Assembly: GCF_001423845.1 (NCBI RefSeq)
Contig: NZ_LMPM01000001.1
Coordinates: forward strand, 2,406,153-2,470,152
Source: Sphingomonas sp. Leaf357
GTDB taxonomy: Bacteria; Pseudomonadota; Alphaproteobacteria; Sphingomonadales; Sphingomonadaceae
DNA length: 64,000 bases
Direction of reading: 5' to 3'
Shown: positions 1 through 64,000 of the stretch, piece after piece
Position numbering within the stretch: position 1 is the first letter of the stretch
Layout: every line of letters begins with the position of its first letter
Notes under the pieces: model-generated
What the model was told of the DNA's origin: nothing
Databases searched by the model: none
What the model saw: the letters and a program-made list of their open reading frames with translations, nothing else
Program-made: the position numbers and the translations under genes

Positions 1-12
1 GCCGTCCATGAC

Positions 13-1878
13 GTGACGTCCGAGGAGTCGACCGCTCATCCGCCCGCGGAGTCGGTGGTCGTGCGTTTCGCGGGGGATTCGGGCGACGGCATGCAGCTGA
101 CGGGGGGACAATTTACCTTGTCCACCGCGCTCGCCGGCAACGATCTGGCGACCTTCCCCGATTTTCCCGCCGAGATCCGCGCGCCGCAGGGCACGCTGTT
201 CGGCGTCTCCGCCTTCCAGATCAATTTCGGATCGACCGCGATCGAGACCGCCGGCGACCAGCCCGACGTCCTGATCGCGATGAATCCTGCGGGCCTCAAG
301 GTGAACGTCGATGCACTCAAGCCCGGCGGCCTGATCATCGCGGATGCCGGCGAATTCACCAGGCGCAACCTCGACAAGGCCAAGTATGACGCCAGCCCGC
401 TGACCGACGACAGCCTCGCCAAATGGCAGGTGCTGAGCTTCGACATCTCGCAGCTAACGCTGGATGCGGTGAAGCCGTTCGGCCTCGGCAACAAGGAGGC
501 GCTGCGCTGCAAGAACATGTGGACGCTGGGCCTGGCGCTGTGGATGTTCGACCGCGACCGCGCGCCGATCGTCGACTGGCTGAAGGCCAAGTTTGCCAAG
601 ATGCCGGTGCTGGCCGAGGCGAACATCGCGGCGCTCAACGCCGGCCATGCTTACGGCGAGACGGCCGAAATCTCCGGCGGTGGGCTTGGGGACAAAGGGT
701 TCAGGCAGCATCATATCGGGGTCGCGCCCGTCGCTCCCGGCCTGTACCGCACCGTCACCGGCGCTGAGGCGATCTCGATGGGGCTCGTCGCGGGGTCGCA
801 ACTGGCCTGGATCCGCATGTTCTTCGGCGGCTATCCGATCACCCCGGCCTCGGCGATCCTGCATCATCTGAGCCGCCTGAAAGAGTTCGGCATCACCACC
901 TTCCAGGCCGAGGACGAGATCGCCGCGATCGCGTCGGCGATCGGCGCATCCTATGCCGGTCAACTCGGCGTCACCTCCTCCTCCGGTCCCGGCATCGCGC
1001 TGAAGGGCGAGGCGATGGGCCTCGCGATCATGACCGAATTGCCGCTGGTCATCGTCAACTCGCAGCGCGGCGGGCCATCGACCGGCCTTCCCACCAAGAC
1101 TGAACAATCCGATCTATATCAGGCAGTCTACGGCAGAAACGGCGACGCACCCATGCCGGTGATCGCTGCACGCTCCGCCGCCGACTGCTTCGACGTCGCG
1201 ATCGAGGCGGTGCGCATCGCCACGCAATATATGACCCCGGTCATGCTGCTGACCGATGGCTATATCGCCAACGCCGCCGAACCTTGGGCGGTACCGGACA
1301 TGAGCCGCTACGAACCTTTCCCGGTCCAGTTCCTGGAGGACGTGCCCGAAGGCGGCTTCAAGCCCTACGGCCGCGACGACAAGCTCGCCCGGCCCTGGGT
1401 AAAGCCTGGAACGCCCGGCCTGCTCCACCGCATCGGCGGGATCGAGAAAGCGGTCGGCAGCGGCAACATCGATTACGGTGCGGCCAATCACCAGAAGATG
1501 ACCGAAATCCGCCGCGACAAGGTCGCGAACATCGCGGTGCCGGACCAGCAGGTCGAACTCGGCGAGGATCACGGGCATCTGGTCGTGGTCGGCTGGGGCT
1601 CGACCTTCGGGCCGATCCATCAGGCGGTCCGCCGCGCCCGCAAGCGCGGGCGGGACGTCGCGCACATCCACCTGCGCCACATCTGGCCGCTGCCCAAAAA
1701 TCTGGGTGCATTGTTGGAAAATTACGATCACATCCTCGTGCCCGAGATGAACACCGGGCAGCTGAAGACGGTGTTGCGCGATCAATTCCTGGTCGATGCC
1801 AGACCGCTCAACAAGGTCAGTGGCCAGCCCTTCATGATCGCCGAGATCGAGGCTGCGATCGACGCCATCTGTCCCTGA
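13..1878 (+). CDS. korA: 2-oxoacid:acceptor oxidoreductase, fused gamma/alpha subunit
   Basis: This is the large subunit of a two-subunit 2-oxoacid (probably 2-oxoglutarate) oxidoreductase. The complex decarboxylates the 2-oxoacid to an acyl-CoA and passes electrons to ferredoxin or another acceptor. At 621 aa it shows the gamma-type domain first (FAGDSGDGMQLTGGQ, residues 19-33), then the alpha domain with the pyrimidine-binding signature GYPITPASAI near residue 273 and a C-terminal transketolase-like region. The GTG at 13 is the first in-frame start visible. No in-frame stop lies upstream in the window, so the true start could be earlier. The beta subunit follows about 50 bp downstream, which implies one operon. 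The choice of 2-oxoglutarate over pyruvate is inferred from the two-gene form. Confidence 0.9.
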   Translation: MTSEESTAHPPAESVVVRFAGDSGDGMQLTGGQFTLSTALAGNDLATFPDFPAEIRAPQGTLFGVSAFQINFGSTAIETAGDQPDVLIAMNPAGLKVNVDALKPGGLIIADAGEFTRRNLDKAKYDASPLTDDSLAKWQVLSFDISQLTLDAVKPFGLGNKEALRCKNMWTLGLALWMFDRDRAPIVDWLKAKFAKMPVLAEANIAALNAGHAYGETAEISGGGLGDKGFRQHHIGVAPVAPGLYRTVTGAEAISMGLVAGSQLAWIRMFFGGYPITPASAILHHLSRLKEFGITTFQAEDEIAAIASAIGASYAGQLGVTSSSGPGIALKGEAMGLAIMTELPLVIVNSQRGGPSTGLPTKTEQSDLYQAVYGRNGDAPMPVIAARSAADCFDVAIEAVRIATQYMTPVMLLTDGYIANAAEPWAVPDMSRYEPFPVQFLEDVPEGGFKPYGRDDKLARPWVKPGTPGLLHRIGGIEKAVGSGNIDYGAANHQKMTEIRRDKVANIAVPDQQVELGEDHGHLVVVGWGSTFGPIHQAVRRARKRGRDVAHIHLRHIWPLPKNLGALLENYDHILVPEMNTGQLKTVLRDQFLVDARPLNKVSGQPFMIAEIEAAIDAICP

Positions 1879-1893
1879 TCGACCCGCCCGGTT

Positions 1894-1916
1894 TCGTGTG
1901 ACCTTGTGTGAACTTC
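1894..1916 (+). promoter_or_regulatory. GTGTGA direct-repeat motif upstream of korB
   Basis: The 23-bp stretch contains two GTGTGA half-sites in direct orientation 11 bp apart. It recurs with one mismatch at 56030-56052, upstream of ettA. It lies in the short korA-korB gap just before the korB start. Its function is unknown; a protein-binding site or a post-transcriptional signal are both possible. Confidence 0.35.
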
Positions 1917-1929
1917 GAAAGCCCCTCCG

Positions 1930-2961
1930 ATGAACGAGATGACCCCGGTCAAGACCAGCCCGAAGGATTGGGAGACGGATCAGGAGGTGCGCTGGTGCCC
2001 CGGCTGCGGCGATTACGCGATCCTGAAGGCGGTGCAGCGGACGATGCCCGAACTCGGCGTGAAACCCGAAAACACCGTGTTCGTCAGTGGGATCGGCTGT
2101 TCTTCTCGTTTCCCCTATTACATGGAGACCTACGGCTTCCACACGATCCACGGCCGCGCGCCGGCGGTGGCGACGGGGGTGAAGCTCGCCAATCCCGATC
2201 TTGATGTCTGGATCATCACCGGCGACGGCGATGCGCTGTCGATCGGCGGCAACCACACGATGCATCTGCTGCGCCGCAATCTCGATTGCCAGGTGCTGCT
2301 GTTCAACAACGAGATCTACGGCCTGACCAAGGGGCAATATTCGCCCACCAGCCGGGTCGGCACGCGCAGCCCGTCCACGCCGTTCGGCTCGGTCGATCGC
2401 CCCGCGTCCCCCTGCGCCTTCGCGCTCGGCTCGGGCGGCCGCTTCATCGCCCGCGCGATCGACGTGAACAAGAATTTGCCCGCGGTCCTGAAGGCTGCCC
2501 ACGCGCACAAGGGCACGAGCTTCATCGAGATCTACCAGAACTGCATCGTCTATAACGACGACGTCTTCGCCGGCTTCACCGACAAGGCGAATGCCGCGCT
2601 GGGCCAGCTCTGGGTCGAACATGGCGCGCCGTTACTGTTCGCCGGCGGCAAAAAGGGCATTGCGCTGGACCGCGACGCATTGGTCCTGAAGGTGGTCGAT
2701 GTGGCGGACGGCGACTGGAAGGCGGCCGACGTCATCGTCCACAACCAGACCAACCGCGCCATCGCGCACATGCTGGTCGAAATGCCGCTGGTCGGCTTCC
2801 CGGTCGCCCTGGGCGTGATCTACAACGATCCCGCCCCCACCTTCGAAAGCGCCGTCGTCGCCCAGAACGCCGAAGCCGCGAAGGGCAAGGCGCCCGACCT
2901 GCAGAAGCTCCTGTCACAAGGCCAGACCTGGCAGGTGGAGAAAGAACCTCGGGTGGAGTAG
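1930..2961 (+). CDS. korB: 2-oxoacid:acceptor oxidoreductase, beta (thiamine-diphosphate) subunit
   Basis: This is the catalytic thiamine-diphosphate subunit paired with korA; together they oxidatively decarboxylate a 2-oxoacid to acyl-CoA. The 343-aa protein has the cysteine motif CPGCGDYAI (residues 23-31) and GIGCSSRFPYY (54-64). The TPP/Mg2+ motif GDGDALSIGGNH starts at residue 98, followed by NNEIYGLTKGQ. All are typical of KorB/PorB beta chains of two-subunit enzymes. No ferredoxin-like 4Fe-4S domain is present, so the electron acceptor is encoded elsewhere. The ATG at 1930 fits the conserved length. The gene lies in the same direction as korA with about 50 bp between them. Confidence 0.92.
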   Translation: MNEMTPVKTSPKDWETDQEVRWCPGCGDYAILKAVQRTMPELGVKPENTVFVSGIGCSSRFPYYMETYGFHTIHGRAPAVATGVKLANPDLDVWIITGDGDALSIGGNHTMHLLRRNLDCQVLLFNNEIYGLTKGQYSPTSRVGTRSPSTPFGSVDRPASPCAFALGSGGRFIARAIDVNKNLPAVLKAAHAHKGTSFIEIYQNCIVYNDDVFAGFTDKANAALGQLWVEHGAPLLFAGGKKGIALDRDALVLKVVDVADGDWKAADVIVHNQTNRAIAHMLVEMPLVGFPVALGVIYNDPAPTFESAVVAQNAEAAKGKAPDLQKLLSQGQTWQVEKEPRVE

Positions 2962-2980
2962 AAGGATTGCTCGCGCTAAG

Positions 2981-2997
2981 GCGCTAAGACGCGAAGG
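2981..2997. repeat. Left arm of a 17-bp inverted repeat framing the GxxExxY gene
   Basis: The sequence gcgctaagacgcgaagg is the exact reverse complement of 3419-3435. A related extra copy of the gcgctaag core lies immediately upstream, at about 2973-2980. The pair brackets only the small gene at 3008-3400. Confidence 0.8.
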
Positions 2998-3007
2998 AAA
3001 AAGGCCT

Positions 3008-3400
3008 TTGAGTGATGCGCTGGAAGATTTGGCGCGGGTGGCGGTCGATTGCGGTTTCAAGCTGCACGAGGCGCTGGGGCCGGGACTGCTCGAATCAGTC
3101 TACGAAATTTGTCTTTTCAAGAGCTTGATGGACCGGGGCCTTTTCGTCGAACGGCAGAAACCTATCGCGATACGTTTCAACGGCATGGTCATCGAGGAGG
3201 CATTCCGTGCCGACCTGCTGGTTGAAAATCGTCTTCTGATCGAGTTGAAATCGACTGAAAGCTATGCACCTGTTCATGCCAAGCAGGTTATCACCTATCT
3301 CAGATTGATGGATCTGCCGATTGGCCTGCTGATGAATTTCGGTGCAGCCACTTTCAAAGATGGTGTTCGCCGCCTCGCGAACAATTATCGCCGATCATAA
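3008..3400 (+). CDS. GxxExxY-family PD-(D/E)XK-like protein
   Basis: This 130-aa protein belongs to the GxxExxY family, which carries a predicted PD-(D/E)XK nuclease-type fold and has no settled function. The family signature is at residues 26-32 (GLLESVY). A nuclease-like core follows: D69, then E79-x-K81 in the segment LLIELKS. The start is a TTG at 3008, giving MSDALEDLARVAVDC, which matches the usual N-terminus. The gene sits alone between korB and the photolyase gene and is enclosed by a perfect 17-bp inverted repeat (2981-2997 and 3419-3435). Family members are patchily distributed among bacteria, consistent with horizontal movement. A defence or DNA-processing role is only a guess. Confidence 0.85.
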   Translation: MSDALEDLARVAVDCGFKLHEALGPGLLESVYEICLFKSLMDRGLFVERQKPIAIRFNGMVIEEAFRADLLVENRLLIELKSTESYAPVHAKQVITYLRLMDLPIGLLMNFGAATFKDGVRRLANNYRRS

Positions 3401-3418
3401 ATATGATCCTTCTTCGCG

Positions 3419-3435
3419 CCTTCGCGTCTTAGCGC
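3419..3435. repeat. Right arm of a 17-bp inverted repeat framing the GxxExxY gene
   Basis: The sequence ccttcgcgtcttagcgc is the perfect reverse complement of 2981-2997. It lies 18 bp after the GxxExxY stop codon and 27 bp before the photolyase start. A second, partial copy of the ttcgcg core precedes it. Confidence 0.8.
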
Positions 3436-3462
3436 GATCAAACCTTCTTTCTGGGATCGAAA

Positions 3463-4839
3463 ATGAAGTCCGCCCCGACCCTTCTCTGGCTGCGCCGCGA
3501 TCTGCGGTTGGCCGATCACGCCGCCCTGATCGCCGCCGCGCACGAAGGTCCGGTGATCCCGGTCTACATCCTCGACGACGACACGCCCAGGCACCGAAGG
3601 ATGGGCGGTGCCTCGCGCTGGTGGCTGCACCACAGCCTGACGTCGCTTGACCAACACCTCCGGGAAAAAGGATCGAGATTGATCCTGCGCCAGGGCAAGG
3701 CGGCCGACATCCTCGAGAAACTGGCGAAGGAAACCGGCGCCACCCGCGTCCATTGCCTGCGCCACTACGAACCTTGGTGGCGCAATGCCGAGCGCGCGGT
3801 GGCGAATGTGCTCGATCTAGCCTGTCACGACGGCAACTACCTCGCGCCCCCCGGCACGATCACCACCGGCGCGGGCCAGCCTTACAAGATCTACACCCCG
3901 TTCTGGCGCGCGCTGAACGATCAGATGCCGCCGCCGCATCCCGCCCAGGTGCCGCACACCATCCCCGCGCCGTCGAAATGGCCAAAGGGCGACACGGTCG
4001 CCGACTGGAAGCTGCTCCCGACCAAACCCGATTGGTCCACCGGCTTCGCCAAGGAATGGACCCCCGGCGAGGCCGCCGCGAAGGAACGGCTCGCCGACTT
4101 CATCCCCCACGCCGCCAAGTACGACACCGGCCGCAACCTGCCGTCCGAGGAACTCACCTCGCGCCTCTCGCCCCACCTCCATTTCGGCGAGATCTCCCCG
4201 GCCACCGTCTGGCACCATGTCCTGAAGGCCAAGGGCGACGCCACGATCTACCTGAAGGAGATCGCCTGGCGCGATTACGCTCAGAACGTCATCCTGCAAT
4301 TCCCCGATTACGGCCGCGAGAACGGCCGGCCGAACCTGGACCGGCTCGAATGGCGCACCGGTGCCGAGGCCGACGTCGATCTGAAGGCATGGCAGCAGGG
4401 CCGCACCGGCTATCCGATCGTCGATGCCGGCATGCGGCAGCTGTGGGCCACCGGCTGGATGCACAACCGCGTGCGCATGATCACCGCGTCCTTCCTGATC
4501 AAGCATCTGCTGATCGACTGGCGGCGTGGCGAGGAATGGTTCTGGGATTGCCTGTGCGATGCCGATTACGGATCGAACACGGTCAATTGGCAATGGACGG
4601 CGGGCACGGGGATCGACTCCAACATGTTCGTCCGCATCATGGCCCCGCTCGGCCAGTCGGCGAAGTTCGATGCCGCCGACTATATCCGCGAATGGGTGCC
4701 GGAACTGGCGGGCCTGAGCGATGCCGCGATCCACGATCCCGACGAAACCGGCTGCCGCCCGAACGACTATCCGGCCAAGATCATCGGCCACCGCGAAGGC
4801 CGCGAGCGGGCGCTGGCGGCGGCGAAGCGCGCGAAGTGA
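3463..4839 (+). CDS. phrB: Deoxyribodipyrimidine photolyase (class I CPD type)
   Basis: This enzyme uses light to reverse cyclobutane pyrimidine dimers in DNA through a reduced FAD cofactor. At 458 aa it matches class I photolyases. The N-terminal Rossmann antenna domain opens with TLLWLRRDLRLADHAAL. The C-terminal FAD-binding domain contains LSPHLHFGEISP, the GYPIVDAGMRQLWATGW region, and the tryptophan-rich stretch around residues 355-390 with DADYGSNTVNWQW. The ATG at 3463 is the natural start. The gene is expressed in the same direction as its neighbours. The methyltransferase gene downstream begins within 50 bp, so co-transcription is possible but not functionally suggestive. Confidence 0.93.
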   Translation: MKSAPTLLWLRRDLRLADHAALIAAAHEGPVIPVYILDDDTPRHRRMGGASRWWLHHSLTSLDQHLREKGSRLILRQGKAADILEKLAKETGATRVHCLRHYEPWWRNAERAVANVLDLACHDGNYLAPPGTITTGAGQPYKIYTPFWRALNDQMPPPHPAQVPHTIPAPSKWPKGDTVADWKLLPTKPDWSTGFAKEWTPGEAAAKERLADFIPHAAKYDTGRNLPSEELTSRLSPHLHFGEISPATVWHHVLKAKGDATIYLKEIAWRDYAQNVILQFPDYGRENGRPNLDRLEWRTGAEADVDLKAWQQGRTGYPIVDAGMRQLWATGWMHNRVRMITASFLIKHLLIDWRRGEEWFWDCLCDADYGSNTVNWQWTAGTGIDSNMFVRIMAPLGQSAKFDAADYIREWVPELAGLSDAAIHDPDETGCRPNDYPAKIIGHREGRERALAAAKRAK

Positions 4840-4884
4840 GAATCGCTTTTCGCCGCCGCCGGCTGCGTGCATGAAGCGGACATC

Positions 4885-6153
4885 ATGAACGCGGTAACAC
4901 CGAACAGGGGGCGTCGCTTCGGCATGCCCAGGCGAGCGGGGCGCAAGGCCCGGCGCGGCGATTGGCTGCTCAACCGCTTCCACGGCCTGTTCCACCGCGT
5001 CCTCGACCGGATCGATGCCGGGCTGCACTCCGGCGCGATCGAGGCGCGCTTGCCCGACGGCACGCAGCGCCTGCTGGGCGGTCGCGCACCGGGCCCGGTG
5101 GCGATCGTCGACATGCCGAGCTGGCGCGCGATCGTGCGGCTCGTCACCGGCGGGTCGGCCGGCTGGTACAAGGCCTGGGCCGAGGGCGACTGGTCCAGCC
5201 CCGATCCGGTGCCGCTGTTCGATCTGTTCATGCGCAACGCCGTGTCGCTGGGCGAGACGGCGCGGGCAGGGGGGCTGGTCCGCTTTCTTGGCCGGCTGGC
5301 GCATCGGTTCCGCCGTAACGACAAGAAGGGGTCGCGGCGCAATATCGAGTTCCACTACGATCTCGGCAACGATTTCTACGGCCTATGGCTCGATCCCGGC
5401 ATGACCTATTCCAGCGCGATCTTCGAGACCCGGGATCAGACGCTCGAAGCCGCGCAGGCCGCCAAGCTCGACGCCATGCTCGCCCGCACCGCCACCGTGT
5501 CGGGCGATACCATCCTGGAGATTGGCAGCGGCTGGGGTTCCTTCGCCGAAACCGCCGCGCGCGCCGGCCGCAAGGTCCACGGCATCACGCTCTCCGCCGA
5601 ACAGAAGGCGGCCGTCGATCTGCGCCTGTCGGAGGCGGGGCTGGGCGGCGACGTCACCGTCTCGCTCACCGATTATCGCGACGTCGCCGGGCAGTTCGAT
5701 GCGGTGGTCAGCATCGAGATGGTCGAGGCGGTCGGGCAGGAATATTGGCCGGCCTATCTCGCCGCGATCGCCGCCGCGCTGAAACCGGGCGGGCACGCCG
5801 CAATCCAGTACATCCTGATCGACGACGCGATCTTCGAATCCTATGCCCGCAATGTGGATTTCATCCAGCGCTACGTCTTTCCCGGCGGGATGCTGCTCTC
5901 CGAAAGCCGCTTCCGCGGCCTGGCCGAGGCGCACGGGCTGGAGTGGCGGGATCGCTTCGCCTTCGGGCTGGACTATGCCGAGACGCTGATGCGCTGGCGC
6001 GTCGCGTTCGACGCGGCGGTCGATGGCGGACATCTGCCGCCGGAATTCGACCAGCATTTCGTCGATCTGTGGCGCTATTACCTGATGTATTGCGAGGGCG
6101 GCTTCAGGGGTGGTGGGATCGATGTCGCCCAGGTGACGCTGATAAAACGATAA
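4885..6153 (+). CDS. cfa: Cyclopropane-fatty-acyl-phospholipid synthase family methyltransferase
   Basis: This protein probably transfers a methylene group from S-adenosylmethionine to unsaturated acyl chains of membrane phospholipids. At about 422 aa it has the family's N-terminal lipid-interacting region. The core signature YDLGNDFYGLWLDPGMTYS follows, then SAM motif I (ILEIGSGWGSF, near residues 208-218). The C-terminal part carries IQRYVFPGG and the CEGGF motif. A GTG at 4867 is an alternative start, but the ATG at 4885 has a GCGGA element upstream. A third possibility is ATG 4924. The symbol is a family-level assignment; a related methyltransferase with another lipid substrate cannot be excluded. 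Confidence 0.85.
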   Translation: MNAVTPNRGRRFGMPRRAGRKARRGDWLLNRFHGLFHRVLDRIDAGLHSGAIEARLPDGTQRLLGGRAPGPVAIVDMPSWRAIVRLVTGGSAGWYKAWAEGDWSSPDPVPLFDLFMRNAVSLGETARAGGLVRFLGRLAHRFRRNDKKGSRRNIEFHYDLGNDFYGLWLDPGMTYSSAIFETRDQTLEAAQAAKLDAMLARTATVSGDTILEIGSGWGSFAETAARAGRKVHGITLSAEQKAAVDLRLSEAGLGGDVTVSLTDYRDVAGQFDAVVSIEMVEAVGQEYWPAYLAAIAAALKPGGHAAIQYILIDDAIFESYARNVDFIQRYVFPGGMLLSESRFRGLAEAHGLEWRDRFAFGLDYAETLMRWRVAFDAAVDGGHLPPEFDQHFVDLWRYYLMYCEGGFRGGGIDVAQVTLIKR

Positions 6154-6176
6154 GAACGAGACGAGGGAGGATGAGC

Positions 6177-7352
6177 ATGCGCGGGATCGGAACCGGGATC
6201 GCCACGGCACTGGCGCTGGCGCTGGCGGGATGCGCGACCACGCCGCAATCGCGGCCGGTGGCGTCCCCGTCGGTGGACACCGCGAAGCTGCAACAGGTCG
6301 GCGCGGCGATCCTGTTCTGGGATCAGGCCAAGCGCGACGCGACCTTCCCGGCGATGGAGACGGTGTTCCCCGGCAATGTCGTGAAGCGCGGCAGGCGCGT
6401 CCACTCGCTGCCCGCCGGCACGCCGCTGCCGATCGACGCGGCGACGGTCGATGCCTTCATGGCGCAGAACAACACCGCCGGGTTGATCGTCGTCCAGGAC
6501 GGCAAGGTCCGGCTCGAACGCTATGCGCGCGGCTATTCGGCGAGCGGGCGCTACACCAGCTTCTCGGTCGCCAAGTCGTTCACCTCCACGCTCGTCGGCG
6601 CGGCGATCAAGGACGGCTATATCAAGTCGGTCGAGGAACCGGTGACGAAGTACATCCCGGAACTGGCCGGCAGCGGCTATGACGGGGTGAGCATCGCGCA
6701 ATTGCTGACGATGACGTCCGGCGTGAAGTGGAACGAGGATTATACCGATCCCAAGTCCGACGTGGCGGGGATGTATCTTCGCCCCGTTCCGGCCGGCATG
6801 GACCCGACGATCGCTTATATGCGCACCCTACCGCGCGACACACCGCCGGGGCAGAAATGGGTCTACAAGACCGGCGAGACCAACCTGATCGGCGTGCTGG
6901 TCAGCAAGGCGACGAAGAAATCGCTGGCGTCCTATCTCAGCGAAAAGGTCTGGCAGCCCTTCGGCATGGAGCAGGACGCGTTCTGGATGGTCGATCAGTC
7001 GGGCCAGGATATCGGCGGCTGCTGCCTGTCCGTCGCGCTACGCGATTATGCGCGGATGGGCGTGCTGGTGCTGGGCGGCGGCAAGGGTGTCGTCGCGCCC
7101 GGCTGGTTCGCGGCGGCGACCGCGCCCAAGGCAGATGTCGGGCGGCCGGGCTTCGGCTATGGCTATCAATGGTGGACCTATCCGGATGCACGCTACGGCG
7201 CGCAGGGGATTTTCGGGCAAAGCATCCTGATCGACCCGAAGCGCCGCATCGTCATCGCCATGTCGAGCGCCTGGCCGAAGGCGACAGGGCCGGATCTGTC
7301 GGCGGCCCGCGCGGCCTTCCAGCAAAAGCTGATCGACGCGGCGGTACGATAA
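6177..7352 (+). CDS. Serine hydrolase lipoprotein, beta-lactamase/class C family
   Basis: This is a periplasmic or membrane-anchored serine hydrolase of the beta-lactamase-related (PF00144-like) family. It starts with a lipoprotein signal: hydrophobic residues then LALAGC, with the lipidated cysteine at residue 19. The catalytic SxxK is S130-V-A-K133. A Y230...GETN236 segment stands where the YxN element is expected, and GAQGIFGQ stands near the third motif. The start at 6177 is preferred because GGAGG ends 6 bp upstream; ATG 6171 lies directly against it. The substrate is unknown (peptide, D-amino acid or ester). It follows the cfa-type gene by about 20 bp. Confidence 0.85.
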   Translation: MRGIGTGIATALALALAGCATTPQSRPVASPSVDTAKLQQVGAAILFWDQAKRDATFPAMETVFPGNVVKRGRRVHSLPAGTPLPIDAATVDAFMAQNNTAGLIVVQDGKVRLERYARGYSASGRYTSFSVAKSFTSTLVGAAIKDGYIKSVEEPVTKYIPELAGSGYDGVSIAQLLTMTSGVKWNEDYTDPKSDVAGMYLRPVPAGMDPTIAYMRTLPRDTPPGQKWVYKTGETNLIGVLVSKATKKSLASYLSEKVWQPFGMEQDAFWMVDQSGQDIGGCCLSVALRDYARMGVLVLGGGKGVVAPGWFAAATAPKADVGRPGFGYGYQWWTYPDARYGAQGIFGQSILIDPKRRIVIAMSSAWPKATGPDLSAARAAFQQKLIDAAVR

Positions 7353-7367
7353 CGCCGCCTTAAATTC

Positions 7368-7474
7368 CGTCATCCCGGACTTGATCCGGGATCCAACGTG
7401 CCGCGATGGCGAGCTTCGATTATGGGCGGAACACCAAGCCGCTTATTGGATCCCGGATCAAGTCCGGGATGACG
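7368..7474. repeat. Facing pair of 29-bp palindromic repeat units (family A)
   Basis: Positions 7368-7396 and 7446-7474 are perfect 29-bp inverted copies, each with the internal core cccggacttgatccggg. Together they can form a very long hairpin between two converging genes (serine hydrolase and SDR). This is a REP-like dispersed family widespread in alphaproteobacteria. It may act as a bidirectional terminator or stabilise 3' ends. Confidence 0.85.
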
Positions 7475-7489
7475 GGTGAGCCGCTCGCC

Positions 7490-8200
7490 TCAGCCCACCC
7501 GTTCGAAATGCCCGGTCTCGAATTCCTCGATCACCAGCGCCGCGATCCGATCCCCCACCACGTCCGGCGTCTTCACCGAAGCCGGGTCTTCCCCCGGATA
7601 GGCGCGCTCGCGCATCTTCGTGCGGGTCGCGCCGGGATCCACGATCGCGGTGCGGATCGAGCTGATCCGCTCCATCTCCTCGCCATACGACGTCAGCAGC
7701 ACTTCGAACGCGGCCTTGGATGCGCCGTACAGGCCCCAATAGGCGCGGGCCTTGCGGCCGACGCTGGAGGTAAGGCCGATCACGCGCGCGCGTTTCGATT
7801 TGCGCAGCATCGGGTCGAACGCGGTGATCATCGCCGCCTGCGCGCTGACATTCAGGGTCAGGACCTGCGCCAGTTCCTTCGCGTCGATGCTCGGCACCGG
7901 CGTCAGGCTGCCGAGCATCGCGGCGTTGAGCACCAGGATGTCGAGCGCGGGCCAACGCTCGCCGATCGCCACGGCCAGCCGACCGATGCTGTCGGTCGCG
8001 GCCAAATCGAGCGGCGCGATCGTCGCGCTGCCGCCGGCATCGAAGATCGCGGTCTCGACCGCCTCCAGATCCTTGGCGGTGCGCGCGGTGAGCACGACGT
8101 GCGCGCCGGCGGCGGCAAGCGCCTTGGCCGTGGCCGCACCGATCCCGCGGCTGGCCCCGGTGACGAGGGCGATCTGGTTCTGGAGGGGGAGGTCGGTCAT
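7490..8200 (-). CDS. SDR-family NAD(P)-dependent oxidoreductase
   Basis: This is a classical short-chain dehydrogenase/reductase. The 236-aa protein has the cofactor motif TGASRGIG (residues 14-21), the NAAML segment in the NNAG position, the catalytic serine region LTSSVG, and YGASKAA holding the catalytic Tyr and Lys. The upper strand carries the ATG complement at 8198-8200; a TTG at 8212 would add four residues. The gene lies downstream of purF on the same strand but is separated from it by a palindromic repeat. It is probably independently terminated. The substrate cannot be read from the sequence. Confidence 0.85.
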   Translation of the reverse strand: MTDLPLQNQIALVTGASRGIGAATAKALAAAGAHVVLTARTAKDLEAVETAIFDAGGSATIAPLDLAATDSIGRLAVAIGERWPALDILVLNAAMLGSLTPVPSIDAKELAQVLTLNVSAQAAMITAFDPMLRKSKRARVIGLTSSVGRKARAYWGLYGASKAAFEVLLTSYGEEMERISSIRTAIVDPGATRTKMRERAYPGEDPASVKTPDVVGDRIAALVIEEFETGHFERVG

Positions 8201-8220
8201 GAGCAAATCCAAGTTCGAAT

Positions 8221-8325
8221 GTCATCCTGAACTCGTTTCAGGATCCAGGCGCGGTCAGCCGATCCACGGACACCGTCATGATGGCTGATGACCGCGCATG
8301 GATGCTGAAACAAGTTCAGCATGAC
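8221..8325. repeat. Imperfect facing pair of palindromic repeats (family B)
   Basis: Left arm 8221-8247 and right arm 8299-8325 are imperfect inverted copies with the core cctgaactcgtttcagg or its variant. A second inner inverted repeat (8250-8261 with 8283-8297) extends the structure. It lies between purF and the SDR gene and could terminate or attenuate transcription leaving purF. Confidence 0.75.
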
Positions 8326-8346
8326 GATATTTTTTTGGGACTGAGG

Positions 8347-9816
8347 CTAAACCATCCGCTCGGCTAGCAGCGCGAACTGGTCGATCTGCACCACATCGTC
8401 CTGATCGGTCAGGCTGGTCGGGTAATCGCCCGTGAAGCAGGCGTCGCAGTGGCTCGGCCGGATCGCGTTGCGCTTGGGATCGCCGAGCGCCTTGTACAGG
8501 CCGTCGATCGACACGAAGGCCAGGCTGTCGGCCTGGATATAGGTGTTCATCTCGTCGATGTTCATGTTCGCGGCGAGCAGCTTGGCGCGCTCGGGCGTGT
8601 CGACGCCGTAGAAGCAGGAATGCCGCGTCGGGGGCGACGCGATGCGCATATGGACCTCGGCCGCGCCGGCATCGCGCATCATCTGCACGATCTTCAGGCT
8701 CGTGGTGCCGCGCACGATCGAATCGTCGATCAGCACGATCTTCTTGTCCTTGATCAGCGCGCGATTGGCATTGTGCTTCAGCTTCACGCCGAGATGCCGG
8801 ACCTCGTTGTTCGGCTGGATGAAGGTGCGGCCGACATAATGCGAGCGGATGATGCCGAGTTCGAACGGTATCCCCGATTGCTGCGCATAGCCCAACGCCG
8901 CCGGCGTGCCCGAATCCGGCACCGGAATGACGAGATCCGCCTCGACCGGCGACTCGATCGCCAGCTGCGCCCCGATCGCCTTGCGCACGGTGTAGACGCT
9001 GCGGTCCTCCGAGATCGAATCGGGCCTCGAGAAATAGACGTATTCGAAGATGCACGGCCGTGCCGCGACCGGCGCGAACGGGCGGTGCGACAGGATCTGG
9101 TCGCCCTTGACGATCACCAGCTCGCCCGGATCGATCGAGCGGACGAATTCCGCCCCGCATACGTCGAGCGCGACGGTTTCGGACGCGAAGATCACCGCGT
9201 CACCCAATTTGCCCATCACGAGGGGGCGGATGCCGAGCGGATCGCGGCAGGCGATCATCCCCTCCGGCGTCATCACGATCAGCGAATAGGCGCCTTCGAC
9301 CTGCTTCAGCGCATCGATGAACTTGTCGACCACGGTGCGGTAGTTGGACGTGGCGACGAGGTGAATGATCGTCTCGGTATCGCTGGTCGACTGGAAGATC
9401 GAGCCACGCCGCACCAAATCGCGCCGGATGCGCATCGCGTTCGAGATGTTGCCGTTGTGCGCGATCGCGAAGCCACCGCTCGCCAGATCGGCATAGAGCG
9501 GCTGCACGTTGCGCAATGCCGTCTCGCCGGTGGTTGAATAGCGCACATGGCCGCAGGCGACGGTGCCGCGCAGCGCGCCGATGATGTCGTCGCGGTCGAA
9601 ATTGCCCGCGACATGGCCCATCGCGCGGTGGGTGTGGAATTCGGCTCCGTCGAAGCTGGTGATCCCCGCCGCCTCCTGCCCGCGATGCTGCAGCGCGTGC
9701 AGCCCGAGCGCGACCAGCGCCGCCGCGCCCTCGCTGCCGGAAACGCCGAAAATACCGCACTCTTCGCGCAGCTTATCCCCATCGTCAGGGGTGTCGAACG
9801 GATTGGTCGTCAGCAT
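8347..9816 (-). CDS. purF: Amidophosphoribosyltransferase
   Basis: PurF catalyses the first committed step of de novo purine synthesis, converting PRPP and glutamine to 5-phosphoribosylamine. The 489-aa protein has a short propeptide followed by the N-terminal nucleophile Cys20 in CGIFGVSG, so residues 1-19 are probably cleaved. The glutaminase domain (about 20-250) precedes the phosphoribosyltransferase domain. That domain carries the PRPP-binding motif VLIDDSIVRGTTS and a downstream DACFTGDYP segment holding a cysteine. The start is the ATG at 9814-9816. The gene is divergent from the small Rho-N-like gene. Confidence 0.96.
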   Translation of the reverse strand: MLTTNPFDTPDDGDKLREECGIFGVSGSEGAAALVALGLHALQHRGQEAAGITSFDGAEFHTHRAMGHVAGNFDRDDIIGALRGTVACGHVRYSTTGETALRNVQPLYADLASGGFAIAHNGNISNAMRIRRDLVRRGSIFQSTSDTETIIHLVATSNYRTVVDKFIDALKQVEGAYSLIVMTPEGMIACRDPLGIRPLVMGKLGDAVIFASETVALDVCGAEFVRSIDPGELVIVKGDQILSHRPFAPVAARPCIFEYVYFSRPDSISEDRSVYTVRKAIGAQLAIESPVEADLVIPVPDSGTPAALGYAQQSGIPFELGIIRSHYVGRTFIQPNNEVRHLGVKLKHNANRALIKDKKIVLIDDSIVRGTTSLKIVQMMRDAGAAEVHMRIASPPTRHSCFYGVDTPERAKLLAANMNIDEMNTYIQADSLAFVSIDGLYKALGDPKRNAIRPSHCDACFTGDYPTSLTDQDDVVQIDQFALLAERMV

Positions 9817-9946
9817 GGCGCCCTTCGGGGTGTTGCTTCGCCTGCCATATAGGGGCGCGATGCGGCTTTGTCGCGCTTTTGTAAGAAACGGGTGGAGCGA
9901 TCCACCGCATTGGCCGTTTTCCGGGCGTAATCAGGAGGCTTGCGCG

Positions 9947-10195
9947 ATGGCGAAGGATCACGGACCGAGCATCAAGGACGACAAATTGTACGAGGATCTG
10001 CGCCGCGACGGCGCGTCCCCGGAGAAAGCGGCGCGAATCGCGAACGCCAAGGCAGCGGGCACGCTGAAGCATCGTGGGACCGAGCTTGAGCACCGCACGA
10101 AGGCGGATCTGTTGAAGGAAGCGCGCGAGATCGGCATCGCCGGGCGATCGAAGATGAGCAAGACGGACTTGGTGAAGGCGATTCGAAAGGGGTGA
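9947..10195 (+). CDS. Small Rho-N/SAP-like helical protein (DUF7218-type)
   Basis: This is an 82-aa basic protein. Residues 1-45 contain DDKLYEDLRRDGASPEKAARIANA. The C-terminal half contains KADLLKEAREIGIAGRSKMS followed by KTDLVKAIRKG, which resembles the Rho-termination-factor N-terminal and SAP helix-extended-loop-helix folds that bind nucleic acid. An excellent ribosome-binding site (AGGAGG at 9933-9938) lies 8 bp before the ATG at 9947. Similar small proteins are common in Proteobacteria, often with stress-linked expression. No specific role is known. It is followed by a palindromic repeat pair that may terminate transcription. Confidence 0.8.
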   Translation: MAKDHGPSIKDDKLYEDLRRDGASPEKAARIANAKAAGTLKHRGTELEHRTKADLLKEAREIGIAGRSKMSKTDLVKAIRKG

Positions 10196-10219
10196 CCTTC
10201 TGCTCCCCAGAACCCCAAC

Positions 10220-10302
10220 CGTCATCCCAGCGAAGGCTGGGATCTCAATGAGGCTGGAGCAGCGACATCCCCACAAAGATCCCAGCCTTCGCTGGGATGA
10301 CG
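10220..10302. repeat. Facing pair of 26-bp palindromic repeats (family C)
   Basis: Positions 10220-10245 and 10277-10302 are perfect 26-bp inverted copies. Each has the inner palindrome cccagcgaaggctggg. A related, diverged pair is at 61902-61992. They sit between the Rho-N-like gene and hisI and are likely to form a hairpin in RNA. Confidence 0.85.
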
Positions 10303-10375
10303 AAGAGGGAGCGATCGGACCCATGCGCTTCGCTCTCATGACGACATTTCGCCCGGCCGCCGCTAAACCCTCCCG

Positions 10376-10738
10376 ATGCCCGACTCCCGCGACACCGGCC
10401 TCACGCTGAACCCCCGATACGACGCCGCCGGCCTGATCACCGCCGTCGCCACCGATCGCACCACCGGCGAGGTCCTGATGCTCGCCCATATGACCGCCGA
10501 AGCGCTGGCCGCGACGATCGCCACGCGCGAGGCGCATTTCTGGTCGCGCAGCCGGGGCAGGCTCTGGAAGAAGGGCGAAAGCTCCGGCAACGTCCTCTAC
10601 GTCCACGACATCCGCATCGATTGCGATCAGGATGCGGTGTGGCTGATCGTCGATCCCGTCGGCCCGGCGTGCCACACCGGCGAACGGTCGTGCTTCTTCC
10701 GCCGCATCGAGGGCGACACGTTGAGCCGCGTCGAATGA
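10376..10738 (+). CDS. hisI: Phosphoribosyl-AMP cyclohydrolase
   Basis: HisI opens the purine ring of phosphoribosyl-AMP in the third step of histidine synthesis; it is a zinc and magnesium enzyme. The 120-aa protein contains only the cyclohydrolase domain, with no HisE fusion. Signature segments are [18 protein letters not shown], the metal-binding [10 protein letters not shown] and the zinc cysteine region [12 protein letters not shown]. The start ATG at 10376 gives [16 protein letters not shown], as expected. The stop codon overlaps the ATG of the next lipoprotein gene, so the two are translationally coupled. Confidence 0.94.
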
Positions 10739-11238
10739 ACCGCGCGCTGCCGGCGCTCCTCCTGCTCGCCGCCTGTTCCAGGGAAGGCACCACGCCCGCT
10801 CCGAACGCCACGCCCGCCACCGGCCTCGAAGCCGCGGCGATCGCCGCCGGGGTGATCCCCGATCCCGCCAGCGCCGACATCACCGGCCTGTACGCCCGCG
10901 AGACCGACCGCGTGTGCATCGTGCCGGCCGCCAAAAACTACCGCATCGGCGTCTTCGTCGATTATGGCGACAACCTGAATTGCGCCGGCTCTGGCACCGT
11001 CACCCGCGACGGCGAGACGCTGAGCATCGACATCCCCGCCGCGCCGGGCTGCAGCTTCCGGGCGCGGTTCGAGGGCGACCGCATCGTCTTCCCGGCGCAG
11101 GTGCCCGAGGCATGCGCCGGGGTCTGCCAGCGTCGCGCCTCGATCGCCGCGCTCGACGTCGAGCGGCTGAGCGAATCGGCATCGGAAGCCTCGACGCTGC
11201 GCGACACGAAGGGGCGACTTCTGTGCGGCGGCGATTGA
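10735..11238 (+). CDS. Hypothetical lipoprotein
   Basis: This 167-aa protein has a short lipoprotein signal, [15 protein letters not shown], with a LAAC lipobox. It should be anchored in the membrane on the periplasmic side. The mature part contains several cysteines (for example [25 protein letters not shown] and LLCGGD) that may form disulfides in the periplasm. I do not recognise the family. The ATG at 10735 overlaps the hisI stop by 4 bp, implying coupled translation. No functional link to histidine synthesis is evident. Confidence 0.75.
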
Positions 11239-11269
11239 CGTTCACGTAAACGGAACCTAAGTCACGCGC

Positions 11270-11689
11270 ATGTCGACCGTCGCTCATGCGCCCGCTTATG
11301 TCATCGTCCCGCCGCGCGACGATCGCGAGCACTTCACGATCTCGGACCTGTCCTCGGAATTCGACGTCACCGCCCGCGCGCTGCGCTTCTACGAGGACGA
11401 GGGGCTGATCGCCCCCGAACGGCGCGGCACCACGCGGGTCTATTCGCACCGCGATCGCGCCCGGCTCGCCTGGATCCTGCGCGGCAAGCGCGTCGGCTTC
11501 TCGCTCACCGAGATCCGCGAGATGATCGACCTCTACGACATCGGCGACGGCCGCAAGGCACAGCGCCTCGTCACGATCGAACGCTGTCAGGAGCGCATCG
11601 CGCTGCTGGAATCGCAGAAACAGGATATCGACGCGGCGATCGCCGAGCTGAACGCGTTCGTCGCCGTGCTCCATACGAATCAAGGTTGA
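11270..11689 (+). CDS. MerR-family transcriptional regulator
   Basis: This is a 139-aa regulator with an N-terminal winged helix-turn-helix of the MerR type (FTISDLSSEFDVTARALRF, then YEDEGLIAPERRG). A dimerisation coiled coil follows toward the C-terminus (residues about 100-135). It lacks a clustered cysteine metal-binding loop, so metal sensing is unlikely. It lies 11 bp before an acyl-CoA dehydrogenase gene. In alphaproteobacteria similar MerR proteins (LiuR-type) control branched-chain amino-acid or fatty-acid catabolism. Control of the downstream gene is the natural inference. Confidence 0.88.
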   Translation: MSTVAHAPAYVIVPPRDDREHFTISDLSSEFDVTARALRFYEDEGLIAPERRGTTRVYSHRDRARLAWILRGKRVGFSLTEIREMIDLYDIGDGRKAQRLVTIERCQERIALLESQKQDIDAAIAELNAFVAVLHTNQG

Positions 11690-11699
11690 AGGAACCCCC

Positions 11700-13502
11700 A
11701 TGCCGCAATTCACCCCGCCCGTGCGCGATACGCGCTTCGTCCTCGAACACGTCGTCGGCCTGCAGAACTACGCCAATCTCCCCGGCTTCCAGAACGCGAC
11801 GCCCGACGTGGTCGATGCGGTGCTGGACGAAGGCGGCAAGTTCGTCGCCGAAGTGCTCTTCCCGATCAACCATTCGGGCGACCAGGAAGGTTGCACGCGC
11901 CACGACGACGGCAGCGTGACGACGCCCAAGGGCTTCAAGGAAGCCTATGCCGCGTTCGTCGAATCCGGCTGGGGCACGCTCAGCGCGCCGGAGGCGTTCG
12001 GCGGGCAGGGCATGCCGCATGTCATCTCGACCGCGTTCCAGGAATATATGATCTCCGCCAACATGGCGTTCGCGATGTATCCCGGCCTCACGCACGGCGC
12101 GATCGCCGCCTTGCTGGTCAAGGGCACCGACGAGCAGAAGGCGAAGTACGTCCCCAAGATGGTCAGCGGCGAATGGGGCGGCACGATGAACCTGACCGAG
12201 CCGCAATGCGGCACCGATCTCGGCCTGATCCGCACCCGCGCCGAGCCGAACGCCGACGGCTCCTATGCGATCACCGGCACGAAGATCTTCATCTCCAGCG
12301 GCGAGCATGATCTCACCTCGAACATCATCCACCTCGTCCTCGCCAAGACGCCGGGCGCGCCGGAAAGCTCGAAGGGCATTTCGCTGTTCGTCGTGCCGAA
12401 GTTCATGGTCGGCGACGACGGGGCGATCGGCGCGCGCAACGCGGTGTCGTGCGGGTCGATCGAACACAAGATGGGCATCCACGCCAATTCCACCTGCGTG
12501 ATGAATTACGATGGCGCGACCGGCTGGCTGGTCGGCGAGGAGATGAAAGGCCTGGCCGCGATGTTCATCATGATGAACGCGGCCCGCCTGGGCGTCGGCC
12601 TTCAGGGCCTCGCGGTGGGCGAGACGGCATACCAGAACGCCGTCCAGTACGCGCACGATCGCCGCCAGGGCCGCGCGCTGACCGGTCCCAAGGAGCCGAA
12701 CGAAAAGGCCGATACCCTGTTCGTCCACCCGGACGTTCGCCGCATGCTGATGGAGGCCAAGGCGATGACCGAGGGGCTTCGCGCCTTGTGCCTGTGGGGC
12801 GCGCTCCAGGCCGATCTCGAACATGCCGCGCCGACCGACGAGGAGAAGCAGCTGGCGGGCGACCTGCTCGGCCTGCTCACGCCGGTGATCAAGGGCTATG
12901 GCACCGACAAGGGCTATGAGATCGCGACCAACGCGCAACAGGTGTACGGCGGCCACGGCTACATCGCCGAATGGGGCATGGAGCAATATGTCCGCGATGC
13001 GCGGATCGCGATGATCTACGAAGGCACCAACGGCGTGCAGGCGATGGATCTGGTCGGCCGCAAGCTGGCCAGCAATGGCGGCCGCGCGGTGCAGGCGCTG
13101 TTCCGCATCGTCGCCGAGGATGTCGCGGCGGCCAAGGCGGTGCCGGAAACGGCGGCGTTCGCGGGCGCGCTGGAAAAGGCCAATGGCGAGCTTCAGGCGG
13201 CGACGATGTGGTTCATGCAGAACGGCATGCAGAACCCCGACAATGTCGGCGCCGGCGCGTACAGCTACATGCAGATCATGGGCCTAGTGGCGACCGGCCT
13301 GATGTGGCTGCGCATGGCGAGCGCCGCGGTGAAGCTGAAGGCGGCGGGCGAGGGCGATGCCGCCTTTCTCGACGCCAAGCTGGTAACGGCCCGCTTCTTC
13401 GCCGAACGCATCCTGCCCGACGCCGGCGCGCTCCGCCGCAAGATCGAAAGCGGCGCGGAATCGCTGATGGCGCTGCCGCCCGAGATGTTCATGGCGGCGT
13501 GA
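11700..13502 (+). CDS. Acyl-CoA dehydrogenase, long form with C-terminal extension
   Basis: This FAD-dependent acyl-CoA dehydrogenase introduces the 2,3 double bond in acyl-CoA during beta-oxidation and reduces ETF. At 600 aa it is the long type with a C-terminal extra helical domain. Visible features are NLTEPQCGTDLG in the middle beta domain, the VYGGHGYIAEWGMEQ segment, and the likely catalytic base E441 in IYEGTNGVQAMDLVG. The upstream GGAAC has modest similarity to a ribosome-binding site. It probably forms an operon with the MerR regulator. The chain-length specificity is unknown. Confidence 0.92.
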   Translation: MPQFTPPVRDTRFVLEHVVGLQNYANLPGFQNATPDVVDAVLDEGGKFVAEVLFPINHSGDQEGCTRHDDGSVTTPKGFKEAYAAFVESGWGTLSAPEAFGGQGMPHVISTAFQEYMISANMAFAMYPGLTHGAIAALLVKGTDEQKAKYVPKMVSGEWGGTMNLTEPQCGTDLGLIRTRAEPNADGSYAITGTKIFISSGEHDLTSNIIHLVLAKTPGAPESSKGISLFVVPKFMVGDDGAIGARNAVSCGSIEHKMGIHANSTCVMNYDGATGWLVGEEMKGLAAMFIMMNAARLGVGLQGLAVGETAYQNAVQYAHDRRQGRALTGPKEPNEKADTLFVHPDVRRMLMEAKAMTEGLRALCLWGALQADLEHAAPTDEEKQLAGDLLGLLTPVIKGYGTDKGYEIATNAQQVYGGHGYIAEWGMEQYVRDARIAMIYEGTNGVQAMDLVGRKLASNGGRAVQALFRIVAEDVAAAKAVPETAAFAGALEKANGELQAATMWFMQNGMQNPDNVGAGAYSYMQIMGLVATGLMWLRMASAAVKLKAAGEGDAAFLDAKLVTARFFAERILPDAGALRRKIESGAESLMALPPEMFMAA

Positions 13503-13854
13503 TCGTCTGCAAAAGCCCCTCCCCTTCAGGGGAGGGGTTGGGCTGGGGCCGTGCAATCTCACCGAGACCGAAGCCGGTTTCCGAGGCATCGCCGCATCCC
13601 AAACCGCGCCCCGTCCTTCCCCGCGCGCGCGGAAATCGATCGGCTCGACCACTGCGTTCGGAGCGAGACGCAAGCCGGTGGCATGCCTGCCCGCCAAGTA
13701 ACTCGGACACGTCGAGTGCCGGCGCATCGTACTGCAAGTCGAGATCGGACCCGGACCTTGGGATCATGCCGGAAAGCCGACGGTCCGCTCCAGCGGTAAA
13801 TACGAACAAGCCGCCGGCCTTTCGGCCAGCGGCTCGGCGTTCTCGAACGAGAAG
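13503..13854. other. 352-bp intergenic region with two hairpins
   Basis: No credible gene is seen here. A perfect 10-bp-stem hairpin at 13516-13537 (cccctcccct, two-base loop, inverse) belongs to a dispersed palindrome type common in alphaproteobacteria. Its translation gives meaningless proline/glycine-rich peptides. A second stem-loop at 13810-13833 fits a terminator for the PEP-CTERM gene on the minus strand. The sequence between them shows nothing recognisable. Confidence 0.6.
13810..13833 (-). terminator. Probable terminator of the PEP-CTERM gene
   Basis: The stem gccgctggcc, loop gaaa and stem ggccggcggc (read on the minus strand) are followed by ttgttcgta. It begins 22 bp after the stop codon of the gene at 13855. 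The uridine tract is interrupted, so strength is uncertain. Confidence 0.6.
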
Positions 13855-14418
13855 TTAGGCGAACGTGACGTTCGTGCTGCGCCGACGCGTTCGCATGGCT
13901 GCGCCCATCATGCCGAAGCCTGCGATCATCATGCCCCAGGTGGCTGGCTCGGGCACAGCCGCTGCGTTGAGCACGAGATTGTCGATGTTGAAATGGGTGC
14001 CTGTCGCAACCAGACGGAGGCGAGAAACGCCCGTCAGGCTGAGCAGTTTGGTGCCGACCGTGTTCGCGCTGAAGTTGACGGTGCCGATCTGGGTATTGCC
14101 TGCATCGAACGCGGTGAAGGTGCCCAAACCGCCGGCTCCGTAGGATGTCGCGACGTCGATGCTGACGAGATCGAAAAGTCCGCTGGCAAAGGTGAAGTCG
14201 TAAATGCCGTTCGTCGAGCCTTGGTCAAGATGGACCGTTCCGTTGCTCTGAAAACCATAATATCCACCGCCGGTGGGCGGCGTCATCGTAATACCGTTTT
14301 CCACATAGGGCCCGGTGACGAAAGATGTCGTCACACCGGAAAAGGTCATCGTCTCGGCCTGGACTGCAGAAGCTGCGAACGCGCAGACGGCAGCAGCCGT
14401 CATCAAAAATGTCTTCAT
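13855..14418 (-). CDS. PEP-CTERM sorting-domain protein
   Basis: This 187-aa exported protein has a signal peptide (MKTFLMTAAAVCAFAASAVQA) and a C-terminal PEP-CTERM anchor: VPEPATWGMMIAGFGMMGA followed by an arginine-rich tail. Such proteins are processed by exosortase and are linked to exopolysaccharide or biofilm matrices. The middle region is rich in Gly, Thr and beta-type residues and binds nothing recognisable. The ATG at 14418 is 9 bp from a GGGG element; ATG 14424 would add two residues. No exosortase gene is in the window, so the processing machinery must be elsewhere. Confidence 0.9.
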   Translation of the reverse strand: MKTFLMTAAAVCAFAASAVQAETMTFSGVTTSFVTGPYVENGITMTPPTGGGYYGFQSNGTVHLDQGSTNGIYDFTFASGLFDLVSIDVATSYGAGGLGTFTAFDAGNTQIGTVNFSANTVGTKLLSLTGVSRLRLVATGTHFNIDNLVLNAAAVPEPATWGMMIAGFGMMGAAMRTRRRSTNVTFA

Positions 14419-14943
14419 GAACATTATCCCCGGTTTGGCCGCGACCCTCGCTCGCCGTTAACGGGGCATTAAGCGAGACCGATTTCGTACGGAACCCAAA
14501 TTGAAGGTTAACAAGAAAATTGTAAGGAATAACTGGCGGAGCGCGGTGCGGCGGAGGCAACTACTGTCTTGAGTGGCTGTATGTGGGGCCGATCGCGTCG
14601 GCCAGGGAACGTAGCGGCGGCGGGAAATCGGCTCGATCGCGTCGGGCCGGGCAACGAACTTCCGGCGTCTCGCGGTGCCGTCAGCTTCTTGAACGACGAT
14701 GCATGGGAATTGCCGGCCTTTCAGCCTTTGAGAAGGCGTCGCAATGCGCTGAAGGTCCGGTTTTGGGTGTGGAACGGACCGGCCGCTATCGGGAAGGCGC
14801 ATGGCGTTGGCGGACGTCGCCTGACGCTGCGGCCTTTCCCGAAAAGGATCGAGAATTGGGAACGCCAATCGCTTCCCATATTTCATCCCTGACTATGGTT
14901 TTTGGAACGCGAGCGGCGATATAGCGGCATATCAGCCCCCTTG
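14419..14943. other. 525-bp region without a supported gene
   Basis: Overlapping reading frames on both strands here have no recognisable domain and look like composition artefacts. The segment beside the PEP-CTERM gene is AT-richer than the rest and probably holds its promoter. The sequence 14754-14780 carries short inverted ends (ggtccg and cggacc) resembling degraded dispersed noncoding elements of sphingomonads. Confidence 0.5.
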
Positions 14944-16245
14944 TCACGGCGCGACGAGATCGTCAGGCGTAGTAGGGCCGCCGATCAGCTGCTCGAACGC
15001 GGTCCAGCGCGCGGCGGGATCTGTGCCTACCGTCGCCATCTTCTTGGCAACCATGGCGCGACCCAGGAAATAGTTGAGCAGATAGCTGCGATAGGTATCC
15101 ACGAAACGGATGCTCCGTTGCGCTTCCTGCGGAGTCACTAGGACATATTGCTCCTTCAAGGCAACGGCGCGGGCGCGATCGATCCGTCCGTCGATATAGT
15201 CGCGCGCGATCACCGCCGACGCCGGCACGAGCTTCGCTTGCACGGTCCGGACCTTTTCGAACAACGCCGCGTCCGCCGGATCGAGCCCAGCGAGGGGGAA
15301 CAGGGTGTCGCGCTCGAATGCAATGCGTTCATCGCCGGGGAACGCCAGGTCCGGCCCATAGTCGGCCGATCCCTCAGCGATCAGTGCCATCGGCGCAAAG
15401 AGGGGGAACACCGTATATTCGATCCAGCCCCGCCGCTTCGCCAGGTTCTGTTCGTAGAGGGAATAGAGCACGTGGTGTCCGGGATATGCCTCGTGGCAGC
15501 CCAGCTTGATGACCATGTCCATCGTAAGCGGCACATCAAGGTTGACCTGAATCAGGCTGTGAGCGTGGCCTTGGAAATAATTGTAGCCGGCCCATGGCTT
15601 GTCGCGAACCATCTCCAGCTTGATCGCTTCGCTCGGCGGTATCGCGATATGGTCGAGCGTCCGACGGCGACATTCGGCGATGGCCGCCTTGACTACCGTT
15701 TCCGCCTTTTCGGGCGGTACGGTGACACGGTCGCTCAGCCTTTTTATGCGCTCGGCAAGCGTTCCCGGTCCGGCGGGCACGAGGCGGTCGAGCTCGGCGA
15801 GAATGGGATCGAAACTGGCCAATGGCGGTGCAGCGAACGTCACGCCGAACAGGCTCTTGGCCTCCTGATCGAAGCTGATCTTCTTGCCCGCAACCATCGC
15901 CATGCGCGTTTGCGCGGCCATGAGTTGGAGCAGCAGCGCCGCGCGGCGCTTGCGCTCGATGGGCGACAGCGTCTTCGGGTCGATCGTCGCCAGTCGCGTG
16001 TGTAGCCTCGCTGCATCGGCGCTCAGTTCAGATGGCGTGCGCCTATCGAGCTTTGCTGCGGCGGCGAGGGTTGACGGGCCAAAATAGGCATCGACATAGC
16101 CTGGATCCCGCTCGCCCGCGGCCAGGCTTAGCGCCACATAATCCTTGGCGATCGCATCGATCGCTGCGCCAGAGCTGCGAGCTGATGCCGGAACGACGGC
16201 GAACCCGGCACATGCAATTACCAAGAACCACATCAATCGTCGCAT
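14944..16245 (-). CDS. Exported HEAYPGHH zinc-metallopeptidase-like protein (DUF885-type)
   Basis: The 433-aa product has a signal peptide (MRRLMWFLVIACAGFAVVPASA) and is probably periplasmic. The motif HEAYPGHH at residues 251-258 is the metal-binding signature of DUF885-type peptidase-like proteins. An acidic EGSADYG segment about 40 residues later may supply the third metal ligand. Most of the chain is predicted to be helical. The ATG at 16245 is preferred because a GGGGGA element precedes it. The longer frame from 16281 lacks one and would bury the signal peptide. The true substrate is unknown. It stands alone between two gene-free stretches. Confidence 0.75.
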   Translation of the reverse strand: MRRLMWFLVIACAGFAVVPASARSSGAAIDAIAKDYVALSLAAGERDPGYVDAYFGPSTLAAAAKLDRRTPSELSADAARLHTRLATIDPKTLSPIERKRRAALLLQLMAAQTRMAMVAGKKISFDQEAKSLFGVTFAAPPLASFDPILAELDRLVPAGPGTLAERIKRLSDRVTVPPEKAETVVKAAIAECRRRTLDHIAIPPSEAIKLEMVRDKPWAGYNYFQGHAHSLIQVNLDVPLTMDMVIKLGCHEAYPGHHVLYSLYEQNLAKRRGWIEYTVFPLFAPMALIAEGSADYGPDLAFPGDERIAFERDTLFPLAGLDPADAALFEKVRTVQAKLVPASAVIARDYIDGRIDRARAVALKEQYVLVTPQEAQRSIRFVDTYRSYLLNYFLGRAMVAKKMATVGTDPAARWTAFEQLIGGPTTPDDLVAP

Positions 16246-16588
16246 TCTGTCATTCCCCCAACTCCGTTTTGATGGTGTCAATCACGGGCGCACGATAAAA
16301 ACAAGGAACACTTGGGTGATAGTCATTCCCGGAAACAAACATAGATCGGGAAACCGGCCTCCCCGCTCGGGCTGACGACCACAGGCGGGTTTCGCCTTCC
16401 CAAAATCTGGTCCCGATTGCTTTTTCCCGAAATGGCCACTCGGAGCCGGAGCATCGGGAACGGCCATGCTGAACGGATGACCGCTTTCGGGAGGGCGAAT
16501 TGCCCACGCGGACGTCCGGGTGTGGGGCGAAAGCGGTCATTGCCCCTATATTTGCGGCACATGTTAGGCATCCCGGTTGCAAGCTGCA
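16246..16588. other. 343-bp region without a supported gene
   Basis: No coding region is convincing here. A 13-bp perfect inverted repeat (atgaccgctttcg at 16477-16489 and its complement at 16528-16540) surrounds a 38-bp loop. It matches the style of dispersed sphingomonad noncoding elements. Confidence 0.5.
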
Positions 16589-17926
16589 TCAACGCCCCTC
16601 CGCCGTCGCTGTCGGCGTAGCCACCGGCTTCGGCGGCACCCCGGTCATCTCCACCCGCCGCCGCACCCCGGTCAGCGCATCCGGTGCTGGTTTCGCCACC
16701 GGCACCGATACTTTCGATCCCGGCAACGTCTCCAGCTTGAAAACCTCCGCCGCCGGGCGCGTCACCGGCACCGCCGGGGGCAGCATCTGCAGCTTCATGC
16801 ACTGCGTCTTGTCCGGCCGCGGAAACTCCGCGCAGTTCCACAGCGGCTTGTCGTAGCCCCGCGCGTGATCGCGCAGATAGCTGAACGACATCGCCGCGAC
16901 TTGGGCCGGTTGCAGGGGCAGGGCAGTGGGCGTCCTCGCCTTGCTGCTCCAGCCCATGAACTTGCAATACGGCCGATCGGCGCAGGTTGCCGCCGCCAGC
17001 GTCGCATAGCTTTCCGGCGCCAGCTTCGGATCGATCGTCACCAGGAAGCTGTCGGCATCACCCGGGGCGGGCGCGGGCAGGGTGCCTTCCGCCGCCGCCG
17101 CCTCGATCTTCGCCGCCTCCGCTTCGGCCAGCGCCGCGCCGGTCTTGTGCGCGTCCGACAGGGCGGCGAGCGCCGGGATCACCGGTTCGCTTGGCGACAC
17201 CGCGCGGCGGAAGGCGGGCGGCGTGCCCCACCAGCCGGTCCAGCGGAAGAACAGATGCGTGCGCACGCGCGCGACCTTGTCGAGGCTCGATTGCCAATAC
17301 GGCACCACCCAGTCGGTGTGATAATGCGTCGAATAGCCCACCGCCTTGAACACGCGGCCGGTGAGCGCGAGCGCCGCCGTCTCCCGCGCCCGGCGCCACG
17401 CCTCGTCCGACCAGGCATGCCGCATCAGCACGCCGTCGCAGGTGAAGGTGAACTGGCAACCGGTGCTGCGCTCCGATCCCTGGAAAACCACGCCGCAGAT
17501 CGTCTTTGGGAATGCGGGGTGGCGCACGCGGTTGATCACCACCTGGCCGACCGAGCGCTGGCCGAGCGTGTCGTCGCCCGCTTCGTAGAGCATCGCCACC
17601 GCCATGCAGTCGGTCGCGCGCGCCTTGTCCTCGACGGTGCCGGTGAGGAAGAACGGGCGTGCGGGCGGATTGGGGTCGGTCGAGAAGGGCACCGTCTTGT
17701 TGAACGCGCGCGCCTCGTCGGGATCGAGATCCTGATAGGCGAGCGGCTCGACCGGCGGCAGTTCGGCCTGCGGCACGACGCGCTGCGGCACCGCCGCGAT
17801 GCGGGGGCGCGGCGTGATCGGGGCGGCGGTGGCGACGATCAGCGCGGGCAGCGCGATCGCGATCAGTGCGACGAGCCCGAGGATCGCGCGGAGCCTCGGC
17901 GAGATCGGAAGTGGGGTTTTCGGCAT
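16589..17926 (-). CDS. SleB-type cell wall hydrolase
   Basis: This protein likely cleaves peptidoglycan. It is 445 aa with an N-terminal membrane anchor or signal (residues about 12-34), a proline-rich linker, and then the Hydrolase_2/SleB domain (about 100-235). The putative catalytic Glu115 lies in AMLYEAGDDTLGQRSVGQVV, followed by INRVRHPAFP and the THYHTDWV motif. The C-terminal half (about 240-445) is unassigned, with cysteines in TCADRPYCKF and the DKTQCMKL region. SleB is a spore-cortex enzyme in Bacillus. In sphingomonads the homologues are vegetative wall enzymes. Confidence 0.88.
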   Translation of the reverse strand: MPKTPLPISPRLRAILGLVALIAIALPALIVATAAPITPRPRIAAVPQRVVPQAELPPVEPLAYQDLDPDEARAFNKTVPFSTDPNPPARPFFLTGTVEDKARATDCMAVAMLYEAGDDTLGQRSVGQVVINRVRHPAFPKTICGVVFQGSERSTGCQFTFTCDGVLMRHAWSDEAWRRARETAALALTGRVFKAVGYSTHYHTDWVVPYWQSSLDKVARVRTHLFFRWTGWWGTPPAFRRAVSPSEPVIPALAALSDAHKTGAALAEAEAAKIEAAAAEGTLPAPAPGDADSFLVTIDPKLAPESYATLAAATCADRPYCKFMGWSSKARTPTALPLQPAQVAAMSFSYLRDHARGYDKPLWNCAEFPRPDKTQCMKLQMLPPAVPVTRPAAEVFKLETLPGSKVSVPVAKPAPDALTGVRRRVEMTGVPPKPVATPTATAEGR

Positions 17927-17983
17927 GCGCGAACCCGTACAGAGCGGCGACTCGTAAGTCGATTCGCTCCGCTCCGTCCGGGT

Positions 17984-18280
17984 CTATTGCGGCCAGAATC
18001 CGGTGGCTTCGCACACGTCCCAGGCGTGGGCGGCGCGGTTCGAGCAAGCGCGATCGCCCTTGGCGCAGGCGGCCAGCGTGACGCGATGTTGCGGCGCGCA
18101 GGCGGGAGGAGTCGTGGTTTCCCAGGCACTTGCGGTACCGCGACGCGTCGGCATCGGGCTCGAGGCGGCGGCATGGGCGGCGGGTACGGAGAGATCGGCG
18201 GCGCTGCGCTGGCCGAACATCGACGGCCAGATCTGTACCAGCACCAGCATCGCGGTGATGCCGATCATCGCCTTACGCAT
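17984..18280 (-). CDS. Small exported protein of unknown function
   Basis: This 98-aa protein begins with MRKAMIGITAMLVLVQIWPS, a likely signal or anchor segment. Its C-terminal half contains four cysteines (PACAP, AACAKGD, ACSNRAA, VCEATGFWPQ) that could form two disulfides. The start is well supported by GGGGGAA upstream of ATG 18280. I do not recognise the family. It lies between the cell-wall hydrolase and cysK on the same strand as both. Confidence 0.65.
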   Translation of the reverse strand: MRKAMIGITAMLVLVQIWPSMFGQRSAADLSVPAAHAAASSPMPTRRGTASAWETTTPPACAPQHRVTLAACAKGDRACSNRAAHAWDVCEATGFWPQ

Positions 18281-18379
18281 TCAAATTCCCCCAAAGGTGC
18301 TCCGAACACCGCTGGCGCGTTCATAATGGTTACCGGCGCCGGGCGATACCTGTATCATGCCGGCGCCGATTATTATTTG

Positions 18380-19300
18380 TCAGCTTTCGGGCAGGAAATC
18401 GGGCACCGACAGGTAGCGTTCGCCGGTATCGTAGTTGAAGCCGAGCACGCGCGCATCGTCGGGCAAATCGGGCAGTTTCTGCAGGATCGCGGCGAGCGTC
18501 GCGCCGGACGAGATGCCGACCAGCATGCCCTCCTCGGTCGCGGCGCGGCGCGCCATGTCCTTGGCGACGGCGGCATCGACCTGGATCGCGCCGTCGATCG
18601 CCTGGGTATGGAGGTTGGCCGGCACGAAGCCCGCGCCGATGCCCTGGATCGGGTGCGGCCCCGGCTGCCCGCCGGAAATCACCGGCGAGGCCTGCGGCTC
18701 GACCGCATAGACCTTCAGGTTTGGCCAGCTCTTCTTCAGCGTCTCGGCCACGCCGGTGATGTGTCCGCCGGTGCCGACGCCGGTGATGATCACGTCGATC
18801 GGCGTATCGGCGAAGTCGGTGAGGATTTCCTGTGCGGTCGTCCGCGTATGCACCTCGATATTCGCCGGATTCTCGAACTGCTGCGGCATCCAGCTGTTCG
18901 GTGTCTGCTCGACCAGTTCGAGCGCGCGCTCGATCGCGCCCTTCATGCCCTTTTCGCGCGGCGTCAGGTCGAAGGTCGCGCCATACGCCAGCATCAGGCG
19001 GCGGCGTTCGATCGACATGCTTTCGGGCATGACGAGCACGAGCTTGTACCCCTTCACCGCCGCGACCATCGCCAGCCCGACGCCGGTATTGCCGGAGGTC
19101 GGCTCGATGATCGTCCCGCCGGGCTGCAATTCGCCGGATGCCTCCGCCGCCTCGATCATGGCGAGCGCGATCCGGTCCTTGATCGAGCCGCCCGGATTGG
19201 AGCGCTCCGACTTGATCCACACCTCGTTGCCGGGAAACAGGCGCTGCAGACGGATGTGCGGCGTGTTGCCGATCGTCTCGAGGATCGTGTTGGCTTTCAT
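18380..19300 (-). CDS. cysK: Cysteine synthase A (O-acetylserine sulfhydrylase)
   Basis: CysK makes cysteine from O-acetylserine and sulfide using pyridoxal phosphate. The 306-aa protein has the PLP lysine K41 in [12 protein letters not shown], the substrate loop [13 protein letters not shown], and the phosphate-binding glycine loop [10 protein letters not shown]. Length and motifs match CysK rather than CysM, though a precise isoform call needs alignment. Its ATG (19298-19300) overlaps the stop codon of the upstream MFS transporter by 4 bp, so the two genes are co-transcribed and translationally coupled. This suggests, without proof, that the exporter handles a cysteine-related compound. Confidence 0.95.
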
Positions 19301-20598
19301 GATTTTGCCTCCAGCTTTTGGGGTTCAGGCGGATCGAACGTCTTCGCACGGCGGATGCTGGGAAACAGATAGGTCCACAGGATCGTCACTACAATCGCCC
19401 CGCCGCCGCCGACCAGCACCGCACCGATCGGCCCGAGCATCGAGGCGAGGAAACCGGATTCGGCCTCGCCCAGCTCGTTCGAGGCGGAGATCGTCAGCTG
19501 CGACACCGCGCCGACGCGGCCGCGCATCTCGTCCGGCGTGTAAAGCTGGATCAACGACTGGCGGATATAGACCGAAAACATGTCGGCCCCGCCCGCCACC
19601 GCGAGCGCACCCACGCCGACCTCGAACGCATAGGCCGGCACGATCAGGTGCGCGATGCCGAACAGGATCGTCGCGGTACCATAGACCAGCACCGAGATCA
19701 GCATGCGCGGCCCGACATTGTGCTTGAGCGGGCGGATCGAGAAGATCAGCGCGATCACCGATGCCCCGACCGCGGGGGCCGCGGCGAGCAGGCTCAGGCC
19801 CTGCGCCCCGACCTTGAAGATATCGTGCGCATAGATCGGCAGCAGCGCGCTCGTGCCCGCCAGGAAGACGGCGAACAGATCGAGCGTGATCGTGCCCAGC
19901 ACCAGCTTGTTCTGCCCGACATAGCGCAGCCCGTCGATGATCTGGCGGATCGGATGCGCCGCCGAGCGGGGCGGCTGCGCGACGCGGCCGATCAGCGACA
20001 TGCACGCCAGCGCGACGCCGAACAGGGCGACCGCCAGCCAATAGGCGCCGCTGCGTGCATGGGCATAGGCGAAACCGCCGATCGCCGGGCCGATGATCGT
20101 GCCGACCTGCCACGAGATCGAACTGAGCGCGATCGCCGTCGGCAGGACCTCGCGCGGCACCAGATTGGGGGCGAGCGCGGAAAAGGCCGGGCCGGAAAAG
20201 GCCCGCGCCAGGCCGAGCAGCACCGCGACGGAAAACAGGATCGGCAGCGAGATCCAGCCCTCGTACGTCGCGAGCGCGAGGATGAAGGCGCAGAGGAGTT
20301 GCAGTCCGACCGTGATCCGCGTGATCCAGCGCCGGTCGAAGCGATCCGCGACGAAGCCCGAGACCGGCGTCGTCAGGAACAGCGGCAGGAATTGCAGCAG
20401 CCCGATCAGCCCCAATTGCGCCGCCGCGCCGCTGACGCTCATCCCCATCTGTTCGCGGGCGATGGTATAGACCTGCCAGCCGATGACGATGATCATCGCG
20501 TTCTGCGCGATCGTCATGGCGAAGCGCGCCACGAAATAGGCGCGGAAATTGGCGATGCGAAGCGGGTGGGCGTGTCGCGGCTCTGGTGCGGAATCCAT
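19297..20598 (-). CDS. MFS transporter (EntS/MFS_3-like exporter)
   Basis: This is a major facilitator superfamily permease of about 433 aa with roughly twelve membrane segments. The start [20 protein letters not shown] at 20598 is preferred to the long upstream frame. It is followed at once by the first helix ([20 protein letters not shown]). The loop [11 protein letters not shown] fits the conserved MFS loop 2-3. The later stretch contains [20 protein letters not shown], seen in EntS-like multidrug or siderophore exporters. It overlaps cysK downstream. The substrate is unknown. Confidence 0.85.
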
Positions 20599-20749
20599 CT
20601 CGCATCGCTTTAGGCGGGGCGTTGCGGCCGGGGCAATCACCGATTGCTTGGGGGTACGAAACTTCTGCATGTCGCGGACGATTGATGTCGCGACCAAAAG
20701 GCGCTTATACGCGCCCTTCTCCTCCCCAAGGAAAACGAGGTTCCAGCCT

Positions 20750-21793
20750 GTGGCCAAAGCCCCCGCCGCCCGAAAGATCGAACCGCTCGCCCCCAATCGC
20801 GAGCGCCCCGACGAGCCGAAACTGTACGAGGCGTCGAAAGACGAGCTGCTCGAATTCTACAAGCAGATGCTGCTCATCCGCCGTTTCGAAGAGAAGGCCG
20901 GGCAGCTCTACGGCCTCGGCCTGATCGGCGGTTTCTGCCACCTGTATATCGGGCAAGAAGCGGTCGCGGTCGGGCTGCAATCCGCATTGTCGGACAAGGA
21001 CAGCGTGATCACCGGCTATCGCGATCACGGCCATATGCTGTTGTGCGGGATTCCGCCGAAGGACGTGATGGCCGAGCTGACCGGGCGTCAGGCGGGCATC
21101 TCGAAGGGCAAGGGCGGCTCGATGCACATGTTCAGCGTCGAGCATAAATTCTACGGCGGCCACGGCATCGTGGGCGCGCAGGTGTCGCTCGGCACCGGGC
21201 TCGGCTTCGCGCACAAATATCGCGAGGATGGCGGCGTCTGCCTGGCCTATTTCGGCGATGGCGCGTCGAACCAGGGGCAGGTCTACGAAAGCTTCAACAT
21301 GGCCGAGCTGTGGAAGCTGCCGGTCATCTACGTGATCGAGAACAACCAATACGCGATGGGCACTTCGGTGAACCGCGCGTCCTCGGAAGATCAGCTGTAT
21401 CGTCGCGGCGAGAGCTTCCGCATCCCGGGCATCCAGATCGACGGCATGGACGTGCTGGCGGCGCGCGGCGCGGCGGAAGAGGCGTTGGCCTGGGTCCGCG
21501 CGGGCAAGGGTCCGATCATCCTCGAGATGAAGACGTATCGCTATCGCGGTCACTCGATGTCCGATCCGGCCAAGTATCGCTCGCGCGAGGAGGTTCAGGC
21601 GGTGCGCGACAAGTCCGACCCGATCGAGCATTGCAAGAAACTGCTCGAGGAAGCCGGCGTCAGGGAAGACGAGCTGAAGGAGATCGAGAAGGAGATCCGC
21701 AAGGTCGTCGCCGATGCGGCCGACTTCGCCGAAACCGCGCCCGAGCCGGAACCGGCCGAACTCTATACCGACGTGCTGGTGGAAAACTACTGA
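20750..21793 (+). CDS. pdhA: Pyruvate dehydrogenase E1 component, alpha subunit
   Basis: PdhA with PdhB forms the thiamine-diphosphate E1 that decarboxylates pyruvate and acylates the lipoyl group of E2. The 347-aa protein has [19 protein letters not shown] and [12 protein letters not shown] near the N-terminus, and the TPP-Mg2+ motif [17 protein letters not shown]. The regulatory-loop region [20 protein letters not shown] is also present. The GTG at 20750 ([12 protein letters not shown]) has GAGG 9 bp upstream. A longer version from ATG 20669 is less likely. pdhB starts within its stop codon. Confidence 0.96.
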
Positions 21794-23229
21794 TGCCCAT
21801 CGAGATCAAGATGCCCGCCCTTTCGCCGACGATGGAAGAGGGCACGCTGGCCAAATGGCTGGTCAAGGAAGGCGACGTCGTGAAATCCGGCGACATCATG
21901 GCCGAGATCGAGACCGACAAGGCGACGATGGAATTCGAGGCCGTCGACGAAGGCACGATCGGCAGGATAACCGTCGCCGAAGGCACCGACAACGTGAAGG
22001 TCGGCACCGTCATCGCGACCCTGCTGGAAGAAGGCGAGGACGCTTCAGGAGAAGCGGCGACCACGGCCGACACCGATAAATCGAAAGACGATAGCCCGGA
22101 ACCCGAAGCGAAGGCCGACGAGAAGAAGGACGACGCGGTCGAGGATTCGGCGCACCCGGCACAGGAGAAGGTCGAGACCGGCGCGCGCCAGATGTTCGAG
22201 GCGGCCAAGCACGACGCCGAAGTCTCCGATCCGGCGATCCCCGCTGGCACCGAGATGGTCAAGGTCACGCTGCGCGAGGCGTTGCGCGATGCCATGGCCG
22301 AGGAGATGCGCAAGGACGATCGCGTCTTCGTGATGGGCGAGGAAGTCGCCGAATATCAGGGCGCCTACAAGGTGACCCAGGGCCTGCTCGACGAGTTCGG
22401 GCCGAAGCGCGTGATCGATACGCCGATCACCGAATACGGCTTCGCGGGCGTCGGCACCGGCGCGGCGATGGGGGGCTTGCGTCCGATCGTCGAGTTCATG
22501 ACGTTCAATTTCGCGATGCAGGCGATCGACCACATCATCAATTCCGCCGCCAAGACCAATTACATGTCCGGTGGACAGATGCGCTGCCCGATCGTGTTCC
22601 GCGGCCCGAACGGCGCGGCCTCACGCGTCGGCGCGCAGCACAGCCAGAATTACGGCCCGTGGTACGCCAGCGTTCCCGGGCTGATCGTGATCGCGCCGTA
22701 TGACGCGGCCGATGCCAAGGGCCTGCTCAAGGCGGCGATCCGCACCGAGGATCCCGTCGTCTTCCTCGAGAACGAATTGCTTTACGGTCGCACGTTCGAG
22801 GTGCCGGCGCTCGACGATTACGTCCTGCCGATCGGCAAGGCGCGCGTCATGCGCGAGGGCAAGGACGTGACGATCGTCAGCTATTCGATCGGCGTGGGCC
22901 TCGCGCTCGAAGCCGCCGACAAGTTGGCGGAAGAGGGGATCGACGTCGAGGTCATCGACCTGCGCACGCTGCGTCCGCTCGACAAGGCGGCGGTGCTCAA
23001 GAGCCTGAAGAAGACCAACCGCCTGGTCGTGGCGGAGGAGGGCTGGGCGACCTGCTCGATCGCCTCGGAGATCGTCGCGATCTGCATGGAGGAAGGGTTC
23101 GACGATCTCGACGCCCCCGTGTTGCGCGTGGCGAACGAGGACGTGCCGCTGCCCTATGCCGCGAACCTGGAAAAGCTGGCGCTGCTCAGCTCGGCCAAGA
23201 TCGTCGACACGGTGAAGAAGATCGTTTGA
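21793..23229 (+). CDS. pdhB: Pyruvate dehydrogenase E1 component, beta subunit, with N-terminal lipoyl domain
   Basis: This is the beta half of the E1 heterotetramer. At 478 aa it carries an extra biotinyl/lipoyl domain (residues about 1-80) with the lipoylated lysine K43 in [11 protein letters not shown]. An acidic linker rich in Glu, Asp and Ala (about 85-150) follows. The transketolase-type E1 beta domain (about 155-478) contains [17 protein letters not shown] and the usual C-terminal swivel. Lipoyl-E1-beta fusions are a known alphaproteobacterial feature. The ATG overlaps the pdhA stop (TGATG), giving coupled translation and equal stoichiometry. The E2 and E3 genes are not in the window. 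Confidence 0.96.
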
Positions 23230-23283
23230 CCTTTTGGGCCTGAGGGCCATCTTGCGCACTTCGCGGGATGGCCTTCGGATCGT

Positions 23284-24033
23284 TCAAATGGTGTAGAGGT
23301 TGCAGGTCGCGGGTGTTGCCGCGGGCGACGGATTGAAGATCTGCGAGAAGTCGCGCTGGTCGCGCACGACGAACGACGCGATGTAATGGATGCGCTGCGG
23401 CTGAACCAGCCATGATCCGAACAGCGGTTTGTAGAGGTAGTTGACCTCCACATACATGACTCCGGTGTTCGCGGCCGGGGCGTTGATCACCGCGCCCCCA
23501 TTGTCGCTGATCCCGCCGGGTATGTCATAACCCTTGTTCGCCGCCTGCGCGGTCGACCCGTCGGTGGTGGCCACATTGGCCTTGAACTGGGAATCATACG
23601 TGGCACCGGTCGCCGTGCCGATGCATCGCTGCCAATGGATGCGCTGGACCGGGGCGGTATCATAGGGTTTGCCCTGGTACAGTTCCAGGCTGGAGACGGT
23701 GATCCGGGCGTTGGAGGTCAGCTTGATGCCCTGACCCTGATAGCGCGCGGCGGCGAAGATGTCGTTGACGTCCACTTCGCGCATCTGTTGCCCGCCAGAC
23801 GTGGAGAAACCGACGCGCGAGGCGTTGTCGGCCAGGTTCAGCGCGATCTGGCTGACACGCATGTTGACCAGCGCGAGATTGGAAATCTCCACCCCGTAAC
23901 AGCCGATGCCGAGCACGATCGGCGCGGCGAAGGCGAATTCGAGCATGGCGACGCCGCTGCGATCCGCCCGCAGGCGTGCGGCCGCCTGGCGCAGGCGGTG
24001 GAGGCGCGGCGGAAGAACCGTGAGCGTCGTCAT
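23284..24033 (-). CDS. TadE-like pilus assembly pseudopilin
   Basis: This 249-aa protein ends the Tad-type operon. Residues about 25-55 hold a TadE-type segment, RSGVAMLEFAFAAPIVLG, with the characteristic glutamate followed by a hydrophobic helix. A short basic cytoplasmic tail comes before it. The rest is periplasmic, with some cysteines and a repetitive Gly/Asn/Ala segment. The ATG (24031-24033) overlaps the upstream TadE stop by 4 bp. TadE-family minor pilins help assemble tight-adherence (Flp) pili in the envelope. No TadABC or prepilin genes are seen nearby. Confidence 0.85.
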   Translation of the reverse strand: MTTLTVLPPRLHRLRQAAARLRADRSGVAMLEFAFAAPIVLGIGCYGVEISNLALVNMRVSQIALNLADNASRVGFSTSGGQQMREVDVNDIFAAARYQGQGIKLTSNARITVSSLELYQGKPYDTAPVQRIHWQRCIGTATGATYDSQFKANVATTDGSTAQAANKGYDIPGGISDNGGAVINAPAANTGVMYVEVNYLYKPLFGSWLVQPQRIHYIASFVVRDQRDFSQIFNPSPAATPATCNLYTI

Positions 24034-24650
24034 GTGCAGACCGTAGCGTTGGTGTTGATGTTCTGGGAAGCGTAGGGCTGGTTCTTCAGCAAAGTGGTCG
24101 AGCTGATGGTCTGCGATTTGGACCAGCCGATCAATCCGGCCACCGGAAAGACCCGGGGATACGTGATCGACATGGTGTAGAGCGTGACGGCGCTGGCGCC
24201 GCCCTGGCCGGTGATGCCGGGATCGGGATCCCACACCCCGTTGCCGTTCACGTCGGTGAAGCATTCGCCGGGATCGAGCACCCCATTGCCGTTCTTGTCC
24301 ATGATCGGTTCGGGCGCGACCTCGCCGAACGTGTCATAGGTCTTGCGCGTCACGCAATAGCTGCTCGCCGGTGCCGGCGTATCGCAGTTCATCGTCAGGT
24401 TCTTGATCAACGGAGTCATCAGGGCGACGACCTTGCCGTCGATCGTCCCGGTGGCATCCGATCCCCCCTCGATACCGGCATCGCGCGCCGCCTTCTGCAC
24501 CGCGCCGTTCAACACCGCCTGGGTGTAGACTTGGTACAGCAGGTCGCCGAGCCCCATCAGCATCAGCAACATCACCGGCGAGACGAGCGCGAATTCGACC
24601 AGCGTGGCGCCGCGCCGATCGCGCAGCATTTGGCGCAGCCGGGCGATCAT
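24030..24650 (-). CDS. TadE-like pseudopilin with calcium-loop-like insert
   Basis: This 206-aa minor pilin has MIARLRQMLRDRRGATLVEF at its N-terminus, then a hydrophobic helix typical of TadE. It carries two acidic loops of EF-hand/dockerin style: DKNGNGVLDPGE (residues 118-129) and DVNGNGVWD (133-141), linked through a cysteine. Such loops could bind Ca2+. The gene overlaps both neighbours by 4 bp. It probably assembles with the TadG protein and the second TadE in a Tad apparatus. Confidence 0.85.
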   Translation of the reverse strand: MIARLRQMLRDRRGATLVEFALVSPVMLLMLMGLGDLLYQVYTQAVLNGAVQKAARDAGIEGGSDATGTIDGKVVALMTPLIKNLTMNCDTPAPASSYCVTRKTYDTFGEVAPEPIMDKNGNGVLDPGECFTDVNGNGVWDPDPGITGQGGASAVTLYTMSITYPRVFPVAGLIGWSKSQTISSTTLLKNQPYASQNINTNATVCT

Positions 24651-26596
24651 TGCGTGATCCGCAGCATGGCGAGGCTCTGGGCGATCGATTTGAAGGCGTC
24701 CTGCAGGCCCTGGCCGGTGGTCGTCGCCAGCGCCTGATTGGTCGAGGTCGCACAGCTCTGCATCGTCGAGGTCGGCGATGGCGCGATCTCGACGGTCCAA
24801 ATGCTGACCTTGTGGTTCGGATCCTTTGCCGCTGCGCACGCGGCCAGGAAGCGTTTGATGTGATAGCTGACGAGGTTGCTGGTGTCGCCGTTCGCGACGC
24901 GCTTGTCGTACATCTCGAGCCCGTACATCGAGTACACGTTGGTATAGGCCGTCGGGGTGCCGTCGGTCATGAACACGATCACGCGGTTCGGCTGCGTGCC
25001 GTGGTCGGCCCAGGGCTGGGAGTCGCTGGCCCATCCGCCCAGCGGCGAGATGAGGCGCGCGCCCCAGATCATGCCCGTATCGTGATACGTGCCGCCCATC
25101 GGCACGAAATCGCTGGCATACACATAGTTGTAGACTTCGTTGCGCGACATCACGCCGAGCCGTTTCACCGGCTTGCCACAGGCCGAGTACCCGCCGGTCA
25201 GGTTGTTGCTCTGGCCGGTGGTCGATCCGTCGGTGTTCATGTCGGTACGGCCGGCATCGCCGTTGGTGGTATCGGCGGCGGTGCCCGAACGGGTATATTC
25301 GACATCGCCGAGATGCGGCCACCAGCGGCTCGATCCGCTCGGCATCGTATCCGGGCTGACTTCGGACGGCAGGTTCGAGGTGGTGAAGGTGCTCTGTCCG
25401 GGCGTGTCGACGGGAGTCTCGACGCAGCCGGCCCATTGCACCTTGTCGCCGGTCACCTTGGTCGGATCGAGCACATTCGTGCTGCCACTGACCAATTGGC
25501 TGACATCGACCGGCCATTGCTGATACTTCCACACCGGGCCGAAAGTGCCCGACGAGCGCGTGTAGCATTTGCCCGACCGCAAAACGTCGTAATTGGTCTT
25601 GGTTGCCGTCCCACTGGAGTTGAACGTCAGCGCGGTCGATGGATTGCGCGTGCCGGCGGCCGTGCAGTTCGCCGAAGTCTTGTTGTTGGCCGTATCGTTC
25701 GAAAAGGGCGACGCGGTCATGTCATACTCGCCCGTTATGCGGCGCGACTGGTAGTTGGCCGTGTCGGACGACCCGCCCGAGCCGACCAGATAGTTCGACG
25801 ACATGTCGCGAATGGCCTGGCCGACATTCACGCCCGACGCATAGGTGACGAAGCCGTAGCGGATATGCGTCGTCTTGTCGGCCACCGCCGCGAACGTGTC
25901 GAAGAAGCTGAGCACGGCCTGACGCAAGGCCTCCATGCGCGACACGTTGCTGCCGTTCGACGTCAGCTCCTTCATGCCGGCGCCGGTGCTGCCGGCATAG
26001 CCCGGGACAGCCGTATAGCCGGTGATGCCGCCGGTGCCCGGACGGGTGAAGGTATAGCTCGCCATGCCGCATGAGTCTGGCCCACCCGGCAGGCAGGCCA
26101 TTGATCCGGTCGTGTCGAGCACGAAGATAACGTCGGTATCGGCGACGTCGTAGCGCGCGACGCAGGATACGCTCAGCGTCTGGTCGGCCATGCCGAACAT
26201 CTTCATGACCGTCATCGGCACATTGGTCGAGGCGATGCCACCGACCTGATTGTTGCTCGTCTTGCTCGGCGTGAACGCGACGGTGTTCGTCTGCATCCAG
26301 CCGGTCTTGAAATTGTTGTTGAAGAAGGCCTTGGCCTGATCGCTCGCGGTCGGATCCAGCGTCGCGGCGGTCGCGTCGGTCATGGATTTACGCCCCGCCA
26401 GCACGCCGGCATCGCAGGCCTGTTGCAGGCGCACCTTGATGACGTAGAGCCGGCCGATATCGACCGCCGAGCCGGTCAACGCCGACAGCGGCACGAGCGC
26501 CACCGCCATCATCGCCAGCGTGTTGCCGCCGACGTCGCGCTTCAGCCGGCCGAAAAAGGTCTTGGCTGACGCCGACCTGCCCTTAAATCCCCACAT
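24647..26596 (-). CDS. TadG-like pilus protein with von Willebrand factor A domain
   Basis: This 649-aa protein has a TadG-type N-terminus: a membrane-spanning helix around residues 25-48 (LAMMAVALVPLSALTGSAVD), then an extracytoplasmic part. A von Willebrand A domain begins near residue 155. It has a complete metal-ion-dependent adhesion site (DVIFVLDTTGSM, aspartate 161 and TTGS) and later TDGTPTAYTN and DKRVANGDTSNL. Long Ser/Thr/Asn-rich loops lie within it. TadG proteins act in Tad pilus assembly or adhesion in the periplasm or at the cell surface. It is the first gene of the three-gene operon; ATG 26596 (MWGFKG) is the start and longer frames run into the divergent neighbour. Confidence 0.87.
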   Translation of the reverse strand: MWGFKGRSASAKTFFGRLKRDVGGNTLAMMAVALVPLSALTGSAVDIGRLYVIKVRLQQACDAGVLAGRKSMTDATAATLDPTASDQAKAFFNNNFKTGWMQTNTVAFTPSKTSNNQVGGIASTNVPMTVMKMFGMADQTLSVSCVARYDVADTDVIFVLDTTGSMACLPGGPDSCGMASYTFTRPGTGGITGYTAVPGYAGSTGAGMKELTSNGSNVSRMEALRQAVLSFFDTFAAVADKTTHIRYGFVTYASGVNVGQAIRDMSSNYLVGSGGSSDTANYQSRRITGEYDMTASPFSNDTANNKTSANCTAAGTRNPSTALTFNSSGTATKTNYDVLRSGKCYTRSSGTFGPVWKYQQWPVDVSQLVSGSTNVLDPTKVTGDKVQWAGCVETPVDTPGQSTFTTSNLPSEVSPDTMPSGSSRWWPHLGDVEYTRSGTAADTTNGDAGRTDMNTDGSTTGQSNNLTGGYSACGKPVKRLGVMSRNEVYNYVYASDFVPMGGTYHDTGMIWGARLISPLGGWASDSQPWADHGTQPNRVIVFMTDGTPTAYTNVYSMYGLEMYDKRVANGDTSNLVSYHIKRFLAACAAAKDPNHKVSIWTVEIAPSPTSTMQSCATSTNQALATTTGQGLQDAFKSIAQSLAMLRITQ

Positions 26597-26649
26597 CCGG
26601 CTTCCCGCGCACTCTGGAATTGACACCTGACAAGTCCGATAGGCGGGGA

Positions 26650-27369
26650 ATGGATAAGGCTGGATCAAACGACATGGTAAACGGCGCGGTAACCATTGCC
26701 CGCGACGAGGGCGCGGCGGCGGAACGGCTGCTGGCCCTGTCCTATGCGCCGGTGGCGGCGCGGGCGGGGGCGACCGCGCTGTTCGCGCTCGACGATCTGC
26801 TCGGGCAGATCCTGCGCACGACGCGCGAGCCGGTGGTCGGGCAGATGCGGCTGACCTGGTGGCACGAGGCGCTGACCCGGCTGGACAGCGCGCCGCCGCC
26901 GGCCGAGCCGGTGCTGCGTGCGCTGGCCGCGGAGGTGCTGCCCCGAGGCGTCTCCGGCGCACGCCTGGCCGGCATGATCGACGCGTGGGAGATGCTGCTC
27001 GATGCCGATACGCCGGACGATGCGACTTTGGCGGGCTATGCCGCGCGCGGGGTGATCCTGTTCGAGGCGCTCGGCACGGTGCTGGGGGTGCCGCCGGACG
27101 ATCCGGTCGCACCGGCGGGGCGGGGCTGGGCGCTCGCCGATCTGGCGCGGCACGTCGGGGATGCCGCCGTGGCGTCACGCGCCGGCGCGATGGCCGGCCC
27201 GGCGCTGGCGGTGGCGACGGCCGCGACATGGAGCCGGAACGGCCGAACGCTCGGCGCGTTGGCGCATCTGGCGCGACTGGATCTTGCGGTGCCGCCGGGG
27301 CAACCGATCCGACGCGGCGCGCCGCGCCGGGTGGCGCGATTGATATACCATCGGATCAGTGGGCGCTGA
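26650..27369 (+). CDS. Squalene/phytoene synthase-family protein lacking DxxxD motifs
   Basis: The 239-aa product resembles trans-isoprenyl diphosphate synthases of the squalene/phytoene synthase family (about 280-350 aa), but it is short. The first aspartate motif is reduced to FALDDLLGQIL, and I see no second DxxxD. RQMRLTWWHEALTRL-like helices match the family, including relatives such as NDUFAF6, a factor for complex I assembly. A catalytic carotenoid role is unlikely; an assembly or lipid role is possible. The start is uncertain: ATG 26650 has little spacing from its GGGGA, and ATG 26674 is an alternative. It is divergent from the Tad operon. Confidence 0.7.
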   Translation: MDKAGSNDMVNGAVTIARDEGAAAERLLALSYAPVAARAGATALFALDDLLGQILRTTREPVVGQMRLTWWHEALTRLDSAPPPAEPVLRALAAEVLPRGVSGARLAGMIDAWEMLLDADTPDDATLAGYAARGVILFEALGTVLGVPPDDPVAPAGRGWALADLARHVGDAAVASRAGAMAGPALAVATAATWSRNGRTLGALAHLARLDLAVPPGQPIRRGAPRRVARLIYHRISGR

Positions 27370-27417
27370 ACGTAAGCCGGGCTATCCCCGGCTGGACGAC
27401 GGCGGGAGAATGGCTCG

Positions 27418-27879
27418 ATGTGGCGCTATCTGGCGGGTGGAGTGGCGGCGTTGCTGCTGGTGGCGGCGGGCGTATTGCTGTTCAAGAGCCCGGCCCGATC
27501 GGACTCGCCCCTGGTTGCCGCTCCCCCGGCCGCGACGGACCAGGCGGAGGGCCTGCCCGATACCGTGCCCGAGGCGAGCGCGAAGACCCGCGAGGAGAAA
27601 CGCTTCGACCGCTACGACAAGGATCGTGACGCCCGGGTCACGCGCGAGGAATATCTCGCCGCGCGGCGCAAGGCCTTCGCCCGACTGGATATGAACGCCG
27701 ACGGCCGGCTCTCGTTCGAGGAATGGGCGGTGAAGGCCACGACCAAGTTCGCCGAGGCGGACAAGGACAGGTCCGGCGCGATGAACGCGGCGGAATTCGC
27801 CACGACCGCGGTGAAACGCAAGGCTCAGCGGCCGAGACCGCCGTGCCCGCCGGTCGGGAAGGGGGAGGAGGAGAGTTGA
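27418..27879 (+). CDS. EF-hand domain protein, membrane anchored
   Basis: The 153-aa protein has an N-terminal membrane segment (WRYLAGGVAALLLVAAGVLL). It contains three EF-hand loops: residues 67-78 (DKDRDARVTREE), 91-102 (DMNADGRLSFEE) and 115-126 (DKDRSGAMNAAE). These should bind Ca2+ in the periplasm. The C-terminus is proline- and lysine-rich. The ATG at 27418 fits the signal. The gene is 48 bp after the phytoene-synthase-like gene and may share its transcript. It ends before a palindromic repeat. Confidence 0.85.
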   Translation: MWRYLAGGVAALLLVAAGVLLFKSPARSDSPLVAAPPAATDQAEGLPDTVPEASAKTREEKRFDRYDKDRDARVTREEYLAARRKAFARLDMNADGRLSFEEWAVKATTKFAEADKDRSGAMNAAEFATTAVKRKAQRPRPPCPPVGKGEEES

Positions 27880-27902
27880 GGGATCGTTTAAGGCGCACCC
27901 TA

Positions 27903-27972
27903 CCCCGTTCGTGCTGAGCCTGTCGATGCACATGCCCCAGACACGCCCTTCGACAGGCTCAGGGCGAACGGG
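27903..27972. repeat. Facing pair of imperfect palindromic repeats (family D)
   Basis: Segments 27903-27928 and 27946-27972 are imperfect inverted copies built on the core gagcctgtcga. They sit between the converging EF-hand and trmFO genes. A degraded copy is at 39052-39102. Confidence 0.75.
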
Positions 27973-27999
27973 AGAATGAGGGCAGTTACACGCAGGCGG

Positions 28000-29316
28000 T
28001 CAAGCCGCCAGCCATTCCCCCAGCGCCGCCCGCGCCCGATCGGTATACATCTTCTTGCGATCCGCCTTCTTCGTCCGCCCCGGGATCGGCGGGAACAGCC
28101 CGAAATTGACGTTCATCGGCTGATACGTCTCGGCCTCGGCCGCCCCGGTGATGTGATGCAGCAGCGCGCCCAAGGCGGTGGCGACCGGCGGTGGCGTCAA
28201 GGTCTCGCCCTTCAGTTCCGCCGCCGCGAAGCGCCCGGCAATCAACCCGATCGCGGCGCTCTCGATATAACCCTCGCACCCCGTGATCTGCCCGGCGAAG
28301 CGCACGTTCGGCATGCTCTTCAGCCGCAGCGTCGGATCGAGCAATTCGGGCGAACGGATGAAGGTGTTGCGGTGCAGCCCCCCCAGCCGCGCGAATTCGG
28401 CATTTTCCAGCCCCGGAATGGTACGGAACAGGCGCACCTGCTCGGCATGCTTCAGCTTGGTCTGGAAGCCGACGATGTTCCACAGCGTGGCGCTGGCATT
28501 GTCCTGTCGCAACTGCACCGCGGCATAGGGCCAGCGCCCGGTGCGTGGATCGTCCAGCCCGACGCCCTTCATCGGCCCGAAGCGCAACGTCTCCGGCCCG
28601 CGCTCGGCCATCACCTCGATCGGCATGCAGCCCTCGAAATAGGGCGTATCCTTTTCCCATTCGCGGAATTCGGTCTTCTCGCCATCGACCAGCGCCTGGA
28701 CGAACGCGTGATACGTGTCCTTGTCCATCGCGCAGTTGATGTAATCCTTGCCTTCCCCTTTATCCCAGCGCGACTGGAACCAGGCCGTCTCCATGTCGAT
28801 GCTGTCGAAATGGACGATCGGCGCGATCGCGTCGAAGAACGCGAGCGCATCCGCGCCCGTCGCCGCGCCGATACTGGCGGCAAGCGGCGCGGCGGTGAGC
28901 GGTCCGGTGGCGATGATCACCGGGCCGTCGGTCGGGATCGCGTCGACCCGCTCGCGCACGACCGTGATGTTGGGATGGCCGAGGATCGCCGCCGTCACGC
29001 CGCCCGAAAAGGCATCGCGATCCACCGCCAGCGCGGAGCCCGCCGGCACCTTGTGGATATCGCCCTCGCGCAGGATCAGCGAGCCGAGCGTGCGCATCTC
29101 CTGATGGATCAGCCCGACCGCGTTGCTGGTCGCGTCGTCGGAACGGAAGCTGTTCGAGCAGACCAGTTCGGCAAGGCCGTCGGTGTGGTGCGCGGGGGTC
29201 CTCTCCCCCGTGCCGCGCATCTCGGAGAGCTTCACGCGGAGGCCGGCTTCGGCAAGCTGCCAGGCCGCTTCCGATCCGGCAAGGCCACCGCCAATGATTT
29301 GGATATCGTGTGTCAT
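28000..29316 (-). CDS. trmFO: Methylenetetrahydrofolate-tRNA (uracil-54-C5)-methyltransferase TrmFO
   Basis: TrmFO methylates U54 of tRNAs to ribothymidine using methylene-tetrahydrofolate and FADH2. The 438-aa chain starts with the FAD-binding dinucleotide motif [18 protein letters not shown] (GxGxxG at about 9-14). [28 protein letters not shown] and IPGRTKK are typical of the family. The ATG at 29316 is preferred over the longer 29364 frame. It lies next to, but is probably independent of, the SRPBCC membrane protein gene. Confidence 0.94.
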
Positions 29317-29332
29317 GCGGTGCCGATAGCGC

Positions 29333-30346
29333 CTATCGTCGTCCTTCGCCAACCACCGTTCCACGTTCCGCGCGCTGCTTGATCAGCGCCAGAAGATTGT
29401 GCTCAAGATCGCCGAGGAACAATTGGCCCCATAACGCCGAGTAGAGGTTGACCGGCGTTTGGATGCGGTAGCGCGTGTCGATCGTCACCCGTGTGCGGTT
29501 GGGGCCCAGCGGTTGCATCGTGTAGCCGCCAGTCGTCACCGTGAAATAGGGACTGTCCGGCATCAGATGGCGATCGGTGTAGCCCCAGCCGGCGATGTCG
29601 TCGAAGATGAAGCGCCAGCCGATCCGCCGGCCGGGCTGCCATTCGACGATGCGCTCGCGAAATTTTATGCGCTGCCCCCAATCGGCATAGCGGTCGGCGC
29701 CGACCCCGTTCCCGATCAACCGTGCGCCGACCGGGCGGGGGATGCCGATCACGTCCTGCGAAAAATTCCACGCACCTTCGCCGGGGCGCACGTCGGGAAT
29801 GCCACGCAGCAAAGGCCAGATTTGCTTTGGGCTGGCATCGATCACGATACTGCGTGCGACCATTTTGGTATCCAATGGCAGCGGTATCATCGGCTCGACC
29901 TGCATAGATAGCAACGGCAGCAAGACCAACGCGGCGCAGTAGGTCCGCCCGCTTTCATCCGGCAGGCGGCGGCGCATTTTGTAAGTTATGGCCGCGCCGA
30001 TCATCCCACTGATCATCCATAATGGCGACAGCATTAGAACGCAGATCACGCCTTCCCGCAGGACGAAGATGGAGGCGACGATCACGACGAGCAGCAGCCA
30101 GAACGGTATTGCGAGATATTGTCCGCGTGAGCGTTCGGCATACGGGTCGGCGACGTAACAGACGAATGCCGATACCGCCGCCGGGAGCACGAGCAAGAAC
30201 GAGAAGCTGATCAGTCCGCCGGACGGCCGCGTCGCCTCGATCAGGAAATACACGCCGAGTGCGAACGCAAGGGCTGCGGCGATGGCGATGCCGATTCTGG
30301 TCGTTGCGGACGGTCTGCGGACAGGGGCATTCTCGTTTTCCATCAT
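29333..30346 (-). CDS. Membrane protein with C-terminal SRPBCC domain
   Basis: This 337-aa protein has about four membrane segments in the first 150 residues (including [20 protein letters not shown] and [20 protein letters not shown]). The C-terminal half (about 165-320) looks like an SRPBCC (polyketide cyclase/START-like) fold, with [18 protein letters not shown] at its beginning, a common lipid or ligand-binding domain. The ATG at 30346 is used: it has ACAGG at 6 bp, and a TTG at 30352 is possible. A site resembling the operator of the upstream GbsR-like regulator lies at 30365-30383. Confidence 0.75.
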
Positions 30347-30364
30347 CTGCAACCTGTTCTCTAA

Positions 30365-30383
30365 ATTCTGTAAAATCCGAAAC
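30365..30383 (-). promoter_or_regulatory. Half-similar operator upstream of the SRPBCC gene
   Basis: On the plus strand the segment reads attctgtaaaatccgaaac. It shares the left half TTCTGTAA and the spaced GAAA with the 18-bp palindrome at 30988-31005. It lies about 20 bp from the SRPBCC start codon, where a repressor would block transcription. Confidence 0.4.
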
Positions 30384-30425
30384 TAACGGGCGAGGCTAGG
30401 GAGGAAGGACCATCGTTCGAACGCC

Positions 30426-30977
30426 TCAATCCTTGGGCTTGGACTTGCGGCCGGGGATCAGCCGGGCGACTCCGCCGCCGAGCTTCATCAGCGTTACAAG
30501 CGTGGATTTGGGCAGCACGCGCACCTGATCGTACCAGGTGCCGAGCGTTGCCAGGAATTCATGCATCCGGCCGATCCGCTCGCGGACATGCGCCGAGGCG
30601 GTCTTGTCCTTGGCGAGCCGTTCGGCGAGGTCGTTCAGCAGCGCGATCGTCGGATCGATCTCGCGCCGCTTGCGCTCGGCGGCGATGCGCATCAGCATCT
30701 CCCACAGATCGGTCTCGGCGGTGAAATGGTCGCGCCGGTCGCCCTCCACATGCACGCGGCGGACGATAGCATAGCCCTGCAATTCCTTGAGCCCGGTCGA
30801 GACGTTGGAGCGCGCGAGGCCCAGTGTCTCGACGATCTCCTCGGCATTCAGCGGCTTGTCGCTGAGATACAGCAGCGCATGGATCTGCGCGACCGAGCGG
30901 GCGACGCCCCAATGCGTGCCCATCTCCCCCCAATGGAGGACGAAAGCTTTCACATCGGGATGATCGTAGAGTTTCAT
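30426..30977 (-). CDS. GbsR/MarR-like transcriptional regulator
   Basis: This 183-aa regulator has an early winged helix-turn-helix (residues about 20-75; for example AQIHALLYLSDKPLNAEEIV, then TLGLARSNVSTGLKELQ). A long dimerisation and ligand-binding helical part follows. The start is the ATG at 30977. A near-perfect 18-bp palindrome (30988-31005) lies 11 bp upstream and suggests autoregulation. A similar site precedes the downstream SRPBCC membrane protein gene. GbsR family members often respond to choline or membrane-active compounds. The inducer here is unknown. Confidence 0.85.
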   Translation of the reverse strand: MKLYDHPDVKAFVLHWGEMGTHWGVARSVAQIHALLYLSDKPLNAEEIVETLGLARSNVSTGLKELQGYAIVRRVHVEGDRRDHFTAETDLWEMLMRIAAERKRREIDPTIALLNDLAERLAKDKTASAHVRERIGRMHEFLATLGTWYDQVRVLPKSTLVTLMKLGGGVARLIPGRKSKPKD

Positions 30978-30987
30978 CAGTCGTCCG

Positions 30988-31005
30988 TTTCTGTAATTCC
31001 AGAAA
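30988..31005 (-). promoter_or_regulatory. Palindromic operator upstream of the GbsR-like gene
   Basis: The sequence tttctgtaattccagaaa has inverted TTTCTG/CAGAAA ends around a six-base centre. It lies just before the regulator start codon and between it and the divergent lysoplasmalogenase gene, so it could control both. Confidence 0.55.
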
Positions 31006-31068
31006 TAACGGATTGTGGGTTATCCGTCAAGCTTTGGTCCTTTGGCGGGAAACGGCTATCGTCACGCG

Positions 31069-31707
31069 ATGTCGCGCCTGCTTCTCATCTGTGCCCTGCT
31101 GGCCGGGATCAGCTTCCAGTTCGTCAAGGACGGGCCGCCGGGTGCCGGACTGATCGCGTGGAAGGGCGCGGGCGTGGCTTTGCTCGCGATCTGGGCGGCG
31201 AGCGAGGCATGGGATCGGAAAGGGTGGTTGCTGGTTGCGGTGCTGGCGTTCGGCGCGCTGGGCGACGTGTTGCTCGAGACATCCGGCACGGTCGTGGGCG
31301 CAATCGCGTTCCTGATCGGGCATGTGCTGGCGATCACATTGTATCTGGGTGCGTCGCGGAGCAGCCTACGGCGATCGATCTTTGCCACTGCGCTGTCGGC
31401 CTGCGTGATCGCCGGTGCCGCGTTCGCGCTGACGGCGGATAAAGGCGTCGCGGTGTACGGCCTCGCGCTCGGCGGCATGGCGGGCGCGGCGCTGGCCAGC
31501 CGGTTCGACCGTCGCCTGGTCGGGCTGGGTGCGGTACTGTTCGTGGTGTCGGACCTGCTGATCTTCGCCAAGGGCAGCGCGCTTGCGGGATCGCTTCTGC
31601 CGGGTCTGTTGATCTGGCCGACCTATTTCGCCGCGCAGGCGCTGATCGCGATCGGCGTGGTGAGCGGATTGCGCGGGGGGCAGGGCGGCCCCATCTCGAC
31701 GCGATGA
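31069..31707 (+). CDS. Lysoplasmalogenase (YhhN family)
   Basis: This 212-aa integral membrane protein of the YhhN/TMEM86 family has about 7-8 hydrophobic helices, for example LLICALLAGISFQFV, GVALLAIWAASEAW, AFLIGHVLAITLYLG and GLALGGMAGAALASRF. The family hydrolyses lysoplasmalogen or related vinyl-ether lipids. Here the substrate could be another membrane lipid. The ATG at 31069 (MSRLLLICA) is used rather than upstream GTG/ATG codons, which would put regulatory DNA inside the protein. The stop overlaps the DUF488 start (ATGA). Confidence 0.82.
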   Translation: MSRLLLICALLAGISFQFVKDGPPGAGLIAWKGAGVALLAIWAASEAWDRKGWLLVAVLAFGALGDVLLETSGTVVGAIAFLIGHVLAITLYLGASRSSLRRSIFATALSACVIAGAAFALTADKGVAVYGLALGGMAGAALASRFDRRLVGLGAVLFVVSDLLIFAKGSALAGSLLPGLLIWPTYFAAQALIAIGVVSGLRGGQGGPISTR

Positions 31708-32135
31708 AAGTCTATACGATCGGCTATGAAGCCACGACGATGGCCGAATTCCTTGCCGCGCTGAAGACGGCGGGGGTGGCCCGCGTGATCGACGTCCGCG
31801 CGCTTCCCTTGTCGCGCCGGCCCGGTTTCTCGAAATCCTCGCTTGCCGCGTCGCTGGCCGAAGCGGGGATCGGCTACGTCCACCTCAAGGCGCTCGGCAC
31901 CCCCAAGCGCGGGCGCGATGCGGCGAAGAAGGGCGACGTCGCGACGCTGAAGGCGGTCTATGCCGATCAACTCGACTTGCCCGAAGCGCAGGTGCAGGCG
32001 GCGCAGATGCTGGAATTGGCGGGCGAGATGCCGAGCGCGTTGCTCTGTTACGAGCGCGATCCGTGCCATTGCCATCGGACCTTGTTGCTGGACGCGGTGG
32101 GGCAGGGGGTGGAAGTGGTGGATCTGTATGCGTAG
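31704..32135 (+). CDS. DUF488 domain protein
   Basis: This is a 143-aa member of the DUF488 family with the signature VYTIGYEATTMAEFLAAL near the N-terminus and VIDVRALPLSRRPGFSK. The metal-type C-terminal motif is LLCYERDPCHCHRTLLLDAV. The family is widely distributed, but its role is unknown; a redox or metal-linked protein is plausible from the Cys/His cluster. It begins within the stop codon of the lysoplasmalogenase gene. Confidence 0.88.
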   Translation: MKVYTIGYEATTMAEFLAALKTAGVARVIDVRALPLSRRPGFSKSSLAASLAEAGIGYVHLKALGTPKRGRDAAKKGDVATLKAVYADQLDLPEAQVQAAQMLELAGEMPSALLCYERDPCHCHRTLLLDAVGQGVEVVDLYA

Positions 32136-32154
32136 CGAAGACTGAGCCCATTGC

Positions 32155-32260
32155 CGTCATCCTGAACTCGTTTCAGGATCCACCAAGCCGCTTGGGAACC
32201 TGCCCACATCAAGCAGAACGCTTTCGGCACGATGGATCCCGGATCAAGTCCGGGATGACG
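32155..32260. repeat. Hybrid pair of palindromic repeats (family B facing family A)
   Basis: Segment 32155-32182 belongs to the cctgaactcgtttcagg type (family B), while 32233-32260 belongs to the cccggatcaagtccggg type (family A). They still share GTCATCC...GGATCC outer ends and can pair there. It separates DUF488 from the converging DUF952 gene. Confidence 0.8.
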
Positions 32261-32274
32261 ACTGAGGGGAGGGC

Positions 32275-32643
32275 TTACCCCGCCACCGGCAGCTTGACCT
32301 GCCCCTCGGCATCCCGTTCTAGCGGCCCGTACGCAATCACCGTTTCCAGCAGCAGCGCGCTGCCATAAATGTGCGGAAACAGCTGCCCGCCGCGCGATTC
32401 CTCCCAGCGAACGTCGCCGAACGCACCGAGATCGACCGCCGCGACGTGCAGGTCGCTATGCCCGGCGAAATGCTTGTCCACCGTTTCGGTCAGCTGCTCC
32501 GGCGTGGACAGGTGGATATACCCGTCCGCCAGATCGATCGGCGCACCGGCGAAGCTGCCGGTCGCCTCCAGCTCGGCCATCTGTTCGGCCGTCAGCACCT
32601 TGTAGGCGGTGGTGTCGCGCCCGCTTTTCTGCCCATCGCTCAT
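32275..32643 (-). CDS. DUF952 domain protein
   Basis: This is a 122-aa protein of the DUF952 family. TAYKVLTAEQMAELEATGSF, then PIDLADGYIHLSTPEQLTET and LFPHIYGSALLLETV, are typical. The fold is similar to ADP-ribosylating or glutathione-dependent scaffolds, but the function is unknown. The ATG at 32643 overlaps the gyrA stop codon (ATGA), so translation is coupled to gyrA. This coupling may be incidental. Confidence 0.85.
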   Translation of the reverse strand: MSDGQKSGRDTTAYKVLTAEQMAELEATGSFAGAPIDLADGYIHLSTPEQLTETVDKHFAGHSDLHVAAVDLGAFGDVRWEESRGGQLFPHIYGSALLLETVIAYGPLERDAEGQVKLPVAG

Positions 32644-35396
32644 TCGCCGTTCTCCGGGCCGGCGGCGCTGTCGTCGGCGGTGTTGGCATCGTCGTTCGGC
32701 GCGATCTCGGGCAGATCCTCGGGGCCGCGCACGTCCATCTCGGCGTCGCCTTCGGTTTCCTCGATCCGGGCGGCGGAGACGACATGCTCGTTCTTGCCGA
32801 CATCGAACAGCTTCACGCCGGCCGAATTGCGGCTGATCACGCGCAGCGATCCCAGCGTGGTGCGGATCAGCTTGGCCTGATCGGTGACGAGCATCAGCTG
32901 ATGCCCCTTGGCCGCGGCGAAGCTGGCGACGACCTGGCCGTTGCGGGCGATGTTGTCGATGTTGGTGATGCCCTGGCCGCCGCGATTGGTGCGGCGATAG
33001 TCGTAGGCGCTCGACAATTTGCCATAGCCGTTGGCGCAGACCGTCAGGATGAACTGCTCCTTCGTCACCATTTCGTCGAACAACGCCTGATCGTCGGGTG
33101 CGCCTTCGCGTTCGGCCTTCCACGGCGCGAACTTCAGGTAATTCTCGCGCTGCTCGGGCGTCGCGTTGACCCGGTGCAGGATCGACAGCGAGATCACCTC
33201 GTCGCCCGTCTTCAGCGTCATGCCGCGCACGCCGGTCGAGTTTCGGCTCTGAAACTCGCGCACATCGGTCGCCGCGAAGCGAATGGCCTTGCCGCCGCGC
33301 GTAGCGAGCAGCACGTCGTCGTCCTGATCCAGCACCGCCACGCCGATCAATCGGTCATCGGCGTCGTCACCCTCGAACTTCATCGCGATCTTGCCATTCG
33401 TCGGCACGTTGGTGAACGCATCCATCGAATTGCGGCGCACGCTGCCCTTGGCGGTGGCGAACATGACATGGAGCGCGCCCCAATCGTCCTCATTCTCCGG
33501 CAGCGGCAGCACGGTGGTGATCTTCTCGTCGGCCGCGAGCGGCAACAGGTTGATCATCGGCCGTCCGCGCGTGGCGGCACCGCCCTCGGGCAGGCGCCAC
33601 ACCTTCATGCGATACACCTTGCCGTGGTTCGAGAAGAACAGCACGGGCGTGTGCGTGCTGGTGACGAACAGCTCGGTGACGACGTCCTCGTCCTTCGTCG
33701 CCATGCCGCTGCGGCCCTTGCCACCGCGGGCCTGCGCGCGGAACGTGTCGAGCGTGGTACGCTTGATATAGCCCTGCAGCGTCACGGTGACGACCATGTC
33801 CTCGCGCTCGATCAGGTCCTCGTCGTCAATGCCATCGGCGGCGGCGGCGATCTCGGTCTTGCGCGGCGTGGCAAATTCGGCGCGCACGGCGGCGAGCTCG
33901 GCCTTCATCACCTCGTACAGCTTCGCGCGATTGGCGAGGATCTCGAGCAATTCGGTGATCGAATCGGCGAGGCCCTGAAGCTCGTTGCCGATCTCGTCCC
34001 GGCCCAGAGCGGTCAGGCGGTGCAGGCGCAGGTCGAGGATCGCGCGGACCTGGGCCTCGGACAGGCGATAGACGTCGCCTTCCTGCTTGTCCTCGACCGC
34101 CTCGACCAGGCGGATGTACGGCGCGATCTCGGCGATCGGCCAGGACATGTCGAGCAGCTTGGCACGCGCGACGGCCGGGCTGGACGACCCGCGGATCATC
34201 CGCACCACTTCGTCCAGATTGGTGACGGCGATGACGAGGCCGAGCAACAGATGGGCCCGCTCGCGCGCCTTGGCGAGTTCGAACTTCGACCGCCGCGTGA
34301 TCACCTCTTCGCGGAACTTGACGAACGCCTCGATGATGTCGCGCAGGTTCAGCGTTTCCGGGCGGCCGCCACGGATCGCCAGCATGTTCGCCGGGAAGCT
34401 GCCTTGCGCCGGCGTATGGCGCCAGAGCTGGTTGAGCACGACCTCGGCGGTCGCATCGCGCTTCAGGTCGATAACGATGCGCACGCCGAAGCGGTTCGAT
34501 TCGTCGCGAATGTCGCTGACGCCTTCGATCCGCTTGTCCTTGGCGGCCTCGGCGATCTTCTCGACCAGGGCGTTCTTGCCGCTCTGATAGGGGATTTCGG
34601 TGAGCACGATCGAACGGCGATCGCCGCGCGCTTCCTCGATCGTATGGCGCGAGCGCACGATGATCGAGCCGCGGCCCTCGTGATAGGCGGAGCGGCAGCC
34701 GGCGCGGCCGAGGATGATGCCGCCGGTCGGGAAATCCGGACCCGGCACGATCTCCATCAGTTCGTCGATCGTGATCCCGCCATTGTCGATATAGGCGAGG
34801 CAGGCATCGACCACTTCGCCGAGATTGTGCGGCGGGATGTTCGTCGCCATGCCGACGGCGATGCCGCCCGCGCCGTTGACGAGGATGTTGGGAAAGCGTG
34901 CCGGAAGGACGGTCGGCTCCTCGCGCGACCCGTCATAGTTCGGCGCGAAATCGACCGTGTCCTTGTCGATGTCGGTGAGCAGCGCCATCGCCGCCTTGGT
35001 CAGCCGCGCCTCGGTATAGCGCATCGATGCCGGCATATCCGGATCCATCGATCCGAAATTGCCCTGGCCGTCCATCAGCATCACGCGCATCGCCCAATCC
35101 TGGGCGAGGCGGGCGAGCGCCATGTAGATCGAGCTGTCGCCGTGCGGATGGTAATTGCCCATCACGTCGCCGACGATCTTGGCGCACTTGCGATACGGGC
35201 GGCCGGGGACGAACCCGCCCTCCTGGCTGGCGAACAGGATGCGGCGGTGCACCGGCTTCAGGCCGTCGCGCACGTCGGGCAGCGCGCGCGACACGATCAC
35301 GCTCATCGCATAGTCGAGATAGCTCGACCGCATCTCGTCCACGATCGAGATGGGGGAGATATCGGAAGGGTCGGCGAGGATGGTCTCGTCGGTCAA
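32640..35396 (-). CDS. gyrA: DNA gyrase subunit A
   Basis: GyrA with GyrB introduces negative supercoils in DNA. The 918-aa chain has the winged helix and DNA-cleavage part first. The catalytic tyrosine is Y127 ([12 protein letters not shown]), and the quinolone pocket follows [19 protein letters not shown] (starting at residue 83). The C-terminal beta-pinwheel domain carries the GyrA box QARGGKG near residue 555. The residue matching E. coli Asp87 is Met92, while that matching Ser83 is Ser88. The ATG at 35396 gives the usual N-terminus. Confidence 0.96.
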
Positions 35397-35584
35397 ATTT
35401 CAGCGCTTTCGGGGTTGGTTTCAGTGTTGTTACGGCCTTAGCCGACAGGCCACCCTATGCCAACCCCGCGCGCCTGTGCGCGTACGTACGCGAGGGGACC
35501 CCCTGCCACGAAATGGGGCAGGGGATTGACCGGCCAGGAACGCCGCTCCGGGAGCTGGCGGAATCCCCGACCGGCCAAACTGGA

Positions 35585-35926
35585 TTACTTGCAGGCCTTC
35601 TTGGTGGCGTTGCCGGCGAGCGAGCAATTGTACGTCACGGTCTTGCCGTTGGCGAGCTTGGCGGAAACCATGCGGCCGGTCGTGGCGGGCCGGGCCGCCG
35701 CCATCTTCATGGCCGGGGCAGGGCGGGCGGCGGTCTTCGTCGTCGTCACCGTCGTCGGTCTGGCAACCGTCTTGCTGGTCGAAGCCGTCACAGGCTTGGC
35801 GGTCGATTTCGTGGTCGCCGTCATCGCGGGCTTGGCCGTCCTGACGGTGGTGCGCGTCGCGGCACCGGCGACGCCCGAGAACAAGGCGGCGGCGGTCAGG
35901 ATCATCAGCGGGGTCGATTTCGACAT
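35585..35926 (-). CDS. Small exported Thr/Ala/Lys-rich protein
   Basis: The 113-aa product has a signal peptide (MSKSTPLMILTAAALFSGVAGA). A low-complexity segment rich in Thr, Lys, Ala, Val and Pro, with short repeats such as TKT and ARP, follows. The final part reads TVTYNCSLAGNATKKACK, with two cysteines that may pair. GAGGAAG precedes the ATG at 35926. No domain is known. It is transcribed away from gyrA on the same strand and ends about 190 bp before it. Confidence 0.7.
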   Translation of the reverse strand: MSKSTPLMILTAAALFSGVAGAATRTTVRTAKPAMTATTKSTAKPVTASTSKTVARPTTVTTTKTAARPAPAMKMAAARPATTGRMVSAKLANGKTVTYNCSLAGNATKKACK

Positions 35927-36032
35927 GGCAGCTTCCTCAACTGTGGCGCGGGGCCGGATCGTGCCGCCGCTTGTGAGGAAGCTTATGCCCGGTGGCACCT
36001 GACGATGGCGTGGCGCGGACATGACAAATGCG

Positions 36033-36731
36033 TCATGCGGGGATCTCGGCACCGTCCCATGCGAAGATCTTGCCGCTGTCGGGCACTTTCAGCCCATCGA
36101 TCACGTCGAGCAATTGCACCGCCGCGCGCCCGGCATCGAACAGCCGGCCGGGCTGCACATTGCCCTGGAACGGCTTCGACAGGCCGGTATCCACGGTGCC
36201 GGGATGCAGGCCGACGACGATGCTGCGATCGTTGCGGCGCTTCTCCTCGATCGCCAGCGTGCGGATCATCATATTGAGCGCGGATTTCGACGCGCGGTAA
36301 CCGTACCAGCCGCCCATCTTGTTGTCCGAGATGCTGCCGACGCGCGCCGACAGCGCCGCGAACACGCCGCGTGTACCCTTAGTCATGAGCGGCAGGAAAT
36401 GCTTGGCGACCAAAGCCGGGCCGATCGTGTTGACCGCGAAATTCCGCGCCAGCCAGGCGGGGTCGAGTTCCCGCATCGCCTTTTCGGGGCCGCGATCGCC
36501 GGCATGCAGCAGCCCGGTCGCGACGACGATCAAAGTTGGCGCAGGACCTTTCGCGACGATCGCGGCGGCGGCGGCGATGCTGGATTCGTCCTCCAGGTCG
36601 AGATGCCGCGCGCCGGTTCGCGAGCGGGCGAAGCCGTGGACCAGATCGAACGCACCTTCATCGACCAGCGCTTCCTCCAGCGCCGCGCCGATCCCGCCCG
36701 AGGCACCGATGACGACCGCCGAACCGGTCAT
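36033..36731 (-). CDS. SDR-family oxidoreductase (C-factor-like)
   Basis: This 232-aa short-chain dehydrogenase has the nucleotide-binding motif GASGGIGAA (residues 9-17). The catalytic signature is carried by WYGYRASKSALNMMIRTLAI. The serine region ALSARVGSISDN is as expected. C-factor-like SDRs often act in quorum or lipid pathways, but this one has no known substrate. The ATG at 36731 overlaps the yaaA stop by 4 bp. It ends the operon with yaaA. Confidence 0.8.
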   Translation of the reverse strand: MTGSAVVIGASGGIGAALEEALVDEGAFDLVHGFARSRTGARHLDLEDESSIAAAAAIVAKGPAPTLIVVATGLLHAGDRGPEKAMRELDPAWLARNFAVNTIGPALVAKHFLPLMTKGTRGVFAALSARVGSISDNKMGGWYGYRASKSALNMMIRTLAIEEKRRNDRSIVVGLHPGTVDTGLSKPFQGNVQPGRLFDAGRAAVQLLDVIDGLKVPDSGKIFAWDGAEIPA

Positions 36732-37483
36732 GCGCGGGTGAACCGCCAGCGGTCCGTTTCGCTCTCGCTCGCATCGTAGCGGTAGCCGTCGCTGTCGAAG
36801 CCCTTCATGTCCTCGACCCTGTCGATGCGATGTTCGCACAGGTAGCGCGCCATCATGCCCCGCGCGCGCTTGGCGTTGAAGCTGACGAAGCGGGGTCCGT
36901 TCGGCCCGGGTTCGCGGAAATCCACCTCGATCACGCGCACCAATTTGGGCAGCTTGCCGTCGACCGCCTGCCAATATTCCTGGCTGGCGAGGTTCAGGAT
37001 CGTGCCCGATCCCTCGTCCGCCAGATCCTCGGCGAGCAAGGCGGCGATGCGCGTGTCCCAGAATTCGTACAGCCCCTTGCGCCGTGGCGCCCAGCGCGTG
37101 CCCATTTCCAGCCGATACGGCCGCATCGCATCGAGCGGGCGGAGCAACCCGTACAGGCCGGACAGCATCCGGACATGACCCTGCGCGAACGCGACCGCCG
37201 CATCGTCCAGCGTCTTCGCCTCGAAACCGGTATAGACGTCGCCGGCAAAGGCGTAGAGCGCGGGCCGCTCGGGCTGGTCCATGAAGCCGGCGAAGCGATC
37301 GGCGTTCAGCTTCGCCAGCGGCTTGGAGATGTGCATCAGTTCGCCAAGCCGTTTCTGGCTGAGGTTCGCGGCGGACGCGGCCAGTTTCTCGGCGTCGGCG
37401 GCGAAACGCGGCACGGTCGGCGTGACGGCGGGAATCGGCTTGTCGTAATCGAGCGTCTTGGCGGGGGAGAGCGTGGCGATCAT
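36728..37483 (-). CDS. yaaA: Peroxide stress protein YaaA
   Basis: This 251-aa DUF328/UPF0246 family protein has the typical N-terminus MIATLSPAKTLDYD and the later YAFAGDVYTGFEAKTLDDAA. ARGMMARYLCEHRID is near the C-terminus. YaaA limits iron-driven oxidative damage in peroxide stress in E. coli by lowering free iron. The start at 37483 is a good ATG. It lies upstream of an SDR gene with a 4-bp overlap. Confidence 0.92.
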   Translation of the reverse strand: MIATLSPAKTLDYDKPIPAVTPTVPRFAADAEKLAASAANLSQKRLGELMHISKPLAKLNADRFAGFMDQPERPALYAFAGDVYTGFEAKTLDDAAVAFAQGHVRMLSGLYGLLRPLDAMRPYRLEMGTRWAPRRKGLYEFWDTRIAALLAEDLADEGSGTILNLASQEYWQAVDGKLPKLVRVIEVDFREPGPNGPRFVSFNAKRARGMMARYLCEHRIDRVEDMKGFDSDGYRYDASESETDRWRFTRA

Positions 37484-37668
37484 GGCGTGGCGTTAGCGGG
37501 GCGGGCAGGGACGGTCAAAGCCTGTGGGAGCCGTTTGGGGGTTCAACCGTTGTTCAGCCGCCATTCGCCACCAGCCGGGCCGCGTCGCTTGACCCGGCGA
37601 TGCCGGAGGCTACAGCGGATTTGAGTTCGAACGGCGCATCGCCGCCGCCCTATAAGGAGAGTTGCTTC

Positions 37669-38952
37669 GTGAAGACTTTGACCAGGGCCGCGCTGGCGGC
37701 CGCCTTGATCGCCGGCACCAGCAGCATCGCCTTCGTGATGCCCGCAGAAGCCAAGAAGAAGGACGAGGCTCCCGCCGGTCCGAAGGTGAGTGCCGAACTC
37801 CGTCCCGCGATCATCGCTGCCCAGACCGCGCTGACCGCCAAGGATCTGGCGACCGCGGAAACCAACATCGCCACGGTCGAGGCCGGCGCCAAGACCGATG
37901 ACGAGCGCTATTTCGCGCAGGTGCTTCGCCTGCAGCTCGAAGCCAACAAGCTCGGCCCGACGGGCAGCGACGCGACATTGGCCGGCCCGATCGACGCTCT
38001 TCTGGCCAATCCAGCAACCCCCAAGGCCGAGGTCGGTCGCTTCAGCTACATGCGCGCCAACATCTCGTACAATGCCAAGCAATATCCGGCGGCCTTGGCG
38101 CAATACCAGAAGGCCAAGGACCTGGGCTATGTCAGCCCAAATCTCGGCCTGCAGCTGGCCCGCACCAAGATTCTCGGCGGTGACCCGGCCGGTGGCGCCG
38201 CGGACATCGAAGCGATCATCGCGGCCGACAAGGCGGCCGGAAAGAAATCCGACGAGGATCTGTACAAGTATACGATCACCGCGCTGCAGAAGACGACCGA
38301 CGTCGCCGCGACCCAGCGCTGGACGCGTGAATGGCTCTATGCCTATCCGACCCAGAAGAACTGGCACACCGCGATCTACGTGTTTGGTTTCCAGGGTGCC
38401 AACCAGAAGGTGATCACCAAGCGTGAGCGCGTCGATCTTTTCCGCCTGCTGCGCGCGACCGGAGCGCTGGCGGGTGAGAGCGAGTATCTCGAATATGCCG
38501 ATCTCGCGGTCGAAGTCGGCGTCGCGACCGAGAGCCAGTCGGTGATCAAGGAAGGCAAGGCGAGCAACAAGATCGCCGCGACCAACGCCAATGTCAGCCG
38601 TATCTCGGCCGACGCCGCGGCGCAGGTTGCCAAGGAAGGCTCGGCTGCGGCGCAGGAGAAATCCGCCGCCGCATCGCCCAACGGCCTGTCGGCGGCGGGT
38701 ACGGGCGATTTCTATCTCGGCAACGGCAACTACGCCAAGGCGATCGAGATGTATAAGCTCGCGCTGACCAAGGGCGGCGACAAGCTGAACGCCGACGAGG
38801 TCAACACCCATCTCGGCATCGCCTATCTCGAATCCGGCGACAAGGCCTCGGCCAAGGCGGCATTCGCGTTGGTGAAGACCGGCCTGCGTGCGCAGATCGC
38901 ACAATTGTGGACCACCTGGGCCGATGCGCCCGGCGTGCCGACCGCCGGCTGA
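37669..38952 (+). CDS. Exported tetratricopeptide-repeat protein
   Basis: The 427-aa protein starts at GTG 37669, with AAGGAGA 8 bp upstream. A Sec signal peptide (MKTLTRAALAAALIAGTSSIAFVMPAEA) is followed by helical repeats of TPR style, such as YAKAIEMYKLALTKGGDKLNADEVNTH and SYNAKQYPAALAQYQKAKDLG. The lysine-rich mature start KKKDEAPAGPK is notable. It probably acts in the periplasm in protein-protein interactions, perhaps envelope assembly. The partner is unknown. A strong rho-independent terminator ends the gene. Confidence 0.82.
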   Translation: MKTLTRAALAAALIAGTSSIAFVMPAEAKKKDEAPAGPKVSAELRPAIIAAQTALTAKDLATAETNIATVEAGAKTDDERYFAQVLRLQLEANKLGPTGSDATLAGPIDALLANPATPKAEVGRFSYMRANISYNAKQYPAALAQYQKAKDLGYVSPNLGLQLARTKILGGDPAGGAADIEAIIAADKAAGKKSDEDLYKYTITALQKTTDVAATQRWTREWLYAYPTQKNWHTAIYVFGFQGANQKVITKRERVDLFRLLRATGALAGESEYLEYADLAVEVGVATESQSVIKEGKASNKIAATNANVSRISADAAAQVAKEGSAAAQEKSAAASPNGLSAAGTGDFYLGNGNYAKAIEMYKLALTKGGDKLNADEVNTHLGIAYLESGDKASAKAAFALVKTGLRAQIAQLWTTWADAPGVPTAG

Positions 38953-38977
38953 GCCTCGGCCGACGAGAAACCGAGCA

Positions 38978-39005
38978 AGGGGCGGCAGCGATGCCGCCCC
39001 TTTTT
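38978..39005 (+). terminator. Rho-independent terminator of the TPR gene
   Basis: Stem aaggggcggca, a short gcga loop and the complement tgccgcccctt are followed by TTTTT. It lies 26 bp after the TPR protein stop codon. Confidence 0.9.
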
Positions 39006-39051
39006 CGTGTGCGAGGTCACCTCGTCTCCATGAGGTCGCCGTTACCGAGAT

Positions 39052-39102
39052 CCGTTCGTGCTCAGCCTGTCGAAGCGCACACCCCAAATGGGCGCACGAA
39101 CG
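39052..39102. repeat. Degraded family D palindrome
   Basis: The left arm (39052-39084) carries the cagcctgtcgaa core and the right arm (about 39090-39102) is shortened. It resembles 27903-27972 but is diverged. It lies between the TPR gene terminator and the Lrp gene. Confidence 0.6.
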
Positions 39103-39187
39103 TGGAGTCGCGGCCCGATAAATTCGTGGCAAATTTCGGTGCGCCCGATCGAGGCCGAGCTAGGTCAGGACGCGGCGCGCCTCCGCC

Positions 39188-39655
39188 TCAGTCCATTCGC
39201 ACCGGGATGCCGGGCAGCGCCTTGGCGGTGCGGATCGTCAACGACGTCTTTACGCTGGCGACGTTGGGCGCGGGCGTCAGATGCGTCGTGAGGATGTCCT
39301 GGAAACTTCTCAGATCGGCGGCGACTATCTTTAGAATGAAATCGATCTCGCCATTCAGCATATGGCATTCGCGGATTTCGGGAATGGCCGCGACATGTTC
39401 CTCGAACGCGGCCAGATCGTGCTCGGCCTGGCTGCGCAGACTGACCATCGCGAACACGGTGATCGGATAGCCCAGGGCGGCTGGATCGAGTTCGGCGTGA
39501 TAGCCGCGGATCGCGCCGGCATCTTCCAGCGCGCGAACGCGCCGCAGGCATGGCGGCGCAGTGAGGCCGACCCGCTCGGCCAGGTCGACATTGGTCATTC
39601 GCCCGTCTTCCTGCAACAGGGTCAGGATCTGCCGGTCGATATGATCGAAAGCCAT
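39188..39655 (-). CDS. Lrp/AsnC-family transcriptional regulator
   Basis: The 155-aa protein has an N-terminal AsnC helix-turn-helix (MAFDHIDRQILTLLQEDGRM, then TNVDLAERVGLTAPPCLRRV). The C-terminal RAM ligand-binding domain includes CHMLNGEIDFILKIVAADL. Such proteins sense amino acids. The ATG at 39655 is chosen over a long frame from 39958 that would run through the promoter region. It is divergent from the histidine kinase gene. The regulon is unknown. Confidence 0.9.
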   Translation of the reverse strand: MAFDHIDRQILTLLQEDGRMTNVDLAERVGLTAPPCLRRVRALEDAGAIRGYHAELDPAALGYPITVFAMVSLRSQAEHDLAAFEEHVAAIPEIRECHMLNGEIDFILKIVAADLRSFQDILTTHLTPAPNVASVKTSLTIRTAKALPGIPVRMD

Positions 39656-39837
39656 TACGCAACACTCCCCGGCGGCGCGACTTTTCGGGCGGCCTGCTGC
39701 GCGGGAACATAATATAATTGCGGACGAACGCAATTGTCCCACATTGCTACGTCCCGAAATCTCCGGGTTTGCGCCGCTCCCCGGTGCGGTTAAGGAATCC
39801 TTACGAGCCACGGTCGCGCTCGCCCGAGGATGACGAT

Positions 39838-41628
39838 TTGCGTTTCGACGATAGCCTGGACACGGTCCTTTCGGCAGAGATTGCGTCGCCATTCGGTGCG
39901 CAATCGACCTGGCGGCAGCTGGTCGACCTGATCGGCCGGGGCCGCACGCCCGCCACACCGGAGACGATCGCGCGGTTGCAGGCGATCCGGGCCATGGTGC
40001 CGCCGCCCGTGCGCGCGGCGAGCGCGCGCGCGCTCGCTACGGCGAACCCGCCCGCCGATCTCGTGCGGTTGTTCTTCGATGACGAGATTGCGATCGCCGC
40101 ACCGGTGCTGCGCTCGGCCACTTTGAGCGGCGCGGAGTGGATCGCGATGTTGCCGGGCATGTCGCCCGCCGCGCGGTCGGTGCTGCGGCATCGCCGTGAT
40201 CTTCCCGCTGATGTAGGGCGCGCGCTTGAGGCGTTCGGGCCGGAGGATTTCCGGCTGACCTCGATTTCGGTGGTCGCGATCGAGGCGATTTCCGAAGTGC
40301 TGCCCGACCCCGTAGCGGCGGACGTGCCGCTCGTGGAACCCGTCCCGCATCTGCCGGTGGAAACCGCATTCGTCTCGGTCGGGGCGATCGCCCGCGGGTT
40401 GCCCGTCGTGGCCGAGGCACTGCGTCAGGCGGAAGCGGCCCAGGTGCCGGTCCAGCCGGAACAGAAGGACGGCACCTTCCAGATCGCCGAGCTGGTCGCC
40501 CGCATCGACGCCTACCAGCGCCACCGCGACGATCGCCCGCCTTTCGCCGCGAACGAAGACCAGCCTGCCCTGTTCGATCTCCAGCCGGTACAGGCGCAGA
40601 CGTTCAGGTTCGAGACGGATGCCGATGGCGTCGTGCGCTGGATCGAAGGGGCGGCCCGCGCCCCGCTGATCGGGCTTTCGCTCGACTTCGCGGTGCATCC
40701 CGGCGATTCGCGCGTCGATGGCGTCGCGGCGGGCGCCTTCCGGCGGCGCGCGGGCTTCGCGGACGCGCGCTTGCTGGTCGAAGGGCAATCCGATGCCGCT
40801 GGCGAATGGCGCATAACCGGCCTCCCGGTATTCGATCGCGCCAGCGGGCGCTTCTCCGGCTATCGCGGCACCGCCCGCCGCCCGCGCGTCGACGAGAGCG
40901 CTGCGCCGGTACGCGATCCGCGCAGCCCCGCGGCGGATTCGCTGCGTCAGCTCGTGCACGAATTGCGTACCCCGACCAATGCGATCGCCGGGTTCGCCGA
41001 GATGATCGAAACGCAATTGCTGGGTCCGGTGCCGCAGGCGTATCGCGATCAGGCCGGCGCGATCCGGCGCCAGACCGCCGACCTGCTGACGGCGATCGAC
41101 GATATCGACATGGCCGCACGGCTCGAATCGCATGCGCTCGATCTGCGCGCGGAGCATGTGCCGGTCGGGGCGCTGTTGCGGCAGGTCGCGGATGATCTCG
41201 CACCGCTCGCCACCTTGCGCGGAACGCGGCTCGCGATCGACGCCAAAGCGGACGATCTCGCCATTGCCGGCGACGAGCGCGCCGTCGAGCGGCTGATCGC
41301 GCGGCTGATGGCGACTCTCGTCGCGTCGGGTGGCGCGGGCGAGACGATCGGCGTCGTGGCGTCGCTGGCTGCCGAGGCGCAGGTGGTGTTGACCTTCGAC
41401 CGGCCCGCCACGCTGGCCGCGTTCGGCAGCGAGGCCTTGATGTCGATCGATGCCGAGGCGGTCGCCGAGGTCGAGGGCGCGCCTCTGCTCGGCACGGGCT
41501 TCGCACTGCGGCTGGCGCGCAACCTGGCCAACGAACTGGGCGGTGTGCTGTCGATCGATGCGCAGCGCTTGACATTGCGGCTGCCCGCCGCCGTTATCGC
41601 GACCGTGGAGCAGGCTTCTTCCAACTGA
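39838..41628 (+). CDS. Histidine-kinase-like sensor with degenerate ATPase domain
   Basis: This 596-aa protein has a long N-terminal sensory part (residues about 1-230), a PAS-like region (about 250-350) and a HisKA dimerisation domain with the phosphoacceptor H374 in QLVHELRTPTNAIAGFAEM. The C-terminal HATPase part keeps a G2-like segment (GTGFALRLARNLANELGG). It lacks a clear N-box asparagine (the site reads RLIARLMATLV) and a DxGxG G1 motif. It may thus have weak or no kinase activity. The TTG at 39838 has GAGGA at 7 bp; a longer frame begins at 39718. No partner response regulator is adjacent. Confidence 0.75.
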   Translation: MRFDDSLDTVLSAEIASPFGAQSTWRQLVDLIGRGRTPATPETIARLQAIRAMVPPPVRAASARALATANPPADLVRLFFDDEIAIAAPVLRSATLSGAEWIAMLPGMSPAARSVLRHRRDLPADVGRALEAFGPEDFRLTSISVVAIEAISEVLPDPVAADVPLVEPVPHLPVETAFVSVGAIARGLPVVAEALRQAEAAQVPVQPEQKDGTFQIAELVARIDAYQRHRDDRPPFAANEDQPALFDLQPVQAQTFRFETDADGVVRWIEGAARAPLIGLSLDFAVHPGDSRVDGVAAGAFRRRAGFADARLLVEGQSDAAGEWRITGLPVFDRASGRFSGYRGTARRPRVDESAAPVRDPRSPAADSLRQLVHELRTPTNAIAGFAEMIETQLLGPVPQAYRDQAGAIRRQTADLLTAIDDIDMAARLESHALDLRAEHVPVGALLRQVADDLAPLATLRGTRLAIDAKADDLAIAGDERAVERLIARLMATLVASGGAGETIGVVASLAAEAQVVLTFDRPATLAAFGSEALMSIDAEAVAEVEGAPLLGTGFALRLARNLANELGGVLSIDAQRLTLRLPAAVIATVEQASSN

Positions 41629-41630
41629 CC

Positions 41631-42659
41631 GTGGCAGGGTCGATCGCTTCCGAGAGGCCGCCGGGCTATCGCGTGCCGGCACCTGCCACCGCCGATTTCG
41701 TCGCCTGGCCGGCGGATTTCGGCACGCGCTTCACCGTCATGGTCGATACCGAGGAGGAATTCGACTGGCGCGCGCCGCTCGACAGCGCCAACCGATCGGT
41801 CCGCGCGATCGTCGCACTCCCCGATGCCCACCGCCGCTTCGGTAACGACGGCGTGCCGCTGACCTATCTGATAGATCATCCCGTCGCGACCGATCGGGCT
41901 GCCATGGACATACTGCGCCGCCTCATCGAGGACGGCCGGTCCGCGGTCGGGACGCAGCTTCACCCTTGGGTCAATCCGCCGCTCGACGAGGTGATGGTCC
42001 CGGCGAACACCTTCGTCGGCAACCTCGCGGAATCGCTCGAGGCGGCGAAGCTGGATGTGCTGACCGATGCGATCACGCAAGGCATCGGCGCGCCTCCCCG
42101 CATCTATCGCGCCGGGCGCTATGGCATCGGGCCGGCGACGCTCGCGTTGCTGGCGGCGCGCGGCTATCGCATCGATAGCTCGATGCGATCGGCCTATGAT
42201 TACAGCGCTGAGGCCGGACCGGATTTTTCGTCCGTGCCCAATCACGCCTTTCGCTGCGGGCCGGGAAAAGCGATCGTCGAACTGCCGCTGACCACCGTCT
42301 TCACCGGCGCCGCACGGTCGGGCGGGGTCGGCTTGTATCGTACGTTGGGGCGCATCCCCAAGGGACGTGGCGTGTTCGCCCGCACGCACTTGCTGTCGCG
42401 GGTGGCGCTGACACCGGAGGACATGCCGCTGGCCGACGCGCTTCGGGCGATCGCCGTGGCGGTAGGGGAGGGCGTGCGCGTGTTGAATTTCGCCTTTCAT
42501 TCGCCGTCGCTGGTGCCGGGCCATACCCCGTACGTGCGCGACGCGGCCGATCTGGCGGCATTTCACCACTGGTGGGACGTCGTGCTGGCCGACTTGGCGC
42601 GGCGTGGCGTGCGTGCGGCGTCGCTCGATGATCTGATCGTGGCCTCCGAGGGACCGTGA
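41631..42659 (+). CDS. Polysaccharide deacetylase-family protein
   Basis: The 342-aa protein resembles NodB-type deacetylases of cell-envelope or polysaccharide clusters. The motif FTVMVDTEEEFDW supplies the acidic metal-site residues usually given by TFDDG, and QLHPWVNPP supplies the histidine. The GTG at 41631 is 3 bp beyond the kinase stop codon, so the two genes are probably coupled. The reaction would be N-deacetylation of an acetamido sugar in glycan or glycolipid assembly. It faces a tRNA gene downstream. Confidence 0.8.
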   Translation: MAGSIASERPPGYRVPAPATADFVAWPADFGTRFTVMVDTEEEFDWRAPLDSANRSVRAIVALPDAHRRFGNDGVPLTYLIDHPVATDRAAMDILRRLIEDGRSAVGTQLHPWVNPPLDEVMVPANTFVGNLAESLEAAKLDVLTDAITQGIGAPPRIYRAGRYGIGPATLALLAARGYRIDSSMRSAYDYSAEAGPDFSSVPNHAFRCGPGKAIVELPLTTVFTGAARSGGVGLYRTLGRIPKGRGVFARTHLLSRVALTPEDMPLADALRAIAVAVGEGVRVLNFAFHSPSLVPGHTPYVRDAADLAAFHHWWDVVLADLARRGVRAASLDDLIVASEGP

Positions 42660-42703
42660 GCCCTTGCGCCGGGCTGGGAGCATCCGCTAACGCCCGCCTG
42701 TGT

Positions 42704-42780
42704 GGGCCTGTAGCTCAACTGGTTAGAGCTGGCCGCTCATAACGGCTAGGTTGCGGGTTCAAGTCCTGCCGGGCCCACCA
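42704..42780 (+). tRNA. tRNA with CAU anticodon (Met elongator or Ile2)
   Basis: The 77-nt cloverleaf includes an encoded 3' CCA. The acceptor stem GGGCCTG pairs with CGGGCCC, the discriminator base is A, the D-loop is CAACTGGTTAGA and the anticodon loop contains CTCATAA, giving CAU. It is not initiator-like, because the first pair is G-C. Met elongator and Ile2 (lysidine modified) cannot be separated by eye. TtcAAGT fits the T loop. Confidence 0.9.
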
Positions 42781-42975
42781 TCATCCCTCGATGAAATCGA
42801 GATAGCCGACCACGTCGTTGCTGGTTTGCAGGAACAGGCCGTCCTGTACGTCCTCCGGCTGCGCGGCCGCCCGCGCCAGCGCTTCGGCCAATGTGCCGTA
42901 CACCAAGGTAGAGGCTACGCCGTCGTCGCTCAGATGATAGAGACGGACGGGGGTATCCTGGGAAGTGGTGCGCAT
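42781..42975 (-). CDS. Small conserved-looking hypothetical protein
   Basis: This 64-aa acidic protein, MRTTSQDTPVRLYHLSDDGV followed by ASTLVYGTLAEALARAAAQP, has a short beta-alpha character. No motif identifies its function. The stop codon abuts the tRNA 3' end on the other strand. The ATG at 42975 is the only plausible start. The regular reading frame and lack of stop codons over a compact size support it, but it could be a chance frame. Confidence 0.55.
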   Translation of the reverse strand: MRTTSQDTPVRLYHLSDDGVASTLVYGTLAEALARAAAQPEDVQDGLFLQTSNDVVGYLDFIEG

Positions 42976-43074
42976 TGGGTTCGCCTCATGGTGCTGGGGC
43001 GGGAACGGACCGGCGACAGCAGGGGTTCACCTGCGTGATGCTATACGCCGGGTCAATCGCCGGCAGGACAGGAC

Positions 43075-43572
43075 ATGATGATCGCAATATTCGCCCCCCT
43101 GCTGCTCGCCGCAGCCGCCGCTCCGCCGCCGCGCGCCGCCGACGGGCAGTGCCATGCCGGTGTCGCGAACGAGATCGCAGTGCGCATCACCGGCTTTCGC
43201 AGCCGGGCGGGGCAGGTGCGCGTGCGGCTGTTCGGTGGCGCGACCTCGACGTATTTCGACAAGAAGCAGGCATTGGTGCGGATCGAGCGTCCCGTGCCGG
43301 CGAGCGGCGCGGTGACGATCTGCGTCGTCGCGCCGAAACCCGGCACCTATGCGATCGACGTGCGCCACGACGAGAACGGCAACGGCAAGACCGATCGGGC
43401 GGATGGCGGCGGCACGTCTGGCAATCCGCGCCTCAGCCTGTTCGACGTGCTGCTGTCCCGCAAACCGGCGCCCGAGAAGGTGCAATTCTCCGTCGGGGCC
43501 GGGACCACGATCGTCCCGGTCACGCTGATGTATCTCGATGGGGGATCGTTCCGTCCGATACGGGGCGATTGA
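43075..43572 (+). CDS. DUF2141-type exported protein
   Basis: This is a 165-aa protein with a signal peptide (MMIAIFAPLLLAAAAAPPPR). A single Ig-like beta domain follows, with VRITGFRSRAGQVRVRLFGG and the family's DVRHDENGNGKTDRADGG motif, an acidic loop likely to bind a cation. DUF2141 proteins are common periplasmic proteins of unknown role. It lies upstream of the kinase-flippase genes. Confidence 0.82.
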   Translation: MMIAIFAPLLLAAAAAPPPRAADGQCHAGVANEIAVRITGFRSRAGQVRVRLFGGATSTYFDKKQALVRIERPVPASGAVTICVVAPKPGTYAIDVRHDENGNGKTDRADGGGTSGNPRLSLFDVLLSRKPAPEKVQFSVGAGTTIVPVTLMYLDGGSFRPIRGD

Positions 43573-43603
43573 CGCCACAAGCGAGCGCGGGCAGGGCTTG
43601 GGA

Positions 43604-44290
43604 ATGCTCGCTCCCCTGATCGCGATCGTCGGCTGCGACGGCTCCGGCAAATCGACGCTCGCGACCGACATGGCGGGCGTCCTTGGCCGGGACCGGCCGG
43701 TGCGGCTCGCCTATCTCGGCCTCGGATCGGGGGCGATCGGCGCGCGGATCAAGCGCTGGCCGCTGATCGGCGTGGCCGCAGAAGCCGCGCTCGCCAAGCG
43801 CGGCACGAAGGCGAGGACAAAAGGGGAAAAGATACCCGGCCTCGCTACCGCTATCGTCATTTATGGTTTTTCGCTGCTCAGGCGGCGGCGCTTCCGCCGA
43901 GTGCTGGCGCTGCGGCAGCGGGGGGTGACGGTGATCACCGATCGCTACCCGCAGATCGAAGTGCCCGGATTCTACGATGGCCCCGGCCTGTCCGCCGCGC
44001 GTGCCGGCAGCAGCCTCGTCGCATGGCTCGCCGCGCGCGAACTCGCGATGTATCAATGGATGGCGAGCTACCGTCCGACGCTTGTGCTGCGCCTCGATAT
44101 CGACGCTGAGACCGCCCATGCCCGCAAGCCCGATCACGAGATCGGCTTGTTGCGGCAGAAGGTTGCGGTGACCCCCTCGCTCCGGTTCGGCGGCGCACCG
44201 ATCGTCGACCTCGATTCCCGCGCGCCTTATGAGGAGATGCGACGCCGTGCGCTGGCCGGCATCCTGCCGGTGCTGGATCGAGTGGCGTGA
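43604..44290 (+). CDS. Thymidylate kinase-like P-loop protein (paralogue 1)
   Basis: This 228-aa P-loop kinase has the Walker A sequence GCDGSGKS near residue 11 (MLAPLIAIVGCDGSGKSTLA). A later DRY segment is TVITDRYPQIEVPGFYDGP. The RLDIDAETAHARKPDHE motif resembles thymidylate kinase ends. Unlike a housekeeping Tmk, it sits in an envelope-type cluster with a paralogue 3 codons away, so the substrate may be a nucleotide sugar or lipid precursor. The start is ATG 43604. Its stop overlaps the next GTG. Confidence 0.75.
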   Translation: MLAPLIAIVGCDGSGKSTLATDMAGVLGRDRPVRLAYLGLGSGAIGARIKRWPLIGVAAEAALAKRGTKARTKGEKIPGLATAIVIYGFSLLRRRRFRRVLALRQRGVTVITDRYPQIEVPGFYDGPGLSAARAGSSLVAWLAARELAMYQWMASYRPTLVLRLDIDAETAHARKPDHEIGLLRQKVAVTPSLRFGGAPIVDLDSRAPYEEMRRRALAGILPVLDRVA

Positions 44291-44970
44291 CCGGAGAGGC
44301 GCTGGCGCCGTTGATCGCGATCGTGGGGTCGGACGGATCGGGCAAGTCTACCGTAGGCGAGGCGTTGCTCGCCTGGCTCAACGAGAGCCGCCGGACCGAA
44401 CTCCACCATCTCGGCAAGCAGACGGGAAATATCGGTCGCGCCATCGCGCGCTGGCCGATCGTCGGCCAGCGGCTTGACAAAACGATCGTCAGGAAATCCG
44501 GTGGCGCTCGGGATCCGAAGGGGCCGGGGGCGTTCACGGCGTTGGTCATCTACCTGTTCTCGATGCGCCGGGTCCGGCGGTTCAAGCGGATGCTGGCCGA
44601 CCGACGACGCGGCATCACGATCCTGGCCGATCGCTTTCCGCAGACCGCGGTGCCGGGGCCGATGGACGGGCTGGGCCTCGCCAAGGCGCGTTCGAGCGGG
44701 TTCCAGGGCATGCTCGCGCGGCGCGAACGCCGGCATTACGAATGGATGGAGGCGTATCGCCCTACGCTCGTCATCCGCCTCAACGTCGATCTCGCGACCG
44801 CATTGGCGCGCAAGCCCGATCATCGCCCGTCGTCGCTCAAGACCAAGATCGAGGATGTACCGCGGCTGACGTTCGACGGCGCGCCGATCGTCGATCTCGA
44901 TTCGACGCGGCCGCTGGAAGAGGTGATCGCCGACGCCAAGGCGGCGATCCTGCGCGTTCTGAACCCGTGA
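44287..44970 (+). CDS. Thymidylate kinase-like P-loop protein (paralogue 2)
   Basis: This is a tandem paralogue of the preceding gene, 227 aa, with Walker A GSDGSGKS (in LAPLIAIVGSDGSGKSTVGE). It has the same TILADRFPQTAVPGPMDGLG and RLNVDLATALARKPDHRPSS segments. The GTG start overlaps the stop of paralogue 1. It was probably made by local duplication and diverged to a different partner or substrate. The two could work as a pair in one pathway. Confidence 0.75.
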   Translation: MTGEALAPLIAIVGSDGSGKSTVGEALLAWLNESRRTELHHLGKQTGNIGRAIARWPIVGQRLDKTIVRKSGGARDPKGPGAFTALVIYLFSMRRVRRFKRMLADRRRGITILADRFPQTAVPGPMDGLGLAKARSSGFQGMLARRERRHYEWMEAYRPTLVIRLNVDLATALARKPDHRPSSLKTKIEDVPRLTFDGAPIVDLDSTRPLEEVIADAKAAILRVLNP

Positions 44971-46301
44971 GGGCGTGGTTCGCCGACGGCGTGTTCCGCA
45001 CCGTGTTGCGCAACGCCGGGCTGCTCGGATCGGGCAAGCTGGTCGGGGCCGGGCTGGGGCTGGTCGCCTTGGCCTGTGCCGGACGTGGGCTGACCCCGAC
45101 CCTGTTCGGCGTGCTGATGATCATCCACACCTACGCCACCGGTGCGGGCGGGATCGTAAAGTTCCAGACCTGGCAATATATCGTCCGCCACGCGACCCCG
45201 GCGTTGCACCACGGCGACAACGACCGGGCGCGCGACGTGATCCGTTTCGCCTTCGGCCTCGATCTGGCGAGCGGCATCATCGGCATGGTGCTGGCGATGA
45301 TCCTGCTGCCGGTGCTGGCAGGCTATTTCGGCATCGGAGCCGAGTATCTGCCTTGGGCCATCGCCTATTGCACGCTCGTTCCCACGATGACCGAGGCGAC
45401 CGCCAGCGGATCGTTGCGCGTGCTCGATCGCTTCGATCTGATCGCCGCGCAACAGGTGGTCACGCCGTTTCTGCGCGGCGGAGGCGCGGCGATCGCCTAT
45501 TTCGCCGATCTCGGGCTGCCGGGCTTCATCATCGCCTGGTATGTCGCCGATCTGGCGGGCGATCTGGTGTTGTGGGGCTTCGCGGTGCGCGAATTGAAGC
45601 GGCGCGGCATGCTCGATGCGCTCCGGCCCGGCATGTTCGGCGTCGCGCGGCGCCTGCCGGAAGCGTGGAGCTTCGTGTGGACGACCAACGCCGCGCATTC
45701 GGTCTACGCCGCCTGGGGGCCGCTCAGCAATCTGGTGGTGGCGACGATCCTCGGGCCGGTCGCGGCCGGCCTTTACAAGATCGCCAGCACGCTGCTCGAT
45801 TCGGCGACCAAGCCGGCCGATCTGCTGCGGCGCGGATATTATCCGGAGATCATGCGGCTGGATCCCGCCAGTACGCGGCCGTGGCTGCTCGGCGTGCGGG
45901 CCGGTTTGCTGGCCGGCGGTGTTGGGCTGATCGTGGTGCTGGTGGTGGCGCTCGGCGGCAAGCCCGTGATCGCCTTCGCCTTCGGGCAGAAATATCTCGC
46001 AGCCTACGATCTGCTGCGGCTGATGGTATTCTCGCTGGCGATCCAGATGGCGACCTTTCCGCTCGAATCCCTGCTCTACATGGCCGGGCGTCAGCGCGCG
46101 GCGTTGGTGGCGCAGGTGGCCGCCGTTCTGATCTATTTCGCCTTGCTGGCGACGTTCACGCATTGGTTCGGGCTGAACGGGGCGGGGGTCGCCTTCCTGC
46201 TCGGCACGATCGCGGTGTCGTTGTGCATGCTGATACCCACGATCATCGCCTATCGCCAGCGCGACAGGATCGTCTGGCGACCGGATACGCCGAAGCCATG
46301 A
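44967..46301 (+). CDS. Wzx/MATE-like polysaccharide or lipid flippase
   Basis: The 444-aa membrane protein has about 12-14 hydrophobic helices and no soluble domain. It resembles flippases of the MOP superfamily that export lipid-linked glycans. For example, GSGKLVGAGLGLVALACAGR, IVRHATPALHHGDNDRARDV and LYKIASTLLDSATKPADL are visible. The GTG at 44967 overlaps the kinase-like gene stop. The location between kinase-like genes and a CHAD-like gene suggests export of a product that they help make. Confidence 0.75.
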   Translation: MRAWFADGVFRTVLRNAGLLGSGKLVGAGLGLVALACAGRGLTPTLFGVLMIIHTYATGAGGIVKFQTWQYIVRHATPALHHGDNDRARDVIRFAFGLDLASGIIGMVLAMILLPVLAGYFGIGAEYLPWAIAYCTLVPTMTEATASGSLRVLDRFDLIAAQQVVTPFLRGGGAAIAYFADLGLPGFIIAWYVADLAGDLVLWGFAVRELKRRGMLDALRPGMFGVARRLPEAWSFVWTTNAAHSVYAAWGPLSNLVVATILGPVAAGLYKIASTLLDSATKPADLLRRGYYPEIMRLDPASTRPWLLGVRAGLLAGGVGLIVVLVVALGGKPVIAFAFGQKYLAAYDLLRLMVFSLAIQMATFPLESLLYMAGRQRAALVAQVAAVLIYFALLATFTHWFGLNGAGVAFLLGTIAVSLCMLIPTIIAYRQRDRIVWRPDTPKP

Positions 46302-47113
46302 GGCATTTTTCCGCCGCCGATTGCGAGGCCTTGTTCGATGCCATCCTGGTCAACGACGTGGTCGATGCGATGGTCGAGTTGCCGCCGTCGATCCGGGTCG
46401 ATTATCTGGCGGAACACCTCGCCGACGGCTTCGCGATCTCGCGGCAAGTGTGGCGCGAAGGCTTCGATCGCGACGCTCTGATCGCCTTCATCGCGAAGCT
46501 CCGACGCGGCGAACCGATCACCGCCGACGACCAGATCTGGTTCAAGCATGTGCGCGCCAAGTTCAAGCATCTGCGCTTCGCGTTCGTGCTTTACGGTGCT
46601 GACCATCTCTGCCCGCGCATGTTCAAGTCGGTGACGACCAGCATGGGCCTGTTACAGGATGCGTTCCGCAACGGCCAGCGCGGTGCGACCGTACGGCAAT
46701 CGGCGATATTGCGGACGATGCTGTCGCGCCTGCCGCTGAAGCTGCTTGACCGCGAGGTCCATCACCTGAAGCACAGCGACGCGGCGGGTTTCCGCGAGTT
46801 TACGCTGGATCAGATCGCAGACCTGCGGGCAACGCTGGCGAAGCGCGAACTCACCGGGCACCGCTTCCACGCGGCCCGCAAGATCGTCAGCCGCCAGGTG
46901 TCGTTCCATGACGACATGCGCATCATCCACCCCGCGCACGAGCACGTGGTGCTGTCGCGGTATATGAGCGCGATCAACGGGCTGATGGGCGCCTTCCATG
47001 ACCAACTCGTGCTGCGCGCGGGCCACGGGGAACTGGACTACGCCCACGGCACGTTCGCGATGCCCGAGGATATCCGCGCCCGGCTGGAGGCGCTCGTCGC
47101 GCGGTATACTTAG
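46298..47113 (+). CDS. CHAD-like helical protein (tentative)
   Basis: This 271-aa protein is all helical and lacks known motifs. Its two halves look related to each other and to CHAD domains: HVRAKFKHLRFAFVLYG (residues 84-100) then MGLLQDAFRNGQ; and HRFHAARKIVSRQVSFHDDM then LMGAFHDQLVLR. CHAD domains bind polyanions such as polyphosphate. The similarity is by eye and may be false. The ATG overlaps the flippase stop by 4 bp, so it belongs to the same operon. Its stop overlaps the converging glycosyltransferase stop. Confidence 0.5.
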   Translation: MRHFSAADCEALFDAILVNDVVDAMVELPPSIRVDYLAEHLADGFAISRQVWREGFDRDALIAFIAKLRRGEPITADDQIWFKHVRAKFKHLRFAFVLYGADHLCPRMFKSVTTSMGLLQDAFRNGQRGATVRQSAILRTMLSRLPLKLLDREVHHLKHSDAAGFREFTLDQIADLRATLAKRELTGHRFHAARKIVSRQVSFHDDMRIIHPAHEHVVLSRYMSAINGLMGAFHDQLVLRAGHGELDYAHGTFAMPEDIRARLEALVARYT

Positions 47114-48609
47114 GGTTTCGGTGCCAGCAATTCGCTGCCGCCCGACGCGTAGACGGTGCGGTAATGGGCGCGGATGATCGGAATCAGCAGATTTTGCTGC
47201 CAGCCGGGATTGTCGCTGCGCATCTGGATCATCGCGAAATGGCTCCGATCGAGCGTGGGGACCAGCGCGTCGCCATCGCCTTTCAACAGGCGTTGCTTGA
47301 CCGAGAAGAAATCGATCCCGCTTTGCCGCCCGGCCCAATAGCAGATCGCCTGATCGTCGCACGCGACCGGACCGGGGGCCGCGGCGATGGCGGCGATGAA
47401 CGGCCGCGCTTGGCGCACGGCATCGTCGCGGCCGGTGATCTCGCTGATCGTCTTGGTCGCCGCCATCGGCACCAGGCACAGTGCCGGGAGCGCCGTGATC
47501 GCCAGCCAGCGATATGGCCCGTCCGGTCGGAGCGCGCAGGCGACCGGCACCGCGATCGCCAGCGCGATGATGCTTTCGAAGAACGCGTTCACGTCGACGC
47601 CGGACCCCGATCGCTGGACGATGCCGAGCGGAATCGAGACCGCGAGCAAGAACAGGGGCAGGGCAAGCCGCGCGTCACTTCGCAACCGCATCGTCAGCGG
47701 GCGGCAAGCCAGCAGCACCGGTAGCATCAGGAGCAGCAGCGGACCGCCCTTGGCCGTCATGCGCGCGAGCGAATAACCGCGCGCCGGCGACAGCACGTCG
47801 ATGAAAACGTCCGGACCCCAGATCGCGAACAAGGCGAGCGCGGCAATCGCGGCGAACAGCGCGCCGGTGACGATCCATGCTACGAGCGCCCGACGATCGG
47901 CCCACCACAGCCACAGTGTGATCGCGATGGGAAAGGCGACGAGGTTGTGCTTGATCAGTCCCCCCGCGACGATCAGCGCGGCCGCTGCGATCACCCGCCC
48001 GACGGCGATCCGCTTTCCGGCGTCGGATGGCAGCAGCAATACCAGCGCCCAGCTCATCGCTGCTTGCCCCAGCCATTGCGGATCGTTGATTGCCAGATAC
48101 GCCCGCAGCAACGTCACCGAGTATCCCGCGAAGAGCAACAGGCCGATCGCTGCCCAGCGCGCATCCGCAAACCGTCGCACGACGACGTAGATCGCCAGCC
48201 CATTGGCGACCTGGGCAAGCAGCGCGATCACTCGCCCGGCGATGATGATGTCCCCGAACAGCCATCCCGCCGCGCCTATCAGGTAAAAGGATAACGGCGG
48301 ATAATTGTTTGCCGTAAGGGCGTCATGATGTGGATAGAGCGTACCGGCACCCATCGCGCGTACCGCCTGCCCGGCATTCCAGCCCTCGTTGACGTTGAGC
48401 GCGGCCTGCGCCGGCAACCACCACAAATGCCCCAGTGCCAACAGGCCGACCACCGCGATAGCGGCAGTCCGCCAAGCCGTATGTCGTGTGCCCCGGTCCA
48501 CCCATGCCCCTATCGTCAAAGTAATGCGCCGATCACGATCGGTACACCGACCACTCGATACGTCGTCTCGTGCCCTGATGTCGTCACGGAATTGACGCAT
48601 ATCTCTCAT
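47110..48609 (-). CDS. ArnT/GT39-like membrane glycosyltransferase
   Basis: This 499-aa integral membrane protein resembles dolichyl-phosphate-mannose or undecaprenyl-phosphate-aminoarabinose transferases. Its first periplasmic loop NVNEGWNAGQAVRAMG holds the acidic residues of the donor/acceptor site, followed by TANNYPPLSFYLIGAAGWLF. There are about ten further helices and a C-terminal periplasmic part with CDDQAICYWAGRQ. It probably transfers a sugar from a polyprenyl-phosphate donor to a lipid or glycan. The 48609 start is the longest; 48600 is an alternative. It runs toward the CHAD-like gene. Confidence 0.75.
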   Translation of the reverse strand: MRDMRQFRDDIRARDDVSSGRCTDRDRRITLTIGAWVDRGTRHTAWRTAAIAVVGLLALGHLWWLPAQAALNVNEGWNAGQAVRAMGAGTLYPHHDALTANNYPPLSFYLIGAAGWLFGDIIIAGRVIALLAQVANGLAIYVVVRRFADARWAAIGLLLFAGYSVTLLRAYLAINDPQWLGQAAMSWALVLLLPSDAGKRIAVGRVIAAAALIVAGGLIKHNLVAFPIAITLWLWWADRRALVAWIVTGALFAAIAALALFAIWGPDVFIDVLSPARGYSLARMTAKGGPLLLLMLPVLLACRPLTMRLRSDARLALPLFLLAVSIPLGIVQRSGSGVDVNAFFESIIALAIAVPVACALRPDGPYRWLAITALPALCLVPMAATKTISEITGRDDAVRQARPFIAAIAAAPGPVACDDQAICYWAGRQSGIDFFSVKQRLLKGDGDALVPTLDRSHFAMIQMRSDNPGWQQNLLIPIIRAHYRTVYASGGSELLAPKP

Positions 48610-48722
48610 CTTATTGAAACATCGATCTGACGGTCCGTCGTTTCAGCAATGGTTTGGTAGCAAGAAGCAACCAAATCGAGACGAACTCGTTACGGTTCTG
48701 TGACAGTACGAAAGATGCGCAA

Positions 48723-49772
48723 TTGAAACTCGATCAAGGTCAATTCGGTGCCGCCGCGCCGCTCAACCGGCTTGCCGATCCGGCCAGGGCCGAACCTCAG
48801 CGACGGGGCGTGTGCCGCCCGTGGCCGTCGCCGTTGCGTATCGCCACTCCGGCCGATGCCGAGGTTCGGATCGGGGTGATCCATAACGCTCGCGCGCGCC
48901 ATAACCTGTTGCGCGCCGCCCCGTTGTTCGTGGATGGCTGCGAACACGTCATGCCGCAGTCCCATGCCGAACTGGATGAAGCTTTGGCGGGGTTTTCGGC
49001 GCGTGGCGTAAACGCTCTGATCATCGACGGTGGCGACGGCACGGTACGCGACGTGATGTCGATCGCCTCGCGCCACTATTCCGGCGTATTTCCGCGCATC
49101 GCGATCGTGCCCTCGGGCAAGACCAACGCCCTCGCGCTCGACCTCGGCCTACCGAAGCATTGGACGGCGAAGGATGCTGTCGAAGCGATCCGGTTCGGCG
49201 GCATCAAGGAGCGCTCCCCGATCGAGGTCTGGCGCCCGGGTGCCGAGCAGGCCGAGTTGCGGGGCTTCATCTTCGGCGCTGGGGCCTTCGTGCGCGCAAC
49301 GGGTCTTGCCCAGACCACGCATCGCTTCGGTGCCTTCAACGGGATGGCGGTCGGCCTGTCGATCGCTGGCGCGGTGGCGCAGACGCTATTCGGCGGCCGC
49401 GACAACAGCTGGCGGCGGGGCGAGCCGATGCGCGTGGCGTCGGCCGACGGCACTGACGTGGACGGCGCACATTACATGCTGATCGGTTCGACGCTGGTAC
49501 ACATGCCGCTCAAGGTCCGCCCGTTCGGTGAGCCACGCGCGGGACTGAAGCTGCTGCGCGTCGAAGGATCGCCACGGAACATCATTTCGGCTCTGCCGGC
49601 GTTGCTGGGTGGTGGGCAGCCACGTTGGATGGCGCAATCCGGCTATCATCGCGAGGATTCCGAGCGGTTCGATCTGCGGCTGGACGGCGGCTTCATCCTC
49701 GATGGCGAGACGTTCGACGGTGGCGATCTCACGCTCCGTCAGGGTTGTCCGATGCGGTTCGTCGTTCCATGA
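48723..49772 (+). CDS. Diacylglycerol/ceramide kinase-family protein
   Basis: This lipid kinase family protein has the ATP-binding GGDGT motif (about residues 103-107 from the chosen start, in IIDGGDGTVRDVMS) and IVPSGKTNALALDLGL. It is close in type to ceramide kinase CpgB of Caulobacter as far as domains show. The start is uncertain: TTG 48723 is used here, TTG 48654 or GTG 48810 are alternatives, and the true N-terminus could be around TTG 48834. The gene heads a coupled trio. It would phosphorylate a lipid hydroxyl (DAG or ceramide). Confidence 0.75.
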   Translation: MKLDQGQFGAAAPLNRLADPARAEPQRRGVCRPWPSPLRIATPADAEVRIGVIHNARARHNLLRAAPLFVDGCEHVMPQSHAELDEALAGFSARGVNALIIDGGDGTVRDVMSIASRHYSGVFPRIAIVPSGKTNALALDLGLPKHWTAKDAVEAIRFGGIKERSPIEVWRPGAEQAELRGFIFGAGAFVRATGLAQTTHRFGAFNGMAVGLSIAGAVAQTLFGGRDNSWRRGEPMRVASADGTDVDGAHYMLIGSTLVHMPLKVRPFGEPRAGLKLLRVEGSPRNIISALPALLGGGQPRWMAQSGYHREDSERFDLRLDGGFILDGETFDGGDLTLRQGCPMRFVVP

Positions 49773-50683
49773 CGCCACGTCTGGCGCGGTTCGTCGCGCA
49801 AGAACTCGCCGCCCCGGTCCGCACGGAAATCCGCGCGGTCAGTGAAGCGGTTCGTGAGCGGTTGGGCGGTATCGCCGTGCTGTTCTACGGCTCGGCGTTG
49901 CGGACCGGCGACCTTGACGGCGTACTCGATTTCTACGTTCTGACCGAGCAGGCGAACGGGTCGTTGTTGAGGCGAACCGGCATGCGCTGGCTCTGGCCCG
50001 ATGTCAGCTTCCATGAAGTCGTCGTCGGCGGGCAGATGTTGCGCGCCAAGGTCGCGACGATGCCGTTGGCGACATTCGAACAGGCGACGCGCGGGTCGTT
50101 TGTAGATACGACGATCTGGACGCGCTTCGTGCAGCCTTCGGCACTGTTGTCCGTGCGCGATGCGCTGGTCGAACGGCGGGTGAAGCGGGCGGTGGCGGAT
50201 GCCGCGATCACCGCCGCGAGCTTTGCCGGCGTTCTGGGACCGGAGCGTGGCCCGGCGCGCGATTACTGGCTGGCATTGTTCCGCGAAACCTATCGTGCCG
50301 AAATGCGCGTCGAACCGCCGGGGCGCGAGCAGCAGATTCTGGTCTACGATCCGGCGCGCTACGACGCCTTGCTCCCGATCGCCTGGGAAGCGGGCGGCAT
50401 CGCCTTCGCCGATGACGGCGCGGCGCTCGCCCCGTTCATCGCGTTCGCGCCCTATCAGGCATTGGCCGAGGCTTGGCTGCTGCGCGTGAGGCTTGGCAAG
50501 GCGCTCAACATCGCTCGGCTGATCAAGGCGACGTTTACTTTCGAAGGTGCCGCACGCTACGGCTTGTGGAAGGTCCGGCGTCATACCGGGGTCGATGTCG
50601 CGCTGACGCCATGGCGTGAGCGGCATCCGGTGCTGGCCGCGCCCGGCGTCTTGTGGCGGGTGATGCGCACGCAATCCTCGTGA
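49769..50683 (+). CDS. Tam41-like nucleotidyltransferase (candidate lipid cytidylyltransferase)
   Basis: The 304-aa protein has the motif LFYGSALRTGDLDGVLDFYV (YGS at residues 40-42, LDF at 53-55). This matches the conserved core of mitochondrial CDP-diacylglycerol synthase Tam41. The next segments MLRAKVATMPLATFEQATRG, FVQPSALLSVRDAL and RETYRAEMRV follow the same order as in that family. The family uses CTP to make CDP-diacylglycerol from phosphatidic acid. Here the substrate could be phosphatidic acid or ceramide phosphate. The ATG overlaps the kinase stop. The match is by eye, without alignment. Confidence 0.65.
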   Translation: MTPRLARFVAQELAAPVRTEIRAVSEAVRERLGGIAVLFYGSALRTGDLDGVLDFYVLTEQANGSLLRRTGMRWLWPDVSFHEVVVGGQMLRAKVATMPLATFEQATRGSFVDTTIWTRFVQPSALLSVRDALVERRVKRAVADAAITAASFAGVLGPERGPARDYWLALFRETYRAEMRVEPPGREQQILVYDPARYDALLPIAWEAGGIAFADDGAALAPFIAFAPYQALAEAWLLRVRLGKALNIARLIKATFTFEGAARYGLWKVRRHTGVDVALTPWRERHPVLAAPGVLWRVMRTQSS

Positions 50684-51456
50684 GCCGGTCCGATGATCGG
50701 CGGAAAAGCTTCAACGCGTTGATCCTCGCCGGATCGCGCGGGGGCGTCGATCCGGTCGCGGAATATGCCGGCGTCGGCGACAAGGCGATGATCGAGATCG
50801 GCGGCCGCACGATGCTCGCACGGGTAGCCGACGCAGTACGCGGGGCAGGGGCCGTTCGCATCGTCGTCGTCGCGTCCGCCCCTGTCGTACGACGTCATGC
50901 CGAAGACCTCGGTCTCGAGGTGATCGATGCCGCCGCCGGCCCAAGCGCCAGCGCGGGTCGCGGTTTCGACCTGCTCGGTGCGCCGTTGTTGGTGACGACC
51001 GCCGATCATGCCTTGCTCGAATCGGACTGGGTAAATCGTTTTGTCGCCGACGTGCCGGGTGACGCCGATGTCGCGGTGCTGCTCGCGCGGCGGGACACGA
51101 TCGAACAGGCCGTGCCGGAGACCAGGCGAACCTACCTGCGATTCGCCGACGGGGCCTGGTCGGGCTGCAATCTCTTCTATCTCGCGACGCCCCGCGCGGC
51201 ATCCGCGATCACGCTGTGGCAATCGGTCGAGTCGGACCGCAAGCGGCCGTGGCGGATCGTGCGGCGACTGGGGCCAACGCTGTTGCTGCGCTATCTGCTT
51301 GGGCGGCTGACATTGGCCGCCGGGCTGGCGCAGATCGGCAAGCTGGCGGGCGTACGAGCAGCGATGGTGCCGAGCCCGTTCGGGCTGGCGGCGGTCGATG
51401 TCGACAAGCCCGCCGATCTGGATCTGGTGCGACGGTTGGTCGGCGACGCGCGCTGA
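50680..51456 (+). CDS. MobA-like NTP transferase
   Basis: This 258-aa protein is of the NTP_transf_3 type: the nucleotide-binding N-terminus LILAGSRGGVDPVAEYAGVG (lysine 35 in DKAMIEIGG), an acidic TTADHALLE loop and the C-terminal AAVDVDKPADLDLVRRLV. It would transfer a nucleotidyl group to a phosphorylated small molecule or sugar. The GTG at 50680 overlaps the Tam41-like stop. It ends the three-gene operon. A homologue lies in the Caulobacter cpg cluster by memory. The role here is inferred from the neighbours. Confidence 0.7.
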   Translation: MSRSDDRRKSFNALILAGSRGGVDPVAEYAGVGDKAMIEIGGRTMLARVADAVRGAGAVRIVVVASAPVVRRHAEDLGLEVIDAAAGPSASAGRGFDLLGAPLLVTTADHALLESDWVNRFVADVPGDADVAVLLARRDTIEQAVPETRRTYLRFADGAWSGCNLFYLATPRAASAITLWQSVESDRKRPWRIVRRLGPTLLLRYLLGRLTLAAGLAQIGKLAGVRAAMVPSPFGLAAVDVDKPADLDLVRRLVGDAR

Positions 51457-51502
51457 CCGGCTGTTCCCGCTGAAACCAGCCCGGGGGCCGAGATCTAGCG
51501 AA

Positions 51503-52516
51503 TTAGAACAGTGTCGTCAGCCCGTAGAACAATGCGCCGACCGCGGCCGAGGCCGGGATCGTGATGATCCAAGCCGTCACCACGCTGCGCGCCACGCCCC
51601 AGCGCACCGCCGAGGCTCGCCTGGCCGTTCCCGCACCGATGATCGCGCCGGTGATGGTGTGCGTGGTCGAGACCGGGATGCCCAGCGCCGAGGCGGAGAA
51701 CAGGATGATCGACCCGCTGAGCGAGGAACTGAACCCCTGGTGCTGCGACAGGCGGGTGATGCGCGATCCCATCGTCTCGATGATCTTCCAGCCGCCGGTC
51801 AGCGTGCCCAATGCGATCGCGATATAGCAGCTGATTGCCACCCAGTGCGGCACCTCGAAATCGCCGGTCAGATAGCCGGTCGAATAGAGCAGGACCGTAA
51901 TCAGCCCCATCGTCTTCTGCGCATCGTTCAGGCCGTGGCTGAGCGAATAGGCGGCGGACGACACGAGGTGCAGCGCGCGGAAGCTCTTCTCCGCGGTCCG
52001 CGCGGTGGCGCGGTGGAACATCCAGCTGGTGATCAGCATGATCAGCATCGCCAGGATCATGCCCAACGTCGGCGACAGCACGATCGCGATCAGCGTCTTG
52101 TTGAGGCCGGTCCATTTGATGCCGGTCAGCCCGGCATGCGCCACGCCAGACCCGATCAGCCCCCCGACCAGCGCGTGGCTGGACGAGGACGGAATGCCCT
52201 TGAGCCAGGTGACCACGTTCCAGAACATCGCGCCGACCAGCGCGCCGAAGATCACCGATGGCGTGACGAGATCCTTGTCGATCAGTCCCTTGCCGATCGT
52301 ATCGGCCACCGCGTGCAAAGCGGGGAAGGCGATCGTCAGGAAATAGGCCGCGAAGTTGAACACCGCCGCGAACGCCACGGCTTGGACCGGGCTCAGCAAG
52401 CGCGTCGCCACCACCGTTGCGATCGAATTCGCCGCATCGTGCAGCCCGTTCAGATAATCGAACGCCAGCGCCAGGGCGATCAGCGCGACGAGCAGCGGGA
52501 AGGCAAGTTCGTGCAT
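51503..52516 (-). CDS. pit: Inorganic phosphate transporter (Pit family)
   Basis: This is a low-affinity inorganic phosphate permease of the PiT family. The 337-aa integral membrane protein has the signature N-terminal FDYLNGLHDAANSIATVVAT and the second conserved copy YSLSHGLNDAQKTMGLITVL. A final segment is VRWGVARSVVTAWIITIPAS. About 8-10 transmembrane helices are predicted. It follows the NUDIX-DUF47 gene by 12 bp on the same strand; DUF47 proteins are the usual partners of Pit transporters. They probably form one operon. Confidence 0.93.
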   Translation of the reverse strand: MHELAFPLLVALIALALAFDYLNGLHDAANSIATVVATRLLSPVQAVAFAAVFNFAAYFLTIAFPALHAVADTIGKGLIDKDLVTPSVIFGALVGAMFWNVVTWLKGIPSSSSHALVGGLIGSGVAHAGLTGIKWTGLNKTLIAIVLSPTLGMILAMLIMLITSWMFHRATARTAEKSFRALHLVSSAAYSLSHGLNDAQKTMGLITVLLYSTGYLTGDFEVPHWVAISCYIAIALGTLTGGWKIIETMGSRITRLSQHQGFSSSLSGSIILFSASALGIPVSTTHTITGAIIGAGTARRASAVRWGVARSVVTAWIITIPASAAVGALFYGLTTLF

Positions 52517-52528
52517 GGTCCGGATCGA

Positions 52529-53632
52529 TCAGGAGTGATCGATGACGATGCCGTCGATCTGATTCGCGACATCCTCGAACGCATCGACGATCCGCTCCAG
52601 ATGCTTGTAGATCTCGCGATCGACGACGAATCTCAGCGTGTCGCTGGCCCCGAACTCCAGGAACGTCTTTTTCAGTCCGGCGGCGTGGATCTCGTCGGCA
52701 TGGCCTTCCATGCGCACCAGGCGTTCGGTCAGTTCGTGCAGGCGCGGGCCGTTGGCGCCGACATCGCGCAGCAGCGGCATCGCCTCGGCCATCACGCGCG
52801 CGGCATCCACGACGATGCCGGCCATGTCCTTCATCTCGGGCTGGAAGCTCTGCACCTCGTACAGGCCGATCGCGTTGACCGCGGCCTGCATCTCGTCGAT
52901 CGCATCGTCCATCGCGCCGATCAGATTGCTGATCGCGCCGCGATCGAACGGAGTCAGGAACGTCTTGCGCACGGTCTGCAGCACTTCGCGGGTGATCTCG
53001 TCGGCGTCGTTCTCGCGCTCGGTCACTTCGCGGATATGCTCGGCTGCGGCCGGCCCGCCGTCCAGCAACCGGGCGAGCGCATCGGCCGCCTTCGTCACCG
53101 TCGCGGCGTGCGCTTCGAACATTCCGAAGAAGTTACCGGTCTTGGGCAACAATCGCTGAAACCAGGCGAACATCGATCCTACCTTTGATTGGGTTACGGC
53201 TGCGGCCAGCCCGGTGCGCCGGGCGGCGGCCTTGAATTCGGAGGCGCCGAACGAGCGGATCAGATCGCGCAGATCCGGTTCTTCCACGGCGCCGGCCGCT
53301 TCGGCGAGCGTGAACCAGCGCCGCTCGCGCTGATCCTGCTCCTTCCATTTGGGAAATTCGCGGGTGACGGCGAGCGGGAAGACATCGACATCGATCATCA
53401 GCGACGCGCCGCTGCCGCGCTTCTTGCGATACCGATACGATCCGAGCGGCGTCGGGCAGACCGGCCCGGATACCCCGGCCTCTTCCTCCGCTTCCTGCAA
53501 CGCGGCCGCATGCGGTCCGAGGCCCGACATCAGGTTGCCCTTGGGAATCACCCACCGCTTCGTTTCGCGCGACGTGACGAGCAGGATGCGCACGCCGGAT
53601 TCGGCTGCGTTCCCTTCGGTGCGATACGGCAA
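52529..53632 (-). CDS. NUDIX hydrolase-DUF47 (PhoU-like) fusion protein
   Basis: One uninterrupted 367-aa frame joins two normally separate proteins. Residues 1-145 form a NUDIX hydrolase (WVIPKGNLMSGLG, then HAAALQEAEEEAGV), with catalytic glutamates E47, E50 and E51 but Leu in place of the first box Glu and Gln46 for Arg. Residues about 154-367 form a DUF47 PhoU-like domain (MFAWFQRLLPKTGNFFGMFE) that regulates Pit. An in-frame ATG at 53173 with AGGTAGGA just upstream would give DUF47 alone. It may be a true fusion or two overlapping products. It lies upstream of pit. Confidence 0.85.
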   Translation of the reverse strand: MPYRTEGNAAESGVRILLVTSRETKRWVIPKGNLMSGLGPHAAALQEAEEEAGVSGPVCPTPLGSYRYRKKRGSGASLMIDVDVFPLAVTREFPKWKEQDQRERRWFTLAEAAGAVEEPDLRDLIRSFGASEFKAAARRTGLAAAVTQSKVGSMFAWFQRLLPKTGNFFGMFEAHAATVTKAADALARLLDGGPAAAEHIREVTERENDADEITREVLQTVRKTFLTPFDRGAISNLIGAMDDAIDEMQAAVNAIGLYEVQSFQPEMKDMAGIVVDAARVMAEAMPLLRDVGANGPRLHELTERLVRMEGHADEIHAAGLKKTFLEFGASDTLRFVVDREIYKHLERIVDAFEDVANQIDGIVIDHS

Positions 53633-53690
53633 GGCGGCGATCTGACGAATGCGTGGAATTCCTGATCTGGCATCAGGCCGTCAGGCCGGG

Positions 53691-53768
<78 letters not shown>

Positions 53769-53859
53769 ACGCGAGGAAGCGCTTAGGCGGGCTAGCGCCC
53801 GGGTGCAAGGCGAATAGCGGTTTGCGACGGGGATTGGCGGCGCATCGCGGCGTAGCCAC

Positions 53860-53892
53860 GAAAAAGGGCGCCCCCTTACGGGAGCGCCCTTG
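53860..53892 (-). terminator. Rho-independent terminator of the Lpp-like gene
   Basis: A stem aagggcgc with its complement is followed on the minus strand by TTTTT. It lies about 40 bp after the stop codon of the gene at 53933. Confidence 0.85.
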
Positions 53893-53932
53893 ATCGAACC
53901 AAATCCATCGGGCCGCGCAGGCCCGACAGGAC

Positions 53933-54199
53933 TTACTTCATGTTGTCTGCCTTGGCGTCCGCAGCGTCGCGAACGTTGTCGGCTGCCGCGTTCAGGTTGT
54001 CGGCGGTGTTCGACAGTGCGTCGGCCGCAACGGCGTTCGACGTGTTGTCGGCCAGCGCGTCGATGTTGTCTGCGGTGGCTTCAAGGTTGTCTGCGGCGAC
54101 GTCGGCGTTGTTCACGACGGCTTCGGCCTCAGGGGACTTCGTGCAAGCAGCCACGGACATCAGGCCGGCGGCGGCGAGAACAAATGCGATCTTCTTCAT
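53933..54199 (-). CDS. Small Ala/Asn/Asp-rich repetitive lipoprotein (Lpp-like)
   Basis: This 88-aa product starts with a lipoprotein signal (MKKIAFVLAAAGLMSVAAC, lipid at Cys19). The mature part is a continuous helical heptad-type repeat rich in ADN/AAD motifs (for example TADNIDALADN and NTADNLNAAADN) and ends in ADNMK with a C-terminal lysine. The E. coli Braun lipoprotein has the same design and is linked to peptidoglycan through its terminal lysine. Sequence identity is low, so this could be an analogue. A strong terminator follows. The gene stands alone. Confidence 0.7.
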   Translation of the reverse strand: MKKIAFVLAAAGLMSVAACTKSPEAEAVVNNADVAADNLEATADNIDALADNTSNAVAADALSNTADNLNAAADNVRDAADAKADNMK

Positions 54200-54355
54200 G
54201 CGGTTGCTCCCAAGCATAGCAAAACTCGCGGCCAGCTCGATTGCCCCCCGCGAAACCCTGCAAATAACGGCGTTTGCGGAACCGTCAATCGCAAACTCCG
54301 ATCAAGACGATCGGGATTCAGCTTGTGGCAAGGAGAGGAGGCGACTCGGTTCGTC

Positions 54356-55783
54356 TCATTTTGCCGGAACGGGCCCGATATCCTCCGGCGCATTCGCCAC
54401 CACCGCCAGCATCGTCGTCCACGCCGCCACGTTCTGCGCGAGCTGCACGGGGTCGATCCGATCCAGCGTATCTTCGGGCGTGTGATGATAATCGAAATAG
54501 CGCTGGCCGGACTGGTTGAGATCGATTCCCGCGACGCCGGTCGCCAGTACCGGTTCGACATCGCTGCCGCCATGCGCCGCGTCCTTGCCCTTGACGATGC
54601 CGAGCGGGGCGAGCGACGCGCCGACCCGATCGCCGACCGGTTTGGCCATATCGGGCAGGCTGGCCTGATAGCGCCAGACCGTGTCCGCTCCGAAATCGGA
54701 TTCGGCGGCGAGCACGTGCCGATCGCCCTTGTGCGCTTCGGCATAGGCCCGGCCGCCGAAGCCGCCGACCTCTTCAGACCCGAACCACACGACCCGGATC
54801 GTGCGTTTGGGGCGCGGCCCGTCGAGCAGGCGCTTGGCCGCCGCCGCGGTGATCGCCACGCCCGCGCCGTCATCGATCGCGCCGGTGCCGAGATCCCAGC
54901 TGTCGAGATGCCCGCCGATCAGCACGATGCCGGCCTTCGCGTCGCTGCCCGGTACTTCGGCGACGACGTTGCCCGATTCGTGGGTACCGGTCTGCTGCGG
55001 GGTGAGGACGAGCTTCAGCGTGACGGGCTTGCCGCGCGCCACCATGCGCGCGAGGTTGTCGGCGTCCGAGGTGGAAAGCGCCGTCGCCGGAATCGGCGTC
55101 ACGCCGGCGGCGAAGTTGGTCAGGCCGGCATGTGGCCCACGCCCGTGATCCGAACCGATCGAGCGGATCACGATCGCCGCCGCGCCCTTGCTCGCCGCGA
55201 CGTTCGGTCCGGTGAAACGCGCCGCGCCGAACTGGCCGTAGGTCGATCCGTCCTGCGTCGCGACCATCGCGTTCGACACGAAGGCGATCTTGCCTTTCAG
55301 GCTGCCGTCGGGCGCGGACTGGAGATCGGCGAAACTCGGGAAATAGACGATCTCGGCGGTCAGCCCCTCCGGCGGGGTCGCGCCGGAATTGCCCAGGGCG
55401 GTCAGGTGGAATTTCTGCTGGAAGGGCGAAACGACCTCGGCCGTCTCGACGCCGCGCACCCACACGGGCATCTGATACGTCTCGATATGCACGTTCTTGA
55501 ATCCGAGCGACTTCAGCTTGACGACCGCCCAGGCGCGGGCCCGCGCCTCCGCCTCGGTGCCGGCCAGGCGCGGGCCGACCTCGGTCGTCAGCCCTTCGAC
55601 GATGTCGTAGGCGACCTCGTCCTTCAGTGCCGCGTCGCGCAGCTTGGCGACGGCCGGATCCACCTTCACCGGCGCGGGCAGGGTGGTGCGCTGCTGTGGG
55701 CGCGTCGGCGCCGGAGTCTGTGCGGACACTGAAGCGGAAAGGGCGGTGCCGGCCAAAGCGGCGAGCATCAAAGCGCGGTTCAT
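54356..55783 (-). CDS. M28-family exported aminopeptidase with PA domain
   Basis: The 475-aa protein has a signal peptide (MNRALMLAALAGTALSASVSA), a protease-associated insert (about residues 150-290) and an M28 zinc peptidase domain. Zinc ligands are visible in GGHLDSWD, DDGAG and SEEVGG, with DFGAD and HHTPEDT later. It probably acts in the periplasm on peptides. ATG 55783 is chosen because it starts the signal; longer frames lack one. It is unrelated in order to the second M28 gene at 58444. Confidence 0.88.
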   Translation of the reverse strand: MNRALMLAALAGTALSASVSAQTPAPTRPQQRTTLPAPVKVDPAVAKLRDAALKDEVAYDIVEGLTTEVGPRLAGTEAEARARAWAVVKLKSLGFKNVHIETYQMPVWVRGVETAEVVSPFQQKFHLTALGNSGATPPEGLTAEIVYFPSFADLQSAPDGSLKGKIAFVSNAMVATQDGSTYGQFGAARFTGPNVAASKGAAAIVIRSIGSDHGRGPHAGLTNFAAGVTPIPATALSTSDADNLARMVARGKPVTLKLVLTPQQTGTHESGNVVAEVPGSDAKAGIVLIGGHLDSWDLGTGAIDDGAGVAITAAAAKRLLDGPRPKRTIRVVWFGSEEVGGFGGRAYAEAHKGDRHVLAAESDFGADTVWRYQASLPDMAKPVGDRVGASLAPLGIVKGKDAAHGGSDVEPVLATGVAGIDLNQSGQRYFDYHHTPEDTLDRIDPVQLAQNVAAWTTMLAVVANAPEDIGPVPAK

Positions 55784-56230
55784 ACGAAATCTCCGTCGTG
55801 TGGCGACCCGGTCAGTGCCGCTGTCGGATGCGAGGCTTAAAGCGAACCGGCCCGGCAGGACATCCCACAAACACCGCCCCCGAGAAGCAGGTCGAAAAAC
55901 CACGCTGTCCTACACGCCATCGGTCATGCCACCATGGGATTATGCTCCATCCAGCACCCTCGTCTCGATACCGAACTGCCCCGGCTCGCCTGCCGGATCC
56001 GTCGTCCGCTGGCCTGTCGCAACCGCAGATCGTGTGACTTTGTGTGAACTTCCGAGTCGCTGAACCCGGCCAAACCGGCCCGGCACGACCGGCGAAGATC
56101 CGGGCTACGATTCGGGCGAAGGCGTTCCAGCCCACGCATCCCTCGCGCAGGTTTGCCAATCCGCCCCGCGGCCATTACATCGCCACCCGACCTTCCCGCA
56201 GACCATTTCGCTAAGAACGGAGCAATTCCC
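55784..56230. other. 447-bp intergenic region with a GTGTGA repeat
   Basis: No coding region is convincing here. It contains the 23-bp GTGTGA motif (56030-56052), which also precedes korB. The 56153-56230 part could only extend ettA upstream without a domain. The rest is a likely promoter region for the two divergent genes. Confidence 0.45.
56030..56052 (+). promoter_or_regulatory. GTGTGA direct-repeat motif upstream of ettA
   Basis: This is the second copy of the motif at 1894-1916, with one mismatch over 23 bp. It has two GTGTGA half-sites in direct orientation. Distance to the ettA GTG start is about 180 bp. The purpose is unknown. Confidence 0.35.
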
Positions 56231-57910
<1,680 letters not shown>

Positions 57911-57976
57911 TCGGGGAGGGGGGCTTCAACGATGCCTCGTCATCTCCGGGCAGGTGAGGATGATCGATAGATATAT

Positions 57977-58003
57977 AGGCCGTCGGGGCAATCCGGCGGC
58001 CTT
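57977..58003 (-). terminator. Hairpin between ettA and acylphosphatase
   Basis: Stem aggccgtcgg faces ccggcggcct with a short loop. On the minus strand it follows the acyP stop by 5 bp, followed by an AT-rich run. It may terminate both genes. No clean uridine tract is present. Confidence 0.5.
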
Positions 58004-58007
58004 CGCG

Positions 58008-58280
58008 TCAGGCGCCGAGCCGCTTGGTGAACCCCTTCAACCGCGCATCGTTGGCAGCATGGATCTCGACATTGTCGACGCGGGCCAGCGCAGGGCCTTC
58101 ATGCAGCAACTGGATCATCTTCTCGACCTCGGCATCGTCGCCCGAAACGACGACCTCGACCGATTTGCCGCTGTTGCGGACATAGCCGGTGATGCCCAGC
58201 ACCCGCGCCCGTGTGACTGTCCAGTTGCGATAACCCACGCCCTGCACCTTGCCGGTTACGATGATTCGGTGTGCCGCCAT
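58008..58280 (-). CDS. acyP: Acylphosphatase
   Basis: This 90-aa enzyme hydrolyses acyl phosphates such as 1,3-bisphosphoglycerate or carbamoyl phosphate. The signature VTGKVQGVGYRNWT includes catalytic Arg18. The phosphate cradle and Asn36 are in TGYVRNSGKSVEVVVSG. Length and fold fit the family. The ATG at 58280 is normal. It faces ettA and is divergent from the M28 gene only by orientation (both are on the minus strand). Confidence 0.94.
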   Translation of the reverse strand: MAAHRIIVTGKVQGVGYRNWTVTRARVLGITGYVRNSGKSVEVVVSGDDAEVEKMIQLLHEGPALARVDNVEIHAANDARLKGFTKRLGA

Positions 58281-58443
58281 GTCGTCTATGCCCGTCGCCT
58301 TCGTCCGTGCGACCCCCGCCCGGCTTCGTTCGCGATGGCTATCAGCTAGCCGCCGTCGTCACAGATGGGGCGCTGAATTCCGTCGCGATTCGAACAGCTT
58401 CTGCCGTCAAACGGTCACCAGATGCGACGACCCGATCTCATCC

Positions 58444-60086
<1,643 letters not shown>

Positions 60087-60090
<4 letters not shown>

Positions 60091-60872
60091 CGTACCCGCT
60101 TCACATAGGTGCGCCCGTCCTGCACTTCGCTGCGGAACTCGGGCAGGGTGGCGATCAGGTCGCCCAGCTTCGCGAAGCCGTAGCTGCGCACGTCGAAGCT
60201 GGAGCGGTTGCCGGCGATGCGTCCGACTTCGGACACGCTGGCAAAGCCGTCCGCGTCGCGCTTAGCCGCTTTCCATGCATCGCCGAGCAGCTTGAGCAGT
60301 TCTTCGCCAACCGGGAGGGGTTTGTCCTTGGCCGGGGTGGGCGTTGGAGCAGCGGCGGCACCCTTGGCCGGCGCAGGCTTGGCGGTCGTCGTTTTGGGCG
60401 AGATCGCCGGGGGCAGCGGCATCTCCTCCTGCACGGCGAGGCCGGTGACGTCGATGAAGCGCGTGCAGGCCTGGCGGAAACCCTCGGGCGTACGCGACGA
60501 TCCGAACCCGTAGACCGGCAATCCTTCTTGGCGGATGCGCATTACCAGCGGCATGAAATCGCTGTCCGACGACATGATGCCGAAGCCGGTCACGCGACCG
60601 CGATACAGCAGGTCCATCGCATCCACCGTCATCTTCATGTCGGTGGCGTTCTTGCCCTTGGTGATGTCGAACTGCTGTTGCGGCTCGATCCCGTGCTTCA
60701 GCGTCAGCGCGGCCCAGGTCTTCAGGCCCGGCTTGCTCCAATTGCCATACGCGCGGCGCACGTTGACCGATCCGAGATCGGCCAGCACCGTCAGCACCGG
60801 ATCGAGCGAGGAGGGCTGGGCATTGTCGGCGTCGATCAGAAGCGCGACGTTGCGGGAAGGTTCGTCGCTCAT
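60087..60872 (-). CDS. NYN-domain protein with C-terminal OST-HTH/LOTUS domain
   Basis: This 261-aa protein has an N-terminal NYN (PIN-like nuclease) domain: ALLIDADNAQPSSLDPVL, the GKNATDMKMTVDAMDLLY acidic centre and IMSSDSDFMPLVMRIR. An alanine/proline-rich linker (about 155-185) leads to a LOTUS domain (about 190-261) with LKLLGDAWKAAKRDADGFAS and FDVRSYGFAKLGDLIATLPE. Such proteins probably cut RNA and use the LOTUS part for RNA or partner binding. The ATG is at 60872; the stop meets the M28 start. Confidence 0.9.
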
Positions 60873-60942
60873 GGCCGTCTCCTCGGATTGTCGCGCGGAG
60901 CGGTATCAGGCGGGCGGGGGGCGTGTCACCCCCCGCCAAGCC

Positions 60943-61323
60943 TCATGATCTGGAACGCGTCGCGTCCACGCTCCAGGCACCCGCGCCGGCCGCTGCGAGG
61001 TACAGGAAGATGAAGCAATAGAGCATCACCGGCTCGCCGCCATTGACGCTTGGGAAGGGCGATTTGGGCGCATGGACCATGAAATAGGCGACGGCCGACA
61101 TGCCCGCGAGGACAAAGGCGACCGGACGCGTCAGCAAGCCCAGCACGATCAGCGCACCGCCGGCCAGTTCCAGCACGCCCGCCACCGTAAACAACGGGTT
61201 CAGCGGCATCGGGAAGGGCGGGAGGTTGAAGAATTTCGACGTGCCGTGATGGAGAAATCCGAGCCCGGCGACGATGCGCAGCAAGGCGAGAAGCTTGGGG
61301 GACCAGGTGGCGGGAATCGGCAT
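60943..61323 (-). CDS. DoxX-family membrane protein
   Basis: The 126-aa protein has four likely membrane helices and the typical N-terminus LLALLRIVAGLGFLHHGTSK followed by FTVAGVLELAGGALIVLGLL. DoxX proteins occur in membrane respiratory or redox complexes. No specific role is known. It is a single-gene unit between greB and NYN genes on the same strand. Confidence 0.85.
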   Translation of the reverse strand: MPIPATWSPKLLALLRIVAGLGFLHHGTSKFFNLPPFPMPLNPLFTVAGVLELAGGALIVLGLLTRPVAFVLAGMSAVAYFMVHAPKSPFPSVNGGEPVMLYCFIFLYLAAAGAGAWSVDATRSRS

Positions 61324-61376
61324 GGCAGACAGTCTCCGTTACGAACGTGCATTCGTTTCACTTCCGTACGGATGCG

Positions 61377-61880
61377 TCAATTCTCGTCCGCGAAACCCTC
61401 CGGTGACGGATAGGTGATCGCCATCACCTCATATTCGCGCTCTCCGCCGGGCAGTTCCACGCGCCGCACGTCGCCGATGCCGGCCCCGCGCAGTGCGCGG
61501 GCGAGCGGGGCGTTCCAGCCGATGCGGCCTTCGCCGGCCTCGGTCTCGTCGTCGTCGACGAGCGTCAGCGTGCGGTGATTGTCGTCCTCGTCGGCGATGG
61601 TGACGGTGGCGCCGAAATAGATTTTCGAGCGGTCGGGCTGCTGGGTCGGATCGATCACCTTGGCGGCCTTCATGCGGCGCGCGAGAAAGGCGGCGCGACG
61701 ATCGATCTCGCGCAGGCGTTTGCGCCCGTAGATATAGTCGCCGTTCTCCGACCGGTCGCCATTGCCGGCGGCCCAGGAGATGACGTCGACCAGTTTGGGC
61801 CGTTCTTCACCGAGGAGTTGACGGTATTCGGCGCTGAGCACGGCATAGCCTGCCGGGGTGATGTAGTTCGGGCGATCCAT
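61377..61880 (-). CDS. greB: GreA/GreB-type transcription elongation factor
   Basis: GreB-type factors bind RNA polymerase through the secondary channel and stimulate transcript cleavage to rescue stalled complexes. The 167-aa protein has an N-terminal coiled coil with the acidic tip AAGNGDRSENGDYIYGRKRL. The C-terminal FKBP-like domain follows (FGATVTIADEDDNHRTLTLV). The NGDYIYGRKRLREIDRR signature favours GreB over GreA. It is a stand-alone gene followed by a palindromic repeat pair on its upstream side. Confidence 0.92.
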   Translation of the reverse strand: MDRPNYITPAGYAVLSAEYRQLLGEERPKLVDVISWAAGNGDRSENGDYIYGRKRLREIDRRAAFLARRMKAAKVIDPTQQPDRSKIYFGATVTIADEDDNHRTLTLVDDDETEAGEGRIGWNAPLARALRGAGIGDVRRVELPGGEREYEVMAITYPSPEGFADEN

Positions 61881-61901
61881 TTTCTTACCGTAACCCAGCC
61901 C

Positions 61902-61992
61902 CGTTCGTCATCCCAGCGCAGGCTGGGATATTTATGGGGCGGGCGTAGCGTTCTCCCCGTAGAGACCCCGGCCTTCGCTGGGGTGACGAACG
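61902..61992. repeat. Diverged facing pair of family C palindromes
   Basis: Arms 61902-61929 and 61965-61992 are imperfect inverted copies related to 10220-10302. They lie between greB and the lytic transglycosylase gene. Confidence 0.75.
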
Positions 61993-62014
61993 TTGTGGGA
62001 TGGGCTTACAAACC

Positions 62015-63997
62015 TCAGCCCGGCCGGCCCTTGCCGAGATACCAGCTCATCTTGTTCGTCGCACTGGCCGACCGCGCCTGGGCCGGGTTCATCAGATCGT
62101 AGACGACCGCATTCTCCAGCACGCGCTGCACGTAGTTGCGCGTTTCCTGCAGCGGAATCGCCTCGATCCAGTCGACGATATCGATCGTGCCCATGCGCGG
62201 ATCGCCATTGGCGCGGAGCCACTTGTTAACGTTGCCGGACCCGGCATTGTACGCCGCGATCGCCAGCGGATAGCTCGCGAAATTGCCGTAGATGCGCTGG
62301 AAATAGGTCGATCCGAGCTGGATGTTATAGTCCGTATTGGCGGTCAGCGCGGCCGGATCGTACGACATGCCGAGCTTGCCCGCCTGCTCGCGCGCAGTGC
62401 CGGGCATCAACTGCATCAGCCCGCGCGCGCCGACCCGGCTGATCGCGGCGCGATCGAACTGGCTTTCCTGCCGCGCGATGGCGTGGATCATCGACCAGTT
62501 CGCCGCCTGGTCCGCCGGCACCTTCACGCTCGGGAACGCGACCGTCGTATAATCGGTCAGCCCGTTCTGCATCGCGCTGCGCCCGACCATCACGCCGAGA
62601 TCGGGCCGGCCGATTACGCGCGAAAATTCGCTGGCCAGCGCATGATCGCTGTCGCTCTTGGCGTCGATCGCGATCTGGCGGACGAACAGGCTCTGGTCCT
62701 CCCAGCGCCCGGTGGTGCCGAGATATTGCGCGGCGCGCACGACCTCGCGATTGTAGAATTTGCTGCGCGCGCTGGCGTCGATCGGCCGGGCGAGCGGCGC
62801 GGCGGGCGGGGTCAGCGACTGGCCCAGCCGCTCGATCGCCAACTGGCCGTAGAACAGATCGCGATAGCCGGCGGCGCGGGCGAACCAGGCGCGCGCATCC
62901 ACCTGACGTCCGGCGGCCTCCGCCGCGCGTCCGGCCCAGTAATAGCCTTTCGACTGGGATTGCGGTGTCTGCGATCCGCGGGCGTAGCGATCGTACATGC
63001 CGATCGCGTCCGCCGGGCGGCCGGCCTTCATCGCGGTCTGCCCGGCGAGCCAGACGAGGCTGGTGTAATCGTCGCGTTCGCTCAGCGGTGCCTTCGACAC
63101 GTCGGTGCCGGCGGGATAGGCATCGTCGACCTTGCTGGCGATGTCATAGGCCAGCGTCAACTGACCGTCATTGGCGGATTCGCGCGCGTTGGTCAGCAGC
63201 ACGTCGTACCAGCGCCCGACATCGCCCGGCCGGGTGGCGAGAAGGCGCGGGCGGGCGAGCAGGGTGCGCGCGGCCGGGGCGGCCGCGCCGTTGCGGAGCC
63301 AGATCGCGCGATCGGCGATGAAGCCGGGATCGTTCGCGCCGGTCGCTTCGACGGAAGTTGCCAAAGTTGCCGCCTGTGGGGCATTCATGCGCAAGGCCAG
63401 GCGGGCCTCGAAAATCGGTCGTTTCAAGGGGCTTACGAAGAAAATCTGGCGCTGGGCCGATTGCAGGCTGTTCTGCCAGAGCAATTTGTCCATCCGCGCG
63501 TCCTGATCGAGCGGGCCGAAGGCGGAGGAGAAATCGGCCTGAAGCTTGGCCTCGTCGGTGGCGGCGAGCGATCCACCGACCCACGCCTTGCGCGCCGCCG
63601 CATTGGCCTCGTCGCGGAAGCCGCTCATCGCCAGGGCACTGGCGAACGCCGTGCCGCCCGCGCCCGAACGCGGCGGGAAGCGACGGAAGAAGGCGACCAC
63701 GGTGGAGGGCGCCCAGGCACCCTTGGCCAATGCGCGCTCGGCCGTGTCGCGCAGACCCGTTTCGCCCGGCCAGCCGGGATGCGCGAGCAGGAAACGGGCG
63801 TAATTCTCGAACGGATAGCCGGGCGACTGGCGCAGCGATTGCCACTCGACCACCGCCGAGGCGAGAGCGGCATCCTGCGACGGGGTCTGGCCCTCCAGCA
63901 TCTGCTGCACGCGGCCCCAGCCGAGCTGTTCCTGCCCGGCCGCCATCAGGCCGGCTGCGGTGGCAAACATCAGGGCGGTCTTGAACAGCGGTATCAT
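62015..63997 (-). CDS. slt: Soluble lytic murein transglycosylase
   Basis: The 660-aa exported enzyme cleaves the glycosidic bond in peptidoglycan with anhydromuropeptide formation. The N-terminus is a signal segment (MIPLFKTALMFATAAGLMAA). A long helical superhelix follows, and the catalytic SLT domain is C-terminal with Glu511 in IARQESQFDRAAIS. The lysozyme-like GARGLMQLMPGTAREQAGKL and later NYVQRVLENAVVYDLM motifs are typical of Slt70. The ATG at 63997 lies at the window edge and is the likely start. Confidence 0.93.
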   Translation of the reverse strand: MIPLFKTALMFATAAGLMAAGQEQLGWGRVQQMLEGQTPSQDAALASAVVEWQSLRQSPGYPFENYARFLLAHPGWPGETGLRDTAERALAKGAWAPSTVVAFFRRFPPRSGAGGTAFASALAMSGFRDEANAAARKAWVGGSLAATDEAKLQADFSSAFGPLDQDARMDKLLWQNSLQSAQRQIFFVSPLKRPIFEARLALRMNAPQAATLATSVEATGANDPGFIADRAIWLRNGAAAPAARTLLARPRLLATRPGDVGRWYDVLLTNARESANDGQLTLAYDIASKVDDAYPAGTDVSKAPLSERDDYTSLVWLAGQTAMKAGRPADAIGMYDRYARGSQTPQSQSKGYYWAGRAAEAAGRQVDARAWFARAAGYRDLFYGQLAIERLGQSLTPPAAPLARPIDASARSKFYNREVVRAAQYLGTTGRWEDQSLFVRQIAIDAKSDSDHALASEFSRVIGRPDLGVMVGRSAMQNGLTDYTTVAFPSVKVPADQAANWSMIHAIARQESQFDRAAISRVGARGLMQLMPGTAREQAGKLGMSYDPAALTANTDYNIQLGSTYFQRIYGNFASYPLAIAAYNAGSGNVNKWLRANGDPRMGTIDIVDWIEAIPLQETRNYVQRVLENAVVYDLMNPAQARSASATNKMSWYLGKGRPG

Positions 63998-64000
63998 GTG

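Follow-up and report, generated by a model that had tools for sequence, protein, structure and literature searches.

Which lipid head group, if any, is built by three overlapping genes of Sphingomonas sp. Leaf357 that combine a lipid kinase with two nucleotidyltransferases, and which step would each product carry out? The genes lie in the 64,000-nucleotide stretch analysed here (the window), whose contig accounts for 2.78 Mb of the genome's 3.87 Mb.

48723 to 49772, + strand: cpgB ortholog, putative lipid (ceramide) kinase with DAGK_cat domain and GGDGT motif, called from PF00781 and the match to Caulobacter vibrioides CpgB
49769 to 50683, + strand: cpgC (CC_1161) ortholog, predicted Tam41-fold nucleotidyltransferase of 304 residues, called from the C. 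vibrioides CpgC match, a structural model and invariant columns
50680 to 51456, + strand: CC_1153 ortholog, NTP_transf_3 (MobA-like) nucleotidyltransferase of 258 residues
49769 to 49772, + strand: ATGA overlap of the cpgB stop and cpgC start, read from the sequence and conserved at 4 bp in C. vibrioides
50680 to 50683, + strand: GTGA overlap of the cpgC stop and the third gene's start, read from the sequence

The co-directional reading frames and their 4-bp overlaps are as the preliminary description had reported them, and GC content by codon position (0.68–0.74, 0.51–0.53 and, at the third position, 0.77–0.80) marks all three as coding. Because the C. vibrioides match to protein 1 starts only at residue 46, gene 1 probably begins later than 48723; the downstream candidates GTG at 48810 or TTG at 48834 may be its start.

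Protein 1 bears out its initial assignment to the DAGK/ceramide-kinase family. It matches DAGK_cat (PF00781, E = 4.1e-11) and, read by eye, contains GGDGT and no CxxxCxxC, in agreement with the published description of bacterial ceramide kinases as having a DAGK catalytic domain and GGDG without CxxxCxxC (PMC10331486). Its sole match in C. vibrioides is CpgB (CCNA_01218; 41%, residues 46–348, E = 2.6e-63); in the converse search, it is the best match of that CpgB among four DAGK-type places in the genome, and its gene lies beside cpgC. By orthology to CpgB, a biochemically demonstrated ceramide kinase (PMC10331486), protein 1 is assigned as a lipid (ceramide) kinase. The preliminary description had allowed either ceramide or diacylglycerol (DAG) as substrate, and the orthology upholds the first. 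If the trio acted on DAG instead, the kinase would make phosphatidate and the Tam41-like protein CDP-DAG, giving a second phospholipid route. The DAGK_cat domain and the fact that Tam41 itself makes CDP-DAG (PMC7018664, PMC11646218) are compatible with this reading, but we regard it as very unlikely, given the CpgB orthology and the presence of spt in the genome; more broadly, of 21 stretches with cpgC (the window and 20 others), 17 also contain the spt family, which is present in nearly all cpgC-positive genomes as well (below).

Protein 2 is a full-length ortholog of C. vibrioides CpgC (55%, residues 4–301, E = 2.6e-82) encoded next to cpgB, with invariant columns at Y40 G41 S42, D54, K94, W117, R119-F120 and Q122. 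Its predicted model (pLDDT 91.6) places a nucleotidyltransferase domain and a second domain in the Tam41 arrangement, and the top fold match is Tam41 (Tam41/TAMM41 CDP-diacylglycerol synthase, PDB entries 6ig4, 6ig2 and 7ecd). The likeness extends over most of both domains and includes one invariant Asp and a basic C-terminus; by contrast, identity in the fold alignments is 11–15%, and CpgC, unlike Tam41/TAMM41, is bacterial and has a ceramide kinase and other ceramide genes for neighbours. A fold, moreover, does not reveal the substrate. The structures of Tam41 were reportedly described by Jiao (2019) and Kimura (2022).

The Tam41 profile PF09139, proposed at the outset as the check on the middle protein, matches neither protein 2 nor C. 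vibrioides CpgC, and it is not one of the 25 families (of 28 in total) that were listed across 131 aligned protein 2 relatives. Pfam returned only a meaningless Cecropin match (E = 0.069) and NCBIfam no match. Alignment with hhalign against a Tam41 profile, thin at two sequences and 115 columns, gave no significant similarity (E = 0.44 and 0.15), and a comparison of Tam41 with the unrelated protein 3 profile was likewise empty; a sequence search of the PDB with the CpgC profile found just one weak nucleotidyltransferase match (E = 0.64). The Tam41-like designation thus survives for the predicted fold and fails for the PF09139 profile and, because that match is missing, we describe protein 2 as one that may work like Tam41 and do not file it as a member. 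In the Caulobacter literature, an InterPro domain known from CDP-DAG synthases is assigned to CC_1161, which is suggested to make an NDP-activated ceramide and to need a partner for condensation (PMC11324152). Some relatives of protein 2 (P0087, P0153) carry the database name Phosphatidate cytidylyltransferase, and the nearest named relatives, among the matches listed, belong to Sphingomonas-type bacteria. CpgC relatives in family-level genomes fall into two groups, about 49–56% and 30–42% identical to protein 2, which suggests two cpgC lineages within the family.

Protein 3 had been called a MobA-like NTP transferase, and both its domain (NTP_transf_3, PF12804, E = 1.3e-14), which CC_1153 of C. 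vibrioides also contains, and its orthology to CC_1153, its sole match there (53%), agree. Two other identities were rejected. Profile similarity to CofC (TIGR03552) is weak (E = 1.5e-6, 28 bits against a curated cut-off of 105); CofC/FbiD are 2-phospholactate or 3-phosphoglycerate guanylyltransferases (PMC8764529), and the best 50 fold matches listed for protein 3 include neither a CofC nor an FbiD structure. CpgD, the CTP:phosphoglycerate cytidylyltransferase that makes CDP-glycerate (PMC12275187), is likewise a nucleotidyltransferase of the same pathway, but represents a separate family and has no match in the genome at 1e-25. The folds of GlmU, CobY, IspD and KdsB are about equally near protein 3, and the closest known systems include TTHA0179 (PDB 2dpw), an uncharacterised Thermus transferase that is about 30% identical. 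In databases, many relatives of protein 3 go under GTP:adenosylcobinamide-phosphate guanylyltransferase or CobY, probably a misannotation in view of the link to cpgBC.

The preliminary description had pointed to Caulobacter cpgABC as a parallel. This holds for cpgB and cpgC; the third gene is a CC_1153 ortholog, and not cpgA, cpgB, cpgC or cpgD. The cpgABC genes were reportedly first described by Zik et al. in 2022. For a direct comparison, Caulobacter genomes were found with the cpgD primer of PMC12275187, which has two wobble positions and returned 13 stretches, not all from Caulobacter. C. vibrioides DSM 9893 carries the three trio orthologs within one region of a single contig (C14), and gene order there fits the published order of lptC2, CC_1167, flippase CC_1166, aasR, cerR, acpR, spt, cpgC, cpgB, cpgA, CC_1158, CC_1157, lptF2, lptG2, cerS, CC_1153 and cpgD (PMC11324152); the primer, this published order and the domains identified served to name individual genes. 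The Sphingomonas genome thus shares orthologs of cpgB, cpgC and CC_1153 with the C. crescentus pathway (PMC11324152, PMC12275187, PMC10331486), as is the cpgB–cpgC overlap, with C. vibrioides having a further 4-bp overlap between cpgA and cpgB. Unlike Caulobacter, the Sphingomonas genome joins CC_1153 to cpgBC as one overlapping trio, lacks cpgA and cpgD, and has spt at a distant site, at 1.98 Mb of the contig.

Across 58 cpgC loci (L005–L034 and L080–L107, two of them partial at contig edges, with flanks of at most 1.5 kb), cpgB is the immediate 5′ neighbour of cpgC, in the same orientation, in all but two (L030 and L033), which leaves 56. Together with the single C. vibrioides match for each protein, this argues that the trio is not a chance arrangement. 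Within those short flanks, a CC_1153-like gene adjoins cpgC in three loci (the window, L080 and L084). Matching contigs by size between the listed relatives of protein 2 (118) and protein 3 (119) gave 25 in common, 10 of them below 6 kb, where jittered sizes would lead one to expect about 0.9, so linkage of cpgC to CC_1153-like genes is probably common among close relatives.

Relatives of protein 2 occur in 42 of 385 class-level and 46 of 59 family-level genomes. We compared gene presence between 68 genomes that have cpgC and 12 that do not, a set of 80 selected on this basis. At E up to 1e-6, CC_1153-like genes are present in 68/68 and 0/12, respectively, counting a contig-edge fragment in G205 and fragments in G441; many matches outside close relatives are just 29–40% identical, and some of these may be paralogs. 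The spt gene (E up to 1e-75) is found in 66/68 and 12/12; of the two genomes missed at this strict cut-off, G441 is fragmented, and in G334 the gene next to cpgC is spt-like but more diverged. By contrast with CC_1153, cpgA (E below 1e-60) and cpgD (E up to 1e-25) are each present in 28/68 and 1/12, in the same 29 genomes, G403 being the sole cpgC-negative one; weak cpgA matches in four genomes (best E from 1e-7 to 5e-17) were counted as other CDP-alcohol transferases. Fisher tests of co-occurrence over the 80 genomes gave 1.7e-14 and 1.9e-22, with relatedness ignored. In the trio's genome, cpgA has no match at 1e-6 and cpgD none at 1e-25, and the gene pair that marks the pathway to CPG2 (two phosphoglycerates) is therefore absent. 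A genome of the same genus (G012) has spt and lacks both cpgC and a CC_1153-like gene, indicating that the module was lost or gained within the genus.

In Caulobacter, cpgB and cpgC are needed for ceramide phosphoglycerate (CPG), and cpgA and cpgD for CPG2 (PMC12275187). The presence pattern is consistent with a core of CpgB, CpgC and a CC_1153-type protein, which would by itself make a ceramide-phosphate lipid, and an add-on of CpgA and CpgD for the second unit; that this division holds, with CpgC acting as a Tam41-type CTP:ceramide-1-phosphate cytidylyltransferase, we put at about an even chance. Least certain is what CC_1153 does: its presence follows cpgC, yet the Caulobacter CC_1153 mutant keeps and even increases CPG, loses CPG2 and accumulates ceramide (PMC11324152), which argues against a core role. 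The same phenotype favours the alternative that CC_1153 acts with CpgA and CpgD between CPG and CPG2, with CpgC joining glycerate to ceramide-1-phosphate by other chemistry, and the mechanism of CpgC, like the step from ceramide-1-phosphate to CPG, is stated to be unidentified in published figure legends (PMC12275187, Fig. 5; PMC13228409, Fig. 1). We consider this alternative unlikely, because all 40 cpgC-positive genomes of the set without cpgA and cpgD, that of the trio included, have CC_1153-like genes, direct joining of glycerate has been called energetically not very favourable (PMC11324152) and the predicted fold of CpgC is that of Tam41.

We favour, with modest confidence, a reading of the trio as a core operon for a ceramide-phosphate head group, in which CpgC makes CDP-ceramide and the CC_1153-type protein activates the head group. 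Protein 1, as the CpgB ortholog, would phosphorylate ceramide. CpgC, as a peripheral Tam41-fold enzyme, would convert CTP and ceramide-1-phosphate into CDP-ceramide, a step suggested by its predicted fold and by the order of steps. In the weakest step of the scheme, the CC_1153-type NTP transferase would activate the head-group unit in its phosphorylated form, which may be a small phospho-acid like phosphoglycerate; a further transferase would then yield the anionic sphingolipid, which a flippase-like gene product encoded 2.4 kb upstream may export. With cpgA and cpgD missing from the genome, the expected end product is a lipid with one unit, CPG or a close analogue, and CPG2 should not be formed.

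The trio belongs to the known CPG pathway, and the idea of an NDP-activated ceramide is already in print. The suggestion that such a route was undescribed for this group was wrong, as PMC11324152 reports CPG orthologs from both Sphingomonas wittichii and Zymomonas mobilis; in these Sphingomonadales the CPG genes are also scattered, and the paper lists Z. mobilis as likewise lacking CC_1159 (cpgA) and calls its CC_1153 ortholog moderate. What the present analysis adds is the Tam41-like predicted fold of CpgC, a distribution of the genes in two blocks, and the overlapping trio in a genome without cpgA and cpgD. The term CDP-ceramide was not found in the literature searched, whose coverage leaves most subscription journals outside. 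The confident predicted fold narrows the gap between ceramide-1-phosphate and CPG to one assay, and the two-block pattern points to organisms without cpgA and cpgD for the role of CC_1153. Should the reading hold, a CDP-ceramide branch would run alongside that of CDP-DAG in bacteria, with CDP-ceramide as a natural liponucleotide of sphingolipid makers; in Caulobacter, anionic sphingolipids aid survival without LPS (PMC12275187).

The surroundings of the trio contain further genes:

43538 to 44290 and 44287 to 44970: two tandem, overlapping and mutually alike P-loop kinase-like genes with a GSDGSGKST-type motif
44742 to 46301, + strand: possible lipid flippase (PF01943), distant relative of CC_1166, start uncertain (inside the preceding gene)
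46298 to 47113: gene with a 4-bp overlap with the flippase-like gene, its 271-residue product without a Pfam match at 0.1
47110 to 48609, − strand: membrane protein between the flippase-like gene and the trio, near-cut-off PMT_2 (mannosyltransferase-type) match
51503 to 52516, − strand: convergent with the trio, from the sequence presumably a Pit-type phosphate transporter
52529 to 53632, − strand: convergent with the trio, which on reading we take to encode a Nudix-like and PhoU-like protein

The flippase-like gene matches the CC_1166 position of C. vibrioides (31%, E = 3e-51) and is 35% identical to flippases in CPG clusters L037 and L038; with a − strand gene intervening, its link to the trio is tentative. 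The first P-loop kinase-like gene has no Pfam match over cut-off, and a comparison of 38 stretches showed no relatives of either gene near CPG genes. Stretches were also selected around the CC_1153-like genes of sphingomonads (among them L113, L115, L117–L119, L121 and L124); with the window included, seven of ten hold a CC_1166-like flippase.

A CC_1167-like gene (PF04464-like, below cut-off) occurs in five of these ten stretches and a HAD phosphatase in three. CC_1167 has been called probably unrelated (PMC11324152); its placement here says otherwise. As a missing universal transferase it was rejected for the trio's genome, being present in 33/68 cpgC-positive and 1/12 cpgC-negative genomes and having no match there. 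The presence of CC_1167-like genes in five of ten stretches and of a HAD phosphatase in three, and the roughly equal nearness of the GlmU, CobY, IspD and KdsB folds to protein 3, would fit a sphingomonad core product with a head group other than glycerate, for which the CC_1153-like enzyme would activate a different phosphate compound and which CC_1167-like, HAD and glycosyltransferase enzymes would finish. We think this improbable, somewhat more so than a CPG-to-CPG2 role for CC_1153, as the trio's genome has no CC_1167-like match and orthologs of these core genes are found in Caulobacter, a CPG maker. Pfam searches of ten neighbours of CC_1153-like genes revealed no clear CDP-ceramide transferase. 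Stretch L115 carries acyl-CoA dehydrogenase, enoyl-CoA hydratase, 3-hydroxyisobutyrate dehydrogenase-type and aldehyde dehydrogenase genes, and other CC_1153-like stretches encode a HAD phosphatase, glycosyltransferases and an iron-sulfur protein.
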